Positions 1-58,938 of a stretch of DNA of 58,938 bases are shown piece by piece. The notes beneath the pieces are model-generated. The model was given only the letters and a program-made list of their open reading frames with translations, did not search any database and was not told where the DNA came from. The translations under genes were made by a program, and so were the position numbers. Source of the stretch: Natrinema hispanicum (GTDB lineage Archaea; Halobacteriota; Halobacteria; Halobacteriales; Natrialbaceae); contig NZ_FOIC01000017.1 in NCBI RefSeq assembly GCF_900111485.1, positions 1-58,938 of the forward strand. The letters are read 5' to 3'. Every line of letters begins with the position of its first letter. Position 1 is the first letter of the stretch.

Positions 1-149
1 ATCTCACCGTCTTCATCCCACCGTTCTTGGATGTAGTAGCGACCGACGTTCCACAGTTTCGATGCTGCGAACCCGCACTGGTCGAGGTCGTCACGAATCT
101 GCGTGTGATTCGTGATGCGTGCGACGTAGGTGCGGGTTGTCTCCAGCAT
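1..149 (-). CDS. tnpB: TnpB (IS1341/IS200-IS605 type), N-terminus only
   Basis: The reverse strand opens with ATG at 149 and reads MLETTRTYVARITNHTQIRD, then a segment containing GFAASKLWNVGRYYIQE, before leaving the window. This is the typical start of haloarchaeal IS1341-type TnpB, the RNA-guided nuclease carried by IS200/IS605-like elements. Only about 50 of roughly 400 residues are visible, so catalytic residues cannot be judged. The left-end hairpin upstream (241-305) is nearly identical to those of the tnpB-less elements at 5065-5124 and 51646-51700, so this gene is the likely autonomous relative of that family. Confidence 0.85.
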   Translation of the reverse strand, partial: MLETTRTYVARITNHTQIRDDLDQCGFAASKLWNVGRYYIQERWDEDGE

Positions 150-240
150 CGTACTGTGTTCATAATCAGTTATGAAACAGAGGATCTTAGAGGCTATGTT
201 TGACGTGGAATATCCGGCCCTGTCGGTATCGGTGGAACGG

Positions 241-305
241 GTCACTGAGTGACGGCGCGTATCCACGGCCTGAAGGCCGTGGTATTGCGCCTGTTCCACC
301 TATAA
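241..305 (-). repeat. Left-end hairpin of the family A element
   Basis: An imperfect palindrome, CCACGGCCTGAAGGCCGTGG, is flanked by GCGCGTAT on one side and ATTGCGCC on the other, followed by TGTTCCACCTATAAA. The same block recurs at 5065-5124 with a compensating stem change (CCACGCCGTGAACGGCGTGG) and, on the other strand, at 51646-51700. It lies about 100 bp upstream of the tnpB start codon. Subterminal hairpins of this kind are what the TnpA transposase of IS200/IS605 elements recognises on single-stranded DNA. The exact cleavage point is not certain. Confidence 0.75.
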
Positions 306-382
306 AGAGATGGCCAGTTACGCCACCTTACAGTGGTGTACGTGTTGGATAACAAATATTGGATCAGCTGAACGCCTGTGAC

Positions 383-655
383 ATGGATGACCTCACAGGA
401 TTTCAACGAGACCTGCTGTACGTGATCGCTGGGTTTGATCGACCGTCTGGACAGGACATCAAAGACGAGGTTGAGGAATATTACAGTAGCGAGATCAATC
501 ATGGACGGCTGTACCCGAATCTCGACACCCTCGTCAACAAAGGTCTCGTCGAGAAAGGACAACTCGACAGGCGAACGAACTACTATGCGAGTACAGCGGA
601 CGGCGAGCAAGCGATCGTGGACCGACAAGAATGGAAATCACAGTACATCGGCTAA
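383..655 (+). CDS. PadR-family winged-helix transcriptional regulator
   Basis: A 90-residue protein starting MDDLTGFQRDLLYVIAG and containing INHGRLYPNLDTLVNKGLVE and RRTNYYAST, the hallmark helix-turn-helix and wing of the short haloarchaeal PadR proteins. It would bind DNA as a dimer; the regulated gene is unknown. The ATG at 383 is preferred over an in-frame TTG at 359 because family members begin at this MDDLTGFQ motif. The gene sits between the IS left end and a gene of unknown function (690-1541), which may be its target. Confidence 0.85.
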   Translation: MDDLTGFQRDLLYVIAGFDRPSGQDIKDEVEEYYSSEINHGRLYPNLDTLVNKGLVEKGQLDRRTNYYASTADGEQAIVDRQEWKSQYIG

Positions 656-689
656 TTATGGTTTCGCACGCTAACGTGCCTGTGTAGCT

Positions 690-1541
690 ATGTTCTCCGA
701 TCGCATTCGAGAACGCGTCGGTGGTATCGGTATCGCGCTTCTCGTCATCGTTCTCGCCAGCATCGGCTGGCGTCGGCGTGAGACGGCCCGGCGCGTGGCC
801 GAGCTTCGACAGACTGCGACCACGGGACGTAAGCGCGTGGTCACCGAAAATGATCTTGACGGACTCCCCACCCCTGTCCGCACATATTTCGACACCGTTC
901 TGCAGGAGGGACAGCCATTCATCGACTCGGTCCGCCTCGAACAGACCGGGAAACTGCGCCCCGGCGATGCAGCATCGCCGTGGAAACCGTTTACAGCGAC
1001 CCAGTACGTCACGGTCGATCCGCCAGGGTTCCTCTGGGATGCGTCGGTCAGCCTTGCGCCGCTCGTCTCGGTTCGCGTCCGTGACCGGTTCCACGACTGG
1101 ACGGGGGCTGCGAGCGTGTCGCTGTTCGGTGTCGTCCCACTCGAGAGAGACGACTCGAGTCCGGAACTGGAAGAAGCGGCACTGATGCGGTACCTTGCCG
1201 AGGCGGTCTGGTATCCGACTGCGCTCCTTCCCACAGCGGGGGTCGAGTGGGAGTCGATCGATGAGCGGACGGCGAAAGCGACCATCGAAAACGGGGCCGT
1301 GTCCGCTTCGCTCACGTTTTCGTTTACCGACAACGGTGAGGTAGCTCGTGTCCACGCTGATCGGTATCGACGTGTTGACGATGGCTACGAATCGACACCC
1401 TGGTCCGGCTACTGGCGGAACTACGAGACACGAAACGGTGTTCGCGTACCGACGGCGGGAGCGGTCGTCTGGCATCTCCCGGACGGCGATATGCACGCGT
1501 GGCAGGGACAGATCACGGCGCTACAGTACAACGAATTGTGA
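690..1541 (+). CDS. Membrane-anchored protein resembling DUF6920/DUF6544
   Basis: A 283-residue protein with one N-terminal membrane segment (about residues 12-27, GIGIALLVIVLASIGW) and a long soluble part. Recognisable motifs are LPTPVRTYFDTVLQEGQP, WKPFTATQYVTVDPPGFLWD and YLAEAVWYPTALLP, which resemble an uncharacterised family often annotated DUF6920 or DUF6544 (recalled, not searched). No catalytic residues are assigned. It lies 34 bp after the PadR regulator on the same strand, so the two may be co-transcribed. Confidence 0.7.
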   Translation: MFSDRIRERVGGIGIALLVIVLASIGWRRRETARRVAELRQTATTGRKRVVTENDLDGLPTPVRTYFDTVLQEGQPFIDSVRLEQTGKLRPGDAASPWKPFTATQYVTVDPPGFLWDASVSLAPLVSVRVRDRFHDWTGAASVSLFGVVPLERDDSSPELEEAALMRYLAEAVWYPTALLPTAGVEWESIDERTAKATIENGAVSASLTFSFTDNGEVARVHADRYRRVDDGYESTPWSGYWRNYETRNGVRVPTAGAVVWHLPDGDMHAWQGQITALQYNEL

Positions 1542-1923
1542 CAGCCGTTTCTCGATCACTTATCGCGTCTGATGGCCCACTCACTGCGAAGTAGCGATAG
1601 ATTCAACAGGTTGTTTGTCATACACTGACATGGCTGCCAGGGCAGCCAACGAGGACAGTCGTTTGCCGCAACTCGAGGGTGACGACGGTGTTTCTCCCAA
1701 CACTACTCGCCCTCTCCTGTGACTCTCGGCTTCTGTTCTCCATCCGACTCCGTGTCCCACCCACTAACAGACGCGTTGCTGCGACGTATCCGAGAACGTC
1801 CCGGTCCGATACTCTCGGACGTTCGTCTGACAGATCTGGTCTATCACGAATTATTATACCTAATTTGTTGCGAAATTCGGGGAATTGAGTTAGTTTTAAA
1901 CCACCGCCAGCACTCGATTGAAT
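1542..1923. other. Intergenic region with a TATA-like box before the acyl-CoA synthetase
   Basis: No convincing gene is seen. Short open frames here have no family resemblance and no typical halophile composition. A TTTTAAA at 1894-1900 lies about 25 bp upstream of the ATG at 1924, the right distance for an archaeal TATA box driving a leaderless transcript. Confidence 0.45.
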
Positions 1924-3534
1924 ATGGATCGACCACTGCTCGTCCCACAGTTTTTAGACCGTGCCCGAACGTATTTTGGCGAGGAAGAGGCCATCGTCGC
2001 TGCGAACGGCGATCGATTCACCTACGACGAGTTCGGTGAGCGAGCCGACCGACTCTCGGCAGCGCTGCAGGACCGCGGCGTCGAAAAAGGCGACCGCGTC
2101 GCCGTACTCGCGCCCAACACCCACTACCACCTCGAGTCGGTCTACGGGATCACACAGATCGGCGCTGTTCACACGCCGCTGAATTATCGACTTGTGCCCT
2201 CTGATTTCGAGTACATGCTCAACGACTGTGATGTGACCGCGATCATCGCAGACCACGAGTACGCCGATCAGGTCGAGGCCGTCCGTGACGAGGTGCCGGT
2301 CGAGACGTTCATCGCGTCCAACGCCAATGAGGTCGACGGTGACTGGGAGGACTTCGATGAGGTGCTCGCGGACACCGAGCCAACGTACGACCGGCCCGAG
2401 ATGGACGAAGAGGACATCATCACGATCAACTACACCTCGGGGACGACGGGTGACCCGAAAGGCGTGATGCGAAACCACCGCGGCGAGACCATCCACGCCT
2501 ACTCTTCGTCCGTCCACCGCGACATCAGCGATGACGACGTCTATCTGTGGACGCTGCCGATGTTCCACGTCAACGGCTGGGGTCACGTCTTCTCGATCAC
2601 CGGTATCGGCGGCACGCACGTCTGTACGCGCGGTGTCGACGCGGCCGACGTGTTCGAGACGATCCAGGAGGAAGACGTCTCGTACTTCTGTGCCGCACCG
2701 ACCGTGCTCAACATGCTGCTCGATTACCACGAGACGAACGATCCGGTGACGACGGGCGACAACGACGTTCGCGTCGCGACCGCCGGCAGCGCCCCGCCGG
2801 AATCGACGATCCGAACCGTCGAAGACGAGTTCGGCTGGGAACTGGCACACGTCTACGGCGCGACCGAAACCGGTCCGCTCATCGCCACTTCCGAGGTCAA
2901 TCGCTTCCTCGAGGACGATCAGGCCCGCTACGACATCAAGAAGCGACAGGGGATTCCGATGCTCGGCACGGAAATCCGCGTCGTCGACGATGACGGCAAC
3001 GAGGTCCCGTGGGACGACGCGACGATCGGCGAGATCGTCGTCCGTGGCAACCAGATCATGGAAGGCTACTGGGAGAACCCCGAGGAGACCGAGCGTGCGT
3101 TCAACGACCGCCTCGAGGGCTGGTTCCACATGGGCGATCTCGCCACCGTCGACGAGAACGGCATGATCGCGATCCAGGACCGTAAGAAGGACATCATCAT
3201 CTCCGGGGGCGAGAACATCTCGAGTATCGAACTCGAGGACACACTCTACGAACACCCCGAAGTCGCCGAGGTTGCCGTGATTCCGTCACCGAGCGACCAG
3301 TGGGGCGAGACGCCGAAGGCGTTTATTGTGCCTGCCAACGGTGATCCAACGGATCCCGGTGTGACCGCTGAGGAGATCATCGACTTCACTCGTGAGAACC
3401 TCGCGAGCTACAAGGTCGTTCGCCGGGTCGAGTTCGTCAAGCAGTTGCCGACGACGGCGACCGGGAAAGTCGAGAAGTACGAACTGCGCGAACAGGAGTG
3501 GGACGAAGAGGACTCGCTGGTCGGTCAGGGATAA
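1924..3534 (+). CDS. Acyl-CoA synthetase (AMP-forming fatty acid-CoA ligase)
   Basis: A 536-residue member of the ANL superfamily, which activates a carboxylic acid as acyl-AMP and transfers it to CoA. Visible motifs are the phosphate loop YTSGTTGDPKG (about 170-180), YGATETGP (about 311), FHMGDLA (about 401), the hinge region DRKKDIIISGGENISSIELE (about 420-440) and the catalytic lysine in TATGKVEKYE (about 515). The ATG at 1924 is chosen over an in-frame TTG at 1918. The chain length is that of medium/long-chain acyl-CoA synthetases; the substrate cannot be read from sequence. It stands alone, so its role is probably general fatty or organic acid activation. Confidence 0.9.
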   Translation: MDRPLLVPQFLDRARTYFGEEEAIVAANGDRFTYDEFGERADRLSAALQDRGVEKGDRVAVLAPNTHYHLESVYGITQIGAVHTPLNYRLVPSDFEYMLNDCDVTAIIADHEYADQVEAVRDEVPVETFIASNANEVDGDWEDFDEVLADTEPTYDRPEMDEEDIITINYTSGTTGDPKGVMRNHRGETIHAYSSSVHRDISDDDVYLWTLPMFHVNGWGHVFSITGIGGTHVCTRGVDAADVFETIQEEDVSYFCAAPTVLNMLLDYHETNDPVTTGDNDVRVATAGSAPPESTIRTVEDEFGWELAHVYGATETGPLIATSEVNRFLEDDQARYDIKKRQGIPMLGTEIRVVDDDGNEVPWDDATIGEIVVRGNQIMEGYWENPEETERAFNDRLEGWFHMGDLATVDENGMIAIQDRKKDIIISGGENISSIELEDTLYEHPEVAEVAVIPSPSDQWGETPKAFIVPANGDPTDPGVTAEEIIDFTRENLASYKVVRRVEFVKQLPTTATGKVEKYELREQEWDEEDSLVGQG

Positions 3535-3701
3535 CAGTAGATAGCGTTCCGGTTTCGTTATGCAGCGCCGAGTGTGAAACTCGCAGCAAATACAGTCGGA
3601 CGGTTATCGGCGCGAAAATCTACCTCTCTGGCTCTCAAGATCAGCCTGCTGAATACCGAAGGTACGGTCGGTACGACGGGTCGGACACATCGCGCGACCG
3701 A

Positions 3702-4526
3702 TTAGAGGTCGTCCATGTCATGGTCGCGGCCCCCATCAGTACCAACAAGACTGTGGCCACAGTGTGGACACTCGCCGACATCGGGGTGGCGTTCTGCCTC
3801 TATGAGAAAGCCCGATGCGAGAATACTCGCGGGGAGTGCGAAGATGGCGATACCGACGATCGTCGTGAGCGCACCGAGCACCTGGCCAAGCGGTGTCATC
3901 GGGACAACATCGCCATAGCCGACGGTGGTGAGTGTCACAATACTCCACCAGAGCGCTGCGGGGATCGAGCCAAAAGAGTCCGGTTGAGCAGACCGTTCGA
4001 CGAGGTACAACAGCGTTGCGGCGAACAGCGCCACTGCGCCCGTCCCGGTAAACGCGATCGCGAGGTCGTCGCGCTTGCGCCGGTAGACGGTCCGGAACCG
4101 CTGTCGGGACCCCTCGAAGCCCGGGAATCCGAGGAGATGCAGCACCCAGAGGAGTCGGATGGTTTGGAACTCCGGGATGCTGATGAACACACCGAGTGCG
4201 AACGGCACGATGACGAGGAGGTCGAGGACGGACGATGGGCGACGGAGAAACGCCACACGTGCATGCATCGGGTCTGTCGGCTCACTCACCGGGATAGCCC
4301 AGACTCGAACGACGAGCATGACTGCCAGCACACCGATAGATATCATCGCAAACAACGTCAGCACCGAGCCGTATCGTATCGCGACAACATCGACGGTTTC
4401 CATCACAGCCGAGATGGCATTGAGAATCACGAGCCACTGCAAGCCGTTGTTGAGCACTCGACCCACCGGATGGTCGGTCTCGGGAGCCAAGACGGCCCAG
4501 GTCCTGCGTTGCAGGCGTGAGAACAT
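3702..4526 (-). CDS. Potassium channel of the voltage-gated (Kv) fold
   Basis: A 274-residue membrane protein with about six hydrophobic segments and a canonical K+ selectivity filter, TVGYGD, at 201-206 in LWWSIVTLTTVGYGDVVPMT. The S4-like segment (about 118-150) has only one arginine (R124) before a basic stretch, so it may be a poor voltage sensor. The C-terminus carries CPHCGH (253-258), half of a zinc-ribbon-like motif. It would allow passive K+ flux, relevant to salt-in osmoadaptation. The start abuts mini-element A1, only 24 bp upstream, so its native promoter has probably been replaced. Confidence 0.88.
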   Translation of the reverse strand: MFSRLQRRTWAVLAPETDHPVGRVLNNGLQWLVILNAISAVMETVDVVAIRYGSVLTLFAMISIGVLAVMLVVRVWAIPVSEPTDPMHARVAFLRRPSSVLDLLVIVPFALGVFISIPEFQTIRLLWVLHLLGFPGFEGSRQRFRTVYRRKRDDLAIAFTGTGAVALFAATLLYLVERSAQPDSFGSIPAALWWSIVTLTTVGYGDVVPMTPLGQVLGALTTIVGIAIFALPASILASGFLIEAERHPDVGECPHCGHSLVGTDGGRDHDMDDL

Positions 4527-4549
4527 GCGCTAGTAAAAGCCGCCCAGGC

Positions 4550-5124
4550 TTGACATCCTCCTCCGCGTAAACGCGGAGGAATCCCGAGCGGTGGGAGTTT
4601 CAGGTTTGCAGTCCAATCGGCGGACTCCCAGTCCTTTCGGGGACGGGTAGTCCCACAGCGTCGGACTGGTGGACTGCTGGCCATGCCAAGTGGCCGTTAC
4701 CCCTATCCTCGACCGTGTATGGCATCCCGGTGTTATTTTGGCCACAGGGATGCCAGCAGGTGTCAGCGGACTTGGGGGGTATCGTCTCTCGTGCTTGAAG
4801 CAGTCGGCACATCGGCACACCTTTCGAGGATGTGGCGTTCACCGACTGCCCTTTCGGATACTGCCTCGTTATCGGGGGCGGACAGGCCGTGGTTCGAAAA
4901 TCGGAGATTTTCGTCATCACGAGAGAGCAAAGCTCTCTCGAACGACCTCCGCAGGACGGTTCGGAATCCGCTCCGACCAAGTCCTGCCCCTCGATTGGGC
5001 GACCTGCCACTTAAACATCTGCATGGGAAACTCAGATTATACATCCAAACGGTGTCTCCGCCCCGAGTGACGGCGCGTATCCACGCCGTGAACGGCGTGG
5101 TATTGCGCCTGTTCCACCTATAAA
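4550..5124 (-). mobile_element. Mini-element A1: tnpB-less IS200/IS605-like element
   Basis: About 575 bp, oriented on the minus strand. The right end at 4550 is TTGACATCCTCCTCCGCG with a perfect hairpin CCTCCGCG-TAAA-CGCGGAGG; the left-end hairpin lies at 5065-5124. The interior retains scrambled traces of the tnpB 3' end (for example EDRGNGHLAWPAVHQSD) but no complete TnpB or TnpA. Further hairpins are seen at 4897-4942 (GAAAATCGGAGATTTTC and GAGAGAGCAAAGCTCTCTC). Interior and right end closely match the copies at 51646-52213 and 58587-58938. The element separates the K+ channel promoter region from an MBL-fold gene fragment. Confidence 0.8.
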
Positions 5125-5246
5125 ACAGCCGACGCCCCGTCGGAGACGAGATACGAGACACACCTGGTCCCGGGGCAGACGATCTGGACGACGCCTTCGA
5201 TGGCCATCGTGGCGTATTCGATCGGGGTCGCAGACGTATCGCTCAT
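5125..5246 (-). pseudogene. N-terminal fragment of an MBL-fold hydrolase, cut by element A1
   Basis: From ATG at 5246 the minus strand reads MSDTSATPIEYATMAIEGVV and continues through CPGTRCVSYLVSDGASA, then runs into the left end of A1 and stops. The SYLVSDGASA stretch resembles the first strands of metallo-beta-lactamase-fold hydrolases, before the metal site. No remainder of the gene is visible beyond A1, where the K+ channel starts at once, so the rest was deleted. The family call rests on about 40 residues. Confidence 0.5.
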
Positions 5247-5338
5247 TGCGATCGTCGTCAGTGCGTGAATTACATGGCTGCTATTAATTGAAATAGTGGA
5301 TTCGATAGAGATATAATGGTCTGCTGTATGATGATGGC

Positions 5339-5458
5339 ATGGTTCGCTATGCCGCCTCGCGGTGTTCCACCTGCGGTGGAAAGCAAAAACTACGAGCAAA
5401 TAACTCTGTCTGGTGCCCAAACTGCGCTCAGTTTCTCTCCACTGCGTCGAAGTCGTAA
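5339..5458 (+). CDS. Zinc-ribbon microprotein (39 aa)
   Basis: ATG at 5339 begins MVRYAASRCSTCGGKQKLRA, followed by NNSVWCPNCAQFLSTASKS and a stop. Two CxxC motifs 15 residues apart (CSTC and CPNC) are the pattern of a small zinc ribbon, and such microproteins are common in haloarchaea. There is a TATA-like ATATAA at 5311-5316. No other start codon exists in this frame between the preceding stop (5306) and 5339. It could regulate by binding nucleic acid or protein; function unknown. The alternative is chance conservation in a noncoding stretch, less likely given the four well-placed cysteines. Confidence 0.5.
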   Translation: MVRYAASRCSTCGGKQKLRANNSVWCPNCAQFLSTASKS

Positions 5459-5727
5459 GTCCTCGAGTCGCCCAGTCCTCGAAGCGAGCGCGATTTCTGT
5501 ACGTCTCGATGAACCATCGAAGATGCTCGCTTCCATCTCCAGTACAACCTGTTGATCAGAACGAGTCGCGTGCTCCCTTATACCGGCTATTCTCTCCGAT
5601 ACCTGGGTTCGGACGAAACGGTTCGAACCCGCTGCCGTCATGCCGTTTTCGGCGAACACGGCGTCGGCACGTCGGTAAGGTTTGCACGGGGCGATAGACG
5701 AAGGTCGACAGTGGGCCAACGTCCCGT

Positions 5728-6051
5728 ATGTCGATCGCCTTGCGGACGCTCGACGACGGCGCGTGGATCAGCATCAACGATAGTCGGCAGGTAAGCGTCA
5801 GCGATGTCTGGTCGCTCACTACCGGCGCGTTCTGTGATTGTTCTCCAGCGTACGTCCTGCTCGAGGCGTTCGTCGATGTCGACATCGACGGCTCGATCGT
5901 CGTCGTCCACGCAGTCGGGCAGTGTCTCGAGTGTGGCACGCGTGATTCGATCGAGCGCCTTCCCGTCGGCCGCATCGTGAACGACGACTTCTATCCATAC
6001 GACCCCGAGGGCGTCCAGTGGCTCGTCGAACCCGACGGCGAACGTCCGTAA
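5728..6051 (+). CDS. Hypothetical haloarchaeal protein next to nitrite reductase
   Basis: A 107-residue acidic protein starting MSIALRTLDDGAWISINDSR. It has FCDCSPAYVLLEAF and a later QCLECGTRD, that is CxC plus CxxC, which could bind a metal. I do not recognise the family. It ends just upstream of the nitrite reductase gene on the same strand and may be transcribed with it, suggesting a link to nitrogen assimilation or cofactor supply. Confidence 0.65.
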   Translation: MSIALRTLDDGAWISINDSRQVSVSDVWSLTTGAFCDCSPAYVLLEAFVDVDIDGSIVVVHAVGQCLECGTRDSIERLPVGRIVNDDFYPYDPEGVQWLVEPDGERP

Positions 6052-6145
6052 GTCGATAGTGGCAAAGACGACCGGAACCGCCGAGACGCGGGGAGAACTG
6101 ACGACAGAGGACGTGTCTTATGTGTCTCCTCCATATGCGGTCGTA

Positions 6146-7921
6146 ATGCCTACCGACGTCGAGCACTGGAAGGATGAACTCTATGGAACCGAAATACGCG
6201 CCGAAATCGAGCGCTTCGCCGAGGAGGGTTGGGAGTCGATTCCCGAGGACGAGCGAGACGCCTGGTTCGAGCGCTTCAAATGGTTTGGCCTGTACCACCA
6301 GCGGGCTGGGCAGGAATCGTACTTCATGCTGCGGATCGGCCCGCCGAGTGGCGTCCTCAAGCCGGGCCAGTTCCGGCGCATCGTCGAGATCGCCGACGAG
6401 TTCTCCCGTGGCCCCGCCGAAAACCCCGAGTTCGGTAACGGCTGGCTCGACGTGACCACCCGACAGGCGATCCAGCTCCACTGGATCCGACTCGAGGACG
6501 TCCCCGAACTCTTCGATCGCCTTGAGGATGTCGGGCTCTCGACGGTCCAGGCGTGTGGTGACTCCTGGCGGAACATCGTCGGCTGCCCGGTCGCCGGCAA
6601 GGACAAACACGAGCACGTCGATGCGGGTGCCCTTGCGACCGAACTCAACGAGACGTTCAAGCAGAACGAAGCGCACTCGAACCTCCCGCGGAAGTGGAAG
6701 GTCTCAGTGACGGGCTGTGACGAAGGCTGTGGGCAGGGCGACATCAACGATCTCTCCTTTGAACCCGCCGAGAAGGAGCTCAACGGGGAGACGGTGACTG
6801 GTTACAACGTTCGCGTCGGCGGTGGCCTCTCGCGAAACGAGCCGCGATTCGCCCGGAATATCGATGTCTTCGCCACGCCGGAGCAGGCCGTCGACGTGGC
6901 GGGTGGACTCTCCGCGCTCTTCCGCGATCACGGTGATCGAGAGAACCGCTACAACGCTCGCATGAAGTTCCTCGTCGACGAGTGGGGGCCGGAGAACGTC
7001 CGCGAAACCCTGCAAGCGGACTACGTCGACTTCGAACTCGAGACGGCCGGTGATGACCTCCGCGAGTCGTATTCGTACAACGCTGGCGACGCCGACGGCA
7101 AACACGACCACGTCGGCGTCCACGAGCAGGTCGACGGGAAGTACTACGTTGGATTGAACGTCCTCGTCGGCAGGATCGGCGTCAACGACGCCTACGAGAT
7201 CGCCGACGCAGCCGAGGCGTACGCCTCCGGCGAAGTGCGGCTGACGCAGCGTCAAAACATCATCCTCACCGACGTCCCCGAGGAGAACCTCGACGCGTTG
7301 CTCGCAGAGCCGGTGTTCGAGGAATACAGCCCCGACCCCCATCCGTTCCAGCGCGGGTCGATCGCCTGTACGGGCACCGAGTTCTGTTCGCTCTCGATCG
7401 TCGAGACGAAAAACCGGCAAGTTCGCTACGCCCGCTGGCTCAAGGAGAACGTCGACCTCCCCGACGGCGTCGAGAACTTCCACATTCACCTATCTGGCTG
7501 TACGGCCTCGTGTGCCCAGCCCCAGATCGCCGATGTCTCCCTGCGAGGGATGAAAACGCGCAAGAACGGCGAACCGGTCGAAGCCCTCGACATCGGGCTC
7601 GGCGGTGGACTCGGTGAGAACCCACAGTTCGCCTCCTGGGTCGCCGAACGCATCCCGGCGGACGAAGTCCCCGGTGCGATCGCAACCCTCCTCGAGAACT
7701 TCGCGGCTGCCCGTGACGGCTCGGAGAGTTTCCGAGAGTTCGTTCTCGAGCGAGACGACGAGGAACTGGCCGACCTCATCGAACCCGAAGAGACGGACTA
7801 CGACGATCCGTACATGCACAATACGAAACGGACCTGGTATCCCTACGCCGAGGACGACGACCTCGAGGCAAGTCCAGCTCCGGCACGAGCCGACGGCACA
7901 CCGATTCCATCGGACGACTAA
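6146..7921 (+). CDS. nirA: Ferredoxin-dependent nitrite (or sulfite) reductase
   Basis: A 591-residue siroheme/4Fe-4S reductase. The two cysteine pairs that hold the cluster and siroheme are seen as C408-x5-C414 (ACTGTEFCSLS) and C452-x3-C456 (HLSGCTASCAQPQIAD). The duplicated ferrodoxin-like and substrate-binding halves are full length. The ATG at 6146 (MPTDVEHWKDELYG) matches the usual start of haloarchaeal NirA; an in-frame GTG at 6059 would add 29 residues without family support. It reduces nitrite to ammonium with ferredoxin in the cytoplasm. Sulfite reductases share the fold, so the substrate is inferred from the NirA-like start and the neighbour at 7923. Confidence 0.85.
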   Translation: MPTDVEHWKDELYGTEIRAEIERFAEEGWESIPEDERDAWFERFKWFGLYHQRAGQESYFMLRIGPPSGVLKPGQFRRIVEIADEFSRGPAENPEFGNGWLDVTTRQAIQLHWIRLEDVPELFDRLEDVGLSTVQACGDSWRNIVGCPVAGKDKHEHVDAGALATELNETFKQNEAHSNLPRKWKVSVTGCDEGCGQGDINDLSFEPAEKELNGETVTGYNVRVGGGLSRNEPRFARNIDVFATPEQAVDVAGGLSALFRDHGDRENRYNARMKFLVDEWGPENVRETLQADYVDFELETAGDDLRESYSYNAGDADGKHDHVGVHEQVDGKYYVGLNVLVGRIGVNDAYEIADAAEAYASGEVRLTQRQNIILTDVPEENLDALLAEPVFEEYSPDPHPFQRGSIACTGTEFCSLSIVETKNRQVRYARWLKENVDLPDGVENFHIHLSGCTASCAQPQIADVSLRGMKTRKNGEPVEALDIGLGGGLGENPQFASWVAERIPADEVPGAIATLLENFAAARDGSESFREFVLERDDEELADLIEPEETDYDDPYMHNTKRTWYPYAEDDDLEASPAPARADGTPIPSDD

Positions 7922-7922
7922 C

Positions 7923-8234
7923 ATGGCTGACCGGCTAATGAAAGTCAACGCGTACACGACTCTCGATCTCGTCGACGCCGTCGTGACGGGCCACGACTTC
8001 GAGACGGAATCGCTGGCCGTCGTGAACGCAACGGCGGAGAGGGACCACCCCGACTGCGTCCGGTTGCAGTTCGAACTGGACAACATGACCGAAGCCCACC
8101 TGCCCGCACATATGGAAGCCCTCGAGTTGACGCCCGAGCAAGCTCGGACGCTTGCGGCGGACCTCGAGAAACACGCCGCGCGCGTCGAGGAGGCACACGA
8201 CACGCAGTCGGCTGCGGATCGTTCCGACGCCTAA
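7923..8234 (+). CDS. DUF6360-like small protein paired with nitrite reductase
   Basis: A 103-residue acidic protein starting MADRLMKVNAYTTLDLVDAV, with a conserved-looking LTPEQARTLAADLEKHA helix near the C-terminus. The ATG follows the nirA stop by one base, so translation is probably coupled. I recall this family (DUF6360) as a frequent haloarchaeal neighbour of nitrite reductase; its function is not known. It might assist maturation or electron delivery. Confidence 0.75.
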   Translation: MADRLMKVNAYTTLDLVDAVVTGHDFETESLAVVNATAERDHPDCVRLQFELDNMTEAHLPAHMEALELTPEQARTLAADLEKHAARVEEAHDTQSAADRSDA

Positions 8235-8492
8235 TCACCACCCATACGGGCTGCTGTCACTGTGTCTCGGCGCATCCGCAATGGGGTGCAACTGCATCGG
8301 CACTGACTGAGAGGGGTCTGTATCAGCTTCGGCGTTGCTGAAACAGTTTGAGAACGCGGGCTCTCGGTGTGTTATTTCGCTGAAAATACGTCCGACAGCG
8401 CTTTGGGACACGCAGAAAACGTACCTCCTTACGTACCAATTCGTATGTGAACACTGCCGGGGAGAGCCAACGACCATCGAGGAGGATACGAA

Positions 8493-9281
8493 TTACGCAG
8501 ACGAGAGCTTTCGACTGGCGAGTGCGAGGACGAGCATGACGACGATGAGTACGACCGAGAGCGCGTTGATCGTCGGGGTCAGCCCTGTTCGGAGCATCGT
8601 GTAGATGACGACCGGAACGGTGCTGGTGCCCGGCGAGATGAGAAACTGCGTCGCGGTGAACTCGCCAAACGAGACGACGAACGCAATGAATGCGCCAGCG
8701 AGAATGGCTGGCGAGATGATCGGCCCAGTCACGTGTCGGAACGTCGTCACCGGGTCGGCACCGAGCACACGCGAGGCACGCTCGAGGTCCCGATCGTAGG
8801 TGAGCAGCTCCGAACGCACCAGCAAGAAGACGTACGGAAGCGACAGCACCGTGTGGCCGAGGATGAGCGCCGGAAAGCCAGACGGAAGCTGGATGGTGCT
8901 GAAGTAGCGGACGAGCGCGATCCCTGTGATGACGGGTGAGATGATCATCGGGAGGAGCATGACCGTCGAGATCTGTTCCTTGTAGGGGAACTCCCCGCGA
9001 ACGAAGCCGATGGCAGCGATCGTCCCGATGATGGCAGACAGGATCGCCGACACCGTCGAGACGATCAGGCTCACCGTGAGCGCGCTGAGTAGTCGCTGGT
9101 CGGCCAGCAGTTCCTGGTACCACTTGAGCGAGAGTCCCTCCTGTGGAATCGCCGGGAAGTTCTGTGGTGTAAACGATGTCAGGATGACGATCAGGACCGG
9201 CAACAGGAGGAAAGCGAACACGAGCGTGATAAGCGCCCGGAACGTGACTCCCTCAAGTTGCGCTGTCGTACGTGTGCTCAT
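8493..9281 (-). CDS. ABC transporter permease, PotC type
   Basis: A 262-residue inner-membrane permease starting MSTRTTAQLEGVTFRALITL, with about six hydrophobic segments and the EAA-loop region RASRVLGADPVTTFRHVTGP that docks to the ATPase. The start codon overlaps the stop of the upstream permease (ATGA at 9278-9281), which decides this start over a longer frame. Together with the genes at 9278-12263 it forms a spermidine/putrescine-type importer; the real ligand is unknown. Confidence 0.88.
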   Translation of the reverse strand: MSTRTTAQLEGVTFRALITLVFAFLLLPVLIVILTSFTPQNFPAIPQEGLSLKWYQELLADQRLLSALTVSLIVSTVSAILSAIIGTIAAIGFVRGEFPYKEQISTVMLLPMIISPVITGIALVRYFSTIQLPSGFPALILGHTVLSLPYVFLLVRSELLTYDRDLERASRVLGADPVTTFRHVTGPIISPAILAGAFIAFVVSFGEFTATQFLISPGTSTVPVVIYTMLRTGLTPTINALSVVLIVVMLVLALASRKLSSA

Positions 9282-10141
9282 ATGTTCCCAAGCACCTCCT
9301 GAAGATCGAACAGCGTGTTGAACACCAACAGGAGTCCGACAAGCAAGACGGTGTACACGATCGCCAGTGCGGAGGCGAACTGGATGTTGAAGTTGTCCAG
9401 GAACGCCTGTGCGATGACGTTCGCGATCATGGTCTGTTTCGGGCCGCCAAGCACAGCCGGACCAAGGAACGAGCCGGCCGCGAGGATGAACACGATGAGA
9501 CCGGCAGCAACCAGTCCTGGCAGGCTCAGTGGGAAGATGACCTTGGTTATCGTCCGCCACTTCCCGGCACCGAGCACACGCGAAGCGTTGACCAGTTCCT
9601 CATCGATGGCATTCAGGGAGTTGTAGATCGGCAACACAGCGAACGGCAGGTAGACGTTCGCGAGGCCGATAACGACGGCCGGTGTGGTAAACAGCAGGTC
9701 CGTTTCGAACCCAGTTAAGTCGGCCAGCGGACCAGCCGGTGACAGGAACAGCAGGATGCCGAAGTACCGGACGATATACGCGATCCACAGCGGAACGATG
9801 ATGAGAATCATCGCTGTGCGGACGCGCTCGGTACTAAATGCGAGGAAGTACGACAGCATGTACGCCAACGCGAGCGTGACGCCGGTCGTGACGAACCCAT
9901 AGAGGAACGATCGAACGAACGCGTCCACGTAGATGCCGTTCATCACACGACGGTAGGATTCGAACGGCGTCGTCGACCCGAGACTCAGGCTCTCCGGGAT
10001 CAACAGCAGGATCGGCAGGACGAAAAACAGGCCGACGAATCCGAGCCCGAACAGTGCCAGATGTCGGTTGGCGATCCGTCCTTCGAGCCCTTCACCGATA
10101 ATGTGCGTCACTCTCCCCAGACCGCCCCGTTGGACGCTCAT
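9278..10141 (-). CDS. ABC transporter permease, PotB type
   Basis: A 287-residue permease of the spermidine/putrescine importer family, with about six membrane segments and an EAA loop (VNASRVLGAGKWRTITKVIF). Its start overlaps the stop of the ATPase gene (10138-10141), and its stop overlaps the start of the second permease, so the operon is tightly coupled. It forms the heterodimeric channel with the 8493-9281 product. Confidence 0.88.
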   Translation of the reverse strand: MSVQRGGLGRVTHIIGEGLEGRIANRHLALFGLGFVGLFFVLPILLLIPESLSLGSTTPFESYRRVMNGIYVDAFVRSFLYGFVTTGVTLALAYMLSYFLAFSTERVRTAMILIIVPLWIAYIVRYFGILLFLSPAGPLADLTGFETDLLFTTPAVVIGLANVYLPFAVLPIYNSLNAIDEELVNASRVLGAGKWRTITKVIFPLSLPGLVAAGLIVFILAAGSFLGPAVLGGPKQTMIANVIAQAFLDNFNIQFASALAIVYTVLLVGLLLVFNTLFDLQEVLGNI

Positions 10142-11181
10142 AGGACGATCACCCGCTCGGCTGGGAACCTGAGGAAGATATCATCATCGACATCGATATC
10201 CGGGAACCGCGTGGTGTGTGCGAGCGCCGTCGAGCCATCCTCGAGTGTGGCCGAGAGTTCCGCGCGGTTCCCGAGGTTCGCGATATCGGTTACGATCCCG
10301 CGGAACTCGTTTTCGGCCCCCGTCGGCTTTGGGCTCACCTCGATGTCTTCCGGCCGGACGTACAGCGAGACGGACTGGTCGTCGTCGATGCTCGAGTCAG
10401 GGAGCGCGATCCGCTTTTCGTCGTTATAGACGACAGCCTGCCCGTTCTCGTGGGTGACGGTGCCGTTGAACTGTGTCGATTTGCCGACGAACTCCGCGAC
10501 GAACGGATTGGCTGGCGACTCGTAGATCCGCTCAGGGCTGTCGATCTGCTGGGCCTGGCCGTCGTTGAGGACGACGACTTTGTCCGACATCGACAGCGCA
10601 TCCTCCTGGTCGTGGGTGACGTACAGCGTCGTGACGTTGACCTCGCGTTGGATGCGATTGAGCCAGCCGCGCATCTCTTCACGAAGGACGCGATCGAGGC
10701 CCGTGAGGGGTTCGTCGAGCAGGAGGATGTCTGGTTCGTAGGCGAGCGAGCGAGCCAGCGAGACGCGCTGTTGTTGGCCACCGGAGAGTTCGCCTGGCTT
10801 GTGATCGCCGTGGTCGGGCATATCGACGAGCTCGAGTGACTCCTCGACGCGCTCTTCGACGTCGGCCGCGGAGTAGCCATGCATCTTCAGCCCGTAGGCG
10901 ATGTTCTCTCGGACGGTCATGTGGGGAAAGAGCGCCGTCGACTGGAACGCCATCCCGATGTTGCGCTTCTCTGGTGGGAGATCCGTTACGTCCGTCCCGC
11001 GCAGGCGGATGCGCCCATCGGTCGGTTCGACGAGACCGGCGATTGCGTGTAACGTCGTCGACTTCCCACAGCCGGAGGGGCCGAGTAACGTGACGAACTC
11101 CCCTTCCTCGATCCGGAAGGAGAGGTCCTCGACAGCACAGAGCTCCCCGTAGTACTTCGTGAAGGTATCTACTTCGAGCAT
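10138..11181 (-). CDS. ABC transporter ATP-binding protein, PotA type
   Basis: A 347-residue ATPase that drives the importer. Walker A GPSGCGKST (about 36-44), signature LSGGQQQRVSLARSLAYEPD, Walker B ILLLDEPLTGLD and the switch histidine YVTHDQEDA are intact, followed by a C-terminal regulatory domain of the TOBE type. The start MLEVDTFTKYYGELCAVEDL at 11181 follows the solute-binding protein stop by five bases. A longer in-frame extension upstream is a shadow of that gene. Confidence 0.9.
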   Translation of the reverse strand: MLEVDTFTKYYGELCAVEDLSFRIEEGEFVTLLGPSGCGKSTTLHAIAGLVEPTDGRIRLRGTDVTDLPPEKRNIGMAFQSTALFPHMTVRENIAYGLKMHGYSAADVEERVEESLELVDMPDHGDHKPGELSGGQQQRVSLARSLAYEPDILLLDEPLTGLDRVLREEMRGWLNRIQREVNVTTLYVTHDQEDALSMSDKVVVLNDGQAQQIDSPERIYESPANPFVAEFVGKSTQFNGTVTHENGQAVVYNDEKRIALPDSSIDDDQSVSLYVRPEDIEVSPKPTGAENEFRGIVTDIANLGNRAELSATLEDGSTALAHTTRFPDIDVDDDIFLRFPAERVIVL

Positions 11182-11186
11182 TGACG

Positions 11187-12263
11187 TTAGTTCTGCTTGA
11201 TGCTGTCGAGTCGCTGGGTCCACGCGTCCTCTTTCGGCAGTACCGCATCCCAGTCCCGGAAGGCCAGATCCTCCGCGGGTGCGTAGTCGGGGAGTTCCTG
11301 CATCGAGCTTGGCGGGTTCTTGACCTGAACGGTGTAGTTCATGCCCTCGGAAAGAGACAGGAGGTTCTCTCGCTGGTAGGTATGATTGAGCAGTTCGTGG
11401 GCTGCTTCCATGTTTTCCGATCCTTTGACGATCGCGAGGTTGTCGGACCACCCCATCGCACCCTCCTCGGGAATGACGTACTCGATATTGTCGTAGCCCT
11501 CGTTTTGCAGCGCGAGCACGCGGCCACCCCATGCCTCACAGATCCACGCGTTCTCTTGACGGAGGTAGCGAATCGACGTCGCGCCGTCGCCCCAGTAGGC
11601 GAAGACGTTTCCATTCTCCTCACGCGCCCGCTGGAACATCGTGTCCGTTTTCGCTTCGTCATCCGGGACCTCATTGATGTTAAGCCCCGCTGCGGCTGCC
11701 GCGTTCGAGAGCCGGTCGATCGTCCGGTCGATAAGCGACACTTTTCCCTCGTATGCGGGGTCAAGAAGTGCGTCCCATGACGTGAGTTCGCCGTCGACCT
11801 TGTCCGTATTGTATGCAAAACCCGTCGCGCCGTTCTCGCGGATGAGGCCCATGGTGTCCTCGCCGTTCATGTTGAACGACAGCGTCCGCGCCGACTCCTT
11901 GATGTTCTTCTCGTAGTTCGGAACCTGCGAGAGATCGATCGGCTCGAGGATGTCTTCCTGCTGGGCGCGTGCCATCCCGGTGTCGTTGAGCGCGACGACG
12001 TCGAACGAGCCAGGATTTTGCTTGATCAACGAGATCATCTCCGTCGTTCCGCCAGCCGACGTCCCCTCGACGGTCATCTCCGAATCCCAGCTGTCGAACA
12101 CGGACATCTGTGTCTCCTGTGTGTTGCCACCGAAACCGAGGAACCGGAGTTTGCTGCCCGAACTGCTACTGAGTAGTGATGTACAGCCCGCTAGTGCCGT
12201 CAGTGTCCCAACACCTGCTGTTGCCAGTACGTCCCGTCGATCCGCCATGCCTTTGTGTGTCAT
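11187..12263 (-). CDS. Extracellular solute-binding lipoprotein, PotD type
   Basis: A 358-residue periplasmic-type binding protein and first gene of the importer operon. The N-terminus has a short Tat-like RR motif and a lipobox, LTALAGC, so it is exported and lipid-anchored. Motifs such as GFAYNTDKVDGELTSWDALL and DPAYEGKVSLIDR are those of the PotD/spermidine-putrescine binding family. Start may be MTHKG (12263) or MADRR (12248). The ligand is not deducible; the adjacent acyl-CoA/nitrilase operon suggests an organic nitrogen compound or acid. Confidence 0.88.
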   Translation of the reverse strand: MTHKGMADRRDVLATAGVGTLTALAGCTSLLSSSSGSKLRFLGFGGNTQETQMSVFDSWDSEMTVEGTSAGGTTEMISLIKQNPGSFDVVALNDTGMARAQQEDILEPIDLSQVPNYEKNIKESARTLSFNMNGEDTMGLIRENGATGFAYNTDKVDGELTSWDALLDPAYEGKVSLIDRTIDRLSNAAAAAGLNINEVPDDEAKTDTMFQRAREENGNVFAYWGDGATSIRYLRQENAWICEAWGGRVLALQNEGYDNIEYVIPEEGAMGWSDNLAIVKGSENMEAAHELLNHTYQRENLLSLSEGMNYTVQVKNPPSSMQELPDYAPAEDLAFRDWDAVLPKEDAWTQRLDSIKQN

Positions 12264-12284
12264 TGCCGTGAGTTTCTATTACAT

Positions 12285-12297
12285 AGTAGTATAATAG
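12285..12297 (-). promoter_or_regulatory. TATA-like promoter of the PotABCD-type operon
   Basis: On the minus strand ACTATTATACT lies 22-34 bp upstream of the ATG at 12263, a spacing typical of leaderless haloarchaeal transcripts. The divergent hydratase operon starts at 12412, so the 148-bp gap holds both promoters. Confidence 0.45.
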
Positions 12298-12411
12298 TCT
12301 TTCCCAGAAAGCCACCTCTCTTTTGTGAAGATTCTGAATTAAGGTCGAATAATTAGGAGCGAGCAAAGATTTATGTGTACAACTGATATGTATCTACGTA
12401 GTCGCTTGACT

Positions 12412-13212
12412 ATGACTACCACAGACACTGTGGCGGAGGAACCAACACGGTATGAACGTGATGGGGCCGTCGCATGCGTCCGGCTGAATCGACCCGATAG
12501 TCTCAACGCAGTGACGCCTGCGTTATACGAGGGAATCTGCGATGGCCTTGAGCGAGCAGTCGACGACGATGCGCGCGTCGTCGTCCTCGAAGGTGAAGGG
12601 CGGGCCTTCTGTGTGGGTGCCGACATGGAGAACCACGATGAGGCCGAGCGCACCCAGAAGGAACGCCGCGAGTACGTCTGGCAGGCCCAAGAGGCCGCCA
12701 AAGCAGTCCAGACGCATCCGCAGCCGGTGATCGCGAAAGTTCAGGGGTACGCCATCGGTGCGGGCGCTGAACTCGCACTGAGTGCTGATTTCGTGCTCAT
12801 GGGTGAGGACGCGGAGATTCGGTTCCCGGAAGTGTCGATCGGAACGTACATCGGCGGCGGTGTCACGTACACGCTGGCCGCCCGCGTCGGGCAGGCCCGT
12901 GCGAAGGAACTCGTCCTCTCGGCGGCGTCGCTGACCGGTGCAGAAGCAGCCGATGAAGGTGTCGTGACGAGCGCACACCCCGACGGGGAACTCGAGGACG
13001 CCGTCGACGATCTGGCCGAGGAGCTTGCGCGGAACGCCCCGATTCCGATGAAGTTCGCCAAAGAACAGTTCGGGCGTGTCGGCCAAGCAACGCGCGACGA
13101 CATGCTGACGGCCGAGGCCGAAGCGCTACTGGCCTGTATGGCAACTGATGACTGGCAAGAGGGTGTCGACGCGTTCGCCGAGGACCGCGAGCCGTCGTTC
13201 GAGGGGGTCTAA
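12412..13212 (+). CDS. Enoyl-CoA hydratase/isomerase (crotonase fold)
   Basis: A 266-residue crotonase-family protein. The oxyanion-hole region GEGRAFCVGADM and the helix GYAIGAGAELALSADF are present. Both glutamates expected of a true hydratase appear conserved: one in GAGAELAL and one in RFPEVSIGTYIGGG. It would add water across an alpha,beta-unsaturated acyl-CoA. The ATG at 12412 (MTTTDTVAEEPTRYERDG) is preferred to one 39 bp upstream. It heads a four-gene operon with the ADP-forming ligase, a second crotonase and a nitrilase-like hydrolase. Confidence 0.88.
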   Translation: MTTTDTVAEEPTRYERDGAVACVRLNRPDSLNAVTPALYEGICDGLERAVDDDARVVVLEGEGRAFCVGADMENHDEAERTQKERREYVWQAQEAAKAVQTHPQPVIAKVQGYAIGAGAELALSADFVLMGEDAEIRFPEVSIGTYIGGGVTYTLAARVGQARAKELVLSAASLTGAEAADEGVVTSAHPDGELEDAVDDLAEELARNAPIPMKFAKEQFGRVGQATRDDMLTAEAEALLACMATDDWQEGVDAFAEDREPSFEGV

Positions 13213-13214
13213 CC

Positions 13215-15407
13215 GTGGCGGACTGTTCGACTGACATCGGCCGTATCATGGACCCCGATTCGGTCGCCATCGTCGGCGCTTCCACCGACGAAACGAAACG
13301 GGGCTATCAAGCCATTGAGACGCTCCAGGAAGGCGGCTACGAGGTCGAGATCTATCCGGTCAACCCCTCCGCTGACGAGATCCGTGGCCTCGAGGTCTAC
13401 CCGACCATCTCCGCGATTCCCGGCCGCGTCGACCTTGCGCTCATCGTTACCCCGGCACCGATCGTCCCGCAGATCCTCGAGGACTGTGCGGATACCGACC
13501 TCGCGGGCGCGGTGGTCATCGCCGTCGGGTTCAGTGAAGCCGGCGAAGACGGCCAAGAACTCGAAGACGAGATCGTCTCGCTGGCACGCGAGCACGGCGT
13601 CAGATTGATCGGCCCGAACACCTCCGGGATGATCAACGTCCATCAGGGACTGAACCTCGTCGGCGCGGACACGGTCCCCGAGGGTAACCTTGCGCTGCTC
13701 TGTCAGAGCGGGAACATGGCAATCTCGCTGTTCACCGAGGCCGCCACCCGAGAGGGCGTCGGCTTCAGCCACTACGTCGGCGTCGGTAACGAGGCCGACC
13801 TCCAGTTCCACGAGTACCTCCCCTTCTTCGATGACGATCCCAAAACGGACGTGATCGTCTGCTATGTCGAGGGCATGAGCGACGGCCGGGCCTTCCTCGA
13901 GCAGGCCCGCGACGTGACGACGGACACGCCGATCGTCATCTTGAAAAGCGGGCGGTCGGACGTGGGTAAGCGCTCGGCATCGTCCCACACTGGGTCGCTG
14001 GCCGGCGACGCCGCGGTGACCGATGCCGTCCTCGAACAGGCGGGCGTCGTCAGCGTCGAGCGCTCGGACGAACTCCTCTCGGTCGCGAACGCACTCTCGT
14101 CGCTTCCCAGTGCCGATAGCGAGAACGTCGCGATCCTCGCGGACGGCGGCGGCCACGCGACGCTTGCAGCGGACGCCCTCGCCGAACGCGGGCTTTCCAT
14201 CCCGCAACTCACGGATGAGACACAGGACAAACTTCAAGACGTCCTCCCGGACGCGGCCAGCGTCGTCAATCCGGTAGACGTTGCAGGCGGCACCGATGAG
14301 GATCAGTCCGTGTTCGTCGACTGCGCGGAAGCCATTCTCGCCGATCCGAACGTGGATGCACTCATGCTCTCTGGCCTCTTCGGGGGCTACGGCATCCGCT
14401 TTGCCGAACAGTACACCGACGTCGAGATCGAGGCGGCATACGATCTGGCCGACTTCGCGGCCGAACACGAGAAACCGCTCGTCGTCCAAAGCGCCTACGA
14501 AGGATTCGACACGGACCCGCACGCAGTCCTGCGTGAAAACAGGATTCCGGTCGTCGAATCGCTCGACGTCGCGACTGCGAGTCTCGAGGCCCTGACGACA
14601 TACGGCGAGCGCGTCGCAGCCGCCACCAAGAGCAGCGACTTCCAGCTTACCGGGACGACTGACACGGCCGAGACGATTAGCGATGCACTCGCCAGCGGTC
14701 GGACACAGCTCTCGGAGTTCGAGTCCAAGCAAGCGCTCTCGGAGGCCGACCTCCCGATCACACCGTTCGAACTCGCAACCAGCCCGGACGACGCACGGGA
14801 CGCCGCAGCGTCAGTCGACGGGCCGGTCGCAATGAAGATCGTTTCGCCCGACATCGTCCACAAGTCGGACGCGGGCGGTGTCGCACTCGAGGTGTCAACC
14901 GAGGCGGCCAGCGACACCTACGACGACCTGCTCGCAGCGGCTCGCGACTACGATCCCGGCGCACAGATAGACGGCGTGCTCGTCTCACCGATGGCCGACG
15001 CTGGCGTCGAACTCATCGTCGGCGTCGTCGACGACGAGCAGTTCGGCCCCGTGGTCATGTGTGGCCTCGGCGGTGTCTTCGTCGAGGTCTTAGAAGACGT
15101 CGCGTTCCGGGCGCTGCCGCTTACCGAAGCCGACGCTCGATGGCTGCTCGAGGATATCGACGCACAGGAGCTGCTCGACGGCGCACGCGGGAACCCACCC
15201 GTAGACCGCGACGCGGTCGTGGATCTGCTGGTCTCGGTCTCCGAATTCGTCGAAGCCAATCCATCGGTGTCCGAACTGGATCTGAATCCCGTCTTCGCCA
15301 CCGAAGACGGCGTCGAGGTCGTCGATGCCGCGATCACGCTCGAGTCGGATGGCACTGCTCGAGTCGACGGCGAAGCACCCATTTCGCGAGGAACAACTGA
15401 TGATTGA
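13215..15407 (+). CDS. Acyl/acetate-CoA ligase, ADP-forming (NDP-forming)
   Basis: A 730-residue fused-subunit enzyme with an N-terminal CoA-binding domain (DPDSVAIVGASTDETKRGY), a succinyl-CoA ligase-like middle (SSHTGSLAGDAAVTDAV, the phosphohistidine region) and a C-terminal ATP-grasp domain (MKIVSPDIVHKSDAGGV, VVMCGLGGVFVEVLEDV). It interconverts an acid, CoA and ATP with acyl-CoA, ADP and phosphate. GTG at 13215, two bases after the hydratase stop, is the likely start; ATG at 13248 is an alternative. The substrate is probably the acid handled by the flanking crotonases. Confidence 0.9.
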   Translation: MADCSTDIGRIMDPDSVAIVGASTDETKRGYQAIETLQEGGYEVEIYPVNPSADEIRGLEVYPTISAIPGRVDLALIVTPAPIVPQILEDCADTDLAGAVVIAVGFSEAGEDGQELEDEIVSLAREHGVRLIGPNTSGMINVHQGLNLVGADTVPEGNLALLCQSGNMAISLFTEAATREGVGFSHYVGVGNEADLQFHEYLPFFDDDPKTDVIVCYVEGMSDGRAFLEQARDVTTDTPIVILKSGRSDVGKRSASSHTGSLAGDAAVTDAVLEQAGVVSVERSDELLSVANALSSLPSADSENVAILADGGGHATLAADALAERGLSIPQLTDETQDKLQDVLPDAASVVNPVDVAGGTDEDQSVFVDCAEAILADPNVDALMLSGLFGGYGIRFAEQYTDVEIEAAYDLADFAAEHEKPLVVQSAYEGFDTDPHAVLRENRIPVVESLDVATASLEALTTYGERVAAATKSSDFQLTGTTDTAETISDALASGRTQLSEFESKQALSEADLPITPFELATSPDDARDAAASVDGPVAMKIVSPDIVHKSDAGGVALEVSTEAASDTYDDLLAAARDYDPGAQIDGVLVSPMADAGVELIVGVVDDEQFGPVVMCGLGGVFVEVLEDVAFRALPLTEADARWLLEDIDAQELLDGARGNPPVDRDAVVDLLVSVSEFVEANPSVSELDLNPVFATEDGVEVVDAAITLESDGTARVDGEAPISRGTTDD

Positions 15408-16197
15408 AGTCGACGCACCATTGCACGTCGAACAGACCAACGACCACGTCGCTCGCGTCACCTACGACCGGTCCGATGCGATGAACGCGTACAACGAACC
15501 CCTGCTTCGAGGGGCGGTCGAGGCGTTTGAGCGCCTAGACGACCGAGATGAGATCCGTGCGATCGTTCTCACGGGCGCTGGCGACGCGTTCTGTGCCGGC
15601 GTGGACCTAAACGACATGCCCCTGACGCCGGAGATGGACTTCGCCGAGTACGAGACGGGACTGGGGCTGTTCCAGAACGTCGTGCGAACGATCCGCGGAA
15701 TCGACACGCCCGTCATCGCGGCGGTCAACGGCTACGCGCTCGGTGCCGGTTGTGATACGGCACTCGCCTGTGACTTCCGCATCGTCAGTGACGAGGGCGT
15801 CATCGGTGAGACGTTCATCGACGTCGGGTTCGTCCCCGGCGACGGCGGTGCGTTCCTCCTGCCGCGACTGATCGGCGAGGCACGCGCGAAGGAACTCATC
15901 TTCACCGGCCGGAAACTCGTCGGCGAGGAGATCGTCGAATGGAACCTCGCACGCGAACAGGTCCCCGCAGACGAGCTACTCGATACGGCCGCGGCGTTCG
16001 CCGACCGACTGGCCGGGCGTCCACCGATCGCACTCGCCCAGAGCAAGCGGCTCGTCAACGAGAGCTTCGACGTTGACCTCGAGCGCGCACTCGAGGACGC
16101 CACCCGTGCACAGCGGATTTGTTCACAGACGGACGACCACGAGGAGGCGGTCGCTGCCTTCCAGGAGGATCGGCAACCGGAGTTCGAGGGACGATGA
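15400..16197 (+). CDS. Crotonase-fold protein with altered active site
   Basis: A 265-residue enoyl-CoA hydratase/isomerase family member whose start overlaps the ligase stop by eight bases. The CoA/oxyanion motifs AGDAFCAGVDLN and GYALGAGCDTALACDF are present. Where classical hydratases carry two catalytic glutamates, this protein has GCDTALACD and IGETFIDVGFVPGDGG, so the first position is Asp and the second Phe, with an Asp in PGDGG as in some isomerase-type members. An isomerase, lyase or hydrolase role is therefore as likely as hydration. Confidence 0.85.
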   Translation: MIEVDAPLHVEQTNDHVARVTYDRSDAMNAYNEPLLRGAVEAFERLDDRDEIRAIVLTGAGDAFCAGVDLNDMPLTPEMDFAEYETGLGLFQNVVRTIRGIDTPVIAAVNGYALGAGCDTALACDFRIVSDEGVIGETFIDVGFVPGDGGAFLLPRLIGEARAKELIFTGRKLVGEEIVEWNLAREQVPADELLDTAAAFADRLAGRPPIALAQSKRLVNESFDVDLERALEDATRAQRICSQTDDHEEAVAAFQEDRQPEFEGR

Positions 16198-16982
16198 AGC
16201 GATTTACAGCCAGTGTGGTCCAGTTCGACAGCACGCTCGGCCCGGCAGACGACGGAACGCTCGATCGGATGGTCGAGGCGATCGCCGCCGCTGACGCGGA
16301 CCTGGTCGTGTTTCCGGAGCTCGCGACGACCGGGTATCACGTCTTCGAGGACCTCTCCAACGTAGCGGAACCCATTCCAGGTCCGACGACCGAGGTGCTG
16401 AGTACAGCTGCTGCCGACGCCGAGACCGCGGTGCTGTTCGGGATGCCGGTCCAGGACGGCGACGACGTCTACAACTGTGCGGTCTGGCTCGACGCCGACG
16501 GAACCGTGCGTGCCCGCTACGACAAGCGCCACCTCTGGGACGACGAGGGCGAACACTATGCGGTCGGTGATGCGTACACCGTCGTCGACGCACCGTTCGG
16601 CCGGGTCGGTATCCAGATTTGTTACGATCTGAACTTTCCCGCTGCGAGCCTGGCGCTCGCACGTGCCGAGTGTGACGTCATGATCAACATTGCCGCCTGG
16701 TCGGTCCAGATGGAACGCGACTGGCACACGCTGTTGCCCGCACGCGCAGTCGAACAGGGTGCGTACGTGATCGGCTGTAACCGTGCCGGCACGGAGGCCG
16801 GGAACACGTTCTGTGGCCACAGCAAGGTGATCGAACCCGATGGGACGACGGTCGTCGAGATGGGAGCCGGACCCGGACAGGCCGCTGTCACACTCGATCC
16901 CGGCGTCCTCGCAGCCGAGCATGAACGGAACCCGATGCGTGTTGACCGTCCGGTGATCGACGCCGATGCGGTCCGACAATGA
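16194..16982 (+). CDS. Carbon-nitrogen hydrolase (nitrilase superfamily)
   Basis: A 262-residue amidase/nitrilase-superfamily enzyme. The Glu-Lys-Cys triad is visible: E in VVFPELATTGYH, K in RARYDKRHLWDD and C in VGIQICYDLNFPAAS. It cleaves a non-peptide C-N bond, releasing ammonia or an amine. ATG at 16194 overlaps the crotonase stop (ATGA). As the last gene of the operon it suggests that the pathway substrate carries an amide, carbamoyl or nitrile group, or that an amide arises during degradation. Confidence 0.88.
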   Translation: MKRFTASVVQFDSTLGPADDGTLDRMVEAIAAADADLVVFPELATTGYHVFEDLSNVAEPIPGPTTEVLSTAAADAETAVLFGMPVQDGDDVYNCAVWLDADGTVRARYDKRHLWDDEGEHYAVGDAYTVVDAPFGRVGIQICYDLNFPAASLALARAECDVMINIAAWSVQMERDWHTLLPARAVEQGAYVIGCNRAGTEAGNTFCGHSKVIEPDGTTVVEMGAGPGQAAVTLDPGVLAAEHERNPMRVDRPVIDADAVRQ

Positions 16983-17057
16983 CTGTATACGCGATCCGAT
17001 TGGGTGCCTTCCAATCAAATTCCGCGAAGATCGGAACGAACCTAACATATTAACGAG

Positions 17058-17600
17058 ATGAATGCCAATACTCAGTCGATGCCGAAGGTAGCGCTCGACG
17101 AGGTGGACTTCCAGATCCTCCGTCGGCTTGATGAGAACGGGGATATCGACGTCGACGAACTGAGCGAGGAACTCGACGTCAGTACCTCCACGATTTACTA
17201 TCGGATGGAGAACTACCGGGAGAAGGAAATCGTGAAGGGAGAAATCGCTCAGCTTGATCCCCAGAAGCTCGGCCTCGAATTGACGGCGATCACCGAGATC
17301 AACGCCGATTACGACGGTCCCGGGTACGAGGAGGTCGCTGAGAAGATTGCCGGTCTCTCGGGCGTTCAGCGAGTCTTCTTCATGCTCGGCGAGATGTCAT
17401 TTTACGTGTTATCGCGCGTGCGCGATCACGAGCATCTCCAGAAACTGATGGAGGAGATCATCCAGACCGAGGGCGTGGACAACTCGACGACGAACATTGT
17501 TCTGCGGACGTTCAAAGACGAAGACCGCCTGCTAGTCAACTACGACGACGAGGATCTAGAGCGAATCTTCGGCGACCAACGCCAGCCGGCAAACGACTAA
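17058..17600 (+). CDS. Lrp/AsnC-family transcriptional regulator
   Basis: A 180-residue regulator with an N-terminal HTH (DEVDFQILRRLDENGDIDVD, then LSEELDVSTSTIYYRMENY) and a C-terminal RAM-type ligand domain (VQRVFFMLGEMSFYVLSRVR). It would bind an effector, often an amino acid or small acid, and control nearby genes. It follows the catabolic operon by 75 bp on the same strand and precedes the alcohol dehydrogenase, so either may be its target. Starts at 17058 or 17079 are both possible. Confidence 0.85.
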   Translation: MNANTQSMPKVALDEVDFQILRRLDENGDIDVDELSEELDVSTSTIYYRMENYREKEIVKGEIAQLDPQKLGLELTAITEINADYDGPGYEEVAEKIAGLSGVQRVFFMLGEMSFYVLSRVRDHEHLQKLMEEIIQTEGVDNSTTNIVLRTFKDEDRLLVNYDDEDLERIFGDQRQPAND

Positions 17601-17746
17601 AGCCGTTTCACTCGATCGCACAGCTATCATGCGATTGGGTGTGCAGTGCGTTCAGCTGCGCTGTTGGATTGTACAGATCAGGACGACGATCTATCAACCG
17701 TCGTGAGTAGGGATTTAATTGTGATTGAATGTAATAATAGGTTGCT

Positions 17747-18826
17747 ATGCAAGCGGTAACATACCACGGACAGAAAGACATTCGTGTCGAAGAGGTAGAA
17801 TCGGGAGCGGTCGGAGCGGACGAGGTCCGAATCGATGTCGATTCCTGTGGGATCTGTGGGTCGGATCTCCACGAATACACCGCTGGTCCGATTTTCGTTC
17901 CGGAGGACGATCCCCACCCCGTCTCTGGAGAGACAGCACCGATCAGGATGGGTCACGAGTACAGTGGCACCATCGCAGAGGTCGGCGAGTCCGTGACGGA
18001 CTTGGCCGTCGGTGATGCCGTCGCAGTCAACCCCATCCTCTCCTGCGGTGAGTGTCGGCAGTGCCGAGAGGGGAACTACCACATCTGTGAATCGATTGGA
18101 TTTATCGGACTGTCAGGCGGGAGTGGTGGATTCGCCGAAAGCGCAGTCGTTGATGCAGAACACGCCGTCCCGCTCGGGGACGACGTTCCCGTCGAACACG
18201 GCGCGCTAGTCGAGCCACTGAGCGTGGGACTGCATGCAGTCCGCCGCTCCGGACTTCAAGCAGGCGATGCTGTCGCCGTATTCGGGAGTGGACCCATTGG
18301 CCTGGCGGTCATCCAGTGTGCTCGCGTGGCCGGTGCGGGAACGATTTTCGTCTCCGAACCGCGCGACGCCAGACGCGACCGCGCAGCGGACTGTGGTGCG
18401 ACAGAACTCATCGATCCATCGACAACCGATCCTGTCGAGTACATCCACTCGCACACGGACGGCGGTGCCGACATCACGTTCGAGGTCGCGGGCGTCGAAC
18501 CCTCCTTCAACGCAGCCGTCGAGAGTACGACACCGAGCGGCCGTACGACCATCGTGAGCATCTGGGAGGAAACGGTGAATACGCATCTGAATTCCCTTGT
18601 CCTCGGTGAGCGAACCGTGACCGGGACGCTCGCCTATCTCGGCGGCCCGCGGTCCGACGAAGAGTACGGAATGGTAATCGAGATGCTTGCCGACGGTCGC
18701 CTCGACCCGGAGCCGTTCATCACTAACCGAATCGGCCTCGATGAGATCGTCGCCAACGGGTTCGAGCGGCTTATCGATCCCGAAAGCGACCACGTCAAAA
18801 TCCTCGTCAAACCGGATATGGAATGA
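17747..18826 (+). CDS. Zinc-dependent alcohol/polyol dehydrogenase
   Basis: A 359-residue medium-chain dehydrogenase. Catalytic zinc ligands are in CGICGSDLHEY and GHEYSG; the structural zinc lobe is CGECRQCREGNYHICE (CxxCxxC followed by C). The Rossmann motif is VFGSGPIGLAVIQ. The length and PHPVSGETAPIRMGHEYSGT resemble 2,3-butanediol/sorbitol-type dehydrogenases, but the substrate is not defined. A weak AT-rich promoter (TTTAATTGTG near 17714) precedes the ATG. Confidence 0.88.
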   Translation: MQAVTYHGQKDIRVEEVESGAVGADEVRIDVDSCGICGSDLHEYTAGPIFVPEDDPHPVSGETAPIRMGHEYSGTIAEVGESVTDLAVGDAVAVNPILSCGECRQCREGNYHICESIGFIGLSGGSGGFAESAVVDAEHAVPLGDDVPVEHGALVEPLSVGLHAVRRSGLQAGDAVAVFGSGPIGLAVIQCARVAGAGTIFVSEPRDARRDRAADCGATELIDPSTTDPVEYIHSHTDGGADITFEVAGVEPSFNAAVESTTPSGRTTIVSIWEETVNTHLNSLVLGERTVTGTLAYLGGPRSDEEYGMVIEMLADGRLDPEPFITNRIGLDEIVANGFERLIDPESDHVKILVKPDME

Positions 18827-19040
18827 ACCGCTCGAGTGTCGAGTGACTCGACCGTTATATCTGCCTCGAGGAGTGCCGGGACGAACTGCCGGGAGCGAAA
18901 CGTGGACTACTCCAAAAGTCCTCGAGTTGCTCAACCTCAGCTGTTCTGGTCGTGAGCGCCCATCGGTGCTGTTCACGAAAGCGGTGTGCACCACTGTTCC
19001 TCTCTTCAGCACAATGGAAACCAACGGTCAGACCACTCTC

Positions 19041-19499
19041 TTATGTGCGCAGTTGATCATTTTGTTTACCGGAATCGCCATCATCTGTATACACCTTCAC
19101 CTCTCCATCTTTCGTCAGACCGAGCGTGACCGTGTCGGTGAGTTGATTGGCGTCGGTAACCGCTTCGAGCGTCCCGTAGAGATGCGTATAGAGCTCTGGT
19201 CGACAGTATTTGATCTTGATACCAGCTTCGTCGCCGCGGGCGTATACCTGAGTAACAAGCTCATCAAACGATATTCCAGCTGGAACAGTAAATTGCACTG
19301 GCGCGCGTAGTGTCTGGGCAAGTTCGAGCGTCCGACGTGCCTTCTTGACGTTCGCTTCTGCGGCCCGTTCGATGGCACTGACGTTCGACGCGGTCGTTCC
19401 CAGTTTGTCGGCGACTTCCTGCTGGGTATGACCTCTTTCACGGAGTCTGAGCACCTCCACCTGTCGGTCAGTCAATATTGTACCTGTGGTCGCCGCCAT
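19041..19499 (-). CDS. Tfx-family DNA-binding regulator
   Basis: A 152-residue protein with an N-terminal HTH (LTDRQVEVLRLRERGHTQQE, then VADKLGTTASNVSAIERAAE) and a C-terminal domain typical of archaeal Tfx. Tfx was first described in Methanothermobacter, where it binds the promoter of a molybdenum formylmethanofuran dehydrogenase operon. Here it is transcribed divergently, 59 bp from a tungstate/molybdate importer, which fits a metal-responsive regulator of that importer. ATG at 19499. Confidence 0.88.
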   Translation of the reverse strand: MAATTGTILTDRQVEVLRLRERGHTQQEVADKLGTTASNVSAIERAAEANVKKARRTLELAQTLRAPVQFTVPAGISFDELVTQVYARGDEAGIKIKYCRPELYTHLYGTLEAVTDANQLTDTVTLGLTKDGEVKVYTDDGDSGKQNDQLRT

Positions 19500-19558
19500 A
19501 TAAAGTCAAACAAGTGTATTTGAGATAAGCTTATTGATCAAACACTAGTTGTTGTGAT
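19500..19558. promoter_or_regulatory. Divergent promoter/operator between tfx and the W/Mo importer
   Basis: A 59-bp AT-rich spacer. It holds a perfect 10-bp palindrome ATAAGCTTAT (19525-19534) at its centre, flanked by the outer inverted pair AGTGT (19513-19517) and ACACT (19542-19546). This symmetry in the middle of a divergent promoter is what a dimeric regulator such as Tfx would bind, possibly shutting both genes. Confidence 0.5.
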
Positions 19559-20479
19559 ATGGCTGGTGACGGACTGCGGACTCGCCGACGCTCGGTTCTC
19601 TCGGCTACCGCTGTCGCACTTTCGGGAGTCGCTGGTTGTTCCGGCACACTCCAGGGGCCCGACGGACAGTCAGTGCCCGTCTCGATGCTCGCTGCGGGAA
19701 GCTTGAACAATGCACTCGAAAACGGCTTGCGACCGAGCGTAGCTGCAACGGTTCAGATAGAAGCACACGGCTCCGCCGAGGTCGCTCGGCTCATCGCAGC
19801 GGGACAGAAAGATCCCGATATCGTCTCGGTTGCGGATATCGCCCTCTTTGACTCGCCACTTCAGCCGGCCTGGTTTGCCGAATTTGCGACCAATTCGATC
19901 GTCATCGCGTACAACCCCGATACTGAAGGTGGCCAACAGCTCGCCGATGCAGGGACAGAGAGTTGGTATCAACCGCTCTTGAACGGCGACATTACGATCG
20001 GGAGAACCGACCCGGATCTCGACCCACTCGGATATCGAGCGCTGTTCATGCTCGAGCTCGCGACTACACACTACGGAACGGACGCGAATCTCCGCGACGC
20101 GATTCCACGGACAGAACAGATCTATCCCGAAACACAGCTCATTAGCCAGTTCGAAACGGGGTCAGTTGATGCTGCCATTGCGTATCGAAACATGGCTGTC
20201 GAGCGTGGATACGACTATATCGACCTCCCAGTGGAAATCGATCTCAGTGATCCGAGCTATACAGACACCTACGAATCGGCGACCTACGAACTCCCAAGTG
20301 GAAAGGTCGTCAGCGGTGGGCTCATCAGTTATGGCGCAACGATTCGCAACCAATCGCCAGCCGCTGTTGATGTGTTCACGGAACACATAACGGGTGAGTA
20401 TCTCAACGAGTTCGGGTTCGTCGTTCCGGACGATTATCCACGGTTCACAGGCAATGCTCCCGACGAAGTCACGAACTGA
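19559..20479 (+). CDS. wtpA: Tungstate/molybdate-binding lipoprotein (WtpA-like)
   Basis: A 306-residue exported binding protein. The N-terminus has RTRRRSVLSATAVALSGVAG followed by C, a twin-arginine signal with lipobox. Motifs VSMLAAGSLNNALE, EAHGSAEVARLI and FATNSIVIAYNPD are those of archaeal WtpA/ModA anion receptors. It delivers oxyanion to the permease gene that overlaps it by 26 bp. W versus Mo cannot be told from sequence. Confidence 0.88.
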   Translation: MAGDGLRTRRRSVLSATAVALSGVAGCSGTLQGPDGQSVPVSMLAAGSLNNALENGLRPSVAATVQIEAHGSAEVARLIAAGQKDPDIVSVADIALFDSPLQPAWFAEFATNSIVIAYNPDTEGGQQLADAGTESWYQPLLNGDITIGRTDPDLDPLGYRALFMLELATTHYGTDANLRDAIPRTEQIYPETQLISQFETGSVDAAIAYRNMAVERGYDYIDLPVEIDLSDPSYTDTYESATYELPSGKVVSGGLISYGATIRNQSPAAVDVFTEHITGEYLNEFGFVVPDDYPRFTGNAPDEVTN

Positions 20480-21263
20480 CGTTGCTTCCAGGCGGTTCGA
20501 CTGGCTGACAGTCGCGTTCCTCCTCGGAGCGGTGCTGCTCTGTTACTATCTCGTTCCACTCCTCGCGCTCGTTCTCAGTCAGCCACCAGGGGTCGTCATC
20601 CAGCGACTGACCAGACCAACTGTCGTCTCAGCCGCGACCACATCACTCACGGCGTCGATCACGAGTGCGGCCATCGCTTCAGTGTTCGGCCTCCCACTCG
20701 CTTACTGGCTTGCCCGCACTGACGGACGAGTGAAAACGGTCGTCACCGCCGTCGTCGTCCTGCCACTCGTGCTCCCGCCGATCGTCAGCGGCATGGTGTT
20801 GCTCACGGTCGTGGGCCCGAACACGTTCATCGGGGGACTGGCAGCAGCAAACGGCCTCCAACTTACCCGATCAGTCGCCGGAATCGTGCTGGCACAGACG
20901 TTTGTCGCCTCCCCATTCGTCGTCATCACGGCGAAAGCAGCGTTCGAAAGCGTCGACCGGAGCCTCGAGTATGCCTCACAGTCGCTTGGGAAGAGTCGGC
21001 TGACGACGTTTCGACGGGTCACACTGCCGCTTGCCTGGCCAGGAATCCTCGCCGGCATCACGCTTGCGTTCGCTCGTGCGATCGGCGAGTTTGGGGCGAC
21101 GATCATGCTCGCGTACTACCCACGGACGATGCCCGTCCAGATCTGGGTCTCGTTTACAACGCTCGGATTAGAGAACGCCTTCCCCGTGGCTGTTATTCTG
21201 GTCGGAATCGCCGTCGCAACGCTCATCGTGTTGAACGTGCTCGGGACGAACCCACTGGAGTGA
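20454..21263 (+). CDS. wtpB: Tungstate/molybdate ABC permease (WtpB-like)
   Basis: A 269-residue permease with about six membrane segments and a ModB/CysT-type EAA loop (YASQSLGKSRLTTFRRVTLP) followed by AFARAIGEFGATIMLAYYPR. ATG at 20454 (MLPTKSRTDVASRRFDW) lies inside the wtpA 3' end; an in-frame start at 20394 would be mostly shadow sequence. Forms the channel for the importer. Confidence 0.87.
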   Translation: MLPTKSRTDVASRRFDWLTVAFLLGAVLLCYYLVPLLALVLSQPPGVVIQRLTRPTVVSAATTSLTASITSAAIASVFGLPLAYWLARTDGRVKTVVTAVVVLPLVLPPIVSGMVLLTVVGPNTFIGGLAAANGLQLTRSVAGIVLAQTFVASPFVVITAKAAFESVDRSLEYASQSLGKSRLTTFRRVTLPLAWPGILAGITLAFARAIGEFGATIMLAYYPRTMPVQIWVSFTTLGLENAFPVAVILVGIAVATLIVLNVLGTNPLE

Positions 21264-21266
21264 TCA

Positions 21267-22310
21267 ATGCTCGAAGTCAATTCCCTTACCAAGACGTACG
21301 ACACCTTCGACTTTGGCCCAGTCGATCTCACCGTCGAGGATGAAGTCCTCTCGATCCTCGGTCCGTCGGGCAGTGGCAAGACGACACTGCTATCGCTGAT
21401 CGCGGGCATCGTCGACACGGATGGTGGAACCATCTCGCTGAACGGCGACCGTCTCAATGGATGTCCGCTTCAAGAGCGCCGGACTGGCCTCGTGTTTCAA
21501 GACGGTGCTCTGTTCCCGCACATGACTGCCAGAGAGAACATCGGCTATGCCGCGACTGACCGGGATCGAATCACGAAGTTCGCATCGCTGCTCGAGATCA
21601 CGGACGTGCTGGATCGCCGACCGCCGACACTGTCTGGCGGCGAACAGCAACGTGTCGCACTTGCACGCACGTTAGCGGCAGACCCTGACCTCCTGCTATT
21701 GGACGAGCCGTTAGCAAGTCTCGACGCGCCGATTCGGCGTCGACTTCGCAGGGAACTCCATGCGCTGTTCACATCACTCGAGATACCGGTGATCTACGTG
21801 ACCCACGATCAACGAACGGCGACGGCACTCGGTGACCGAACTGCCATCGTTCGCGACGGTGCAATCGAGCAGGTGGGATCGCCAATGGCCGTTATCAACC
21901 GTCCTGCAACGCGATTCGTCGCGAGATTTACCGGCAACGAGAATCTGTTCGATGCAACTGTCGTTGAACAGCGCGAAGACACCACTCTTCTTCGAGTTGG
22001 CAACATTCGGCTTCAGGCGACGACGGCGGCCGCAGCTGGGACAACCGTCACTCTCTGTATCCATCCATCGCGGATACAGGTACACACGCCGAACGGGGGT
22101 GACGACTGCCATGATGAGAACACGGCGTCGGGGACGATCGACCGATGGTTAACTGAAGGGAACGAGTATCGAGTGGAAATCGACCTTGACGACGCACCGA
22201 TCACGCTTACGACGACGATTCGTCCACCGAGTTTTGACCAATTACCGCTTGAAGCCGGTTCTCGCGTTCGAGTGACGATTCCACCTGCTGCGATCCATCT
22301 ACTTCGTTGA
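21267..22310 (+). CDS. wtpC: Tungstate/molybdate ABC ATPase (WtpC-like)
   Basis: A 347-residue ATPase: Walker A GPSGSGKTT, signature LSGGEQQRVALARTLAADPD, Walker B LLLLDEPLASLD, switch YVTHDQRTA, then a C-terminal TOBE/MOP-like regulatory half (NENLFDATVVEQREDTTLLR). The start follows the permease stop by three bases. Completes the wtpABC operon under likely Tfx control. Confidence 0.88.
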   Translation: MLEVNSLTKTYDTFDFGPVDLTVEDEVLSILGPSGSGKTTLLSLIAGIVDTDGGTISLNGDRLNGCPLQERRTGLVFQDGALFPHMTARENIGYAATDRDRITKFASLLEITDVLDRRPPTLSGGEQQRVALARTLAADPDLLLLDEPLASLDAPIRRRLRRELHALFTSLEIPVIYVTHDQRTATALGDRTAIVRDGAIEQVGSPMAVINRPATRFVARFTGNENLFDATVVEQREDTTLLRVGNIRLQATTAAAAGTTVTLCIHPSRIQVHTPNGGDDCHDENTASGTIDRWLTEGNEYRVEIDLDDAPITLTTTIRPPSFDQLPLEAGSRVRVTIPPAAIHLLR

Positions 22311-22325
22311 CAAGTAACACGTTTT

Positions 22326-22350
22326 ACGGCTGTGGTCTTGCGCCTGTTCT
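22326..22350 (-). repeat. Remnant of a family A left end
   Basis: ACGGCTGTGGTCTTGCGCCT followed by GTTCT is a near match to the 3' half of the left-end hairpin (CGTGGTATTGCGCCTGTTCC). Only about 25 bp remain, just after wtpC, with no right end within a few hundred bases. It marks an old insertion or excision scar. Confidence 0.4.
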
Positions 22351-22402
22351 GTGTCTGATCTATCGCGATAGAATTCGGTAATGTTGATTATAATTGGTAT
22401 CG

Positions 22403-22597
22403 CTATTGGTCATCAGGTACTTCGGGAAGGCTAAGATACAGTGAGAAGAGTTCCTCGCCACAATTGAAGCACTTTCGTGGGCCTTCGTCTGGAGACGATG
22501 TTGCCATGACGTTACCGCAATGTCGACACACATGAAGGTGATTTCTGTCTCCCATATACCGAGGAACTCCGCGGAGATATAAATTATTTTCACCCAT
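22403..22597 (-). CDS. Small zinc-ribbon protein (64 aa)
   Basis: Reads MGENNLYLRGVPRYMGDRNH, then HVCRHCGNVMATSS and KCFNCGEELFSLY. The two CxxC motifs 19 residues apart form a rubredoxin-like zinc ribbon. It could start at the internal MGDRNHLHVC, which keeps all four cysteines. Such single-ribbon proteins are common in haloarchaea and mostly uncharacterised. It is a lone gene in an AT-rich stretch. Confidence 0.65.
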   Translation of the reverse strand: MGENNLYLRGVPRYMGDRNHLHVCRHCGNVMATSSPDEGPRKCFNCGEELFSLYLSLPEVPDDQ

Positions 22598-22680
22598 GTT
22601 CTGTGTAAGTAAGTCGACGAGAACACTCTCTGTATTAGTTAATTCTGTCCTGTTAAAATACTAAAAGCGGTACAAATATC

Positions 22681-23541
22681 TCAGCACGCAGACGGTCTCA
22701 CGTAGTGGCTTTGTGAAGTATGGACCGTAACTGTATCATTGTTTATACGAAGGTCTACTCGAACGGTGTTATCGCCATCGCACGTCTCGTCAATCGTGCC
22801 TGCTGCGTTCGTCGTGGCTTGCAGCGTGTACTCTCCAGCAGGGAGATCATCAATAACAATATATTGACCGGGCAGAGACGCGTCATACTCGTCAGCCCAC
22901 CCGGCACTGATCCCTTGATACTCACAATCGAACTGGGAACTACTACTGGCGGTTGAACGGGTTTGATACAGATCCCGAAGACAGAATGTCTGTTTTCTTA
23001 CCGCACCCGTCCTCTCGCCCGATTCGTCAAGCAGGACGTAGTTATTGAAACCTTTTAAGTGCGCGTGGCCATGGGACTCCGAATATTCGAACAGATCAGG
23101 GCGGTTCTCAGGACGGCCTAATTCGGCATCCGCGTCTCCCATATTGTAGATGATCATATCAAATCGAAGTAGCCTATGTTCGCCTGGGGTTACAAAGCCG
23201 TCTTCAACGTCAGGGCTGGACTCATCAAACACTTCTGTTGAAACGCTGAAATCCTCGACGCCTGGAACGAAGTTGACCCCTGTCCTGTCCGCAACGTGGC
23301 CGTCCGAGGGTTCAGTATCGGACTCGACTGTCGTGGGTGGCGGTGTCGCCGCGTTCTCTTCGTCCGCCGTGCCTTCGCTTCCGGGGGTCGTGGAGGTGTC
23401 CGTGCTCCTGTCGTTCACTGTGAACGGATTGTCAACCGCAACGCCTCCGAGCGTAATCATGCCGACCCCCGCCACTACGATGATGAGAACACCCATCAGT
23501 GCCGTCGCACGCTTCCTACCTTTTATCCATTTTATTTTCAC
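22681..23541 (-). CDS. Lysyl oxidase-like secreted copper protein
   Basis: A 286-residue protein with an N-terminal membrane anchor (about 12-35), a Ser/Thr/Asp/Pro-rich linker (40-85) and a lysyl-oxidase domain (about 95-275). Visible features are the copper site HGHAH (H157, H159, H161), KQTFCLRDLYQ with K183 and GISAGWADEYDASLPGQY with Y219. The last two align by eye with the lysine and tyrosine that form the lysyl tyrosylquinone cofactor in animal LOX. Four cysteines (187, 206, 254, 286) could form disulfides. It would oxidise primary amines outside the cell. It is divergent from a PQQ-propeller lipoprotein. Confidence 0.8.
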   Translation of the reverse strand: MKIKWIKGRKRATALMGVLIIVVAGVGMITLGGVAVDNPFTVNDRSTDTSTTPGSEGTADEENAATPPPTTVESDTEPSDGHVADRTGVNFVPGVEDFSVSTEVFDESSPDVEDGFVTPGEHRLLRFDMIIYNMGDADAELGRPENRPDLFEYSESHGHAHLKGFNNYVLLDESGERTGAVRKQTFCLRDLYQTRSTASSSSQFDCEYQGISAGWADEYDASLPGQYIVIDDLPAGEYTLQATTNAAGTIDETCDGDNTVRVDLRINNDTVTVHTSQSHYVRPSAC

Positions 23542-23798
23542 ACTTCCTCACCAAACTGTACCCAGGCCTAAGTGAGAAGAAATATAGTAAGATCCCTATT
23601 AATCGAATGATGGAATAATATGCCTGTACTAAATTATCATTAACTGGTGAACACTATTCTTACTTCTATTTTCTTCATAGAGCTGTGTTGAATCGCCATA
23701 CTGCGGTGGGAGTCACTGTTTGACAGCCCGCTTGCTGGTAGAGACCGATGGTACGCTCGGTCGGAAGATTTTTTTGCTGTCAAGTACACCGTGATTCG

Positions 23799-24977
23799 AT
23801 GCCCTCCCGGAGAGCCCTCCTGTCGGCCATCGGTACTACTGCCTCCGTCGGAACGGCCGGCTGTGTCGGTCGGATTCGACGCGAACTGAGGGGCTATACC
23901 CCGATCGAAGGCCCCTGTGACGATCCACCAGGAGCGTGGCCGACCGCCGGTGGTGACCCCGGACGCACCGGTCGGACTACCACTGTTCCGCCAGCACCTG
24001 ACGCCACCGCTGTGGACCTGCTTGCTAGCATCCGTGACGATAATGGGCAGCAGCAACACGCCTTGTCTCTCCCTGTAGTCGCAGATGGAACAGCGTATCT
24101 CCCCGTAACCGGTGGACTCGCCGCGGTTGCCCTCGACGCGCCGATAAACGGGCCGATGTGGAATCGGGACCTCGAGGACGGCATGACTGCCACACCGCTG
24201 CTCGCCTGCGAGGCCGTCTTCGCCCCAGGAATGAATCAGCTGGCCGCCCTTGACCAGACATTGGGCGACCAGTATTGGCGAGCTGACGTCGGAAGTCACC
24301 ACCGCAACGATGCCACTATCGCGGCTCTCGACGACACGATCTACGTCGCTGGAGGCGGTCTCGCCGCCGTCGATATCCGTACCGGAACGGTCCAAGAGCT
24401 TGAGGGTGCCGGCGAAACGCTGGCCCTCGACGACGACAGTGTCTACACGACCCGAAGCGACGCCGGTATCTTCGCGTACGACCTGAACGGCGAGGAGCGC
24501 TGGCATATCTCGAGCAAGGAGGTCCGCGGGTCCCCCTCAGTTCTCGACGGAACGGTCTGGGTTGCCGACTACCATGGGACGGCCTCCGCTATCGACGCCA
24601 AGACCGGAGAGGTGCACTGGTCTCACTCGCTTCCCGGTGTCAACAAAGTCGACGCTGGACTTGCGGTGGCTGGAGACGAGGTATTCGTTCCCGCCGGTAC
24701 CGGGACCACGAGCGTGGCCCTTGATGCCGCCACGGGCGAGATCCGGTGGGCTGTCGATACTGGCATCGTTACCGGCCGTCCGGTGGTCGGTGACGACTGG
24801 GTCGCGTTCGGGCGGACAAACGACGGGGTCAGCGTCTACGACCGATCGACAGGCGAGGAGCGAATCACTTGGTCGCGCGCCGAGCACCACTTCGGCATGA
24901 TCGGTGGGCTCGTCCCGGTCGAGGAGGGGTTCGTGATTTGGGAGGGACCCTCTTTGGGACTCTCGCTGCTTCGCTGA
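23799..24977 (+). CDS. PQQ-type beta-propeller lipoprotein
   Basis: A 392-residue exported protein with signal MPSRRALLSAIGTTASVGTA ending in GC (lipobox) and repeated propeller blades such as VADGTAYLPVTGGLAAV, SAIDAKTGEVHWSHSLPG and VALDAATGEIRWAVDTG. The repeats resemble PQQ-dependent dehydrogenases and BamB-like scaffolds, but cofactor-binding residues are not evident, so a binding or scaffold role at the cell surface is likelier than catalysis. The ATG at 23799 fits the signal peptide. A transposase remnant begins eight bases after its stop. Confidence 0.85.
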   Translation: MPSRRALLSAIGTTASVGTAGCVGRIRRELRGYTPIEGPCDDPPGAWPTAGGDPGRTGRTTTVPPAPDATAVDLLASIRDDNGQQQHALSLPVVADGTAYLPVTGGLAAVALDAPINGPMWNRDLEDGMTATPLLACEAVFAPGMNQLAALDQTLGDQYWRADVGSHHRNDATIAALDDTIYVAGGGLAAVDIRTGTVQELEGAGETLALDDDSVYTTRSDAGIFAYDLNGEERWHISSKEVRGSPSVLDGTVWVADYHGTASAIDAKTGEVHWSHSLPGVNKVDAGLAVAGDEVFVPAGTGTTSVALDAATGEIRWAVDTGIVTGRPVVGDDWVAFGRTNDGVSVYDRSTGEERITWSRAEHHFGMIGGLVPVEEGFVIWEGPSLGLSLLR

Positions 24978-24984
24978 AGAGACG

Positions 24985-25566
24985 GTGATGCGCGTCACGC
25001 GTGACGCGCTCGCCGTCGAGAAACCAATCTGGATAGTCGGTGACAGTGCCTACGACACGCTTGAGTGGCACGATCCCTGCGACCAGCAGGCGGTCGTGCC
25101 AATCGGTCCGTATAATCCGCGAAACACGGATGAACCGCTTGAAATCGAGTACAGGGTCGAAGGTCGGATCGAGGTAACGAAGCGGCGGCGCAAACAGGAG
25201 TTCGTCCAGCAAATGCAATCACTCGTGGATGATCACTACCCGGATGCAGTCGGCATCCGGGTAGTAATGGACAATCTGAACACGCACCAACGGTACGCCT
25301 TCTATGAACATCTCCCGCCAGAAGAAGCTCGTCGATTACTCAACAAGCTCGAATTTCACTTCACGCTGGAACACGGGAGTTGGCTGAACATGGCAGAGAT
25401 TGAGTTCAGCGCCCTGTGGACGGAATGTCTTGATCGGCGCATTCCTGACGCAGCGACACTCCGTGCGGAGGTCGCTGCGTGGGAACGTACTCGAAACGAG
25501 GACGAATCCACGATTGACTGGCAATTCACGACCGACGATGCTCGAATCAAACTCCGCCAGCTATAA
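24985..25566 (+). pseudogene. Chimeric transposase: IS4-like fragment fused to IS630 C-terminus
   Basis: An open frame of 193 codons made of two unrelated parts. The first (to about 25172) reads VGDSAYDTLEWHD and YNPRNTDEPLEIEYRVEGRI, matching the middle of haloarchaeal IS4/IS5-type DDE transposases. The second (from about 25173) reads VVMDNLNTH, LEHGSWLNMAEIEFSALW and RRIPDAATLRAEVAAWE, closely matching the C-terminal half of the IS630 transposase at 28675-29307. Both halves lack the rest of their catalytic core, so no activity is expected. The in-frame junction implies recombination between decayed insertion sequences. Confidence 0.8.
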
Positions 25567-25573
25567 CCAACAA

Positions 25574-25954
25574 TTGACCTCCTCCACGCCCTGAAGGGCG
25601 TGGAATCCGACCATCGGATTTCCGCCGAATGTGGCGTTCAAGGTTCCAACCCGCACTCAAGGGGAACCGGCAGCATACCGGAGGAACTCTCGTTTCCTCC
25701 CCTGTATAGGGCTGTGGCCCGGTCAAACAGGCCCCATCGAATATCATGTCATCGCCGTGCGAACCACCGCTGATCCGCTTCCCCTTGTGGTTCGGGGTCG
25801 GCATCTCACGGTATTCGTAGCACTCCATGCTACGGTAAACCACATGAAAATGGTTATGGTGGAAATCCGGCCTGGCCACCGATTGCGAGTAGCATGCTGA
25901 GCCTACCGCTGGACCTCCGCCTGAAGACGGAGGTATGCGCTCAAATTCATATCA
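25574..25954 (-). mobile_element. Mini-element B1: tnpB-less IS200/IS605-like element
   Basis: About 380 bp, minus orientation. The right end (25574) begins TTGACCTCCTCCACGCCCTG with hairpin CCACGCCCTGAAGGGCGTGG; the left end (about 25954) has hairpin CCTCCGCCTGAAGACGGAGG followed by TATGCGCTCAAATTCATATC. A near-identical copy lies at 44060-44439 in the opposite direction. Both ends and the whole interior are conserved, including an open stretch reading MECYEYREMPTPNHKGKRIS. It lacks transposase-like domains. It sits eight bases after the stop of the chimeric transposase. Confidence 0.8.
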
Positions 25955-26121
25955 CGATTGAAGCCGCACTAGTGTGTCACCACACTACTCAGAAATACGC
26001 CCCATATACAGCAGAATGAAACGCGCGGCAGCGTAGCCCTTCATGAGGCACTTCCCACAGCCGTCCCGTCGAATTCGACGGTATCAGCCACTGTGGGTCC
26101 GGTGAAGCGCCGGAGTTGATG

Positions 26122-27327
26122 TCAGCGGAGGTCGGTTCCTTCCCTCGTCACGGGGAGTGAGGTACCAGTCGTTCGCCGGTAGCGAAATCGGCGGAAGATA
26201 CTGTTTGGAAGAAGGTTGACTGCGTGATTACGCACTCGGCAACCGAGATTCGATTGTATTGTCGCGAGTTTTCCAAGCCAGTGTGATTCCGAGCGGATCC
26301 GCTCGGCACGGTGCTTTCGCTCGCGTTCATATGTTTCTAGCGCCGTTGTGTGATCAGAATACCTACTGAGTGCGGCGGCCAACGAGAGTGCGTCCTCGAT
26401 CGTCTGTGCTGCACCTTGACCGGCGAACGGTAACATTCCGTGAGCGGCATCTCCGGCAAGAACCACTGACCCGCGTGACCACTGGTCAAGTGGTGGCACA
26501 GCCATGAGGCCAGTCGTGATTATGTCTTCGTCAGGGGCGAACGAATTGATGATAGTCGGAACTGGTTCCGGGAAGCTACTGTAGTATTCGCGTAACCGTT
26601 CCGTGATGGTCTGTCGGCCAGTAGTCGCCGTCTCGAACGGACTCGGACTTGGTGTCGTAGCGAACCAATAGAAGCGATCAGAGCCGATCGGAGCGCCGCC
26701 AGTGTAGGTTCCCTCTCCCCAGACCTCTACTCCTCGAGTGCGGTGGTGCTCTGGCAATGCACAGGTTGCAGTGGCTCGATAGACGGTGGCGTCGAGCGTC
26801 TGCAACTCAATCTCGGGAGCGATCACGTCACGCACAGTCGACTTGATGCCGTCTGCACCAACGAGAAGATCGGGGTGGATACGCGTCCCATCTTCGAATC
26901 GGGCCGTTGGTGGGTCCGTGTCTTCAATTTCTGCACAGGCTTTGTCTGTTTTGACTCGTGAGTCGAGTTCATCGAGGAGGAGTCGCTGCAGGTCGCCGCG
27001 ATGGATTGCGACATAGCCGTAGTCGAAGTGCGCCCGTTCAACGCCATCCAGATCGAGTCGCCGCAGGGTTCGACCACTCGTCGAGAGGATCCGACCACTG
27101 TCGAGTGGTACTCCTGTTGACTGGATTTGGTCTGCGATTCCGAGCCGGTCGAACACCAGCAACGCGTTCGTCTGGAGGAGAATGCCGGCACCGACCGGTT
27201 GGTATTCGGATGCTGCTTCGTATACCGTCGGCGACAGCCCTCGCTGCTCGAGCGCGAGTGCAGTCGTGAGACCGCAAATTCCGCCGCCGATGATCGCGAT
27301 CTCTGTTGTCTCTCCGAGATGCTGCAT
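26122..27327 (-). CDS. FAD-dependent aromatic-type monooxygenase
   Basis: A 401-residue flavoprotein hydroxylase. The FAD motifs are IAIIGGGICGLTTALALEQR (N-terminal dinucleotide fold), LLVGADGIKSTVRD (DG motif) and VVLAGDAAHGMLPFAGQG (the GD motif binding FAD ribityl/phosphate). Similar to salicylate or 3-hydroxybenzoate-type hydroxylases; substrate unknown. The ATG at 27327 (MQHLGETTEIAIIGGG) places the fold correctly; a longer start at 27372 is unlikely. It is divergent from an HTH_10 regulator 84 bp away. Confidence 0.85.
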   Translation of the reverse strand: MQHLGETTEIAIIGGGICGLTTALALEQRGLSPTVYEAASEYQPVGAGILLQTNALLVFDRLGIADQIQSTGVPLDSGRILSTSGRTLRRLDLDGVERAHFDYGYVAIHRGDLQRLLLDELDSRVKTDKACAEIEDTDPPTARFEDGTRIHPDLLVGADGIKSTVRDVIAPEIELQTLDATVYRATATCALPEHHRTRGVEVWGEGTYTGGAPIGSDRFYWFATTPSPSPFETATTGRQTITERLREYYSSFPEPVPTIINSFAPDEDIITTGLMAVPPLDQWSRGSVVLAGDAAHGMLPFAGQGAAQTIEDALSLAAALSRYSDHTTALETYERERKHRAERIRSESHWLGKLATIQSNLGCRVRNHAVNLLPNSIFRRFRYRRTTGTSLPVTREGTDLR

Positions 27328-27380
27328 GGCTATCAGCACGGCCTTGAAAGTAGAAGCGTAACTGCCGGTCAAACATTGCT

Positions 27381-27390
27381 TTTTAAGTTA
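27381..27390 (+). promoter_or_regulatory. TATA-like box of the HTH_10 regulator
   Basis: TTTTAAGTTA lies 22-31 bp upstream of the ATG at 27412, the position of an archaeal TATA box for a leaderless mRNA. The shared 84-bp spacer also has to hold the promoter of the divergent monooxygenase. Confidence 0.45.
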
Positions 27391-27411
27391 TTAGAGTTAA
27401 TTCTTCGGTCA

Positions 27412-28068
27412 ATGCGATATCTCACTGTCAAAATAACTCCTGCTGAAGGTGAGGCGTTTCACCCAACTGCGGCGGCGCTGCGAGACGAATCAGCGATCAC
27501 CCGAGAGGCGATTCATCACGTCGAACTGCTCGCCGATGATACAGTGTTGGTGTTTGCTGAGGGGAGTGGCGATTCGGGCCGATACGAAGCGATTATGCGG
27601 GACTCCTCTCTTGTGGAGGAATATCTCGTCTCCGGAGAGGACCGGTGGATGGCGGTGAGTCAGTTCCAGCCCTCGGACGTGATGCGGCGATTCTTGGAGT
27701 TCGAACGCGAGTCGGACATCGTCATCGAGACGCCGATTACGATCAACTCTGATGGATCGGTTCGAGTTACCTACGTAGGGAGCGATTCAGCATTTCAAGA
27801 GGCTCTTCGACGCGTCGATGAGGAACTCCCGCTGACGTACGAGGTCATGGAAACGGGAAGCTACGACCCGGACGTGAATAAGCTTTTGAGAGTGTTAACA
27901 ACGCGTCAGCAAGAAGTACTCGAAGCGGCTGTCGAAGTTGGATATTACAGTACTCCTCGGGAGGCGACCCATAAGGACGTGGCTGAACGCGTCGGGATCG
28001 CACCCACAACCGCGGGTGAACACCTTCGGAAAGTCGAGGAACAAGTCTTTGACGCGCTCGTTCGCTAA
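27412..28068 (+). CDS. Bacterio-opsin activator-like HTH_10 regulator
   Basis: A 218-residue protein with an N-terminal sensor-like half (MRYLTVKITPAEGEAFHPTA) and a C-terminal HTH: LTTRQQEVLEAAVEVGYYST followed by PREATHKDVAERVGIAPTTA. This C-terminal module defines the haloarchaeal HTH_10 family named after the bacterio-opsin activator Bat. The divergent FAD monooxygenase is the obvious candidate target, with an aromatic compound as inferred signal. Confidence 0.87.
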   Translation: MRYLTVKITPAEGEAFHPTAAALRDESAITREAIHHVELLADDTVLVFAEGSGDSGRYEAIMRDSSLVEEYLVSGEDRWMAVSQFQPSDVMRRFLEFERESDIVIETPITINSDGSVRVTYVGSDSAFQEALRRVDEELPLTYEVMETGSYDPDVNKLLRVLTTRQQEVLEAAVEVGYYSTPREATHKDVAERVGIAPTTAGEHLRKVEEQVFDALVR

Positions 28069-28117
28069 GTCGTTAGTTAGCGGACGCCGGGGACTCTCCT
28101 TTGATCAGCGCATCGTC

Positions 28118-29332
28118 TAGTACCGTCCCAATCGTGGACAGCTAGGTTATCTTCTCTGGGTGCGTATCTACAGGAATGAGCCGGAAGAAGTACATCGTCG
28201 ATCTCTCAGACGAAGAACGCACTGAACTCGAAGAGTTCGTTACGAAGGGCACACACCGGGCAGAAGCAATCAACCGCGCAAGGATCCTCCTGAAGGCTGA
28301 TGACGGGCTCACAGATGAGGCCATCTGTGAGCACGTCGGGTGTTCGGTTGGGACACCCCATCGGACCCGAAAAGCGTACTCCGAGCGAGGGATTGCGGCG
28401 ATTCATCGCCGCAAACCCGACAGAGACTACACACCGAAACTTGACGGTCGTGCTGAAGCTCATCTCGTTGCTCTCGCCTGTTCAGAGCCACCAGAAGGCC
28501 GAACGCACTGGACGTACGCGCTCCTCGCTGACCGCCTTGTCACGCTTGAGGAGATCGAGTTCGACTCGATCTCCGAGGAAACCGTCCGACAGCGGCTAAA
28601 AAAACGACCTGAAGCCACACCGCTCTGAGTACTGGCTTATTCCGCCCAAAGAGAACGCAGAGTTCGTCTATCGGATGGAAACAATCCTTTCGCTCTACGA
28701 AGAGCCGTACGACGAGACCCGTCCAGTCATCTGTTTCGACGAGTCCAGCAAAGCACTTCGAAAACACGTCCGCGACCCGCTCCCGGCGTCACCGGGAGCG
28801 GTCGCTCGCACAGATCACCACTACGAACGTAATGGGAAACGAATGCTTCACCTGGCAACTGAGCCGTTGACTGGCTGGTGTCGCTTCCATGTGACTGAAC
28901 GGCGGCGGACCTGTGAATGGATCGACTGTATGCAGGCGATTGCCGACGACTACCCGGATGCTGACTGCATCCGGGTAGTCTTAGACAATCTCAGCACACA
29001 CAATCCGGCCGCCTTCTATCGGTTCTTCCCGCCCGAGAAAGCACGCAAGTATCTCGATCGGTTCGAGTTCTACTACACGCCCACGCACGGAAGTTGGCTG
29101 AATATGGCCGAACTCGTCTGGAGCACGCTCCAGACCCAGTGCCTCAACCGCCGAATTCCGGACGCAGCGACCCTCCGGTCGGAGGTCGCTGCGTGGGAAG
29201 CTGAGCGCAATAAGTTGGATGTCACGGTCAACTGGCAATTCACAAACGAGGACGCTCGAACGAAACTACACCGACTCTATCCGACTATCGAGGAGACCAA
29301 GAACTAGTCACTCAACGGTTGGGAAGGTACTA
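28118..29332 (+). mobile_element. IS630-family insertion sequence with TA target duplication
   Basis: About 1,215 bp. The ends are an inverted repeat, GTACCGTCCCAATCGT near 28120 and ACGGTTGGGAAGGTAC near 29315-29330, 14 of 16 bases matching, each bordered outside by TA as expected for IS630/Tc1-type insertion. It holds one transposase gene split in two frames (28176-28628 and 28675-29307). It is inserted between the HTH_10 regulator and a decayed ABC ATPase gene. Confidence 0.85.
28176..29307 (+). pseudogene. IS630 transposase in two frames
   Basis: The first frame (28176-28628) gives the HTH half: MSRKKYIVDLSDEERTELEE and AICEHVGCSVGTPHRTRKAY. The second frame gives the DDE catalytic half: RPVICFDESSKALRKHV, RVVLDNLSTHNPAAFYRF and PTHGSWLNMAELVWSTLQ, so all three acidic positions are present. 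The switch lies at a run of seven A (28599-28605), and joining the frames needs +1 (or -2). One extra A would explain this as a mutation. Programmed shifting at A runs is known in some IS630 elements, so activity cannot be excluded. Confidence 0.75.
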
Positions 29333-29378
29333 GCACTTTCAACCCGTGAACTGCGTAGTGCTTTTCTCTTCTAGAAGA

Positions 29379-29785
29379 TTAACTGGCATCTGTGTCGTTC
29401 GTCCTCGATGAGGTATCCGGCACGATAACCCGTTCTCCGTCGTGGTGAACCACCGAGACGTTCGCTCCGTAAACCGTCCGGATCGTATCCGGCGTGAGGA
29501 TCTCGAGGGAGCCGGCATCGTAGATCCGCCCGTCGTGGAGTAACACGAGACGGTCGCAGTAGCGGGTGGCAAGGTTCAGATCGTGCAAGGCGGCGACAAC
29601 TGCCACATCTCGTTTCTGGACGTGCGTAGAAACGAGTTCCATCACATCGAGACGGTGTTTGAGATCGAGCGCGCTGTCATTGTGTTGGGGGACGTAGCTA
29701 GCGACTCGAGCGAGTTCGTTGGGACCGAATGCCTCGACGTTCCGCCCGTCGATAGTGATCTGTCCGGCGTCGGGGTTGAGAAATG
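29379..29785 (-). pseudogene. Internally deleted ABC ATPase (heme/cobalamin-type importer)
   Basis: The minus strand reads NPDAGQITIDGRNVEAFGPN and ASYVPQHNDSALDL, then directly RLDVMELVST and VVAALHDLNLATRYCDRLVL. The stretch that should hold the signature LSGGE and Walker B between these is missing, and the N-terminal Walker A is also gone. The tail (DGRIYDAGSLEILTPDTIRT) matches BtuD/FhuC/HmuV-type ATPases. With no ATP-binding or hydrolysis motifs it cannot work. It is flanked by IS630 on one side and a transposase fragment on the other. Confidence 0.75.
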
Positions 29786-29930
29786 AACGTCAAGAATAGC
29801 AAGAGACGCTACATCGGTTACTGTCGTCACTTTCAACGTCTGAGCGCTATTTCCAGATAGTTGATAGTAGTCTGACGAGGCAGCGCGTCGGTCGAGGAAC
29901 GTGCTGTCGAAAGTTGCAGGTCCAGGCTGC
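29786..29930 (-). pseudogene. Fragment of an IS4/IS5-type DDE transposase
   Basis: The minus strand reads FDSTFLDRRAASSDYYQLSG then NSAQTLKVTTVTDVASLAI and LDVHF. This matches the region around the first catalytic Asp of haloarchaeal transposases (A-D-T-F-F-D-R pattern followed by T-L-K and D-V-H). It is fused directly to the truncated ABC ATPase, so it probably marks the insertion that removed the 5' end of that gene. The sequence on to 30083 shows nothing else recognisable. Confidence 0.5.
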
Positions 29931-30083
29931 GGGTGTTGCTGCGCTGAACGCGAACCAACGCCCGCCAGACACACATTTTGAGCCAACCGAAGACACTGCT
30001 CAATGGAGTCGAGGAGATCGATTTCCGCTAGAGTTCGTTTGTAGACGCTCTACCTCCCGAAAACGTACAGTCTTGCCAACATA

Positions 30084-30872
30084 TTAGAGTACGGTATCAA
30101 TCGACGGATTCTCCACTCCCATACAGCGCGCGACATCGTCGACGGACTTCATCTCGAAGACGAAGTAGTCCGCCGGAACCGTCTCGACGAGCTCTCGGTA
30201 CGACGGCAGCGGATCATGGGTGTCACCGGTGCCATCGTTATCGTGGAGATGACAGACGCGGATGCGCTCGCCAAACCGGTCAACGAAGTCACGCCAGTCG
30301 TAGCCGTTTGCCTTTGCGTGGCCCACGTCAAGCGTGACACCGAGGGCATCACCGACCGGTACCGTCTGTAGCGTCGCTTCGAGATCAGCCGGTGACGTCG
30401 TGTAGCGTCGCTTCGACTCGTTCCGTGGCTGATTCTCCAGACAGAGCGCCACGCCGATCTCGTCGGCGTACTCGGCACACTCGAGCAGCGACTGACGGGC
30501 GTTGTCGGCGGCCTTCTCGCGGACCCACTCGGGATAGCGGTGGGGTACGGCACCGCCGTGGACGACAACGGCACCGGCGTCGGCGGTCGCCGCGTCGTCG
30601 AGGGTCTGTTTGACCTGCTCGACGCTCGCCCGTCGGACGGCGTCGTTGAAACTGCCCATGTTCCAGTCACGAAACGGTGCGTGGTACGTGACCGAGACAC
30701 CGTATTGATCGGCCAACTCGCCGAGTTCCGCAGCCGTCGGCACGTCGGGGTGTCCCTCCAGATACTCGCGCTTGAGCTCGAGGTGGTCTAAGCCGAGGTC
30801 GGTGAGGAACTCGAGGAACTCCTCGACGGACGCCCCGAAGCGAACGTCCATGGCCGCACCGAGTCGACTCAT
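30084..30872 (-). CDS. TIM-barrel metal-dependent isomerase/endonuclease IV-like protein coupled to phnM
   Basis: A 262-residue protein of the sugar phosphate isomerase/epimerase (AP endonuclease 2, xylose isomerase-like) superfamily. Candidate metal ligands are seen in VVVHGGAVPH, LCLENQPRNES, VTLDVGHAKAN, CHLHDNDGTGDTHDP and FVFEMKS. The ATG overlaps the phnM stop (ATGA at 30869-30872), so it is translated with phnM as the last gene of the C-P lyase operon. The fold includes both isomerases and phosphodiester-cleaving enzymes. As phnP is absent here, a role in opening the cyclic ribose phosphate or in further handling of the ribose is a reasonable inference. A longer in-frame start upstream is a phnM shadow. 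Confidence 0.8.
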   Translation of the reverse strand: MSRLGAAMDVRFGASVEEFLEFLTDLGLDHLELKREYLEGHPDVPTAAELGELADQYGVSVTYHAPFRDWNMGSFNDAVRRASVEQVKQTLDDAATADAGAVVVHGGAVPHRYPEWVREKAADNARQSLLECAEYADEIGVALCLENQPRNESKRRYTTSPADLEATLQTVPVGDALGVTLDVGHAKANGYDWRDFVDRFGERIRVCHLHDNDGTGDTHDPLPSYRELVETVPADYFVFEMKSVDDVARCMGVENPSIDTVL

Positions 30873-32029
30873 GGCGATCCCTCCGCGCGATAGACCGGCG
30901 TGCCTGCGACGAGCGCCTGCGTGACCGTTGGCGTCGGGTTCTCGTCGATCACCACCAGGTCCGCCCGTGCTCCTTCCGTAATCCGTCCGCGGTCGGTGAG
31001 TCCCACGGCGTCGGCCGGCTGTTTCGTGACGCGGGCGACTCGCTCGGGCAGCGGGTCGCCGGTATCGACGAACGGCGCGGCGAGCAGAGACGTGGGGTGG
31101 TAGTCCGCGACCAGCGCGTCCACGACACCGGCGTCGATAGCGTCCGCCGTTCGCAGGTTGCCCCACTGGCTCCCGCCGCGAACGAGGTTGGGCGCACCCA
31201 TCGTGACGGTCATCCCCAGTTCGTGGGCACGTTTCGCCGTCGCGAGCGTGATCGGGTACTCGCTGATATCCACGCCGACGTTGGAGAGCCGTTCGACCTC
31301 CGTGGCTTCCTCGTCGTCGTGCGAAGCCGTCGGAATACCGTGGTCGTGGGCAGTCTCTACGACGCGGTTTACCCGCTCGCGGATCGTTCCCAACTCGAGG
31401 TCGCCGCGCTCTTTGATCAGCTCCTGTGCTTCTTCTATCGTGTGTTTTTGGGAATTGCGGTAGTAGTCGAGGAACGCCTCCTCGTTGCGGAACTGGCCCT
31501 TACCGGGGATGTGGCTCATCACGGACACGAGGTCGGCGTCACCGGCGGCGATGAGCTCTTCCACAGCCTCGACGCACCGTTCCTGTGTCACCTCACAGCG
31601 AGCATGGATGCGGTGGTCTGCCATGAGGTCGTCGGCACGCTCGACGGCGTCGGTGATCTCTGCACCCAGTTCCGGCGAACGGTTTTCCTTGGGATCGACC
31701 TCGAAGGAGATGGCGTGGAACTTCGTCGTGATGCCGGCAGCGAGGTTCGCACGGTCGGCGGCGGCGAGCGCCATGTGCGTGTCCATCCGTGCACCCGACC
31801 GCGGGTGGAGGTGGGACTCGATATCGTCGCCGTGGAGGTCGATCAGCCCGGGGAGGACAAGGCGATCCCGTGCGTCGACGGTCTCGTCTGCGCGCCGTTC
31901 AACGTCGCCGATACCGGCGATCCGGTCACCCTCGATACGGAGCGCTCCCTCGACGACTGCCTCGGGCGTGACGAGGCGGGCGTTTTCGACGACGATTGTT
32001 GACTCGTTGACCGCGCGCTGTCCGCTCAC
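30869..32029 (-). CDS. phnM: Ribose 1-methylphosphonate 5-triphosphate diphosphatase
   Basis: A 386-residue amidohydrolase-fold enzyme that removes diphosphate from the alkylphosphonate ribose triphosphate made by PhnGHIL. Motifs LVLPGLIDLHGDDIESHLHP, ITTKFHAISFE, SVMSHIPGKGQF and TASHDDEEATEVERLSNVGV are PhnM-specific. Starts 55 bp after phnL; overlaps the TIM-barrel gene by four bases. Confidence 0.92.
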   Translation of the reverse strand: MSGQRAVNESTIVVENARLVTPEAVVEGALRIEGDRIAGIGDVERRADETVDARDRLVLPGLIDLHGDDIESHLHPRSGARMDTHMALAAADRANLAAGITTKFHAISFEVDPKENRSPELGAEITDAVERADDLMADHRIHARCEVTQERCVEAVEELIAAGDADLVSVMSHIPGKGQFRNEEAFLDYYRNSQKHTIEEAQELIKERGDLELGTIRERVNRVVETAHDHGIPTASHDDEEATEVERLSNVGVDISEYPITLATAKRAHELGMTVTMGAPNLVRGGSQWGNLRTADAIDAGVVDALVADYHPTSLLAAPFVDTGDPLPERVARVTKQPADAVGLTDRGRITEGARADLVVIDENPTPTVTQALVAGTPVYRAEGSP

Positions 32030-32084
32030 GCAACCACCTCCAGCGCGCTGCGCTGGCGTACTCTCGCTCGCTCACGTGGTTCGC

Positions 32085-32834
32085 TCACGCGACCACCTCC
32101 CCATCTAATTCCTCACTGTCGTATTCCTCGATGGGGACGACTCCTCTCATGCGCGCGTCCTCGAGAACGACGACCCGATCGGCGACCGCTTCGATAACGT
32201 CGCGGTTGTGGAAGACGCCGACGACGGTCGTTCCGTCGTCAAGGAACTCCCGGAGTAGCTCGATCGCGGCCGCGCGTGTCTCTGGGTCGAGTGCGCTAGT
32301 CGGTTCGTCGAGCAACAGCAGACGTGGCTTGGGTGCGATGGCCTGTGCGAGGTTGATCCGCTGTCGTTCACCGCCGGAGAAGGTGGCGGGGTAGGCGTCC
32401 CACAGTTCCTCGGGCAGGTTGAGCCGCGAGAGCAGTGACTCGGCCGTCTCCCGTGCCTGGTCGATCGGAACGCCTTGCTCGCGGAGCGGTCGGGCGACGA
32501 CGTCCACGGCGGGAACGCGGGGGATCTCATCCAAGAACTGGGACGTATAGCCGATGGCGTCGTCGCGCAGCGCGATGATGTCGCGTTCGGGACAGGCCGC
32601 CAGGTCGACGTCACCGTCCGCGTCGTGGAACACCACGTGGCCGGATGTCGGCTGGTAGGTCCGGTAGATGCACTTCAGCAGCGAGGACTTCCCGCTGCCG
32701 GACTCGCCGACGATGGCGAGGAACTCTCCGTCGTCGACCTCGAAGGAGACGTCGTCGAGTCCGACGACCTGCTTCTCCCCGAGGACGTGCATGTCGAAAG
32801 TCTTCGAGAGACCGTCGACGGTTAGAACTGTCAT
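32085..32834 (-). CDS. phnL: C-P lyase system ATP-binding protein PhnL
   Basis: A 249-residue ABC-type ATPase: Walker A GESGSGKSSLLKCIYRTYQP, QFLDEIPRVPAVDVVARPL (PhnL-specific region), signature FSGGERQRINLAQAIAP and Walker B LLLLDEPTSALD. PhnL associates with the PhnGHIJ core rather than with a transporter. The start directly follows the phnK stop, without overlap. Confidence 0.92.
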   Translation of the reverse strand: MTVLTVDGLSKTFDMHVLGEKQVVGLDDVSFEVDDGEFLAIVGESGSGKSSLLKCIYRTYQPTSGHVVFHDADGDVDLAACPERDIIALRDDAIGYTSQFLDEIPRVPAVDVVARPLREQGVPIDQARETAESLLSRLNLPEELWDAYPATFSGGERQRINLAQAIAPKPRLLLLDEPTSALDPETRAAAIELLREFLDDGTTVVGVFHNRDVIEAVADRVVVLEDARMRGVVPIEEYDSEELDGEVVA

Positions 32835-33665
32835 TTATATCACCGAGTTGATGAGCGTCTGCGTGTATTCGTGGTGTGGATCTTCCATGACGCGGTCGGT
32901 CAGGCCGGATTCGACGACCTGGCCGTGGCGCATCACGAGCGTCCGGTCGGCCAGCAGGCGGACGACGCCGAGGTCGTGCGAGACAACGATGGCGGCGACG
33001 CCTTCTTCGCGCTGGATCCGTCGAAACACGTCGAGGACGCGGGCCTGAACGCTCACGTCCAGTCCCGTCGTCGGTTCGTCGAGGATGACGAGTTCGGGAT
33101 CGTTCGCCAGCGCGCGGGCGATCTGAACGCGTCGTTGCATCCCGCCGGAGTACGTGTGGGCCGGATCGTCCATTCGGTCGACAGGCACCTCCGTCTCGTG
33201 GAACAGGTCACGGACGCGCTCGCGGACGTCCTCGTAACTGCGCCACCCCGAGGACAGGAGTTTCTCGGCGACGTTGCCGCCGCCGGTGAACTCGAGGTTC
33301 AGCCCGTCGCGGATGTGCTGGTGGACGAGGCCGATCTCGCCGTTGCGGAGTTCGTGGCGCGTCTGGTAGTCAGCCTCCAGCAGGTTCCCGTCGTGACCTG
33401 CCAGGTTGACCGCCCCCTCCTGTCGACCCTCGCCTTCTGGCTCGAGTGCCAGCATCTCGGCGAGACTCGACTTGCCGCTGCCGGATTCGCCAACGATCCC
33501 GAGCACTTCGCCGGCCTCGAGGTCGAGGTCGACGTCGGCGCAGGCGACGACGCTCCCGCAGGCCGGACACTGGTTCGTCCCCGCACGGTCGCCGGTGCGG
33601 TCCCGACAGACCGAACAGCCCTCGCCGTAGACCTTGCTCAGGCCGGTCGCCTCGAGCAGGCTCAT
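32835..33665 (-). CDS. phnK: C-P lyase system ATP-binding protein PhnK with zinc-ribbon insert
   Basis: A 276-residue ABC-type ATPase that docks on PhnJ. Walker A GESGSGKSSL, signature YSGGMQRRVQIARALANDPE, Walker B LVILDEPTTGLDVSVQARVL and VVSHDLGVVRLLADR are intact. Unlike the E. coli protein, residues 17-36 carry two CxxC pairs (CSVC and CPAC) inserted between the first strands, likely a zinc ribbon. Start overlaps the phnJ stop by four bases. Confidence 0.92.
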   Translation of the reverse strand: MSLLEATGLSKVYGEGCSVCRDRTGDRAGTNQCPACGSVVACADVDLDLEAGEVLGIVGESGSGKSSLAEMLALEPEGEGRQEGAVNLAGHDGNLLEADYQTRHELRNGEIGLVHQHIRDGLNLEFTGGGNVAEKLLSSGWRSYEDVRERVRDLFHETEVPVDRMDDPAHTYSGGMQRRVQIARALANDPELVILDEPTTGLDVSVQARVLDVFRRIQREEGVAAIVVSHDLGVVRLLADRTLVMRHGQVVESGLTDRVMEDPHHEYTQTLINSVI

Positions 33666-34672
33666 TCGTCGTCACCTCCGTCAGTCGCACCGGTATCTGG
33701 CGTGCCCGGCCCCCAGTCCACGCCGGACCGCTCGAGGTGGTGGTCCTTCGGGAGCGCGGGATCGTCCTGCCGCTTTAGACAGAAGCTCGTGTCGTTACAG
33801 GCGTAGTAGCGCTCGCCATCGTCGGTCTCGACCTCCGTGAGGTAGGTGTCGGTCGAGCCGCAGGCAGCACAAGACTGGTCGGGGAACCGTTCAATCTGGA
33901 AGGACCGATCTTCGAACGCGAGCGGTTCGACCCCGGTGTGTGGCGGAACGGCGTAGATGCGCGCCTCGCGTCCCGCCGCGAACACGAAGAGGGTGTCCGC
34001 GTCGTCGAGTTTGGGCACGTCCCACCGCGGGATCGGCGAAGGATCCATCAGATAGCGGCCGCCGACCATCGTTGGGTAGCGCGAGGCGATGTTGATCTCA
34101 CCCCATTCGACGACGTTCTCGTAGAGGTGGACCCACATCTTCCCGTAGTTGCGGTGAGCGTGTCGTCGCCGGTTCGCCGCGTCCGAGGAGTCCACCTTAC
34201 GGAGCGCGTCGGTGACGGGCACCTGCAAGACGAGGATCTGCTCCTCGGTCAGCACTTCTTCGGGGATTCGGTGGCGGGTCTGGATCACGTCGGCCTCGGT
34301 GGTGTCGGTGGTGGTCGCCACCTCGGCGGTGTCCTCGGCCAATCGTCGGATGTTGGCCGCGTTGACGGACTCGTCGGAGCCCTGGTCGATGACCTTGAAC
34401 GTGTCCTCAGGGCCGAGCAGCGAGAGCGACGCCTGGATACCGCCGGTCCCCCAGCCACGCGCCAGCGGCATCGGCCGGGACGCGTAGGGGACCTGATGGC
34501 CCGGGATCGCGATGGCCTTCAGGGTGGCGCGCCTGACCTCGCGCTTAGTGTGTTCGTCCAGATAGGCGTAGTTGTAGCCCTCGAGGCCGTCCCCCTCGAG
34601 GTTCTCGAGGGCGGCCTCGACGGAGTCGGTCGGTACCGCCGTCTCCACGTCGATGTCGTCGGTTTCAGTCAT
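33662..34672 (-). CDS. phnJ: Carbon-phosphorus lyase PhnJ (radical SAM)
   Basis: A 336-residue catalytic subunit that cleaves the C-P bond of the ribose-linked phosphonate. The 4Fe-4S cysteines are at 268, 271, 292 and 298 (CAACGS, then YYACNDTSFC), close to the E. coli CxxC-x21-Cx5C spacing. The conserved block AIPGHQVPYASRPMPLARGW and GTGGIQ is present. The ATG at 34672 is within the phnI 3' end; a longer frame is a shadow. Confidence 0.93.
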   Translation of the reverse strand: MTETDDIDVETAVPTDSVEAALENLEGDGLEGYNYAYLDEHTKREVRRATLKAIAIPGHQVPYASRPMPLARGWGTGGIQASLSLLGPEDTFKVIDQGSDESVNAANIRRLAEDTAEVATTTDTTEADVIQTRHRIPEEVLTEEQILVLQVPVTDALRKVDSSDAANRRRHAHRNYGKMWVHLYENVVEWGEINIASRYPTMVGGRYLMDPSPIPRWDVPKLDDADTLFVFAAGREARIYAVPPHTGVEPLAFEDRSFQIERFPDQSCAACGSTDTYLTEVETDDGERYYACNDTSFCLKRQDDPALPKDHHLERSGVDWGPGTPDTGATDGGDDE

Positions 34673-35834
34673 CGTCACTCGCCTCGATCGTCTCTCGATC
34701 AGTTGGTTCGTTCTCGCCCGATTCCGTGCTGTCGTCGGCTGTACTACGCTTGGCGTCGTCGTCGCCCGTGGCCCCTGCACCTTGTCGCTCGCGAATGGCA
34801 CGGATGCGATCCAGAATCGACTGGAACGTGACGTAGTGGGGAAGTTTGAGGTGTTCGATGAAACCGAACGAATCCATCCCGTCGACCACGTCGAGGACGA
34901 ACTCGGCGTTCTCGGCGGGCTCGTCCTCGCTGTCGAGCTGGATGGAGGCGTCGAGGATGGTCATCGCGATGACCTTTCGCTCGTTGCGGCCGAACGTCAG
35001 TCCGTAGCCGAAGGCGAACTGCGGGTCGTCACGCTTTGCATACACCGGGACGACCGCTTCGCTCTCGCTGACGTCGACATCGGCGACGGTTACCTCGTCA
35101 CCCGTGTAGGGGTGTTCGATGGTCAGCGGCAGTTTTCCGACGCGGACCTCCGCCAGCGTCGGGTGCACCTGCCCGTATCCCCGCAGTGCCGAGTAGCCGA
35201 GGGCGGTCACCGCGCCCGTCTCCCCGCGTGCGAGTTCCTGGAGTACGGCATCGCGGTCGACCGGCGGCGTGACCGGCTCTCGAGTCGTATCGGTCGGGGC
35301 GTCGACGTCCGGTACCTCGGGGTCGTGAACCAGCCCCTCCTCGCGGAGGACGTCCATGACGTTAGTGAGCGTCGTTGGTTCGGCGTCCTCGAGGTCCCAC
35401 GTCTCGGTTGGATCGTCGGGGTCGTCCTCTCCTTCAAGATCGAAGTCGAGTAACCGCTGCGTGTAGTCTTTGGTCGGCCCGAGGATCTGACCGCCGGGGA
35501 CGTCCTTGAACGCGGGCGAAACGCGCCGGGTAGCAAACATCTCGGCAGGCTCGACCGGAACCGACTCGTCCCACCGCTCCAGCGTCGACCGGTACGCACG
35601 CAAGAGGAAGGCCGCCTCGACGGTATCCCCCTGTGCCTGCTTGACTGCGAGTGCAGCCAACCGCGGTGCGTACAGCCCACCTTCGCTCATCGCTTGCGCG
35701 GTGAGCCGCTCGAGTTGTCCCTCGAGTTGATCGACGGTGATGGTGTCTTCGTCACCGGCGAGGCGCTGTTTCTCGAACAGGTCTTCGGCTCGCTCGATGA
35801 TCTCTTCGCCGGCCGTGACGGCGACGTAGCCCAT
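34665..35834 (-). CDS. phnI: C-P lyase core subunit PhnI
   Basis: A 389-residue protein starting MGYVAVTAGEEIIERAEDLF, with GLYAPRLAALAVKQAQGD, LLRAYRSTLERW and YGLTFGRNERKVIAMTILD, all typical of PhnI. With PhnG, H and L it attaches the phosphonate to ribose of ATP, displacing adenine. The C-terminal 40 residues are low-complexity, acidic and probably a haloarchaeal tail. Overlaps phnJ by eight bases. Confidence 0.92.
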   Translation of the reverse strand: MGYVAVTAGEEIIERAEDLFEKQRLAGDEDTITVDQLEGQLERLTAQAMSEGGLYAPRLAALAVKQAQGDTVEAAFLLRAYRSTLERWDESVPVEPAEMFATRRVSPAFKDVPGGQILGPTKDYTQRLLDFDLEGEDDPDDPTETWDLEDAEPTTLTNVMDVLREEGLVHDPEVPDVDAPTDTTREPVTPPVDRDAVLQELARGETGAVTALGYSALRGYGQVHPTLAEVRVGKLPLTIEHPYTGDEVTVADVDVSESEAVVPVYAKRDDPQFAFGYGLTFGRNERKVIAMTILDASIQLDSEDEPAENAEFVLDVVDGMDSFGFIEHLKLPHYVTFQSILDRIRAIRERQGAGATGDDDAKRSTADDSTESGENEPTDRETIEASDDD

Positions 35835-36428
35835 TCAGCGATCACCTCCGTTGTCGTTCTCGCTCGACTCGGGGCCGTCGGCGACGCGCAGAGTGACCGA
35901 TCGCGGGAGTGCGGCGACGCGATCGTCGCTCGCGAAGACGGCGTCGACGCCGCGTGGGTAGTCTGCTTGGGCGTCCGCGAGCGCGGACAGTTCCGCTGCG
36001 GGCAGCCCGACGCCGAACGTGGTGGTCCCGTTAACGCCGGGTCCGGAAACGGTGACGTCCGTCAGCCCATCCTTGGGGGTCTCCGACAGTCCCTCGACGC
36101 GGTAGATGACGGTCGCACCCTCGCTCGGTTCGACAAGCGATCCGCGCTCGAGGTCGCGAACGTCCCACGACGGCGTCCCGTCCGCATGGACGATATCGGC
36201 CGCTGTCGGATCGGCCGCTGAGTACCGTCCCTGTCCGGCCAGTGCTGTTGTTAGCTCCTCGTCGCTCGAGTGAAACGTCACCTCGTGATCGACCAGGGTG
36301 GCGGTGATGGCGTAGTCCGCGGGCGTGGTCTGAACCCGAGAGACCGTTCCCGGTCGACTCATGACATCACACAGCTCACGGAACGTCTGACGCGTCCCGT
36401 GAACAGGGTCGATGTCGAGCGCTCTCAC
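35835..36428 (-). CDS. phnH: C-P lyase core subunit PhnH
   Basis: A 197-residue core subunit with PGTVSRVQTTP and PSWDVRDLERGSLVEPSEGA, then SGPGVNGTTTFGVGLPAAEL, typical of PhnH. GTG at 36428 (read as MRALDIDPVHGTRQTFRELC) overlaps the phnG stop as GTGA, which decides the start over a longer frame. Confidence 0.9.
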   Translation of the reverse strand: MRALDIDPVHGTRQTFRELCDVMSRPGTVSRVQTTPADYAITATLVDHEVTFHSSDEELTTALAGQGRYSAADPTAADIVHADGTPSWDVRDLERGSLVEPSEGATVIYRVEGLSETPKDGLTDVTVSGPGVNGTTTFGVGLPAAELSALADAQADYPRGVDAVFASDDRVAALPRSVTLRVADGPESSENDNGGDR

Positions 36429-36868
36429 AGGTCGTCCTCCATGGTTTCGAACTCGACGGCGGTGTGAGTGCTCTCCGCCCACGCACGCTCACGTTCTGTC
36501 TGCTGGTTCTCGGCGACACCGCGAAGTCGCGTCGTGATGTCGTCGGCCAGCCGGTGTCCGCCGGCGACGGCAGCGTCGACGATCGCCCCCGACAGGGCGG
36601 CCCGTTCGTTCTTGCCGGGGACCATCGCAAATCCGCGGTCCTCGTCCAGTTCAACTTCAGCGGGCGTCACGACGACTTCCCCGAGATTGAACGGCCGTTT
36701 TTCGACGGGCTCGACGACACGTTGCATCACGAGCTGTGGGGTCGGTTCCTGCAGGACGGACAGCGGTGGGTCGTCCGCCAGCACTTCGTTCGCCAACTTG
36801 GTGAGCACGTCACCGTCGCACGCGGCGATGAGCTCGAACCGATCCGAACGATCGTGTGGATTTTCCAT
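36425..36868 (-). CDS. phnG: C-P lyase core subunit PhnG
   Basis: A 147-residue first gene of the minus-strand phn operon, starting MENPHDRSDRFELIAACDGD, with QRVVEPVEKRPFNLGEVVVT and RGFAMVPGKNERAALSGAIV, both PhnG signatures. The genes phnG to phnM run GHIJKLM without a gap larger than 55 bp. Confidence 0.9.
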   Translation of the reverse strand: MENPHDRSDRFELIAACDGDVLTKLANEVLADDPPLSVLQEPTPQLVMQRVVEPVEKRPFNLGEVVVTPAEVELDEDRGFAMVPGKNERAALSGAIVDAAVAGGHRLADDITTRLRGVAENQQTERERAWAESTHTAVEFETMEDDL

Positions 36869-36984
36869 GCAATCATCCGGGGAGAGTCACAACACCAGTG
36901 TAAGACTTCGCTGGGTACTCTCTATTCTTGCTTTCCAGTGGCGGACTCTCCCCCGGACCGTGCGTTGGCGTCCGGACTGCTATT

Positions 36985-37002
36985 GATCGATATGTACCGA
37001 TC
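36985..37002. promoter_or_regulatory. Palindrome in the phnG-phnD divergent promoter
   Basis: GATCGATATGTACCGATC is an 18-bp near-perfect inverted repeat (GATCG[A/G]TA arms) lying near the middle of the 243-bp spacer between the minus-strand core operon and plus-strand transport operon. It is the best operator candidate for joint phosphate-starvation control. The rest of the spacer shows no gene. Confidence 0.4.
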
Positions 37003-37111
37003 CGAACTCACAGCGTTCGATCGGGGACGTAGTTTCCCATCACTGCACCGGCTACAGCCCCTCCGGACTTTACTCAGCCAAGGGTTATTCTATCCCGTTG
37101 CCAGCTACTCG

Positions 37112-38125
37112 ATGATGTCAGACGAGCCGACTGCTGACGCATCCAACGTACAGGACGGGACAGGGCGTACAACAACCGAGCGGCTGAGCCGCCGTCGCTT
37201 CGCGATCGGCAGCGCAGCTAGTGTCGCCACCCTCTCCGGCCTCGCAGGATGTATTGGCTCTGCCGCCAAGGGAGAGACGGTTACCATTCTTCTGACGCCC
37301 GAGAACCCATCGGATATCCGGAACGACTACATGCCGATGAAAAACTATCTCGAGGGCGAGATCGACGGTCTCACCATCGAGTACAAGGTTCCACAGGATT
37401 ATTCGGCGATTCGACCGGCGCTCAAGAGCGAGCAGGCCGAAATCGGCATGGACGACATTACGCTGATTTCCGCGCCCGATATGATGGACGTCTTCGGGAC
37501 GGCAGTGACGGGCGGGACCGCGTGGTACTTCTCGATGATGCTGACGAACAGGGGTTCGGGGATCGAAAAGCGAACCGATCTGAAAGATAAGACGGTCGCC
37601 TTCGCCGACAAGCTCTCAACGAGTGGCTCGATCTTTGCCGTCTACACGCTGAAACAGGCCGGCCTCGACGTCGGCGACGCACCGCAGGGCGATCCGGTCG
37701 ACTTCGACGGGACGTGGTCGAACCACAAGTTCGCCGTCGAGAAACTCGCAAACGAGGAGGCTGACGCCTGCTGTACGTGGGGCGGCAACGGCATGCCCCA
37801 CGTCGAAAAGAAAGACGTCCCAGAGGACGTCAGACCGAAGACGGCCTATCTCGGCGACACTGCCACCGAAGAACCCCTATTCAAACCGATCTGGTGGTCG
37901 TTCCCGATCCCGAAACAGCCAATCTACTCCCGACAGAGCTGGGAGTCGGACATGAAAGGGAAGATCGAACAGGCGCTTCACGACTCCACCGGGGAGCTGA
38001 TGAAAGAGTACCAGCCCGACGACTACGACGCCACGCTGCCGTTTACGACACTCAGAGACACCTCGATTGAGGACTACCAGCCGGTCATCAAGCGCCTCAA
38101 CAACCTCGGCGTCGAACTCGGATAA
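37112..38125 (+). CDS. phnD: Phosphonate-binding lipoprotein
   Basis: A 337-residue solute-binding protein of the PhnD/phosphite/phosphate family. The signal has RRRFAIGSAASVATLSGLAG followed by C, a Tat-type motif plus lipobox. Ligand-site motifs LLTPENPSDIRNDYMPMKNY and KDKTVAFADKLSTSGS are typical. Start is 37112 or the adjacent ATG at 37115. It begins the plus-strand operon phnDCE. Confidence 0.9.
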   Translation: MMSDEPTADASNVQDGTGRTTTERLSRRRFAIGSAASVATLSGLAGCIGSAAKGETVTILLTPENPSDIRNDYMPMKNYLEGEIDGLTIEYKVPQDYSAIRPALKSEQAEIGMDDITLISAPDMMDVFGTAVTGGTAWYFSMMLTNRGSGIEKRTDLKDKTVAFADKLSTSGSIFAVYTLKQAGLDVGDAPQGDPVDFDGTWSNHKFAVEKLANEEADACCTWGGNGMPHVEKKDVPEDVRPKTAYLGDTATEEPLFKPIWWSFPIPKQPIYSRQSWESDMKGKIEQALHDSTGELMKEYQPDDYDATLPFTTLRDTSIEDYQPVIKRLNNLGVELG

Positions 38126-38159
38126 CACGCCAGCGAATTACTCTCAGCATTCCTTTACA

Positions 38160-38951
38160 ATGAGCACACTCACCGTAGAGAACGTAACAAAGACGTACGG
38201 AGACGTGACCGCGCTGGAAGACGTGTCCTTCGAGATCGAAGATGAGTTCGTCGTGCTACTTGGCGAATCCGGTGCCGGAAAGTCCACGCTGTTGCGCTGT
38301 ATCAACGGCCTAACCGAGCCGACAACGGGGACCGTCACTCTCGACGGCGAACCGCTTGCGGGCTCGCGCCCCTCCGTCGGAATGATCTTCCAACAGCACA
38401 ACCTCGTCGAGGGCGTCTCCGCGTACCTCAACGCGCTCACCGGCTCGCTCGAGCGGACCTCGCTGCTCGAGAGCATCTTCCAGTGGCACGACCGGGCGGA
38501 CAAGCGCCGGGCGCTCGAGGCCCTCGAAACCGTCGGGCTCCTCGACGAGGCCCACCAGCGCGTCTCCCAGATGAGCGGCGGCCAGCAACAGCGCGTCGGC
38601 ATCGCTCGAGCACTCGTCCAGGACCCCTCGCTCGTGCTCGCTGACGAACCGGTTGCGAGCCTCGATCCGGGGAGCGCCGAGGACGTGATGGGCTACCTGA
38701 AGAAGGCCGCGACCGTCCACGAAGTGACGGCACTCGTGAGCCTCCATCAGGTCAACATCGCCGCCCACTTCGGCGAGCGCTTCATCGGACTGCGTGACGG
38801 CCAACTCCTCTTCGACGTCCAGCAGGGCGAACTTACGCCTGCGTTGATCGACGAGCTGTACGGCGACGTCGAGACGGTCGGCCTCGCCGAGTATCTCGCA
38901 CGCGACAGCGACGAACCACCCACCCAACAGCGACGGAGGGTGGAGGCGTGA
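38160..38951 (+). CDS. phnC: Phosphonate ABC transporter ATPase
   Basis: A 263-residue ATPase: Walker A GESGAGKSTLLRCINGLTEP, PhnC-typical FQQHNLVEGVSAYLNALTG, signature MSGGQQQRVGIARALVQDPS, Walker B LVLADEPVASLDP and SLHQVNIAAHFGERFIGLRD. Starts 34 bp after phnD. Confidence 0.92.
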   Translation: MSTLTVENVTKTYGDVTALEDVSFEIEDEFVVLLGESGAGKSTLLRCINGLTEPTTGTVTLDGEPLAGSRPSVGMIFQQHNLVEGVSAYLNALTGSLERTSLLESIFQWHDRADKRRALEALETVGLLDEAHQRVSQMSGGQQQRVGIARALVQDPSLVLADEPVASLDPGSAEDVMGYLKKAATVHEVTALVSLHQVNIAAHFGERFIGLRDGQLLFDVQQGELTPALIDELYGDVETVGLAEYLARDSDEPPTQQRRRVEA

Positions 38952-40000
38952 GCTCGGAGTCCTCGTCGCGGGGCGATCGGCTCCGTGAGTACCTCGGCCT
39001 CGCCGATGTCGGTGAGACGTCCGTCGACCGGAAACTGACGGACCTCAAGCGCCGAAAGACGGTTCGTCGGTTCTGGACCGCGCTCGGCATCGTTGCTGTC
39101 GCCTTGCTCCTCAACTTCAGTCTCCGCACAGTCGGGTTCTCGCTGGTCGAACTGATCACGCAGTTCCCCTTTTTCCTCGATGCGCTCCCCGAGTACTTCC
39201 CGCCGACGACGTACTACGGGCTCCCCTTCCTCGACGTGATGCAGTACTGGTCTTTCATCATCGAGCAGAACCTCCTCCTCTCGCTGGAGGGGGGCCGCTG
39301 GCTCGCCGGTGACATCAACATCGTCTGGGGAGCGACGTTCGTCACCCTGGCCATCGCGTTCGCAGGCACGGTGCTTGGGCTTCCCGGGGCACTGCTGTTC
39401 GGCGTCATGGCGAGCGAGCGCGTCGTTCCGTATCCGTTCAACTTCCTCTTCCGGGCTACGATGAGCCTCATCCGGGCGATTCCCGCGCTGGTGTGGGTGC
39501 TCATTCTGATTCCGCTCGGCGGCGTCTCGCCGTTTACCGCGACGCTTGCGATCATCATCGACACGACGGGCTATCTCGGTCGCCTGTTCACCGACGAACT
39601 CGAGGAGATCGCGGACGGCCCCATCGAGGGCATCCGTAGCACGGGCGCGAACAAGCCACAGGTCGTCTCGTTCGGTATGCTGAGCCAGGTCTTCCGGCAG
39701 TTCATCGCCTGGATCGCCTTCGACCTCGAGCACAACGTCCGGGTCGCAATCAGCCTCGGCCTCATCGGCGCTGGCGGCCTCGGGCTGGAACTCGACATCC
39801 AGCGCAAGACGTTCAACTACACGGAGATGATGGCCTGTATCATCCTGATCGTCCTGCTCGCCGGCTCCGTCGAACTGCTCAGCCAGCGCGTTCGATCCTA
39901 CCTCCGCGGCGAAGACGAGGTCGAGAAAACCGGCGTCCTCGAGGCGTTTTTCACCTCCCCACGGAAGATCATCGAATCCGCCGCCGGTCGGCGCAGGTAA
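38948..40000 (+). CDS. phnE: Phosphonate ABC transporter permease
   Basis: A 350-residue membrane permease with about six segments and the docking loop DGPIEGIRSTGANKPQVVSF. GTG at 38948 overlaps the phnC stop (GTGA). It is longer than bacterial PhnE because of a charged N-terminus (about 60 residues) before the first membrane segment. Completes the importer. Confidence 0.88.
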   Translation: MSSESSSRGDRLREYLGLADVGETSVDRKLTDLKRRKTVRRFWTALGIVAVALLLNFSLRTVGFSLVELITQFPFFLDALPEYFPPTTYYGLPFLDVMQYWSFIIEQNLLLSLEGGRWLAGDINIVWGATFVTLAIAFAGTVLGLPGALLFGVMASERVVPYPFNFLFRATMSLIRAIPALVWVLILIPLGGVSPFTATLAIIIDTTGYLGRLFTDELEEIADGPIEGIRSTGANKPQVVSFGMLSQVFRQFIAWIAFDLEHNVRVAISLGLIGAGGLGLELDIQRKTFNYTEMMACIILIVLLAGSVELLSQRVRSYLRGEDEVEKTGVLEAFFTSPRKIIESAAGRRR

Positions 40001-40150
40001 TCGCCCGTCCGCTACCACCCAATCCATGACACGCACGACAACGACGAAGCTCGCATCACGCGCACGCACGCAACGAACTCGTATTACTCGTCACTCCCAG
40101 CTCAGGCTCCGGTCCCGACGACCCGGCAACACACACGTGGAGGCGACGAC

Positions 40151-40816
40151 ATGACGTACATCGACTCACACGGTGGTGATCGAGTGAAATCGCTCTCGCC
40201 CGAGCCGACGATCCACGATCCGGTACAGATAACCGAGAGTACGCTCGGCGAGTGGACCGAGATCCGCCCGCACTCACGGCTGCACGCCGCCGAAATCGGC
40301 GACTACACGTACCTGATGGAACGCGTCCAGCTCGATTACACGACCATCGGCAAGTTCGGCAACATCGCTTCCGACGTTCGCCTCGGCCCGCCGAACCACC
40401 CCATCGACCGCCCGACGGCCCACCACTTCACCTATCGGGCAGCGATGTACGACATGGGCGAGGACGACGACACGATCTTCGAGTGGCGAGCCGACCAGCC
40501 CGTCGAGATCGGTCACGACGTCTGGATCGGACACAGCGCGACGGTACTCCCGGGGTCCACCATCGGCAACGGTGCGGTCGTCGCTGCCGGTGCGGTCGTC
40601 GTCGACGACGTGCCACCGTACAGTATCGTCGCTGGGGTTCCGGCCAAACCGGTCCGTCGGCGGTTCCCCGAAGACGTCGCCGCGCGACTCGAGGCCACCG
40701 AGTGGTGGCACTGGGACCACGAGACGCTTGCCGACCGTCTCGCGGACTTTCGCGACCTCGAGTCGTTCCTCTCGGCGTACGCGCCTGAGACGGCGGAGCC
40801 ATCACGACTCGATTGA
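40151..40816 (+). CDS. Phosphonate-linked hexapeptide-repeat acetyltransferase
   Basis: A 221-residue left-handed beta-helix protein with hexapeptide repeats (IGHDVWIGHSATVLPGSTIG, then NGAVVAAGAVVVDDVPPYSI). It belongs to the transferase family repeatedly found in phn loci and probably acetylates an aminophosphonate or related amine. In-frame starts at 40151 or the GTG at 40184 are possible. It follows phnE by 150 bp, probably in the same transcript. Confidence 0.8.
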   Translation: MTYIDSHGGDRVKSLSPEPTIHDPVQITESTLGEWTEIRPHSRLHAAEIGDYTYLMERVQLDYTTIGKFGNIASDVRLGPPNHPIDRPTAHHFTYRAAMYDMGEDDDTIFEWRADQPVEIGHDVWIGHSATVLPGSTIGNGAVVAAGAVVVDDVPPYSIVAGVPAKPVRRRFPEDVAARLEATEWWHWDHETLADRLADFRDLESFLSAYAPETAEPSRLD

Positions 40817-41022
40817 GGACGTCCAGAGACGGACGGTTGTCGTCGCAGCTCCTTACTCACGTATCGAGCGTATTTCCTGCGTCTGTGCACCGACACCGAG
40901 AGAGCCGTTTCTGTCTCCTGCGTTCGCGATCGAGGGGCCTCGATTCCAGACGCGTTCTGTCAGCAACCCGTTGTGCCGAAGTCCGGCCCAAGTACGGCTC
41001 GAGTGGGAATAGCCGCCGGCAG

Positions 41023-41787
41023 TTAGGACTGTCGAACCGATTGCCTCCGGACGAGCCAGTAGACGACGCTGAGGAGTCCGGCGAGGAGCCCGACTTCGGC
41101 GAGACGGCGACCACGCTTGCGTTCCGTGGGCGACGATTCCTGTTCGCGTTTCGTAAGTGGCGATTCACGCGCTTGCTCTGTGGGCGGCGACTCACGTTTA
41201 TATTCCATGGCAACACGGTCGTCGGTCTGTGGTGTGTCGGCCGCGACCCGCTGTTCGGCGAGTGCGGCGAAGTCGGTAGCGAACGCTTCGACCTCGTCCC
41301 AGTCGGTGTACTCGTAATCCCGTGACGTATCCGTATCGCCAGTCGTTACCGCCGAAAAGAGCTTGAAGAAGAGCCGCGTGAAGGGACCGTATCGCGTGTA
41401 TTTGACCGCGCCAGCGAAGAGCCCGACGCGGTCGGGCTGCCATCCAGTTCGTTCGATGAGGGCATCGACCCACTCTTGGGCCCCGTCTCGAGCCCAGTTG
41501 GAGGGAATAGCCGAAGCAAAGGACAGCTGGAAGAACGCGGTTGGCTTCGCCGCGAGCGCCTCGCGGTTTCGGTCGACGAACGCAACGACTGCCCGTAGAT
41601 GTTTTCGATTGATGACCGGCGAGCCGATGAGCACTGCATCGACATCATCGACGATCGAATCCGACGTCTCTGTCACGTATCGCGTTGTGACGTCGTGGCC
41701 GCGGTCGGTGAGCACGGTTCCGATGTACTCAGCGACCGTCGCCGTCTGTCCCTCGTCGGTTCCGTACACTATGAGAAACGATACCAT
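41023..41787 (-). CDS. Flavodoxin-like protein (HemG-type) with membrane tail
   Basis: A 254-residue protein starting MVSFLIVYGTDEGQTATVAE, a flavodoxin FMN phosphate loop, followed by AVLIGSPVINRKHLRAVVAF. It resembles menaquinone-dependent protoporphyrinogen oxidase HemG. A tail (about 185-230) is charged and has three nine-residue near-repeats (ESPPTEQAR, ESPLTKREQ, ESSPTERKR) and ends in a hydrophobic segment (GLLAGLLSVVYWLV) that would anchor it to the membrane. Function in heme synthesis is plausible but unproved. Confidence 0.8.
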   Translation of the reverse strand: MVSFLIVYGTDEGQTATVAEYIGTVLTDRGHDVTTRYVTETSDSIVDDVDAVLIGSPVINRKHLRAVVAFVDRNREALAAKPTAFFQLSFASAIPSNWARDGAQEWVDALIERTGWQPDRVGLFAGAVKYTRYGPFTRLFFKLFSAVTTGDTDTSRDYEYTDWDEVEAFATDFAALAEQRVAADTPQTDDRVAMEYKRESPPTEQARESPLTKREQESSPTERKRGRRLAEVGLLAGLLSVVYWLVRRQSVRQS

Positions 41788-41839
41788 CCGGAATCACGAC
41801 TTCGCTACGACCTCGATGGTCGTAGTTCTGTGGGGGCGT

Positions 41840-42781
41840 TCAGATCATAACATGGTCGGGCTGGACGCCGGAGTGTAAGCGGACGGCGATTTCGGCGGCG
41901 TGCACCCAGTAGTAGATCGCCCGCTCGAGCGCCCGGGTCACCGTCACCAAGTAGCCGTACATCTCCGGATCGTACGCCGTCACCAGTTCGAACAGTTCGT
42001 CGAGGTCGCGGTGGACAGTCTCTTCTTGCGCGATGAGATCGTCGTGGGCCGCAAGGTCACACTCGAAGAGGATCGCTGTGAGATAATCGTTGATCTGCTC
42101 GCCCGCATCGAAGATATCGCAGACACGCTCTTCGATCACGCCGGTGGTTGCTACCTCCTGGTTGTCGATGACGTCAGTAATGAAGCAGGCCCGATCGCCG
42201 ACGATCTCTAAGTTCGTCGCGATCGTCGCCAGATCGGCGGCGACTCGGTTGCCGGGCCAGTCGGTCGTCAGCGTGTATGACTTGAGTTCAGAGAGGACCG
42301 CCGAGTGGCGCTCGTTCGCTAGCGACTCGAGCGTATCTGCCGGCCGTTCGGGTTCTTCGCCGACAAACGACTGACGGGCAGCCGAGTACTGCGCAGTCGT
42401 AATGTCCTCGAGTCGCGCTAACAAGTCGATCACCGTTTCTCCTCGCTTACCGGGTGCTGTCGTCCCGACCCCGGACGCATCCCGTGTGCGCTCGGAGTCT
42501 TCGGTGTCGGGGGCCACACAGTCGGCGTCGAGCGGCGAGAGTGAGTCTGCGTGTGCGTACAACGACGCATCGTCGACGACGTACGCCTTTCGGACGATGT
42601 CGTCCGCTTTCAGGTCCTGCAGCAGTTCGGAGAGATACTGCTCGGAGATACCGACGTCCGCCGCCAGCCGGGCCTTTGTCTGCGGTGCAGTCCGGTCAAT
42701 AGACTCGATAACCTGTGCGATCGTCGCATCGCGACCCTGTCGGGTCGCGTCTTGCGGCCGATGCCACATTTCCCGGAACAT
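41840..42781 (-). CDS. PhoU-like protein with N-terminal winged helix
   Basis: A 313-residue protein. The N-terminus (about 20-70) is an HTH, APQTKARLAADVGISEQYLS then ELLQDLKADDIVRKAY. The C-terminal two-thirds is all-helical PhoU-like (ADLATIATNLEIVGDRACFI, then RALERAIYYWVHAAEIAVRL). PhoU proteins sense or transmit phosphate status. It is divergent from a second PhoU protein 192 bp away; no Pst transporter is in the window, so phn is the nearest phosphate-related target. Confidence 0.8.
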   Translation of the reverse strand: MFREMWHRPQDATRQGRDATIAQVIESIDRTAPQTKARLAADVGISEQYLSELLQDLKADDIVRKAYVVDDASLYAHADSLSPLDADCVAPDTEDSERTRDASGVGTTAPGKRGETVIDLLARLEDITTAQYSAARQSFVGEEPERPADTLESLANERHSAVLSELKSYTLTTDWPGNRVAADLATIATNLEIVGDRACFITDVIDNQEVATTGVIEERVCDIFDAGEQINDYLTAILFECDLAAHDDLIAQEETVHRDLDELFELVTAYDPEMYGYLVTVTRALERAIYYWVHAAEIAVRLHSGVQPDHVMI

Positions 42782-42933
42782 ACCTGCGAAACTCGACGGG
42801 CGGGGTTAGTCCTGTGCAATAGACTGTCCAGACGCCTATATAGCAACTGGACTGCTGTCGCGCTCTCGAGTCGAGAGCTGTCATAGCTGCAAACAGTATT
42901 GATATGTAGCCACCTATAGCAGACTAATCCATT

Positions 42934-42941
42934 CATATAAG
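42934..42941 (+). promoter_or_regulatory. TATA-like box of the AbrB-PhoU gene
   Basis: CATATAAG lies about 33-40 bp before the ATG at 42974, followed by GGGGGAG near 42950, a possible ribosome-binding site. Confidence 0.4.
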
Positions 42942-42973
42942 CGGTAAAGGGGGAGTCATGCGGTTCGGTCAGT

Positions 42974-43987
42974 ATGGAGACACGGAAAGTTCAGCTCTCC
43001 GGTGGAACGACGTACACCATCTCGCTCCCGAAGTCCTGGGCACAAGAACACGGGATCGAGGCCGGATCTGTGCTCTCATTGCACCCGAATCAGGACGCTT
43101 CGCTACTCGTCGAAGCGATGGGTGGCCGCACCAGTGCCGATCGCTCGACGACGATCGATGTCTCCACTGACAGCGACAACACGATCCGCCAACGGATTCG
43201 CGCTGTTCACGCAGTCGGCTACGATTCGGTGACGCTCGTGGATACGACGGGGCACCCAGATGACCGCCGGAAACTGGTCGACCGAACGCTGACGGAGCTA
43301 TCGGGATTCGAACTCCTCGAGACGACCGACACCCGAATTCGACTGACGAATCTCATCGACGCCGAGAACGTCGACGTCAGGAAGAGCACGCTCCGGCTCC
43401 GACTGGTGATGCTCGCGATGCACCGGGACGCCGTGACTGCTGTCGTCGACGGGAACGAAGACTTGGCTCGACGCGTTATCGAGCGCGACAGCGAAGCCGA
43501 CAAGCTGTTCGCGATGATTACACGCCACTTCCGACGCTCGCTGACTGATCTCCACGAGGTCGAGAAACTGGACTGGAGCCGGGACGAACTCTTCGAGTAC
43601 TACTACGCCGCACGCCAGTTCGAACGCATCGCCGATCACGCCGAGAAAATCGCCAAGTTCGCATTCGAGCCGGCCGCGACGATTCCACCGGCGTACGCCA
43701 CACGGCTCTCCGAACTCGCCACCGCCTCCCGGCAGGTCGTCGATGAGGCGGCCGACGCTATCCTCACAGATGCCAGCGTTGCGGCCGCCAACGGCGCGCT
43801 TGACAAACGCGATCGGCTGCTGGATCGACTCGAGGACTTCGACCGCGATCTCTACGATCACGACGTGCCAAACGAGGCGTACGTCCTCGGACTCCTGCTC
43901 GACAGCCTCCGCCGAACGGTTCGGTACGGTGCGAACGTCGCCGAAATAGCCCTCCAGCAGGTCACTAGACAGAACACTACAGACTGA
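42974..43987 (+). CDS. phoU: Phosphate uptake regulator: AbrB-like domain fused to PhoU
   Basis: A 337-residue protein whose N-terminus (METRKVQLSGGTTYTISLPK) is a SpoVT/AbrB-type DNA-binding fold and whose remainder is PhoU-like helical bundle (YYAARQFERIADHAEKIAKF). This architecture is common in archaea and is thought to couple phosphate state to transcription. Positioned 2.2 kb from the phn transport operon and divergent from the HTH-PhoU gene. Confidence 0.87.
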   Translation: METRKVQLSGGTTYTISLPKSWAQEHGIEAGSVLSLHPNQDASLLVEAMGGRTSADRSTTIDVSTDSDNTIRQRIRAVHAVGYDSVTLVDTTGHPDDRRKLVDRTLTELSGFELLETTDTRIRLTNLIDAENVDVRKSTLRLRLVMLAMHRDAVTAVVDGNEDLARRVIERDSEADKLFAMITRHFRRSLTDLHEVEKLDWSRDELFEYYYAARQFERIADHAEKIAKFAFEPAATIPPAYATRLSELATASRQVVDEAADAILTDASVAAANGALDKRDRLLDRLEDFDRDLYDHDVPNEAYVLGLLLDSLRRTVRYGANVAEIALQQVTRQNTTD

Positions 43988-44059
43988 TGCGGCGGCCTCC
44001 TCGTGTGCAGTGGATATATTGTTGAAGCGATAAGGACGGCCGTTGGTTGAGTACCGGAT

Positions 44060-44439
44060 GATATGAATTTGAGCGCATACCTCCGTCTTCAGGCAGCGGT
44101 CAAGCGGTAGGCTCAGCGAGCTACTCGCAATCGGTTGCCAGGCCGGATTTTCACCATAGCCGCTTTCATGTGGTTCACCGTAGCATGGAGTGCTACGAAT
44201 ACCGTGAGATGCCGACCCCGAACCACAAGGGGAAGCGGATCAGCGGTGGTTCGCACGGCGATGACATGGTATTTGATGGGGCCTGTTTGACCGGGCTACA
44301 GCCCTATACAGGGGAGGAAACGAGAGTTCCTCCGGTATGCTGCCGGTTCCCCTTGAGTGCGGGTTGGAACCTCGAATGCCATACTCGACGGAAATCCGAT
44401 GGTCGGATTCCACGTCCTTCAGGGCGTGGAGGAGGTCAA
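44060..44439 (+). mobile_element. Mini-element B2: tnpB-less IS200/IS605-like element
   Basis: About 380 bp, plus orientation; inverted relative to B1 (25574-25954) and nearly identical across its full length. Left end TGATATGAATTTGAGCGCAT with hairpin CCTCCGTCTTCAGGCAGCGG (degraded compared with B1). Right end has CCACGTCCTTCAGGGCGTGG and terminates GGAGGAGGTCAA. The interior open stretch GTGAGATGCCGACCCCG, encoding MECYEYREMPTPNHKG, is conserved between copies. It lies in the 590-bp gap between phoU and thiM. Confidence 0.8.
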
Positions 44440-44577
44440 CCAGTGCTGCGGTCCAGTGTCCGGAGTTGCTGATCGCCATGCTGCTTGTCTCCAGTTCGAT
44501 TCGACGACGGGCGAACAGCCACCACCAACGGACGGCCGATCCAGCGTCCCAGAACTGTGTGGGACGCGGTCGACTGC

Positions 44578-45411
44578 TCAACGGACGCGCTCTATCTGAT
44601 TTTCCGTCTCGAGTTCTGCCGCGACCTCCGGGGTGAGGCCGGCGATGCTGTCGATGAGATTTATCCGGTAACTGGCCGGCCCGTTGTACTCGAGGTCAGT
44701 TGCACGCTCGCCCGCGAGCCCATAGGCGAGTGTCCCGTGGAGGGCAGCGGCCACGTTGTCTTCGAGACTGCCAGTGAAGGCCGCAAGGGTCGCCCCAAGC
44801 ATACAGCCCGTCCCGACGACCGTCGAGAGCATCTCGTCACCAGCACGGAGGCGATAGAGTCGGTCGGCTCCGGCGACGATGTCTTCGGCACCCGAGGCGA
44901 CGACTGCAGCACCGGTCGTCTCGGCGAGTGCCTGTGCCGACTCAGTAATGTCCTCGTATTCGCCGACGGACTCGACGCCTTTCACCTCGGCTGTCTTCCC
45001 CGCCAGATGCGTGATCTCCCCGTAATTGCCCTTGATAGCGGCAAACTCGACGTTCTCGAGTAAGCTTGTGTGGACCTCGTCTCGGGTCGGCGTCGTCCCA
45101 GCACCGACGGGGTCGAGGACGACCGGGACACCAAGGTCGTTGGCCGCCCGACCCGCGGCGTGTAACGCCTCGATGTTCGAATCGGTCATCCGGCCAGTGT
45201 TGAGCAGTACCGCACCCGCGAGTTCAGCCATCTCGGGCGCTTCGCCAGGTGCATCCGCCATCACCGGTAACGCACCCCAACTGAGAGTGACGTTCGCCAG
45301 ATCATTTTTCGTTACTTCGTTTGTCAACTGCTGGACCAGCGGCTCGCGTTTACGGATCGCCGCAAGCGAGTCCGCCAGCGCCTCACCGGTACCCTCAAGG
45401 TCGTTAGTCAT
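44578..45411 (-). CDS. thiM: Hydroxyethylthiazole kinase
   Basis: A 277-residue ribokinase-like enzyme that phosphorylates hydroxyethylthiazole for thiamine salvage. Motifs PLVQQLTNEVTKNDLANVTL, PVVLDPVGAGTTPTR, FAAIKGNYGEITHLAG and VVGTGCMLGATLAAF (the GTGC anion hole with its catalytic Cys) are clear. The start overlaps thiE by eight bases. Confidence 0.92.
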   Translation of the reverse strand: MTNDLEGTGEALADSLAAIRKREPLVQQLTNEVTKNDLANVTLSWGALPVMADAPGEAPEMAELAGAVLLNTGRMTDSNIEALHAAGRAANDLGVPVVLDPVGAGTTPTRDEVHTSLLENVEFAAIKGNYGEITHLAGKTAEVKGVESVGEYEDITESAQALAETTGAAVVASGAEDIVAGADRLYRLRAGDEMLSTVVGTGCMLGATLAAFTGSLEDNVAAALHGTLAYGLAGERATDLEYNGPASYRINLIDSIAGLTPEVAAELETENQIERVR

Positions 45412-46057
45412 CGCTGCCCACCTCCCCGGAGACGTCGGCGGCCACCTCTCTTGTCGAAGTCGCCGGATCGTCGGCTGCAGTGATTTCGCTGATCATGGCG
45501 ACGCCGGTCGCACCCGCTTCGAGAACCGATGGCGCGTTCGAAGCGGTGACGCCGCCGATCCCGATGACGGGAATCGAGACGGTCGCGGCGATCTCGGAGA
45601 CGAGCTCGAGGCCGGTTCCGTTTTTCTCCTCGGGCACGTTTTTCTTTGAGTCCGTACCATAGATAGCGCCCACGCCGAGATAGTCCGCGCCGGCCGCTTC
45701 GGCTTCGATCGCCTCCTCGACTGTCGCGGTCGAGCAGCCGATGACGGCCTCGGGACCGAGCAGGTCGCGGGCGACTGCAACGGGAAGGTCTGACTGACCG
45801 AGGTGGACACCGTCGGCGTCGATCGCCTGTGCGATATCGACCCTGTCGTTGACGAGCAGGGCAACGCCTGCCTCAGCAGTGCGTTCACGCAACTTGCGAC
45901 CGAGTTCGTAGCGCCAGCGAGCGTCGGTGTCTTTCTCTCGGAGCTGAACGACGTCGACGCCGCCGTCGATCGCGGCTTCGACCACCTCGACGGTACGCTT
46001 CCCGTTGGAAAGCGATTCCTGTGTCACCAGATACGTCTGCCAGTTCGATGTATTCAT
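45404..46057 (-). CDS. thiE: Thiamine phosphate synthase
   Basis: A 217-residue TIM-barrel enzyme joining the thiazole and pyrimidine precursors. Motifs GGVDVVQLREKDTDARWRYE, LLVNDRVDIAQAIDADGVHL and GQSDLPVAVARDLLG, and DYLGVGAIYGTDSKKN are typical. First gene of the thiE-thiM salvage pair. The AT-rich region upstream (46058-46110, TAATATCTTTTATG on minus) probably holds the promoter; no TPP riboswitch pattern was recognised. Confidence 0.92.
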   Translation of the reverse strand: MNTSNWQTYLVTQESLSNGKRTVEVVEAAIDGGVDVVQLREKDTDARWRYELGRKLRERTAEAGVALLVNDRVDIAQAIDADGVHLGQSDLPVAVARDLLGPEAVIGCSTATVEEAIEAEAAGADYLGVGAIYGTDSKKNVPEEKNGTGLELVSEIAATVSIPVIGIGGVTASNAPSVLEAGATGVAMISEITAADDPATSTREVAADVSGEVGSDD

Positions 46058-46311
46058 AAAAGATATTACTTGGTGGTGAAACTAAGCCGCTTCGATTCGA
46101 AGTCTCGAGCGAGCGGTCGTTCACTCCACGATCAAGTGCGTACTATCGCTTTCTCGAGATGAAATCGACTACTCCGTTGAGTCGCTTCTCGACGCCTGAT
46201 CGTCTGGCAGAGACAAAGAACGATCAATCCGGTAAGAGTTGCTCTATCGAAGCTGACAGTGACTGACTGCGCGTGGATCGTTCCGTAACCGTTTGAGAAA
46301 ACAATCAATAA

Positions 46312-46485
46312 TTCGACGATATCGTTGCGCACTGTGTTCGCAAGAAGGGCGGAGACACATTCGCGGAACTCGTTGATCGGCTCGAGCTTCTGTCAGAAGT
46401 GTTCAACCGCCTGGGAATTTATCCCGAGGCGCTGTCTGAGCCACTGCGATCTGTGCCTAGAGCTTTCGGTTCCACTCCTCGGTGG
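46312..46485 (+). pseudogene. Probable transposase N-terminal fragment
   Basis: Frame reads FDDIVAHCVRKKGGDTFAEL then VDRLELLSEVFNRLGIYPEA and LSEPLRSV, preceded by TAA and without a start codon. The pattern resembles the N-terminal HTH region of haloarchaeal DDE transposases but I cannot assign a family with certainty. Its end runs into the lipoate ligase 3' end. The rest of the gap 46058-46456 shows no other gene. Confidence 0.35.
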
Positions 46486-47203
46486 TGAACGTCTCGCTAG
46501 CGCGTATCCGTGCCTCATCGATAACCGCGTTCGGGAGCGAACCGGGCTCGGCATCGAAGCGCTCGGCGAACGTGTCTTTCAGCACAGTGATGATCTCTTC
46601 CCGGCTCGCGTCGACGTAGTCACGCATGACAGCAACGCGCTTTTCTGCGGACTCGATCGCCTTGTCGGAGACTTTTTCTTCGCCGATGCGGAGCACTCGA
46701 AGCATCTCGCTCGTATCGAGTGCGTAGCTCATCGTCGTGTGATGCAAGACGGCGTCGTCTTTGCGAAGCTGTGCCGAGCCGCCGATCTTGCCGTCGGGAT
46801 GAGCAATGTCGTTCAACGGCTCGTGAGAGACCTCGAGTCCACTACTCCGGAGGGCGTCGATCGCCCACTGGTCGAGTGCAGCGTAGCTGGTCTCGATGTC
46901 GTCCGGGACCGCCTCGCGTGGCAGGTACAACGAGTAGGTGATGACCGCCCCTGGTTCGACGTACATCGCCCCGCCGCCGGTGAGTCGCCGGACGACGTCG
47001 ATATCGCGTTGGTCGACGTAGTCGACCGCGACTTCGTCTTCGTACGCCTGAAAACGTCCGAGCGCGACCGCAGGCGACTCGCGATACCAGAACCGCAGCG
47101 TCGGCTCGAGCTCACCCTCGTCGAGCCGCTCCGCCAGAACACCCTCGAGGGCCTGTTGAACCGGCTCGCTGTACGTTCCGTCGTCGATAATCCGGTAGGT
47201 CAT
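46457..47203 (-). CDS. lplA: Lipoate-protein ligase, catalytic subunit
   Basis: A 248-residue biotin/lipoate ligase-fold protein. Motifs FWYRESPAVALGRFQAYEDE, VRRLTGGGAMYVEPGAVITY and DGKIGGSAQLRKDDAVLHHT (with the catalytic lysine in DGKIGGSAQ) are those of archaeal LplA N-terminal domain. It adenylates lipoate and attaches it to lipoyl domains but needs the small C-terminal subunit encoded next door. Start overlaps that gene's stop (ATGA). Confidence 0.88.
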   Translation of the reverse strand: MTYRIIDDGTYSEPVQQALEGVLAERLDEGELEPTLRFWYRESPAVALGRFQAYEDEVAVDYVDQRDIDVVRRLTGGGAMYVEPGAVITYSLYLPREAVPDDIETSYAALDQWAIDALRSSGLEVSHEPLNDIAHPDGKIGGSAQLRKDDAVLHHTTMSYALDTSEMLRVLRIGEEKVSDKAIESAEKRVAVMRDYVDASREEIITVLKDTFAERFDAEPGSLPNAVIDEARIRASETFTTEEWNRKL

Positions 47204-47469
47204 TGGATCGCCTCCAGCGTTGCAGCTGCCAGATGCTCTGCGTCGAACCCAATAAGCGTCGCGTCGACCCCCTGGATCGCCTCGATGAGCGTCGCTCGAG
47301 AAACGTCTGTCGGGTGGCCCTCGAGTGCAGCCTCGAGCGCCGCATGACTCTCTGGTGGCTCGAGAAAGAAATCACCAGTAACGTTGACGTTCGTCACCCG
47401 GTCGTCGTAAGTGACCTCGACCTCGAGAAGCTTTCCATTCGGGACTTTCAGTGTCGCGCTGTCGTGCAT
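47200..47469 (-). CDS. lplB: Lipoate-protein ligase, small C-terminal subunit
   Basis: An 89-residue protein starting MHDSATLKVPNGKLLEVEVT, with GDFFLEPPESHAALEAALEG and EAIQGVDATLIGFDAEHL, corresponding to the C-terminal domain of bacterial LplA. A split ligase of this kind was described in Thermoplasma. The tight overlap with the catalytic subunit supports a bipartite enzyme. Confidence 0.85.
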   Translation of the reverse strand: MHDSATLKVPNGKLLEVEVTYDDRVTNVNVTGDFFLEPPESHAALEAALEGHPTDVSRATLIEAIQGVDATLIGFDAEHLAAATLEAIQ

Positions 47470-47512
47470 TCGTACGAAAAACGGCTGGGAATAGTGCTAC
47501 CGAGCCGAAAGA

Positions 47513-47905
47513 CTAGAACGCGTCGTCTTCGACGGTGATATCGGCGTGCAGGTCCTCGCGAAGCGCCGCGTGTACGTGGCAGATCTCTTCGCCGAGAGCC
47601 GCCAGTTCGCTCGGATCCTCGACATCGGCTTCGACTTTCAGTGTGAACTCGATGGCCTCGAGATCGTCCTCGTCGTCGAGCGTGGCCGATGCGTCGATCT
47701 CCATCCGACCGAGATCGTCGTAGCCGGCTTTTTGCGCACCGACTCGGACGGCGGGGAGGAAACACGACGCATAGTCGGCGACGAGTACCGCAACTGGGTT
47801 CGGGCCCGTCTCTTCCATCGGATCGATGGCGAGTGCGAACTCGCCGATGACGCTCTGGGTGTCGAAACCGTCTTCACTGGTCGTCGTCAGGGAGATATCG
47901 TCCAT
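47513..47905 (-). CDS. OsmC-family peroxiredoxin-like protein
   Basis: A 130-residue OsmC/Ohr-fold protein. The two redox cysteines are C48 in DYASCFLPAVRVGAQ and C109 in GEEICHVHAAL. OsmC-like proteins reduce organic hydroperoxides with lipoyl/dihydrolipoyl dehydrogenase as electron source in some bacteria. It lies between the lipoate ligase and dihydrolipoyl dehydrogenase genes, so such a link is attractive. Confidence 0.85.
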   Translation of the reverse strand: MDDISLTTTSEDGFDTQSVIGEFALAIDPMEETGPNPVAVLVADYASCFLPAVRVGAQKAGYDDLGRMEIDASATLDDEDDLEAIEFTLKVEADVEDPSELAALGEEICHVHAALREDLHADITVEDDAF

Positions 47906-48025
47906 ATCTGTATTGTGTAGTATCCACCATATAGGAAAGTACCTTGTGGATCGAAGATATATAAATACGGTGGAGAAATAGGCCGACTGCAGCCCTGTAC
48001 CAGCTTCCTCGATGACAGCAGATCG

Positions 48026-49855
48026 TCAGTGGGTGTGGACCGATTCGTCACGAGCGTCGGCGGCAGCTTCCATGATAGCCTCCGACAGCGTTGGGTGCGT
48101 GTGGACCGTCCCGGCGAGCGTCGAAAGGTCGGCATCGGCCTCGAGTGCAAGAGCGACCTCACCGATCAGTTCGGAGGCGTTCGGGGCGACGATCTGCGCG
48201 CCGAGAACGCGTTCTGTCGCCTTGTCGGCGACCACGCGAACGAATCCATCGGTCTCCTCGACGGTCAGTGCACGGCCGTTTGCCTGCAGTGGCATCTGAC
48301 CGACGACCGGGTTATATCCCATCTCAGCGGCATCCTCGCGGGTCAACCCGACTGTCGCGACTTCTGGATCGGTAAACACCGCAGCTGGCATCGCTTCGTG
48401 GTCGAGGGCGGCCGGCTGACCGGCGATTGCGGCCGCGGCGACCTCGCCCTCGTAACTGGCCTTGTGTGCGAGCATCGGCTCTCCGGCGACGTCACCGACG
48501 GCGAAGACGTGGTCGCGGCTCGTTCGACCCTGCGCGTCCGTCGGCACGCACCCGTTCTCGTCGAGTTCGATTCCGATCGCCTCGAGGTTCACCGTGTCGG
48601 CAGCCGGTTCGCGGCCGGCGACGACTAACACGGCGTCGGCGGTGAGTTCGGCCGTCGTGCCGTCTTCGGCCTCCGTTGTGACGAGGACGCCGTCATCGGT
48701 CGGCTCCCAGTTGGCAGCGCGCTCACCGAATCGGAACTCGACGCCGTGCTCGACAGCCCGTTCACGAACGACACGCGAGATGTCGTCGTCGTACATCGGC
48801 AAGACGTCGTCGAACATTTCGACGACCGTGACATCCGTGCCTAACTTCGCGAAGACCGTCGACAGCTCCATGCCGATGTAGCCTGCGCCGACGACGAGCA
48901 GCCGATCGGGGGCGTCCGCGAGTTCAAGTGCATCGCTCGAGTCGAGGATTCGCTCACCGTCGGGCTCGAATTTTGGAATCTCGATGGGGCGGCTGCCGGT
49001 GGCGACGATCGCGTACTCGAATGATAGAGTCGCCTCCCCGTCGTCGGTCGAGATGCGGGCGCGGTGGTCGTCGACGAACGCCGCGTGGCCGTCCACGAGC
49101 GTGACGCCGGCTGCGCGACACAGGCTCTCGACGCCGCCAGTCAGCTGATCGACCACGCCGTCTTTCCAGTCGGTCAGCCGGTCGACGTCGACGCTGATCT
49201 CGGCGGAGATCCCCAGATGTTCCGCGCTCGTCGCTTCGTGGGCCACGTCTGCCCCGTGAATGAGCGCCTTCGACGGGATACAGCCGTCGTTGAGGCACGT
49301 GCCACCGTAGGCGTCCTTCTCGACGAGCGTGACCTCAAGCCCGAGTTGGGCGGCGCGGATGGCCGCGACGTATCCACCGGGACCGGCCCCGATGACGAGT
49401 ACCTCGGTCGATGCGGGAACGCCGTCAATGGTGTCCGTGGACGCTTCTGCCGGTCCCGTTGACTCGGTACCCTCGTCGATGCGGGTGACAGCCGGGGTTA
49501 CGTCCTCAGAATCCGACTCGTTCGCGTCGGTTTCCTCGTCCGGCGTCTCGAGTCGCGTTACAGCCGGAGTGTGGTCATCGGCGTCCGCGTCAGCGGAGGT
49601 GTCGCCTGCATCTTTGCCGTCGGTATCGAAGCGCAGGACGACTTCGCCGACGGAGACGGTATCGCCGGGGTCAGCGACGACTTCGGTAACGGTGCCATCA
49701 ACCGGTGCCGACACCTCGATGACGGACTTGTCGGTTTCGACTTCGGCGACGAGATCGCCTTCGGTAACGACGTCACCCGGTTCGACGTGACAGGCGACGA
49801 ATGTCCCCTCATCCGCGCCGTTTCCAAGCTCCGGGAGCTCGAACTCGTAGGTCAT
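48026..49855 (-). CDS. lpdA: Dihydrolipoyl dehydrogenase with N-terminal lipoyl domain
   Basis: A 609-residue fusion. Residues 1-80 form a lipoyl domain with the modifiable lysine K43 in VETDKSVIEV. Residues 80-150 are an acidic linker with the motif TPAVTR occurring twice (96-101 and 120-125). The rest is the flavoprotein disulfide reductase: GAGPGGYVAAIRAAQ, redox pair C187/C192 (GGTCLNDGCIPSK) and C-terminal HTHPTLSEA with catalytic His-Glu. No 2-oxoacid dehydrogenase E1 or E2 gene is near. ATG at 49855 fits the lipoyl fold; 49876 is possible. Confidence 0.88.
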   Translation of the reverse strand: MTYEFELPELGNGADEGTFVACHVEPGDVVTEGDLVAEVETDKSVIEVSAPVDGTVTEVVADPGDTVSVGEVVLRFDTDGKDAGDTSADADADDHTPAVTRLETPDEETDANESDSEDVTPAVTRIDEGTESTGPAEASTDTIDGVPASTEVLVIGAGPGGYVAAIRAAQLGLEVTLVEKDAYGGTCLNDGCIPSKALIHGADVAHEATSAEHLGISAEISVDVDRLTDWKDGVVDQLTGGVESLCRAAGVTLVDGHAAFVDDHRARISTDDGEATLSFEYAIVATGSRPIEIPKFEPDGERILDSSDALELADAPDRLLVVGAGYIGMELSTVFAKLGTDVTVVEMFDDVLPMYDDDISRVVRERAVEHGVEFRFGERAANWEPTDDGVLVTTEAEDGTTAELTADAVLVVAGREPAADTVNLEAIGIELDENGCVPTDAQGRTSRDHVFAVGDVAGEPMLAHKASYEGEVAAAAIAGQPAALDHEAMPAAVFTDPEVATVGLTREDAAEMGYNPVVGQMPLQANGRALTVEETDGFVRVVADKATERVLGAQIVAPNASELIGEVALALEADADLSTLAGTVHTHPTLSEAIMEAAADARDESVHTH

Positions 49856-49876
49856 CAATCCTGACTCAGTTCTCAT

Positions 49877-50447
49877 GTCTAATATTGGCTTTGATCTGCA
49901 ATACTATTGGTGGGTCGGTAGCATGTGATGCTGTCTCATCTGGCCGGAGATACGAAGACGTAGCGGCAAAAAGAGCCAATCGATTCAAACACAGTAGTGG
50001 ATATCTAATCCGACATCAAACAATACCATCCAACTGAACTGTCGAGAGTATCGGACCATCTCCGGTCTCAATTTGATTCGGCATCTACTGTAACGACGGA
50101 CTGTTCTTGCTGTTTGAGGAGAGGGCGACGTATGTGATTTAGACGGTGGTGCCGAAGTCTTCATAAGGACGTGGTATTTTCTCCACGTCGCGTTCGAACA
50201 GTAACGCGGATCGTCTGTTTCGTTCTCGAGCCCGCTGTAGTTCACTAGCTACAACTCATTTCACCATCCGTGTTCGGTTAAGGCCTTACCTCCGTGTTGA
50301 AGGCTTGAGCCACTCGTTTGGTCAAGGTGAGGCGTGATATTTCTGGTTGGCGTGCCCCGCTCCGCATCAGTTCTGGAAGTCTTGTTGATTGGGGATACTA
50401 CTGACACCTGTTGCGCCACACATCTGGTGGCTGCCCGTCTGTGTGCG
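49877..50447. other. Gene-poor region upstream of lpdA
   Basis: About 570 bp without a convincing gene. An 86-codon open stretch on the minus strand (49985-50245) has a serine-, arginine- and cysteine-rich composition unlike halophile proteins and no recognised motif. The region is richer in AT than its surroundings. It may hold the lpdA promoter near 49880-49910 and terminator sequences of the PQQ gene. Confidence 0.4.
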
Positions 50448-52331
50448 TTAGCCAACCAGACAGCGACCGGCGACCTCGAACGAGCACTCGCCGAACGCGT
50501 GGAGGTTTCCGCGGTTCGACCCGAGGAAAACGAGGTCAGAGGTGACTGCTGGAGTCCCCTTACCGGCGTCTTCGTTGCGGCCCAGCTCTGCGCGACCGAG
50601 TTCCGCGCCCGTTGCAGCGTCAACGACGAACAGGTGCCCGTACATCGTATCCCGCTGGATCCAGCCCGTGGCGTAGACTGCATCACCGGAAACGACTGGC
50701 GTCGAGACGAGATCGACCTGTGGCTCGCCCTGCGGGCGCTTGCCCTCGTCGGGACCAAACCGCCACACCCGCTCGCCCGTCTCGAGACGGCGCGCCTCGA
50801 GGCCGAAAGCCGCGGCATGATAGATCAGCCCGTCAGCGACGGTGACTCCCGCATCTGACCAGCGGGGTCCGATCGACCGCTGCCAGCGAAGCGATCGGTC
50901 ACCGCGGTCCAGCGCGACAAGCGTGTGCTGATCGTCGTCCTGGTGCAAGAGCGGCACGAGCAGCAGGTCGTTGACCACGGTCGGGGTCCCGGTGATAGTC
51001 CCCTCCCAGCGCCAGCGTTCCTCGCCAGTCGCCAGATCGAGCGCGACGAGCGCGTCGTGAGAGAACGGAACGTAGACTACGTCGTTGGTGCCGGCCAGTT
51101 GCCACATGCTTGTCCGCTCGGGGAAGGGCACGCTCCAGCGTTCCTCGCCGGTCGCGGGATCGATGCCGTAGATTGTTTCGTCTTGGTGGTCGTCGACGAC
51201 TGTGCTGTACGTCCCCGTCACGACGACATTGTCGGTCACGACGGGCGTGACGGCATCGGGCAATTGCTGGCCACGAGAGAGATTGTCGAAAGTCCACTGG
51301 ACCTCTCCGTCGGTGGTGAGCATCGTCACGCCGGGCTTGGTCTGAAGGATTATCCGGTCGCCGTCGACGACCGTCGAATCCGAGTGGTAGAAGTAGTGGA
51401 ACTCGTCGGTCCGGAAGAGTTCGGTTGTCCACCGGGAGTCGCCGGTCGCCGCGTCGAACGCCTCGATCCACGCCCCGCCGCGTTCGTCACTTCGCGACTC
51501 CTGTGAGTAGGCAAAGTAGAGCACACCGTTGTCGACAACCGGAGAGGGATCGACCCCGCCGCTACGCAATCGCTCCCGGTACCAGACTGTGTGGAGGTCC
51601 GTCGTCGGACCCTCTGTGGTCGAGTACCCGGTGTGGGAATTATACGCTGAACAGGCGCAATACCATGGCCTTCAGGCCGTGGATACGCGCCGTCACTTAG
51701 TAACACGTTCCACCGACAACTGCAGAGCCCGAGTTTCCAATCCGTACTCTCAAGTGAGAGGAATCCGTACAAAGTGGCAAGGTCAGGTCGGAACGGAGCG
51801 GATTCCGAACAACCTTCGGAGGCGGTCTACCCGCCAACCCAATGAGACAGTATTCGAAACGCCGACGTGGTGAACGCGAATCCTCGAAGGGTTCGTCCCT
51901 GTGCCCGTCAGCCTGAGCAAGCCCGACGATAACTCCAAGTATGTTAACGCGTCAACAACTCCCTGCTGGCAAAAACAACAGCTGGGAGTCAACGACGCTG
52001 AAGATAGGAGTAACGGCGGTTTGGCACCGTCCTCAGAAATCGAAGATTTCTGATGGGCTGCACGAGAACTCCGTTCTCGTGAACGCCTGTCAGCTACCGG
52101 CCACGATGGCTGGGTTAGACGCGAACTCCCGTGAAGTGGCGGCGTCCATGGTTGCAAACCTGAAACTCCCACCGCTCGGGATTCCTCCGCGTAAACGCGG
52201 AGGAGGATGTCAATCAGTGTTCGTCTGGGCCAAGAGCCGTCGGCGGTCGGTTTCTCGGTCGAGATGCACCCTGCGAGGGCACCGATCCCGGTGGTACACG
52301 TTGCGAGAATCGACCGGCGGGTAGAGGGCAT
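50448..52331 (-). pseudogene. PQQ-type beta-propeller lipoprotein split by element A2
   Basis: Both halves of one gene are present. The N-terminal part, ATG at 52331, reads MPSTRRSILATCTTGIGALA then GCISTEKPTADGSWPRRT, an exported lipoprotein signal and mature start. It is cut at about 52214. The rest resumes at about 51645 as AYNSHTGYSTTEGPTT and continues to the stop at 50448 with propeller blades such as IEAFDAATGDSRWTTELF, YGIDPATGEERWSVPFPE and LVALDLATGEERWRWEG. Removing the 568-bp element would give an uninterrupted protein of about 430 residues. Function before insertion was probably surface binding or scaffolding. Confidence 0.85.
51646..52213 (+). mobile_element. Mini-element A2 inside a lipoprotein gene
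   Basis: About 568 bp, plus orientation. Left-end hairpin CCATGGCCTTCAGGCCGTGG at 51664-51683, right-end hairpin CCTCCGCGTAAACGCGGAGG at about 52185-52204, and terminal ATGTCAA at 52207-52213. The interior has the family-typical block GGTTTGGCACC and hairpins AGAAATCGAAGATTTCT and CGAGAACTCCGTTCTCG (about 52035-52080). No transposase domain is encoded. It interrupts a PQQ-propeller gene whose two halves are intact. Confidence 0.82.
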
Positions 52332-52572
52332 TGGTACAAGGGTGACAAAATTGTAAAGTATAGGTTTCGGTCGTCCGTCACGATTGTTGTCGAAGACGAG
52401 GTCCCACCCGCCAGTATGGCCTTGTCGAAGCCGGATAACACGGTCCTCAATCCTCGAGATGTCCGACGCAGCGCACGCCGTAACTACAGATGCGGATTGA
52501 TCGTTTGCTGTTCCACGAACTTTCCTAAAATCATCCGACATTCATATATGTGTATAAATCAATGCGTGAATA

Positions 52573-52815
52573 ATGCCCGCTATATCCCTGTTAGGTATTG
52601 TATTATTTGTTCTCCAAACTGGTGTTGGATACCATCTCTATCGTTCACTTTCTAGTAGTGGAAACGGCTCTGGGATGCTAATTGGGGCTATGGTCACAGG
52701 TGTGGGGATCGCATCCCTGTTTATATTTGGTATAATTCCGACTCTTGTGCTTGATTTCGTGCTTTTATTGATATCTGCGTTAGTATCTCGTCAATCAAAC
52801 AACATTACGTCCTGA
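52573..52815 (+). CDS. Small two-segment membrane protein (80 aa)
   Basis: Starts MPAISLLGIVLFVLQTGVGY and has two long hydrophobic stretches (about 3-22 and 35-72, SGMLIGAMVTGVGIASLFIF then GIIPTLVLDFVLLLISALV). The local DNA is AT-rich compared with the rest of the window, which suggests recent arrival. Function unknown. Confidence 0.55.
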   Translation: MPAISLLGIVLFVLQTGVGYHLYRSLSSSGNGSGMLIGAMVTGVGIASLFIFGIIPTLVLDFVLLLISALVSRQSNNITS

Positions 52816-52830
52816 ATTGACCCTTGTCTC

Positions 52831-52965
52831 ATGACTTCCGCGATGCATGAGGCCTCTGTACTTATCAAATTAGGATGCCCGCACAGTAGGTGTGACGCCC
52901 GTTCTATAACACCCCAGCTAGCCGTCTCAATGCATACGATTCTCGAATCGCTTCGTAGTCAATAG
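52831..52965 (+). CDS. Short cysteine-containing ORF (44 aa)
   Basis: Reads MTSAMHEASVLIKLGCPHSR and CDARSITPQLAVSMHTILES, then LRSQ and stop. It has a C-x4-C pair. I do not recognise it; it could be a truncated gene or chance. It sits between the small membrane protein and the antitoxin gene. Confidence 0.25.
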   Translation: MTSAMHEASVLIKLGCPHSRCDARSITPQLAVSMHTILESLRSQ

Positions 52966-53040
52966 TGATTTCTCCTTCGGTGTTTTCGTAGCTTTCACTC
53001 CTAACACTCTTTACAGCGGATGACGTACCCTCATTCAACG

Positions 53041-53412
53041 ATGTCCATCGACCGAGACACCTTCGAGAACACGAGCGAAGACGAGCTCGAAGAATTCTCC
53101 GTACCTGATCAAGTCCTCGGATTTCTCGCCGCCAACCAGGACCGGGCGTTCAAGGCCCGCGAAATCGCCTCCCAGATCGGCGTCGACGAGGGCGCAGTCA
53201 GCACCGCGCTCTCACGGTTGAAGGGCCGTGGTCTGGTCGAACACAAGGCGACGTACTGGGCGGTGACTGACGACGCTGAGCGCCTCGACGGATACAGCGG
53301 GTACGAACGAGCAACGGCTCTGTTCAACGACCAACTCGGTACAGAGGACAAGGAAGCGTGGCGCGAGCACGCACCGCAGGAACCCCACCCGAGCGTCGAG
53401 GACGAACAGTGA
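53041..53412 (+). CDS. MarR-like winged-helix protein, probable antitoxin
   Basis: A 123-residue protein starting MSIDRDTFENTSEDELEEFS, with a winged helix (DQVLGFLAANQDRAFKAREI, then ASQIGVDEGAVSTALSRLK) and GRGLVEHKATYWAVTDDAE. It overlaps the following gene as GTGA, and that gene encodes a MazF/PemK-like toxin, so this is the likely cognate antitoxin and repressor. The ATG at 53041 fits the HTH domain better than one at 53020. Confidence 0.78.
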   Translation: MSIDRDTFENTSEDELEEFSVPDQVLGFLAANQDRAFKAREIASQIGVDEGAVSTALSRLKGRGLVEHKATYWAVTDDAERLDGYSGYERATALFNDQLGTEDKEAWREHAPQEPHPSVEDEQ

Positions 53413-53720
53413 CCGACGAAGAGACACCGATTTTCGAGCGGGGCGACGTCGTCTACGGTGATGATCCATTCAAAGGCGAGGAAGACGCTCGGCCCTGGCT
53501 GATCCTCTCGAACCACGAAGGCCGTCCACGGCGACCAGTATATCGCGCTAACGTTGACGTCGAAATCCTGGATGGACGGCCTCATCGACATCCCCGAAGA
53601 GCGTTGGCTTCGTGGTGGGATGCCGGATGAGAGTCGGATCGTCCGTGGGACGTCCAATCGATAGCCGACGACGCCGAAACCGGGGATCGGCCGGGAAAAA
53701 CCTTCCGAGAGCTTCAATGA
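53409..53720 (+). pseudogene. MazF/PemK-like toxin with two frameshifts
   Basis: Begins GTG at 53409: ERGDVVYGDDPFKGEEDARP then WLILSNHEGRP. The frame then changes (about 53520) to HGDQYIALTLTSKSWMDGLI and EERWLRGGMPDESRIV, and shifts again (about 53643) to PWDVQSIADDAETGDRPGKT, ending FRELQ. Reading these three frames in order gives a complete growth inhibitor of the MazF/PemK fold. The two indels disable it, leaving the antitoxin intact. Confidence 0.7.
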
Positions 53721-53937
53721 TGTGGTCCCGTTGAGTTCGGACACGATCGCTGCACCGAGGAGGGCGTATGGATTCAGAGGCTAATTGAAACACCTCTCGC
53801 TCACGGGCTATATTTCTATACTTTGGTGACTCTTTTGACCGCGATTGAGGTTGATAGGGAAAAAACCACAGGCACAATCACTAGACCGGAATATGGACAC
53901 ATCTTTCAATGATCTTGGGAGATAAATCCGACGTATT

Positions 53938-54828
53938 ATGAGAGTGCTTAGGCGTCTCAAAATCGGATTCGGCATGGCACGCCGGAGCGGTCGCGTGCTC
54001 AGAGCTTACCCGAAACTGTTCGTGTTCCCACTCATCGGCGGGCTCTCGGGCGTCGCGTTCATCGTCACGCTGTTCGGGAGTCTGTACGTCACGGACTCGT
54101 TCCTCCAAGAGCCCGGGCTGGCAGTGTACATCGCATTGTTTGTCGCCTACCTCGTCGAAACGTTCATCGCGTCGTTTTTCACGGCGGCGCTGGTCGCGGC
54201 GACTCGAACTGTTTTCCACGGCGAAGAACCTTCGATCCGAGGAGCGCTGGCCGCCGCTTGGAAACGGAAACTGCCGCTGTTGGCCTGGTCGCTTATCGCC
54301 GCGATTGTCGGTGTAGTCATCCGAATTATCGAATCAGAGGACAACATCGTGGCACGGATCGTTGCGGGCGTCTTTGCGGTGGCGTGGAGCGTGATGACCT
54401 ACTTCGTCGTTCCGGTGATCGTCTTCCGTGACCCATCGGTCACAGAGATGCTCAAAGAGAGTGCGAGTACGTTCAAAAACACATGGGGCGAGTCAATCGG
54501 TGCGATGGGCACGATCGACATCGTCACCACCCTACTGGCACTCACTGGCGTCGGGCTCGGTGCCCTCACGTTCATCGTAACCGCTGGCATGGGCACAGTC
54601 CAACTGCTGGCAACGGTGCTAATCGGTGGCTCTACGTTCATCTTTGGCCTCCTCCTCGGGAAGGCGCTCAGTGGTGTCGCAAAGACAGCACTGTTCGTCT
54701 ACGCGACCGAGAGTACTGCGCCAGAGTACTTCGACGATATGGACTTCAGTGAGTTCGGTGGTGACAAGTCGTCGTCCACAGGTCGCCTCGGAGGCCGCCT
54801 TGGTGGCTCCGGCGGCGGTCAAATATAA
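53938..54828 (+). CDS. DUF6159-like polytopic membrane protein
   Basis: A 296-residue protein with about six hydrophobic segments (for example KLFVFPLIGGLSGVAFIVTL, YLVETFIASFFTAALVAATR) and a glycine/serine-rich C-terminus (GRLGGRLGGSGGGQI). It resembles an uncharacterised archaeal membrane family (DUF6159 by recall). It precedes an ABC exporter on the same strand. Confidence 0.75.
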   Translation: MRVLRRLKIGFGMARRSGRVLRAYPKLFVFPLIGGLSGVAFIVTLFGSLYVTDSFLQEPGLAVYIALFVAYLVETFIASFFTAALVAATRTVFHGEEPSIRGALAAAWKRKLPLLAWSLIAAIVGVVIRIIESEDNIVARIVAGVFAVAWSVMTYFVVPVIVFRDPSVTEMLKESASTFKNTWGESIGAMGTIDIVTTLLALTGVGLGALTFIVTAGMGTVQLLATVLIGGSTFIFGLLLGKALSGVAKTALFVYATESTAPEYFDDMDFSEFGGDKSSSTGRLGGRLGGSGGGQI

Positions 54829-54865
54829 CGAGCATATCATTCCTCAAAACACCAGTTAACAATTT

Positions 54866-55627
54866 ATGCCAAGGATCGAAACGAGTGAATTGACGAAACG
54901 ATATGGCGAGACGCTCGCTGTTGATCGATTAGACTTATCGATTTCTGAAGGGAGTGTGTACGGGTTTCTGGGACCGAATGGTGCAGGAAAGACGACAACG
55001 ATGCGGCTGCTTACCGGTCTCACACGACCTACGAGTGGCACCGGTTCTATCGCTGGCGTTCCTATCACGGATCGGGACGGACTGCGCCCTCATCTCGGGT
55101 ATCTTCCCGAGGAACCACCACTATACGAACAAGCAACCGCATACGAACAACTCGAGTACGTCGCTGGACTCCGTGATTTACCCGAAAGGGCTACGCAAGA
55201 GCGTATCAATACGTTGCTCGACGAACTCGATCTCACAGCCGACGCTACGACGCGAATTGCGGACTATTCGAAAGGAATGCGTCAGAAAACGGCGTATATC
55301 CAGGCCGTGCTTCACGAACCGGACGTCGTGTTTCTAGATGAACCCACGTCTGGCCTTGATCCACGCGCGGCCCGCACGATTCGAGAGATGATTCTGGACC
55401 TCGCTGATTCAGGTACCACTGTCTTTCTCTCGACGCACATTCTTCCCGTCGTTGAAGAAGTCGCAGATACAGTCGGTATTCTCTCTGATGGACAACTCGT
55501 TGCTGAAGGCGATCCAGAGACACTCACACAGCGCGCAGAAACAGGCGATACACAAACGCTCGAGGACGTGTTCCTCGAACTGACGAGTACCGATCCCGCC
55601 GCAGATGTGGAGGCAACCGATGGCTGA
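54866..55627 (+). CDS. ABC exporter ATP-binding protein
   Basis: A 253-residue ATPase of the CcmA/NatA type: Walker A GPNGAGKTTTMRLLTGLTRP, signature variant DYSKGMRQKTAYIQAVLHEP, Walker B VVFLDEPTSGLDPRA and STHILPVVEEVADTV. ATPases of this type power ABC-2 exporters. The stop overlaps the next gene by eight bases. Confidence 0.9.
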   Translation: MPRIETSELTKRYGETLAVDRLDLSISEGSVYGFLGPNGAGKTTTMRLLTGLTRPTSGTGSIAGVPITDRDGLRPHLGYLPEEPPLYEQATAYEQLEYVAGLRDLPERATQERINTLLDELDLTADATTRIADYSKGMRQKTAYIQAVLHEPDVVFLDEPTSGLDPRAARTIREMILDLADSGTTVFLSTHILPVVEEVADTVGILSDGQLVAEGDPETLTQRAETGDTQTLEDVFLELTSTDPAADVEATDG

Positions 55628-57395
55628 GTTAACCTGGCCGCGACATGCTCTAAGCATCGGCGTGTTCGAGTTCCGACGGTCAGTACGCGCACTGTGGCAA
55701 GATAAAGCCCGGCTCACGTTGATGGCGTTCGGGATGGTGATTCCATCACTCTTGACGCTGGCAGTTACTATCGTGTTCGCCGATGCGATACGTAATATCG
55801 AGGAATTTGCTGTTCCAGATATGGTTCGCGGAATGGTCGCGTTGTTCTGGTTGTTCGGTGTCTATCTCATCGCTCAGCGCGTCGTCTCAGCACGACCGCG
55901 AATCAACGCCGAATCGCTGATGTTGACGACTGTCTCAGCACGAACGGTCGCATTTGGACTACTCGTCGCGGAGATGCTGCGAATCCTCGCGTACGCTGGC
56001 TTTCCAATTCTGGTACTGACTGGTGTTAGCGTGTTCCTCCTTGGCTCACCCGTAAGTCTCATCCTGCTCCCAGTAGCTGCCGTTCTCTTCGCCGCGACCG
56101 TGGTGGTTGCAGGATCGGCGGTGGGGTATGCGGTTGCGTTGCTCGTTGCGACATCGCCTTTCGTTGCCCGCCATAAGACGATACTCGGAACAGCTGCTAC
56201 GCTGCTTGCAATGGGCGGGTACTTTCTCTTTCTCTATCCACAAATAAGCGGACTCAGCCAAGCGGCACTCGCATGGGTCCCAATAGGGTGGCTAGCCGAT
56301 CTCGCAGTTGTGGGAACACCGTTTGTCGGGTCTTCCCTCCGAGCGGTCGGCGTAATCGCCGGAAGTGCAGCACTACTCATCGTCGGTGGACTCCTTGTCG
56401 AACGGGAGACGGCCGTGTTTTGGTTTATTGAGCCGGTGAGTCCTGATACGGAGGGAAGCGTGTCTGAGCAAACAGCTGAGAAAGAGAACCTTCGACCAGC
56501 AACCCGTGATTCCCTCGCAGCTGCCGTAACACCACTAGTTGTCCCTCGATTTGTTTCGACACCAGTCCAACGTGTTGCAGAATGGGCACTCATGCGGACG
56601 CGCCGTGATCCGAACCGGTTGATGTTTCTCCTCATCCCTGTCTTCGCCATCGGCAGTCCGCTCGTCAGTACAGCTGTTCAATCTGGATCAATTGGCGCAT
56701 TAGGTGCTCCACTGACTGCAGTCGCACTCCCATGGCTTGTCGGCTCTCTGTTCGCAATGAACCCACTCGGTGATGAGGGGGCGGTACTCCCAGTAACACT
56801 CACAGCTGTATCGGGGGATCACTACGTCCGTGGTCTCATAGTGCCTGGTTTGGTCTTTGGACTCCCGATCATCCTTCTTGTGACGGGTCTTGCTGGACTC
56901 GTTTCACCATACACGATCGGTGAGCAACTCGGTCTGGTCATCCTCAGCGGCTATCTTACGGTCGTTGCTGTCACCATCTCTCCGGCGATCGGAATGGCAT
57001 TCCCCCGGTTTAGTGCAATTAGCGTCGGTCAGAGTCGAGATGTCCTTCCACCACGAATGACTGCTGTTGCCGTTCACGCAGTACTCGTACTGCTCCCAGG
57101 TGCGTTGCTGGCTGCCCTACTAGTTGCACCACGAGTCGCACGAACTGTCCTTGCTGGCGTATTCGGCTTCGTTCCAACAATCGTATTAGAGTTGCTCAAC
57201 AGTTCTCCTGACGGTATCGGTATACTATCCACGGCTGCTGGCGCGTTTCGTGCTGTTGGAGAGAATATTCTGGCTATTGGACTTGATCAATTGCAGATCA
57301 TCGGCGGAGGGGCAACGTTGATCGGTGGGATTCTCTGTTCATATATACTGTATCAGAATGCTGTACACCGATTTAACCGATATGTCCCTCTTTGA
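55620..57395 (+). CDS. ABC-2-type exporter membrane protein
   Basis: A 591-residue membrane protein with more than ten hydrophobic segments, starting MAELTWPRHALSIGVFEFRR. It partners the overlapping ATPase to form an exporter; the substrate is unknown. The long hydrophilic stretch around 280-330 (TEGSVSEQTAEKENLRPATR) is cytoplasmic or external loop. ATG at 55620 overlaps the ATPase 3' end. Confidence 0.82.
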   Translation: MAELTWPRHALSIGVFEFRRSVRALWQDKARLTLMAFGMVIPSLLTLAVTIVFADAIRNIEEFAVPDMVRGMVALFWLFGVYLIAQRVVSARPRINAESLMLTTVSARTVAFGLLVAEMLRILAYAGFPILVLTGVSVFLLGSPVSLILLPVAAVLFAATVVVAGSAVGYAVALLVATSPFVARHKTILGTAATLLAMGGYFLFLYPQISGLSQAALAWVPIGWLADLAVVGTPFVGSSLRAVGVIAGSAALLIVGGLLVERETAVFWFIEPVSPDTEGSVSEQTAEKENLRPATRDSLAAAVTPLVVPRFVSTPVQRVAEWALMRTRRDPNRLMFLLIPVFAIGSPLVSTAVQSGSIGALGAPLTAVALPWLVGSLFAMNPLGDEGAVLPVTLTAVSGDHYVRGLIVPGLVFGLPIILLVTGLAGLVSPYTIGEQLGLVILSGYLTVVAVTISPAIGMAFPRFSAISVGQSRDVLPPRMTAVAVHAVLVLLPGALLAALLVAPRVARTVLAGVFGFVPTIVLELLNSSPDGIGILSTAAGAFRAVGENILAIGLDQLQIIGGGATLIGGILCSYILYQNAVHRFNRYVPL

Positions 57396-57500
57396 GTCCA
57401 TTCCCACGTTAAGTAGCGTGTCATAGAATCATTCACAGCCAGTCAGTTGGGCCGCGAACTGGACAGAGGATTTATAAGTTTGATTTGAAAAGGAGTACTA

Positions 57501-57692
57501 ATGGAAGAGATTAGTTTAGAACATCCATTGATTTTCACAGGAGTTGTCGTGGTAGTTTGGATTCTTCTCTGGATAGGTATTGAGGTTATTCTCTTCAATG
57601 ACGACGTAACTGGAGCTGTGATTACGGGGACGGCATCTGGTCTTGCTTTCGCACTTCTCTATATTGTACTTCGGCGGCAAACCGAAAAGTGA
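57501..57692 (+). CDS. Small two-segment membrane protein (63 aa)
   Basis: Starts MEEISLEHPLIFTGVVVVVW and has two hydrophobic segments (about 12-30 and 40-57, GTASGLAFALLYIVLRR) ending in a basic tail. Unknown function. It is 105 bp after the exporter permease and in AT-rich DNA. Confidence 0.55.
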   Translation: MEEISLEHPLIFTGVVVVVWILLWIGIEVILFNDDVTGAVITGTASGLAFALLYIVLRRQTEK

Positions 57693-57915
57693 GACAGTAT
57701 ACTCTTCACCTGTGTTGGCCGCTTTTCTTATCCATGAGAACCTTTCTATGACACACTAACGTTAAGGGGAAAGTTTCCGAAGACGGCGAACAATGATTGA
57801 ACGAAATGCCCGTCGAAGGTCCTTCCTACTCGCTTTGTGTTTGGACTTCTGGTTAGGGGTCTCGTCTACAGGCGGAGTAGGCCAAGTGTCTCGGGGATTA
57901 TGACCCCGAGGCGGT

Positions 57916-58586
57916 TCACCGTATTTCCATTCGTGCGAAAGTTCGATATCCGAATCCGAGCGGCAGGAGGAGCCAAGCTGCGAGGATCGGAAATCCGACC
58001 CACTCCTGAAGGTAGAACGCGTCCGACGCCGGATACGCCGTGATTGCGTCGAATTCAGGGATTATCGCCTGTGTCGCGTATTCCATTGCTGCCGTCGGGT
58101 TGAGCACGTAGACCAATATGACCCAGTCTGGGGGACCGGATTCTGGCGGTACCCATCCGACCGTCACCGTCTGTAGAACGGCTGTGACGGCGTCCCATCC
58201 CAACTGAAAAAGGACATAGAGGCCCGTTGCACCGGCAAGTGCCGTAGGCTGGGAGTTCACCGTTGACGAGAAGCCGATCCCGATGGCGACGTAGACCAAT
58301 CCGTAAAAGACCGTCATCACGGTGTAAAGTACGAACTCAACGGCTGCGAACGACTCGTAAGTCAGCAATGCGATGACGGCGACGACTAAAAAGGCGGTGA
58401 GTATCGCCACGGCCAAGACGATGCTCCTTCCGATGAACTTCCCGAATACTATGTCACGTCGCGAGTTCGGCAAACCGAGCGCGAGTTTGATGCTTCCACT
58501 CTCGCGCTCACCCACGATTGAGTTGTACGCGATACCCAATCCAAGCAGCGGCACGAAGAAGGCCATTGGTTGGCCCATGCTGTTCA
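57916..58586 (-). pseudogene. ABC-2 permease truncated by element A3
   Basis: The remaining part reads MGQPMAFFVPLLGLGIAYNS, VGERESGSIKLALGLPNSRR and DIVFGKFIGRSIVLAVAILT, typical of ABC-2/NosY-type permeases, with about five membrane segments to the stop at 57916. The reading frame runs into the right end of A3 at 58587, so the first part of the gene (probably one segment and a loop) lies beyond A3 outside the window or is lost. Confidence 0.75.
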
Positions 58587-58938
58587 TTGACATCCTCCTC
58601 CGCGTAAACGCGGAGGAATCCCGAGCGGTAGGAGTTTCAGGTTCGCAGTCCAGTCACCGGACTACCAGTCCTTTCGGGCACGGGTAGCCCCACACATCGA
58701 ACTGGTGGACTGGTGGCGGTGCCAAACCGCCGTTACCCCTATCCTCGACCGTGTTTGGCGTCCCGGTGTTGTTTTTGCCAGCGGGACGCCGGCAGGTGTC
58801 AGCAGAGTCGGAGGTATCGTGGTACTCGCTTTGAACAGTCAGCACAGACACACTCTTCTGGAATGTGCGTTCACCGACTGCCTTTTCGGATATTGCCTCG
58901 TTTCGTGGGCGGACAGGCCGCCTCCGAAGGACGGTTCG
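58587..58938 (-). mobile_element. Mini-element A3 (partial at window edge)
   Basis: Right end at 58587 starts TTGACATCCTCCTCCGCG with the same perfect hairpin as A1, and the first 200 bp follow A1 closely. A tnpB 3'-end trace (EDRGNGGLAPPPVHQFD) is visible on the minus strand. The left end is beyond the window, so its full content is unknown. It interrupts the ABC-2 permease gene. Confidence 0.8.

Follow-up and report, generated by a model that had tools for sequence, protein, structure and literature searches.

An endonuclease IV-like TIM-barrel protein as a candidate PhnP substitute in haloarchaeal C–P lyase operons

Which enzyme opens the cyclic phosphate made by C–P lyase in haloarchaea whose phn operons lack phnP? 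In the C–P lyase pathway, PhnJ produces 5-phospho-α-D-ribosyl 1,2-cyclic phosphate, which PhnP converts to ribose 1,5-bisphosphate and PhnN then carries on to PRPP (PMC10574752). The same 2023 review describes phn clusters without phnN, phnO and phnP in Haloquadratum walsbyi and Natronomonas moolapensis, and states that data on phosphonate consumption by archaea have yet to be published (PMC10574752). Salterns, a setting in which methane derived from phosphonates has been discussed, are home to haloarchaea that bear phn genes (PMC8692437). Our literature search, which covered open-licence papers, found none that links a PF01261 protein to C–P lyase.

The DNA analysed here, referred to as the window, is a stretch of 58,938 nucleotides (contig NZ_FOIC01000017.1) from the 3.96-Mb assembly of Natrinema hispanicum. 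Against the Natrinema hispanicum sequence used for comparison, its TIM-barrel protein shows 94% identity and the blocks of DNA in common show 91–97%. On its minus strand it carries phnG, phnH, phnI, phnJ, phnK, phnL and phnM in that order, followed by a gene for a TIM-barrel protein of 262 amino acids. Divergent from these, on the plus strand, are phnD, phnC, phnE and a gene for a phosphonate-associated hexapeptide transferase. The features are as follows.

30084–30872, minus strand: TIM-barrel (PF01261) protein, 262 aa, candidate metal phosphodiesterase (PF01261 112.9 bits; CbiR model 70.9 bits; AlphaFold2 pLDDT 92.6); the longest ORF, from 31166, was judged over-long, and the conserved start ATG is at 30872
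30869–30872, minus strand: ATGA stop/start overlap of phnM and the TIM-barrel gene, 4 bp
30869–32029, minus strand: phnM (NF011990, 469.8 bits)
32085–32834, minus strand: phnL (TIGR02324, 253.5 bits against a cut-off of 256.3)
32835–33665, minus strand: phnK (TIGR02323, 210 bits, below the cut-off of 302.85; operon position)
33662–34672, minus strand: phnJ (PF06007, 440 bits; start at 34672)
34665–35834, minus strand: phnI (placed between phnH and phnJ; homologous ORFs of relatives are annotated PhnI)
35835–36428, minus strand: phnH (TIGR03292, 152.2 bits)
36425–36868, minus strand: phnG (TIGR03293, 111.2 bits)
37100–38125, plus strand: phnD (PF12974, TIGR01098); the start is approximate, as the longest ORF, beginning at 36464, was judged over-extended
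38160–38951, plus strand: phnC (TIGR02315, 258.5 bits against a cut-off of 266.1)
38948–40000, plus strand: phnE (TIGR01097, 231.5 bits)
40151–40816, plus strand: phosphonate-cluster hexapeptide transferase (TIGR03308, 305.2 bits)

An original prediction, made from this DNA alone, had listed a complete set of core and transport genes. The family models recover PhnG, H, J, K, L, M, D, C and E, and PhnI is identified by its position between H and J. A flavodoxin-like gene and two PhoU-type genes adjoin the cluster at 41023–43987; in Natribaculum luteum (L164), too, phn is bordered by genes of these kinds.

The prediction had also reported that PhnP and PhnN are missing from the window. Neither was seen there, and the observation extends to the whole assembly and to the 27 other genomes of the order that encode PhnJ: among the proteins of these 28 genomes, none reaches the cut-off for PhnP (TIGR03307; best 66 bits of 272) or for PhnN (best 32 bits of 156). 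The activity may still be encoded by a protein that misses these curated cut-offs. A family proposed to replace PhnP in some bacteria was sought as DUF1045 (PF06299), which we take to cover RcsF; it gave no matches in 30 genomes, and the control genomes likewise gave none.

Coupling to phnM and restriction to PhnJ genomes

The start of the TIM-barrel gene overlaps the stop of phnM by exactly 4 bp, just as first described, with the ATG at 30872 and the phnM ORF running from 30869 to 32029. The same 4-bp junction is present in most loci of the 28 PhnJ genomes. Of 31 loci from named species (a set that overlaps the 28 genomes), 27 have it too. Because this junction recurs so widely, the overlap is not a matter of chance.

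PhnJ (PF06007) is present in 28 of the 293 genomes of the order. A search of all 293 with the TIM-barrel protein gave a full-length match at 62–100% identity in every one of the 28, its gene always lying on the phnJ strand about 3 kb beyond phnJ, and no full-length match above 56% in the 265 genomes without PhnJ. Fisher's exact test for this distribution (28/28 versus 0/265) gives p ~1e-39, with genomes treated as independent, which they are not. Co-occurrence with phnM, and anti-occurrence with phnP, had been suggested as a check at the outset; the gene is thus found in all PhnJ genomes and, at that similarity, in no others, and curated PhnP in none of the 28.

Pairwise distances between TIM-barrel proteins show correlations of r 0.79–0.88 with the distances for PhnG to PhnM, far above the values for PhnC (0.51) and PhnE (0.48), and therefore the gene travels with the catalytic cassette and not with the transporter genes. 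In a tree, the phn and non-phn haloarchaeal TIM-barrel groups form one clade (99/99), in which the phn-linked group is not resolved as monophyletic. We also see that, across the 28 haloarchaeal phn loci, PhnC and PhnE distances correlate with each other at 0.81 and with those of the catalytic genes at only 0.33–0.61, which suggests that the transporter half of these loci has been exchanged.

Metal ligands and fold of the TIM-barrel protein

The assignment of the protein to the AP endonuclease 2/xylose isomerase-like barrels, made initially from the sequence alone, is borne out by a PF01261 score of 112.9 bits against a gathering score of 31.1. Its best NCBIfam models are CbiR (NF041277) followed by deoxyribonuclease IV, and both are matched by all 30 family members that were scanned. 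The window protein lies below the cut-offs of both models, with 70.9 bits against 105 for CbiR and 21.7 against 129.65 for endonuclease IV (TIGR00587), and far below all those of the curated FrlC, psicose epimerase, XylA and IolO models. The PhnPP model (NF041661) was absent from the matches of any of the 30 members. The similarity to CbiR and to E. coli endonuclease IV (Nfo) could be read as the mark of a DNA-repair or cobamide-remodelling enzyme that is simply carried along in the operon. We consider this highly improbable, given that the window protein misses both curated cut-offs, the operon holds no corrinoid or repair genes, and the gene is strictly limited to PhnJ genomes.

Nine residues, H64, H105, E146, D182, H185, H208, D217, H219 and E240, are invariant in 30 aligned phn-linked TIM-barrel proteins. 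They align to Nfo H69, H109, E145, D179, H182, H216, D229, H231 and E261, which we take, in this numbering, to be the nine ligands of the three zincs in that enzyme. Seven of the positions aligned directly; H64 and E240 were shifted in the first alignment, and E240 was placed on E261 by a second alignment while H64 was assigned through the motif HAPF. A three-metal centre is predicted on this basis. In the E. coli sugar isomerases/epimerases Hyi, UlaE and FrlC, several of these nine positions are missing. A separate clade of haloarchaeal PF01261-like paralogues (L171–L176 and L178), at about 30% identity, also keeps the endonuclease IV ligand positions.

The AlphaFold2 model of the protein is confident (pLDDT 92.6, pTM 0.91). 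Its closest solved structure is MJ1311 (PDB 3wqo; Z 28.7, 246 aligned residues, rmsd 2.6), which is titled a D-tagatose 3-epimerase-like protein. Below it in the fold search come many isomerases and epimerases at Z 23–25, and endonuclease IV at about 23. Since the value for endonuclease IV resembles those of so many isomerases, the fold alone leaves the choice between endonuclease IV-like and epimerase-like undecided.

Two roles had been put forward in the original prediction, namely opening of the cyclic phosphate or conversion of the ribose product. In its fullest form, the second would have the TIM-barrel protein act after ring opening as a ribose phosphate isomerase or epimerase, with another protein, a metallo-β-lactamase encoded elsewhere, opening the ring. 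The database annotation of the protein in related plasmids, sugar phosphate isomerase/epimerase, fits such a role, as do the many epimerases among the structural matches. It is also the case that all 28 PhnJ genomes hold weak PhnP-like metallo-β-lactamases (≤66 bits) and weak PHP-family matches to a PhnPP-like query (≤64 bits). Both findings count against reading the TIM-barrel protein as the PhnP equivalent, as a generic protein of either kind may supply the ring-opening activity. We nevertheless find the isomerase role unlikely. The protein keeps the nine endonuclease IV ligands, several of which are missing from the three E. coli isomerases/epimerases, and the best PhnP-like metallo-β-lactamase falls well short of the PhnP cut-off. 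Moreover, that family is also matched in the control Haloferax volcanii, where PhnJ gave no match, and we take the weak PhnP matches to be generic metallo-β-lactamases. With the nine endonuclease IV-type ligands and the similarity to CbiR as the grounds, phosphodiester opening is favoured over sugar conversion, so that the first of the two suggested roles appears the better supported.

Our preferred reading is that the TIM-barrel protein is probably a haloarchaeal substitute for PhnP, with an endonuclease IV fold, that hydrolyses 5-phospho-α-D-ribosyl 1,2-cyclic phosphate, the resulting bisphosphate being taken on by a coupled HAD phosphatase or an isomerase. Its gene is a strong candidate for the missing ring-opening enzyme.

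Downstream steps and phosphatase partners

Directly after the TIM-barrel gene, in 14 of the 28 loci, is a gene for a protein of about 220 amino acids, and the two genes often share a few bases. The product is a HAD phosphatase (PF13419, PF00702), named HAD-IA family hydrolase by RefSeq in Haloarcula halophila, in which D15, D17, S114, K150, D173 and D177 are invariant and correspond to the expected HAD motif residues; the copy at locus L079 is split between frames. Two more genomes carry a close copy elsewhere, not adjacent, and generic HAD paralogues occur in every PhnJ genome. The window genome has no HAD gene adjoining the TIM-barrel gene, and the initial reading of this DNA missed the coupled phosphatase for that reason. 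Directly 3' of the TIM-barrel gene, at 28176–29900, the window holds IS630-type transposase genes and remnants of an ABC ATPase gene, at the site that the phosphatase gene occupies in half of the other genomes.

Under the preferred reading, the endonuclease IV-like protein would use its three-metal centre to open the cyclic phosphodiester of the PhnJ product, giving a ribose bisphosphate, either 1,5 or 2,5. At loci that have it, the coupled HAD phosphatase would next set free, as Pi, the phosphate that came from the phosphonate, with ribose 5-phosphate left over. If ribose 1,5-bisphosphate is the product, it could instead be converted to ribulose 1,5-bisphosphate by a genome-encoded ribose-1,5-bisphosphate isomerase, a model for which (TIGR00511) is matched above its cut-off in 16 of the 28 genomes. 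PhnN would be dispensable on either route. We considered whether the phosphatase and the isomerase are two alternative downstream routes, but their complementarity across genomes is not significant (p 0.14 when the two non-adjacent close HAD copies are counted, p 0.70 with adjacent copies only).

The absence of the HAD gene at half of the loci counts against pairing it with the TIM-barrel protein in one pathway, and a few genomes have neither an adjacent or close HAD copy nor a curated ribose-1,5-bisphosphate isomerase. Both observations would suit a bifunctional TIM-barrel protein that cleaves both esters and yields ribose 5-phosphate and phosphate directly, with the HAD gene as an accessory. 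PhnPP is known to cleave both ester bonds alone. Where the HAD gene is present, however, it is coupled to the TIM-barrel gene, and a missing neighbour proves little because every genome has generic HAD paralogues. We therefore regard a bifunctional enzyme as quite improbable.

Sister proteins offer a second context. TIM-barrel proteins at 46–56% identity are encoded at 13 loci (L094–L106) in haloarchaeal genomes without PhnJ. A gene resembling ComB, a 2-phosphosulfolactate phosphatase (PF04029), lies near the sister gene in ten of these, overlapping it in some, and several of the loci encode an ECF-type transporter that includes a CbiQ-like component. The family is thus paired with a phosphatase in two contexts, HAD in one and ComB-like in the other, and the phosphatase partner recurs. 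This is what would be expected if the family makes a phosphomonoester.

Outside the haloarchaea, the phn operon of G299, an archaeon of the same phylum with a 1.3-Mb genome that is 86% complete, also ends with a TIM-barrel gene, 12 bp after phnM (L151:425-2518). Its product shares 22–24% identity with the haloarchaeal protein and keeps the endonuclease IV ligand motifs. In the tree it stands apart from the haloarchaeal proteins and clusters with TIM barrels encoded in the agrocinopine locus of plasmid pAtK84b and in operons for Ugp-type transporters. Its position points either to a separate recruitment or to a very ancient split, a choice that the long branches make uncertain. Its relatives at L158:5959-6855, L159:7001-7942 and L160:6950-7870 keep most or all of the ligand positions and are found in the agrocinopine (acc) locus of pAtK84b or beside ABC transporter genes (of Ugp type in L160). 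The bacterial-plasmid relatives of the G299-type protein (P0013) that were examined are not beside phn genes, and among the plasmid records listed in both searches, of which the phnJ listing covered part of the phnJ records, none has its phnJ and P0013-type matches as close as 100 kb. Another archaeal phn operon, that of G411, ends at phnM with no TIM-barrel gene after it, which counts against equating the TIM-barrel protein with PhnP.

At L162:12016-14362, on plasmid pVV8 of Thermus thermophilus HB8, a TIGR00282 metallophosphoesterase and an endonuclease IV-like TIM barrel come after the phn cluster. The TIM barrel is encoded about 3 kb beyond phnM but was left out of the phn genes, because a sugar transporter comes directly after it.

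These contexts raise a broader possibility, which we put forward tentatively and with some doubt. Endonuclease IV-like, three-metal TIM barrels may constitute a broad group, so far unrecognised, of phosphodiesterases that act on small molecules during organophosphorus uptake and frequently have a phosphatase as partner. The group might take in the haloarchaeal phn proteins with their HAD partner, the sisters found beside an ECF transporter and a ComB-like phosphatase, the distant protein encoded after phnM in another class of archaea, and the agrocinopine and Ugp-type relatives, and would have been recruited at least twice by C–P lyase operons in place of PhnP.

Comparison with known systems

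The TIM-barrel gene occupies the same pathway slot as phnP (TIGR03307), among the last genes of the phn operon, and the same substrate, 5-phosphoribosyl 1,2-cyclic phosphate, is proposed for its product. The fold of PhnP is that of the metallo-β-lactamases, whereas the haloarchaeal protein is a PF01261 TIM barrel. PhnPP (NF041661), a PHP-family phosphoribosyl 1,2-cyclic phosphate 1,2-diphosphodiesterase, is itself a known alternative to PhnP and acts on the substrate proposed here. It belongs to another protein family, however, and yields ribose 5-phosphate (PMC8774927), while the TIM-barrel protein is often coupled to a separate HAD phosphatase. In bacterial phn operons without phnP, rcsF has been found and proposed as a non-orthologous replacement (PMC10574752). 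The TIM-barrel protein is likewise proposed as a replacement in a phnP-less operon, but RcsF has the fold of the 2H phosphodiesterase superfamily.

Within its own superfamily, the nearest curated model is CbiR, a demonstrated PF01261-type phosphodiesterase that acts on cobamides and is inhibited by EDTA (PMC7733943). The haloarchaeal protein differs in its sub-cut-off score and in its context, as cobamide genes are absent and a phn neighbourhood is present in 28 of 28 loci. Endonuclease IV has the fold and the nine metal-ligand positions in common with it, but acts on DNA, and its model scores the TIM-barrel protein far below cut-off. MJ1311, the closest solved structure, shares these ligand motifs over the stretch that aligns.

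If our reading is correct, the 'sugar phosphate isomerase' annotation would need correcting. With one clearly delimited candidate gene, the missing archaeal step can be tested directly, and the TIM-barrel protein would stand beside PhnP, PhnPP and RcsF as a further non-orthologous replacement in a known pathway.
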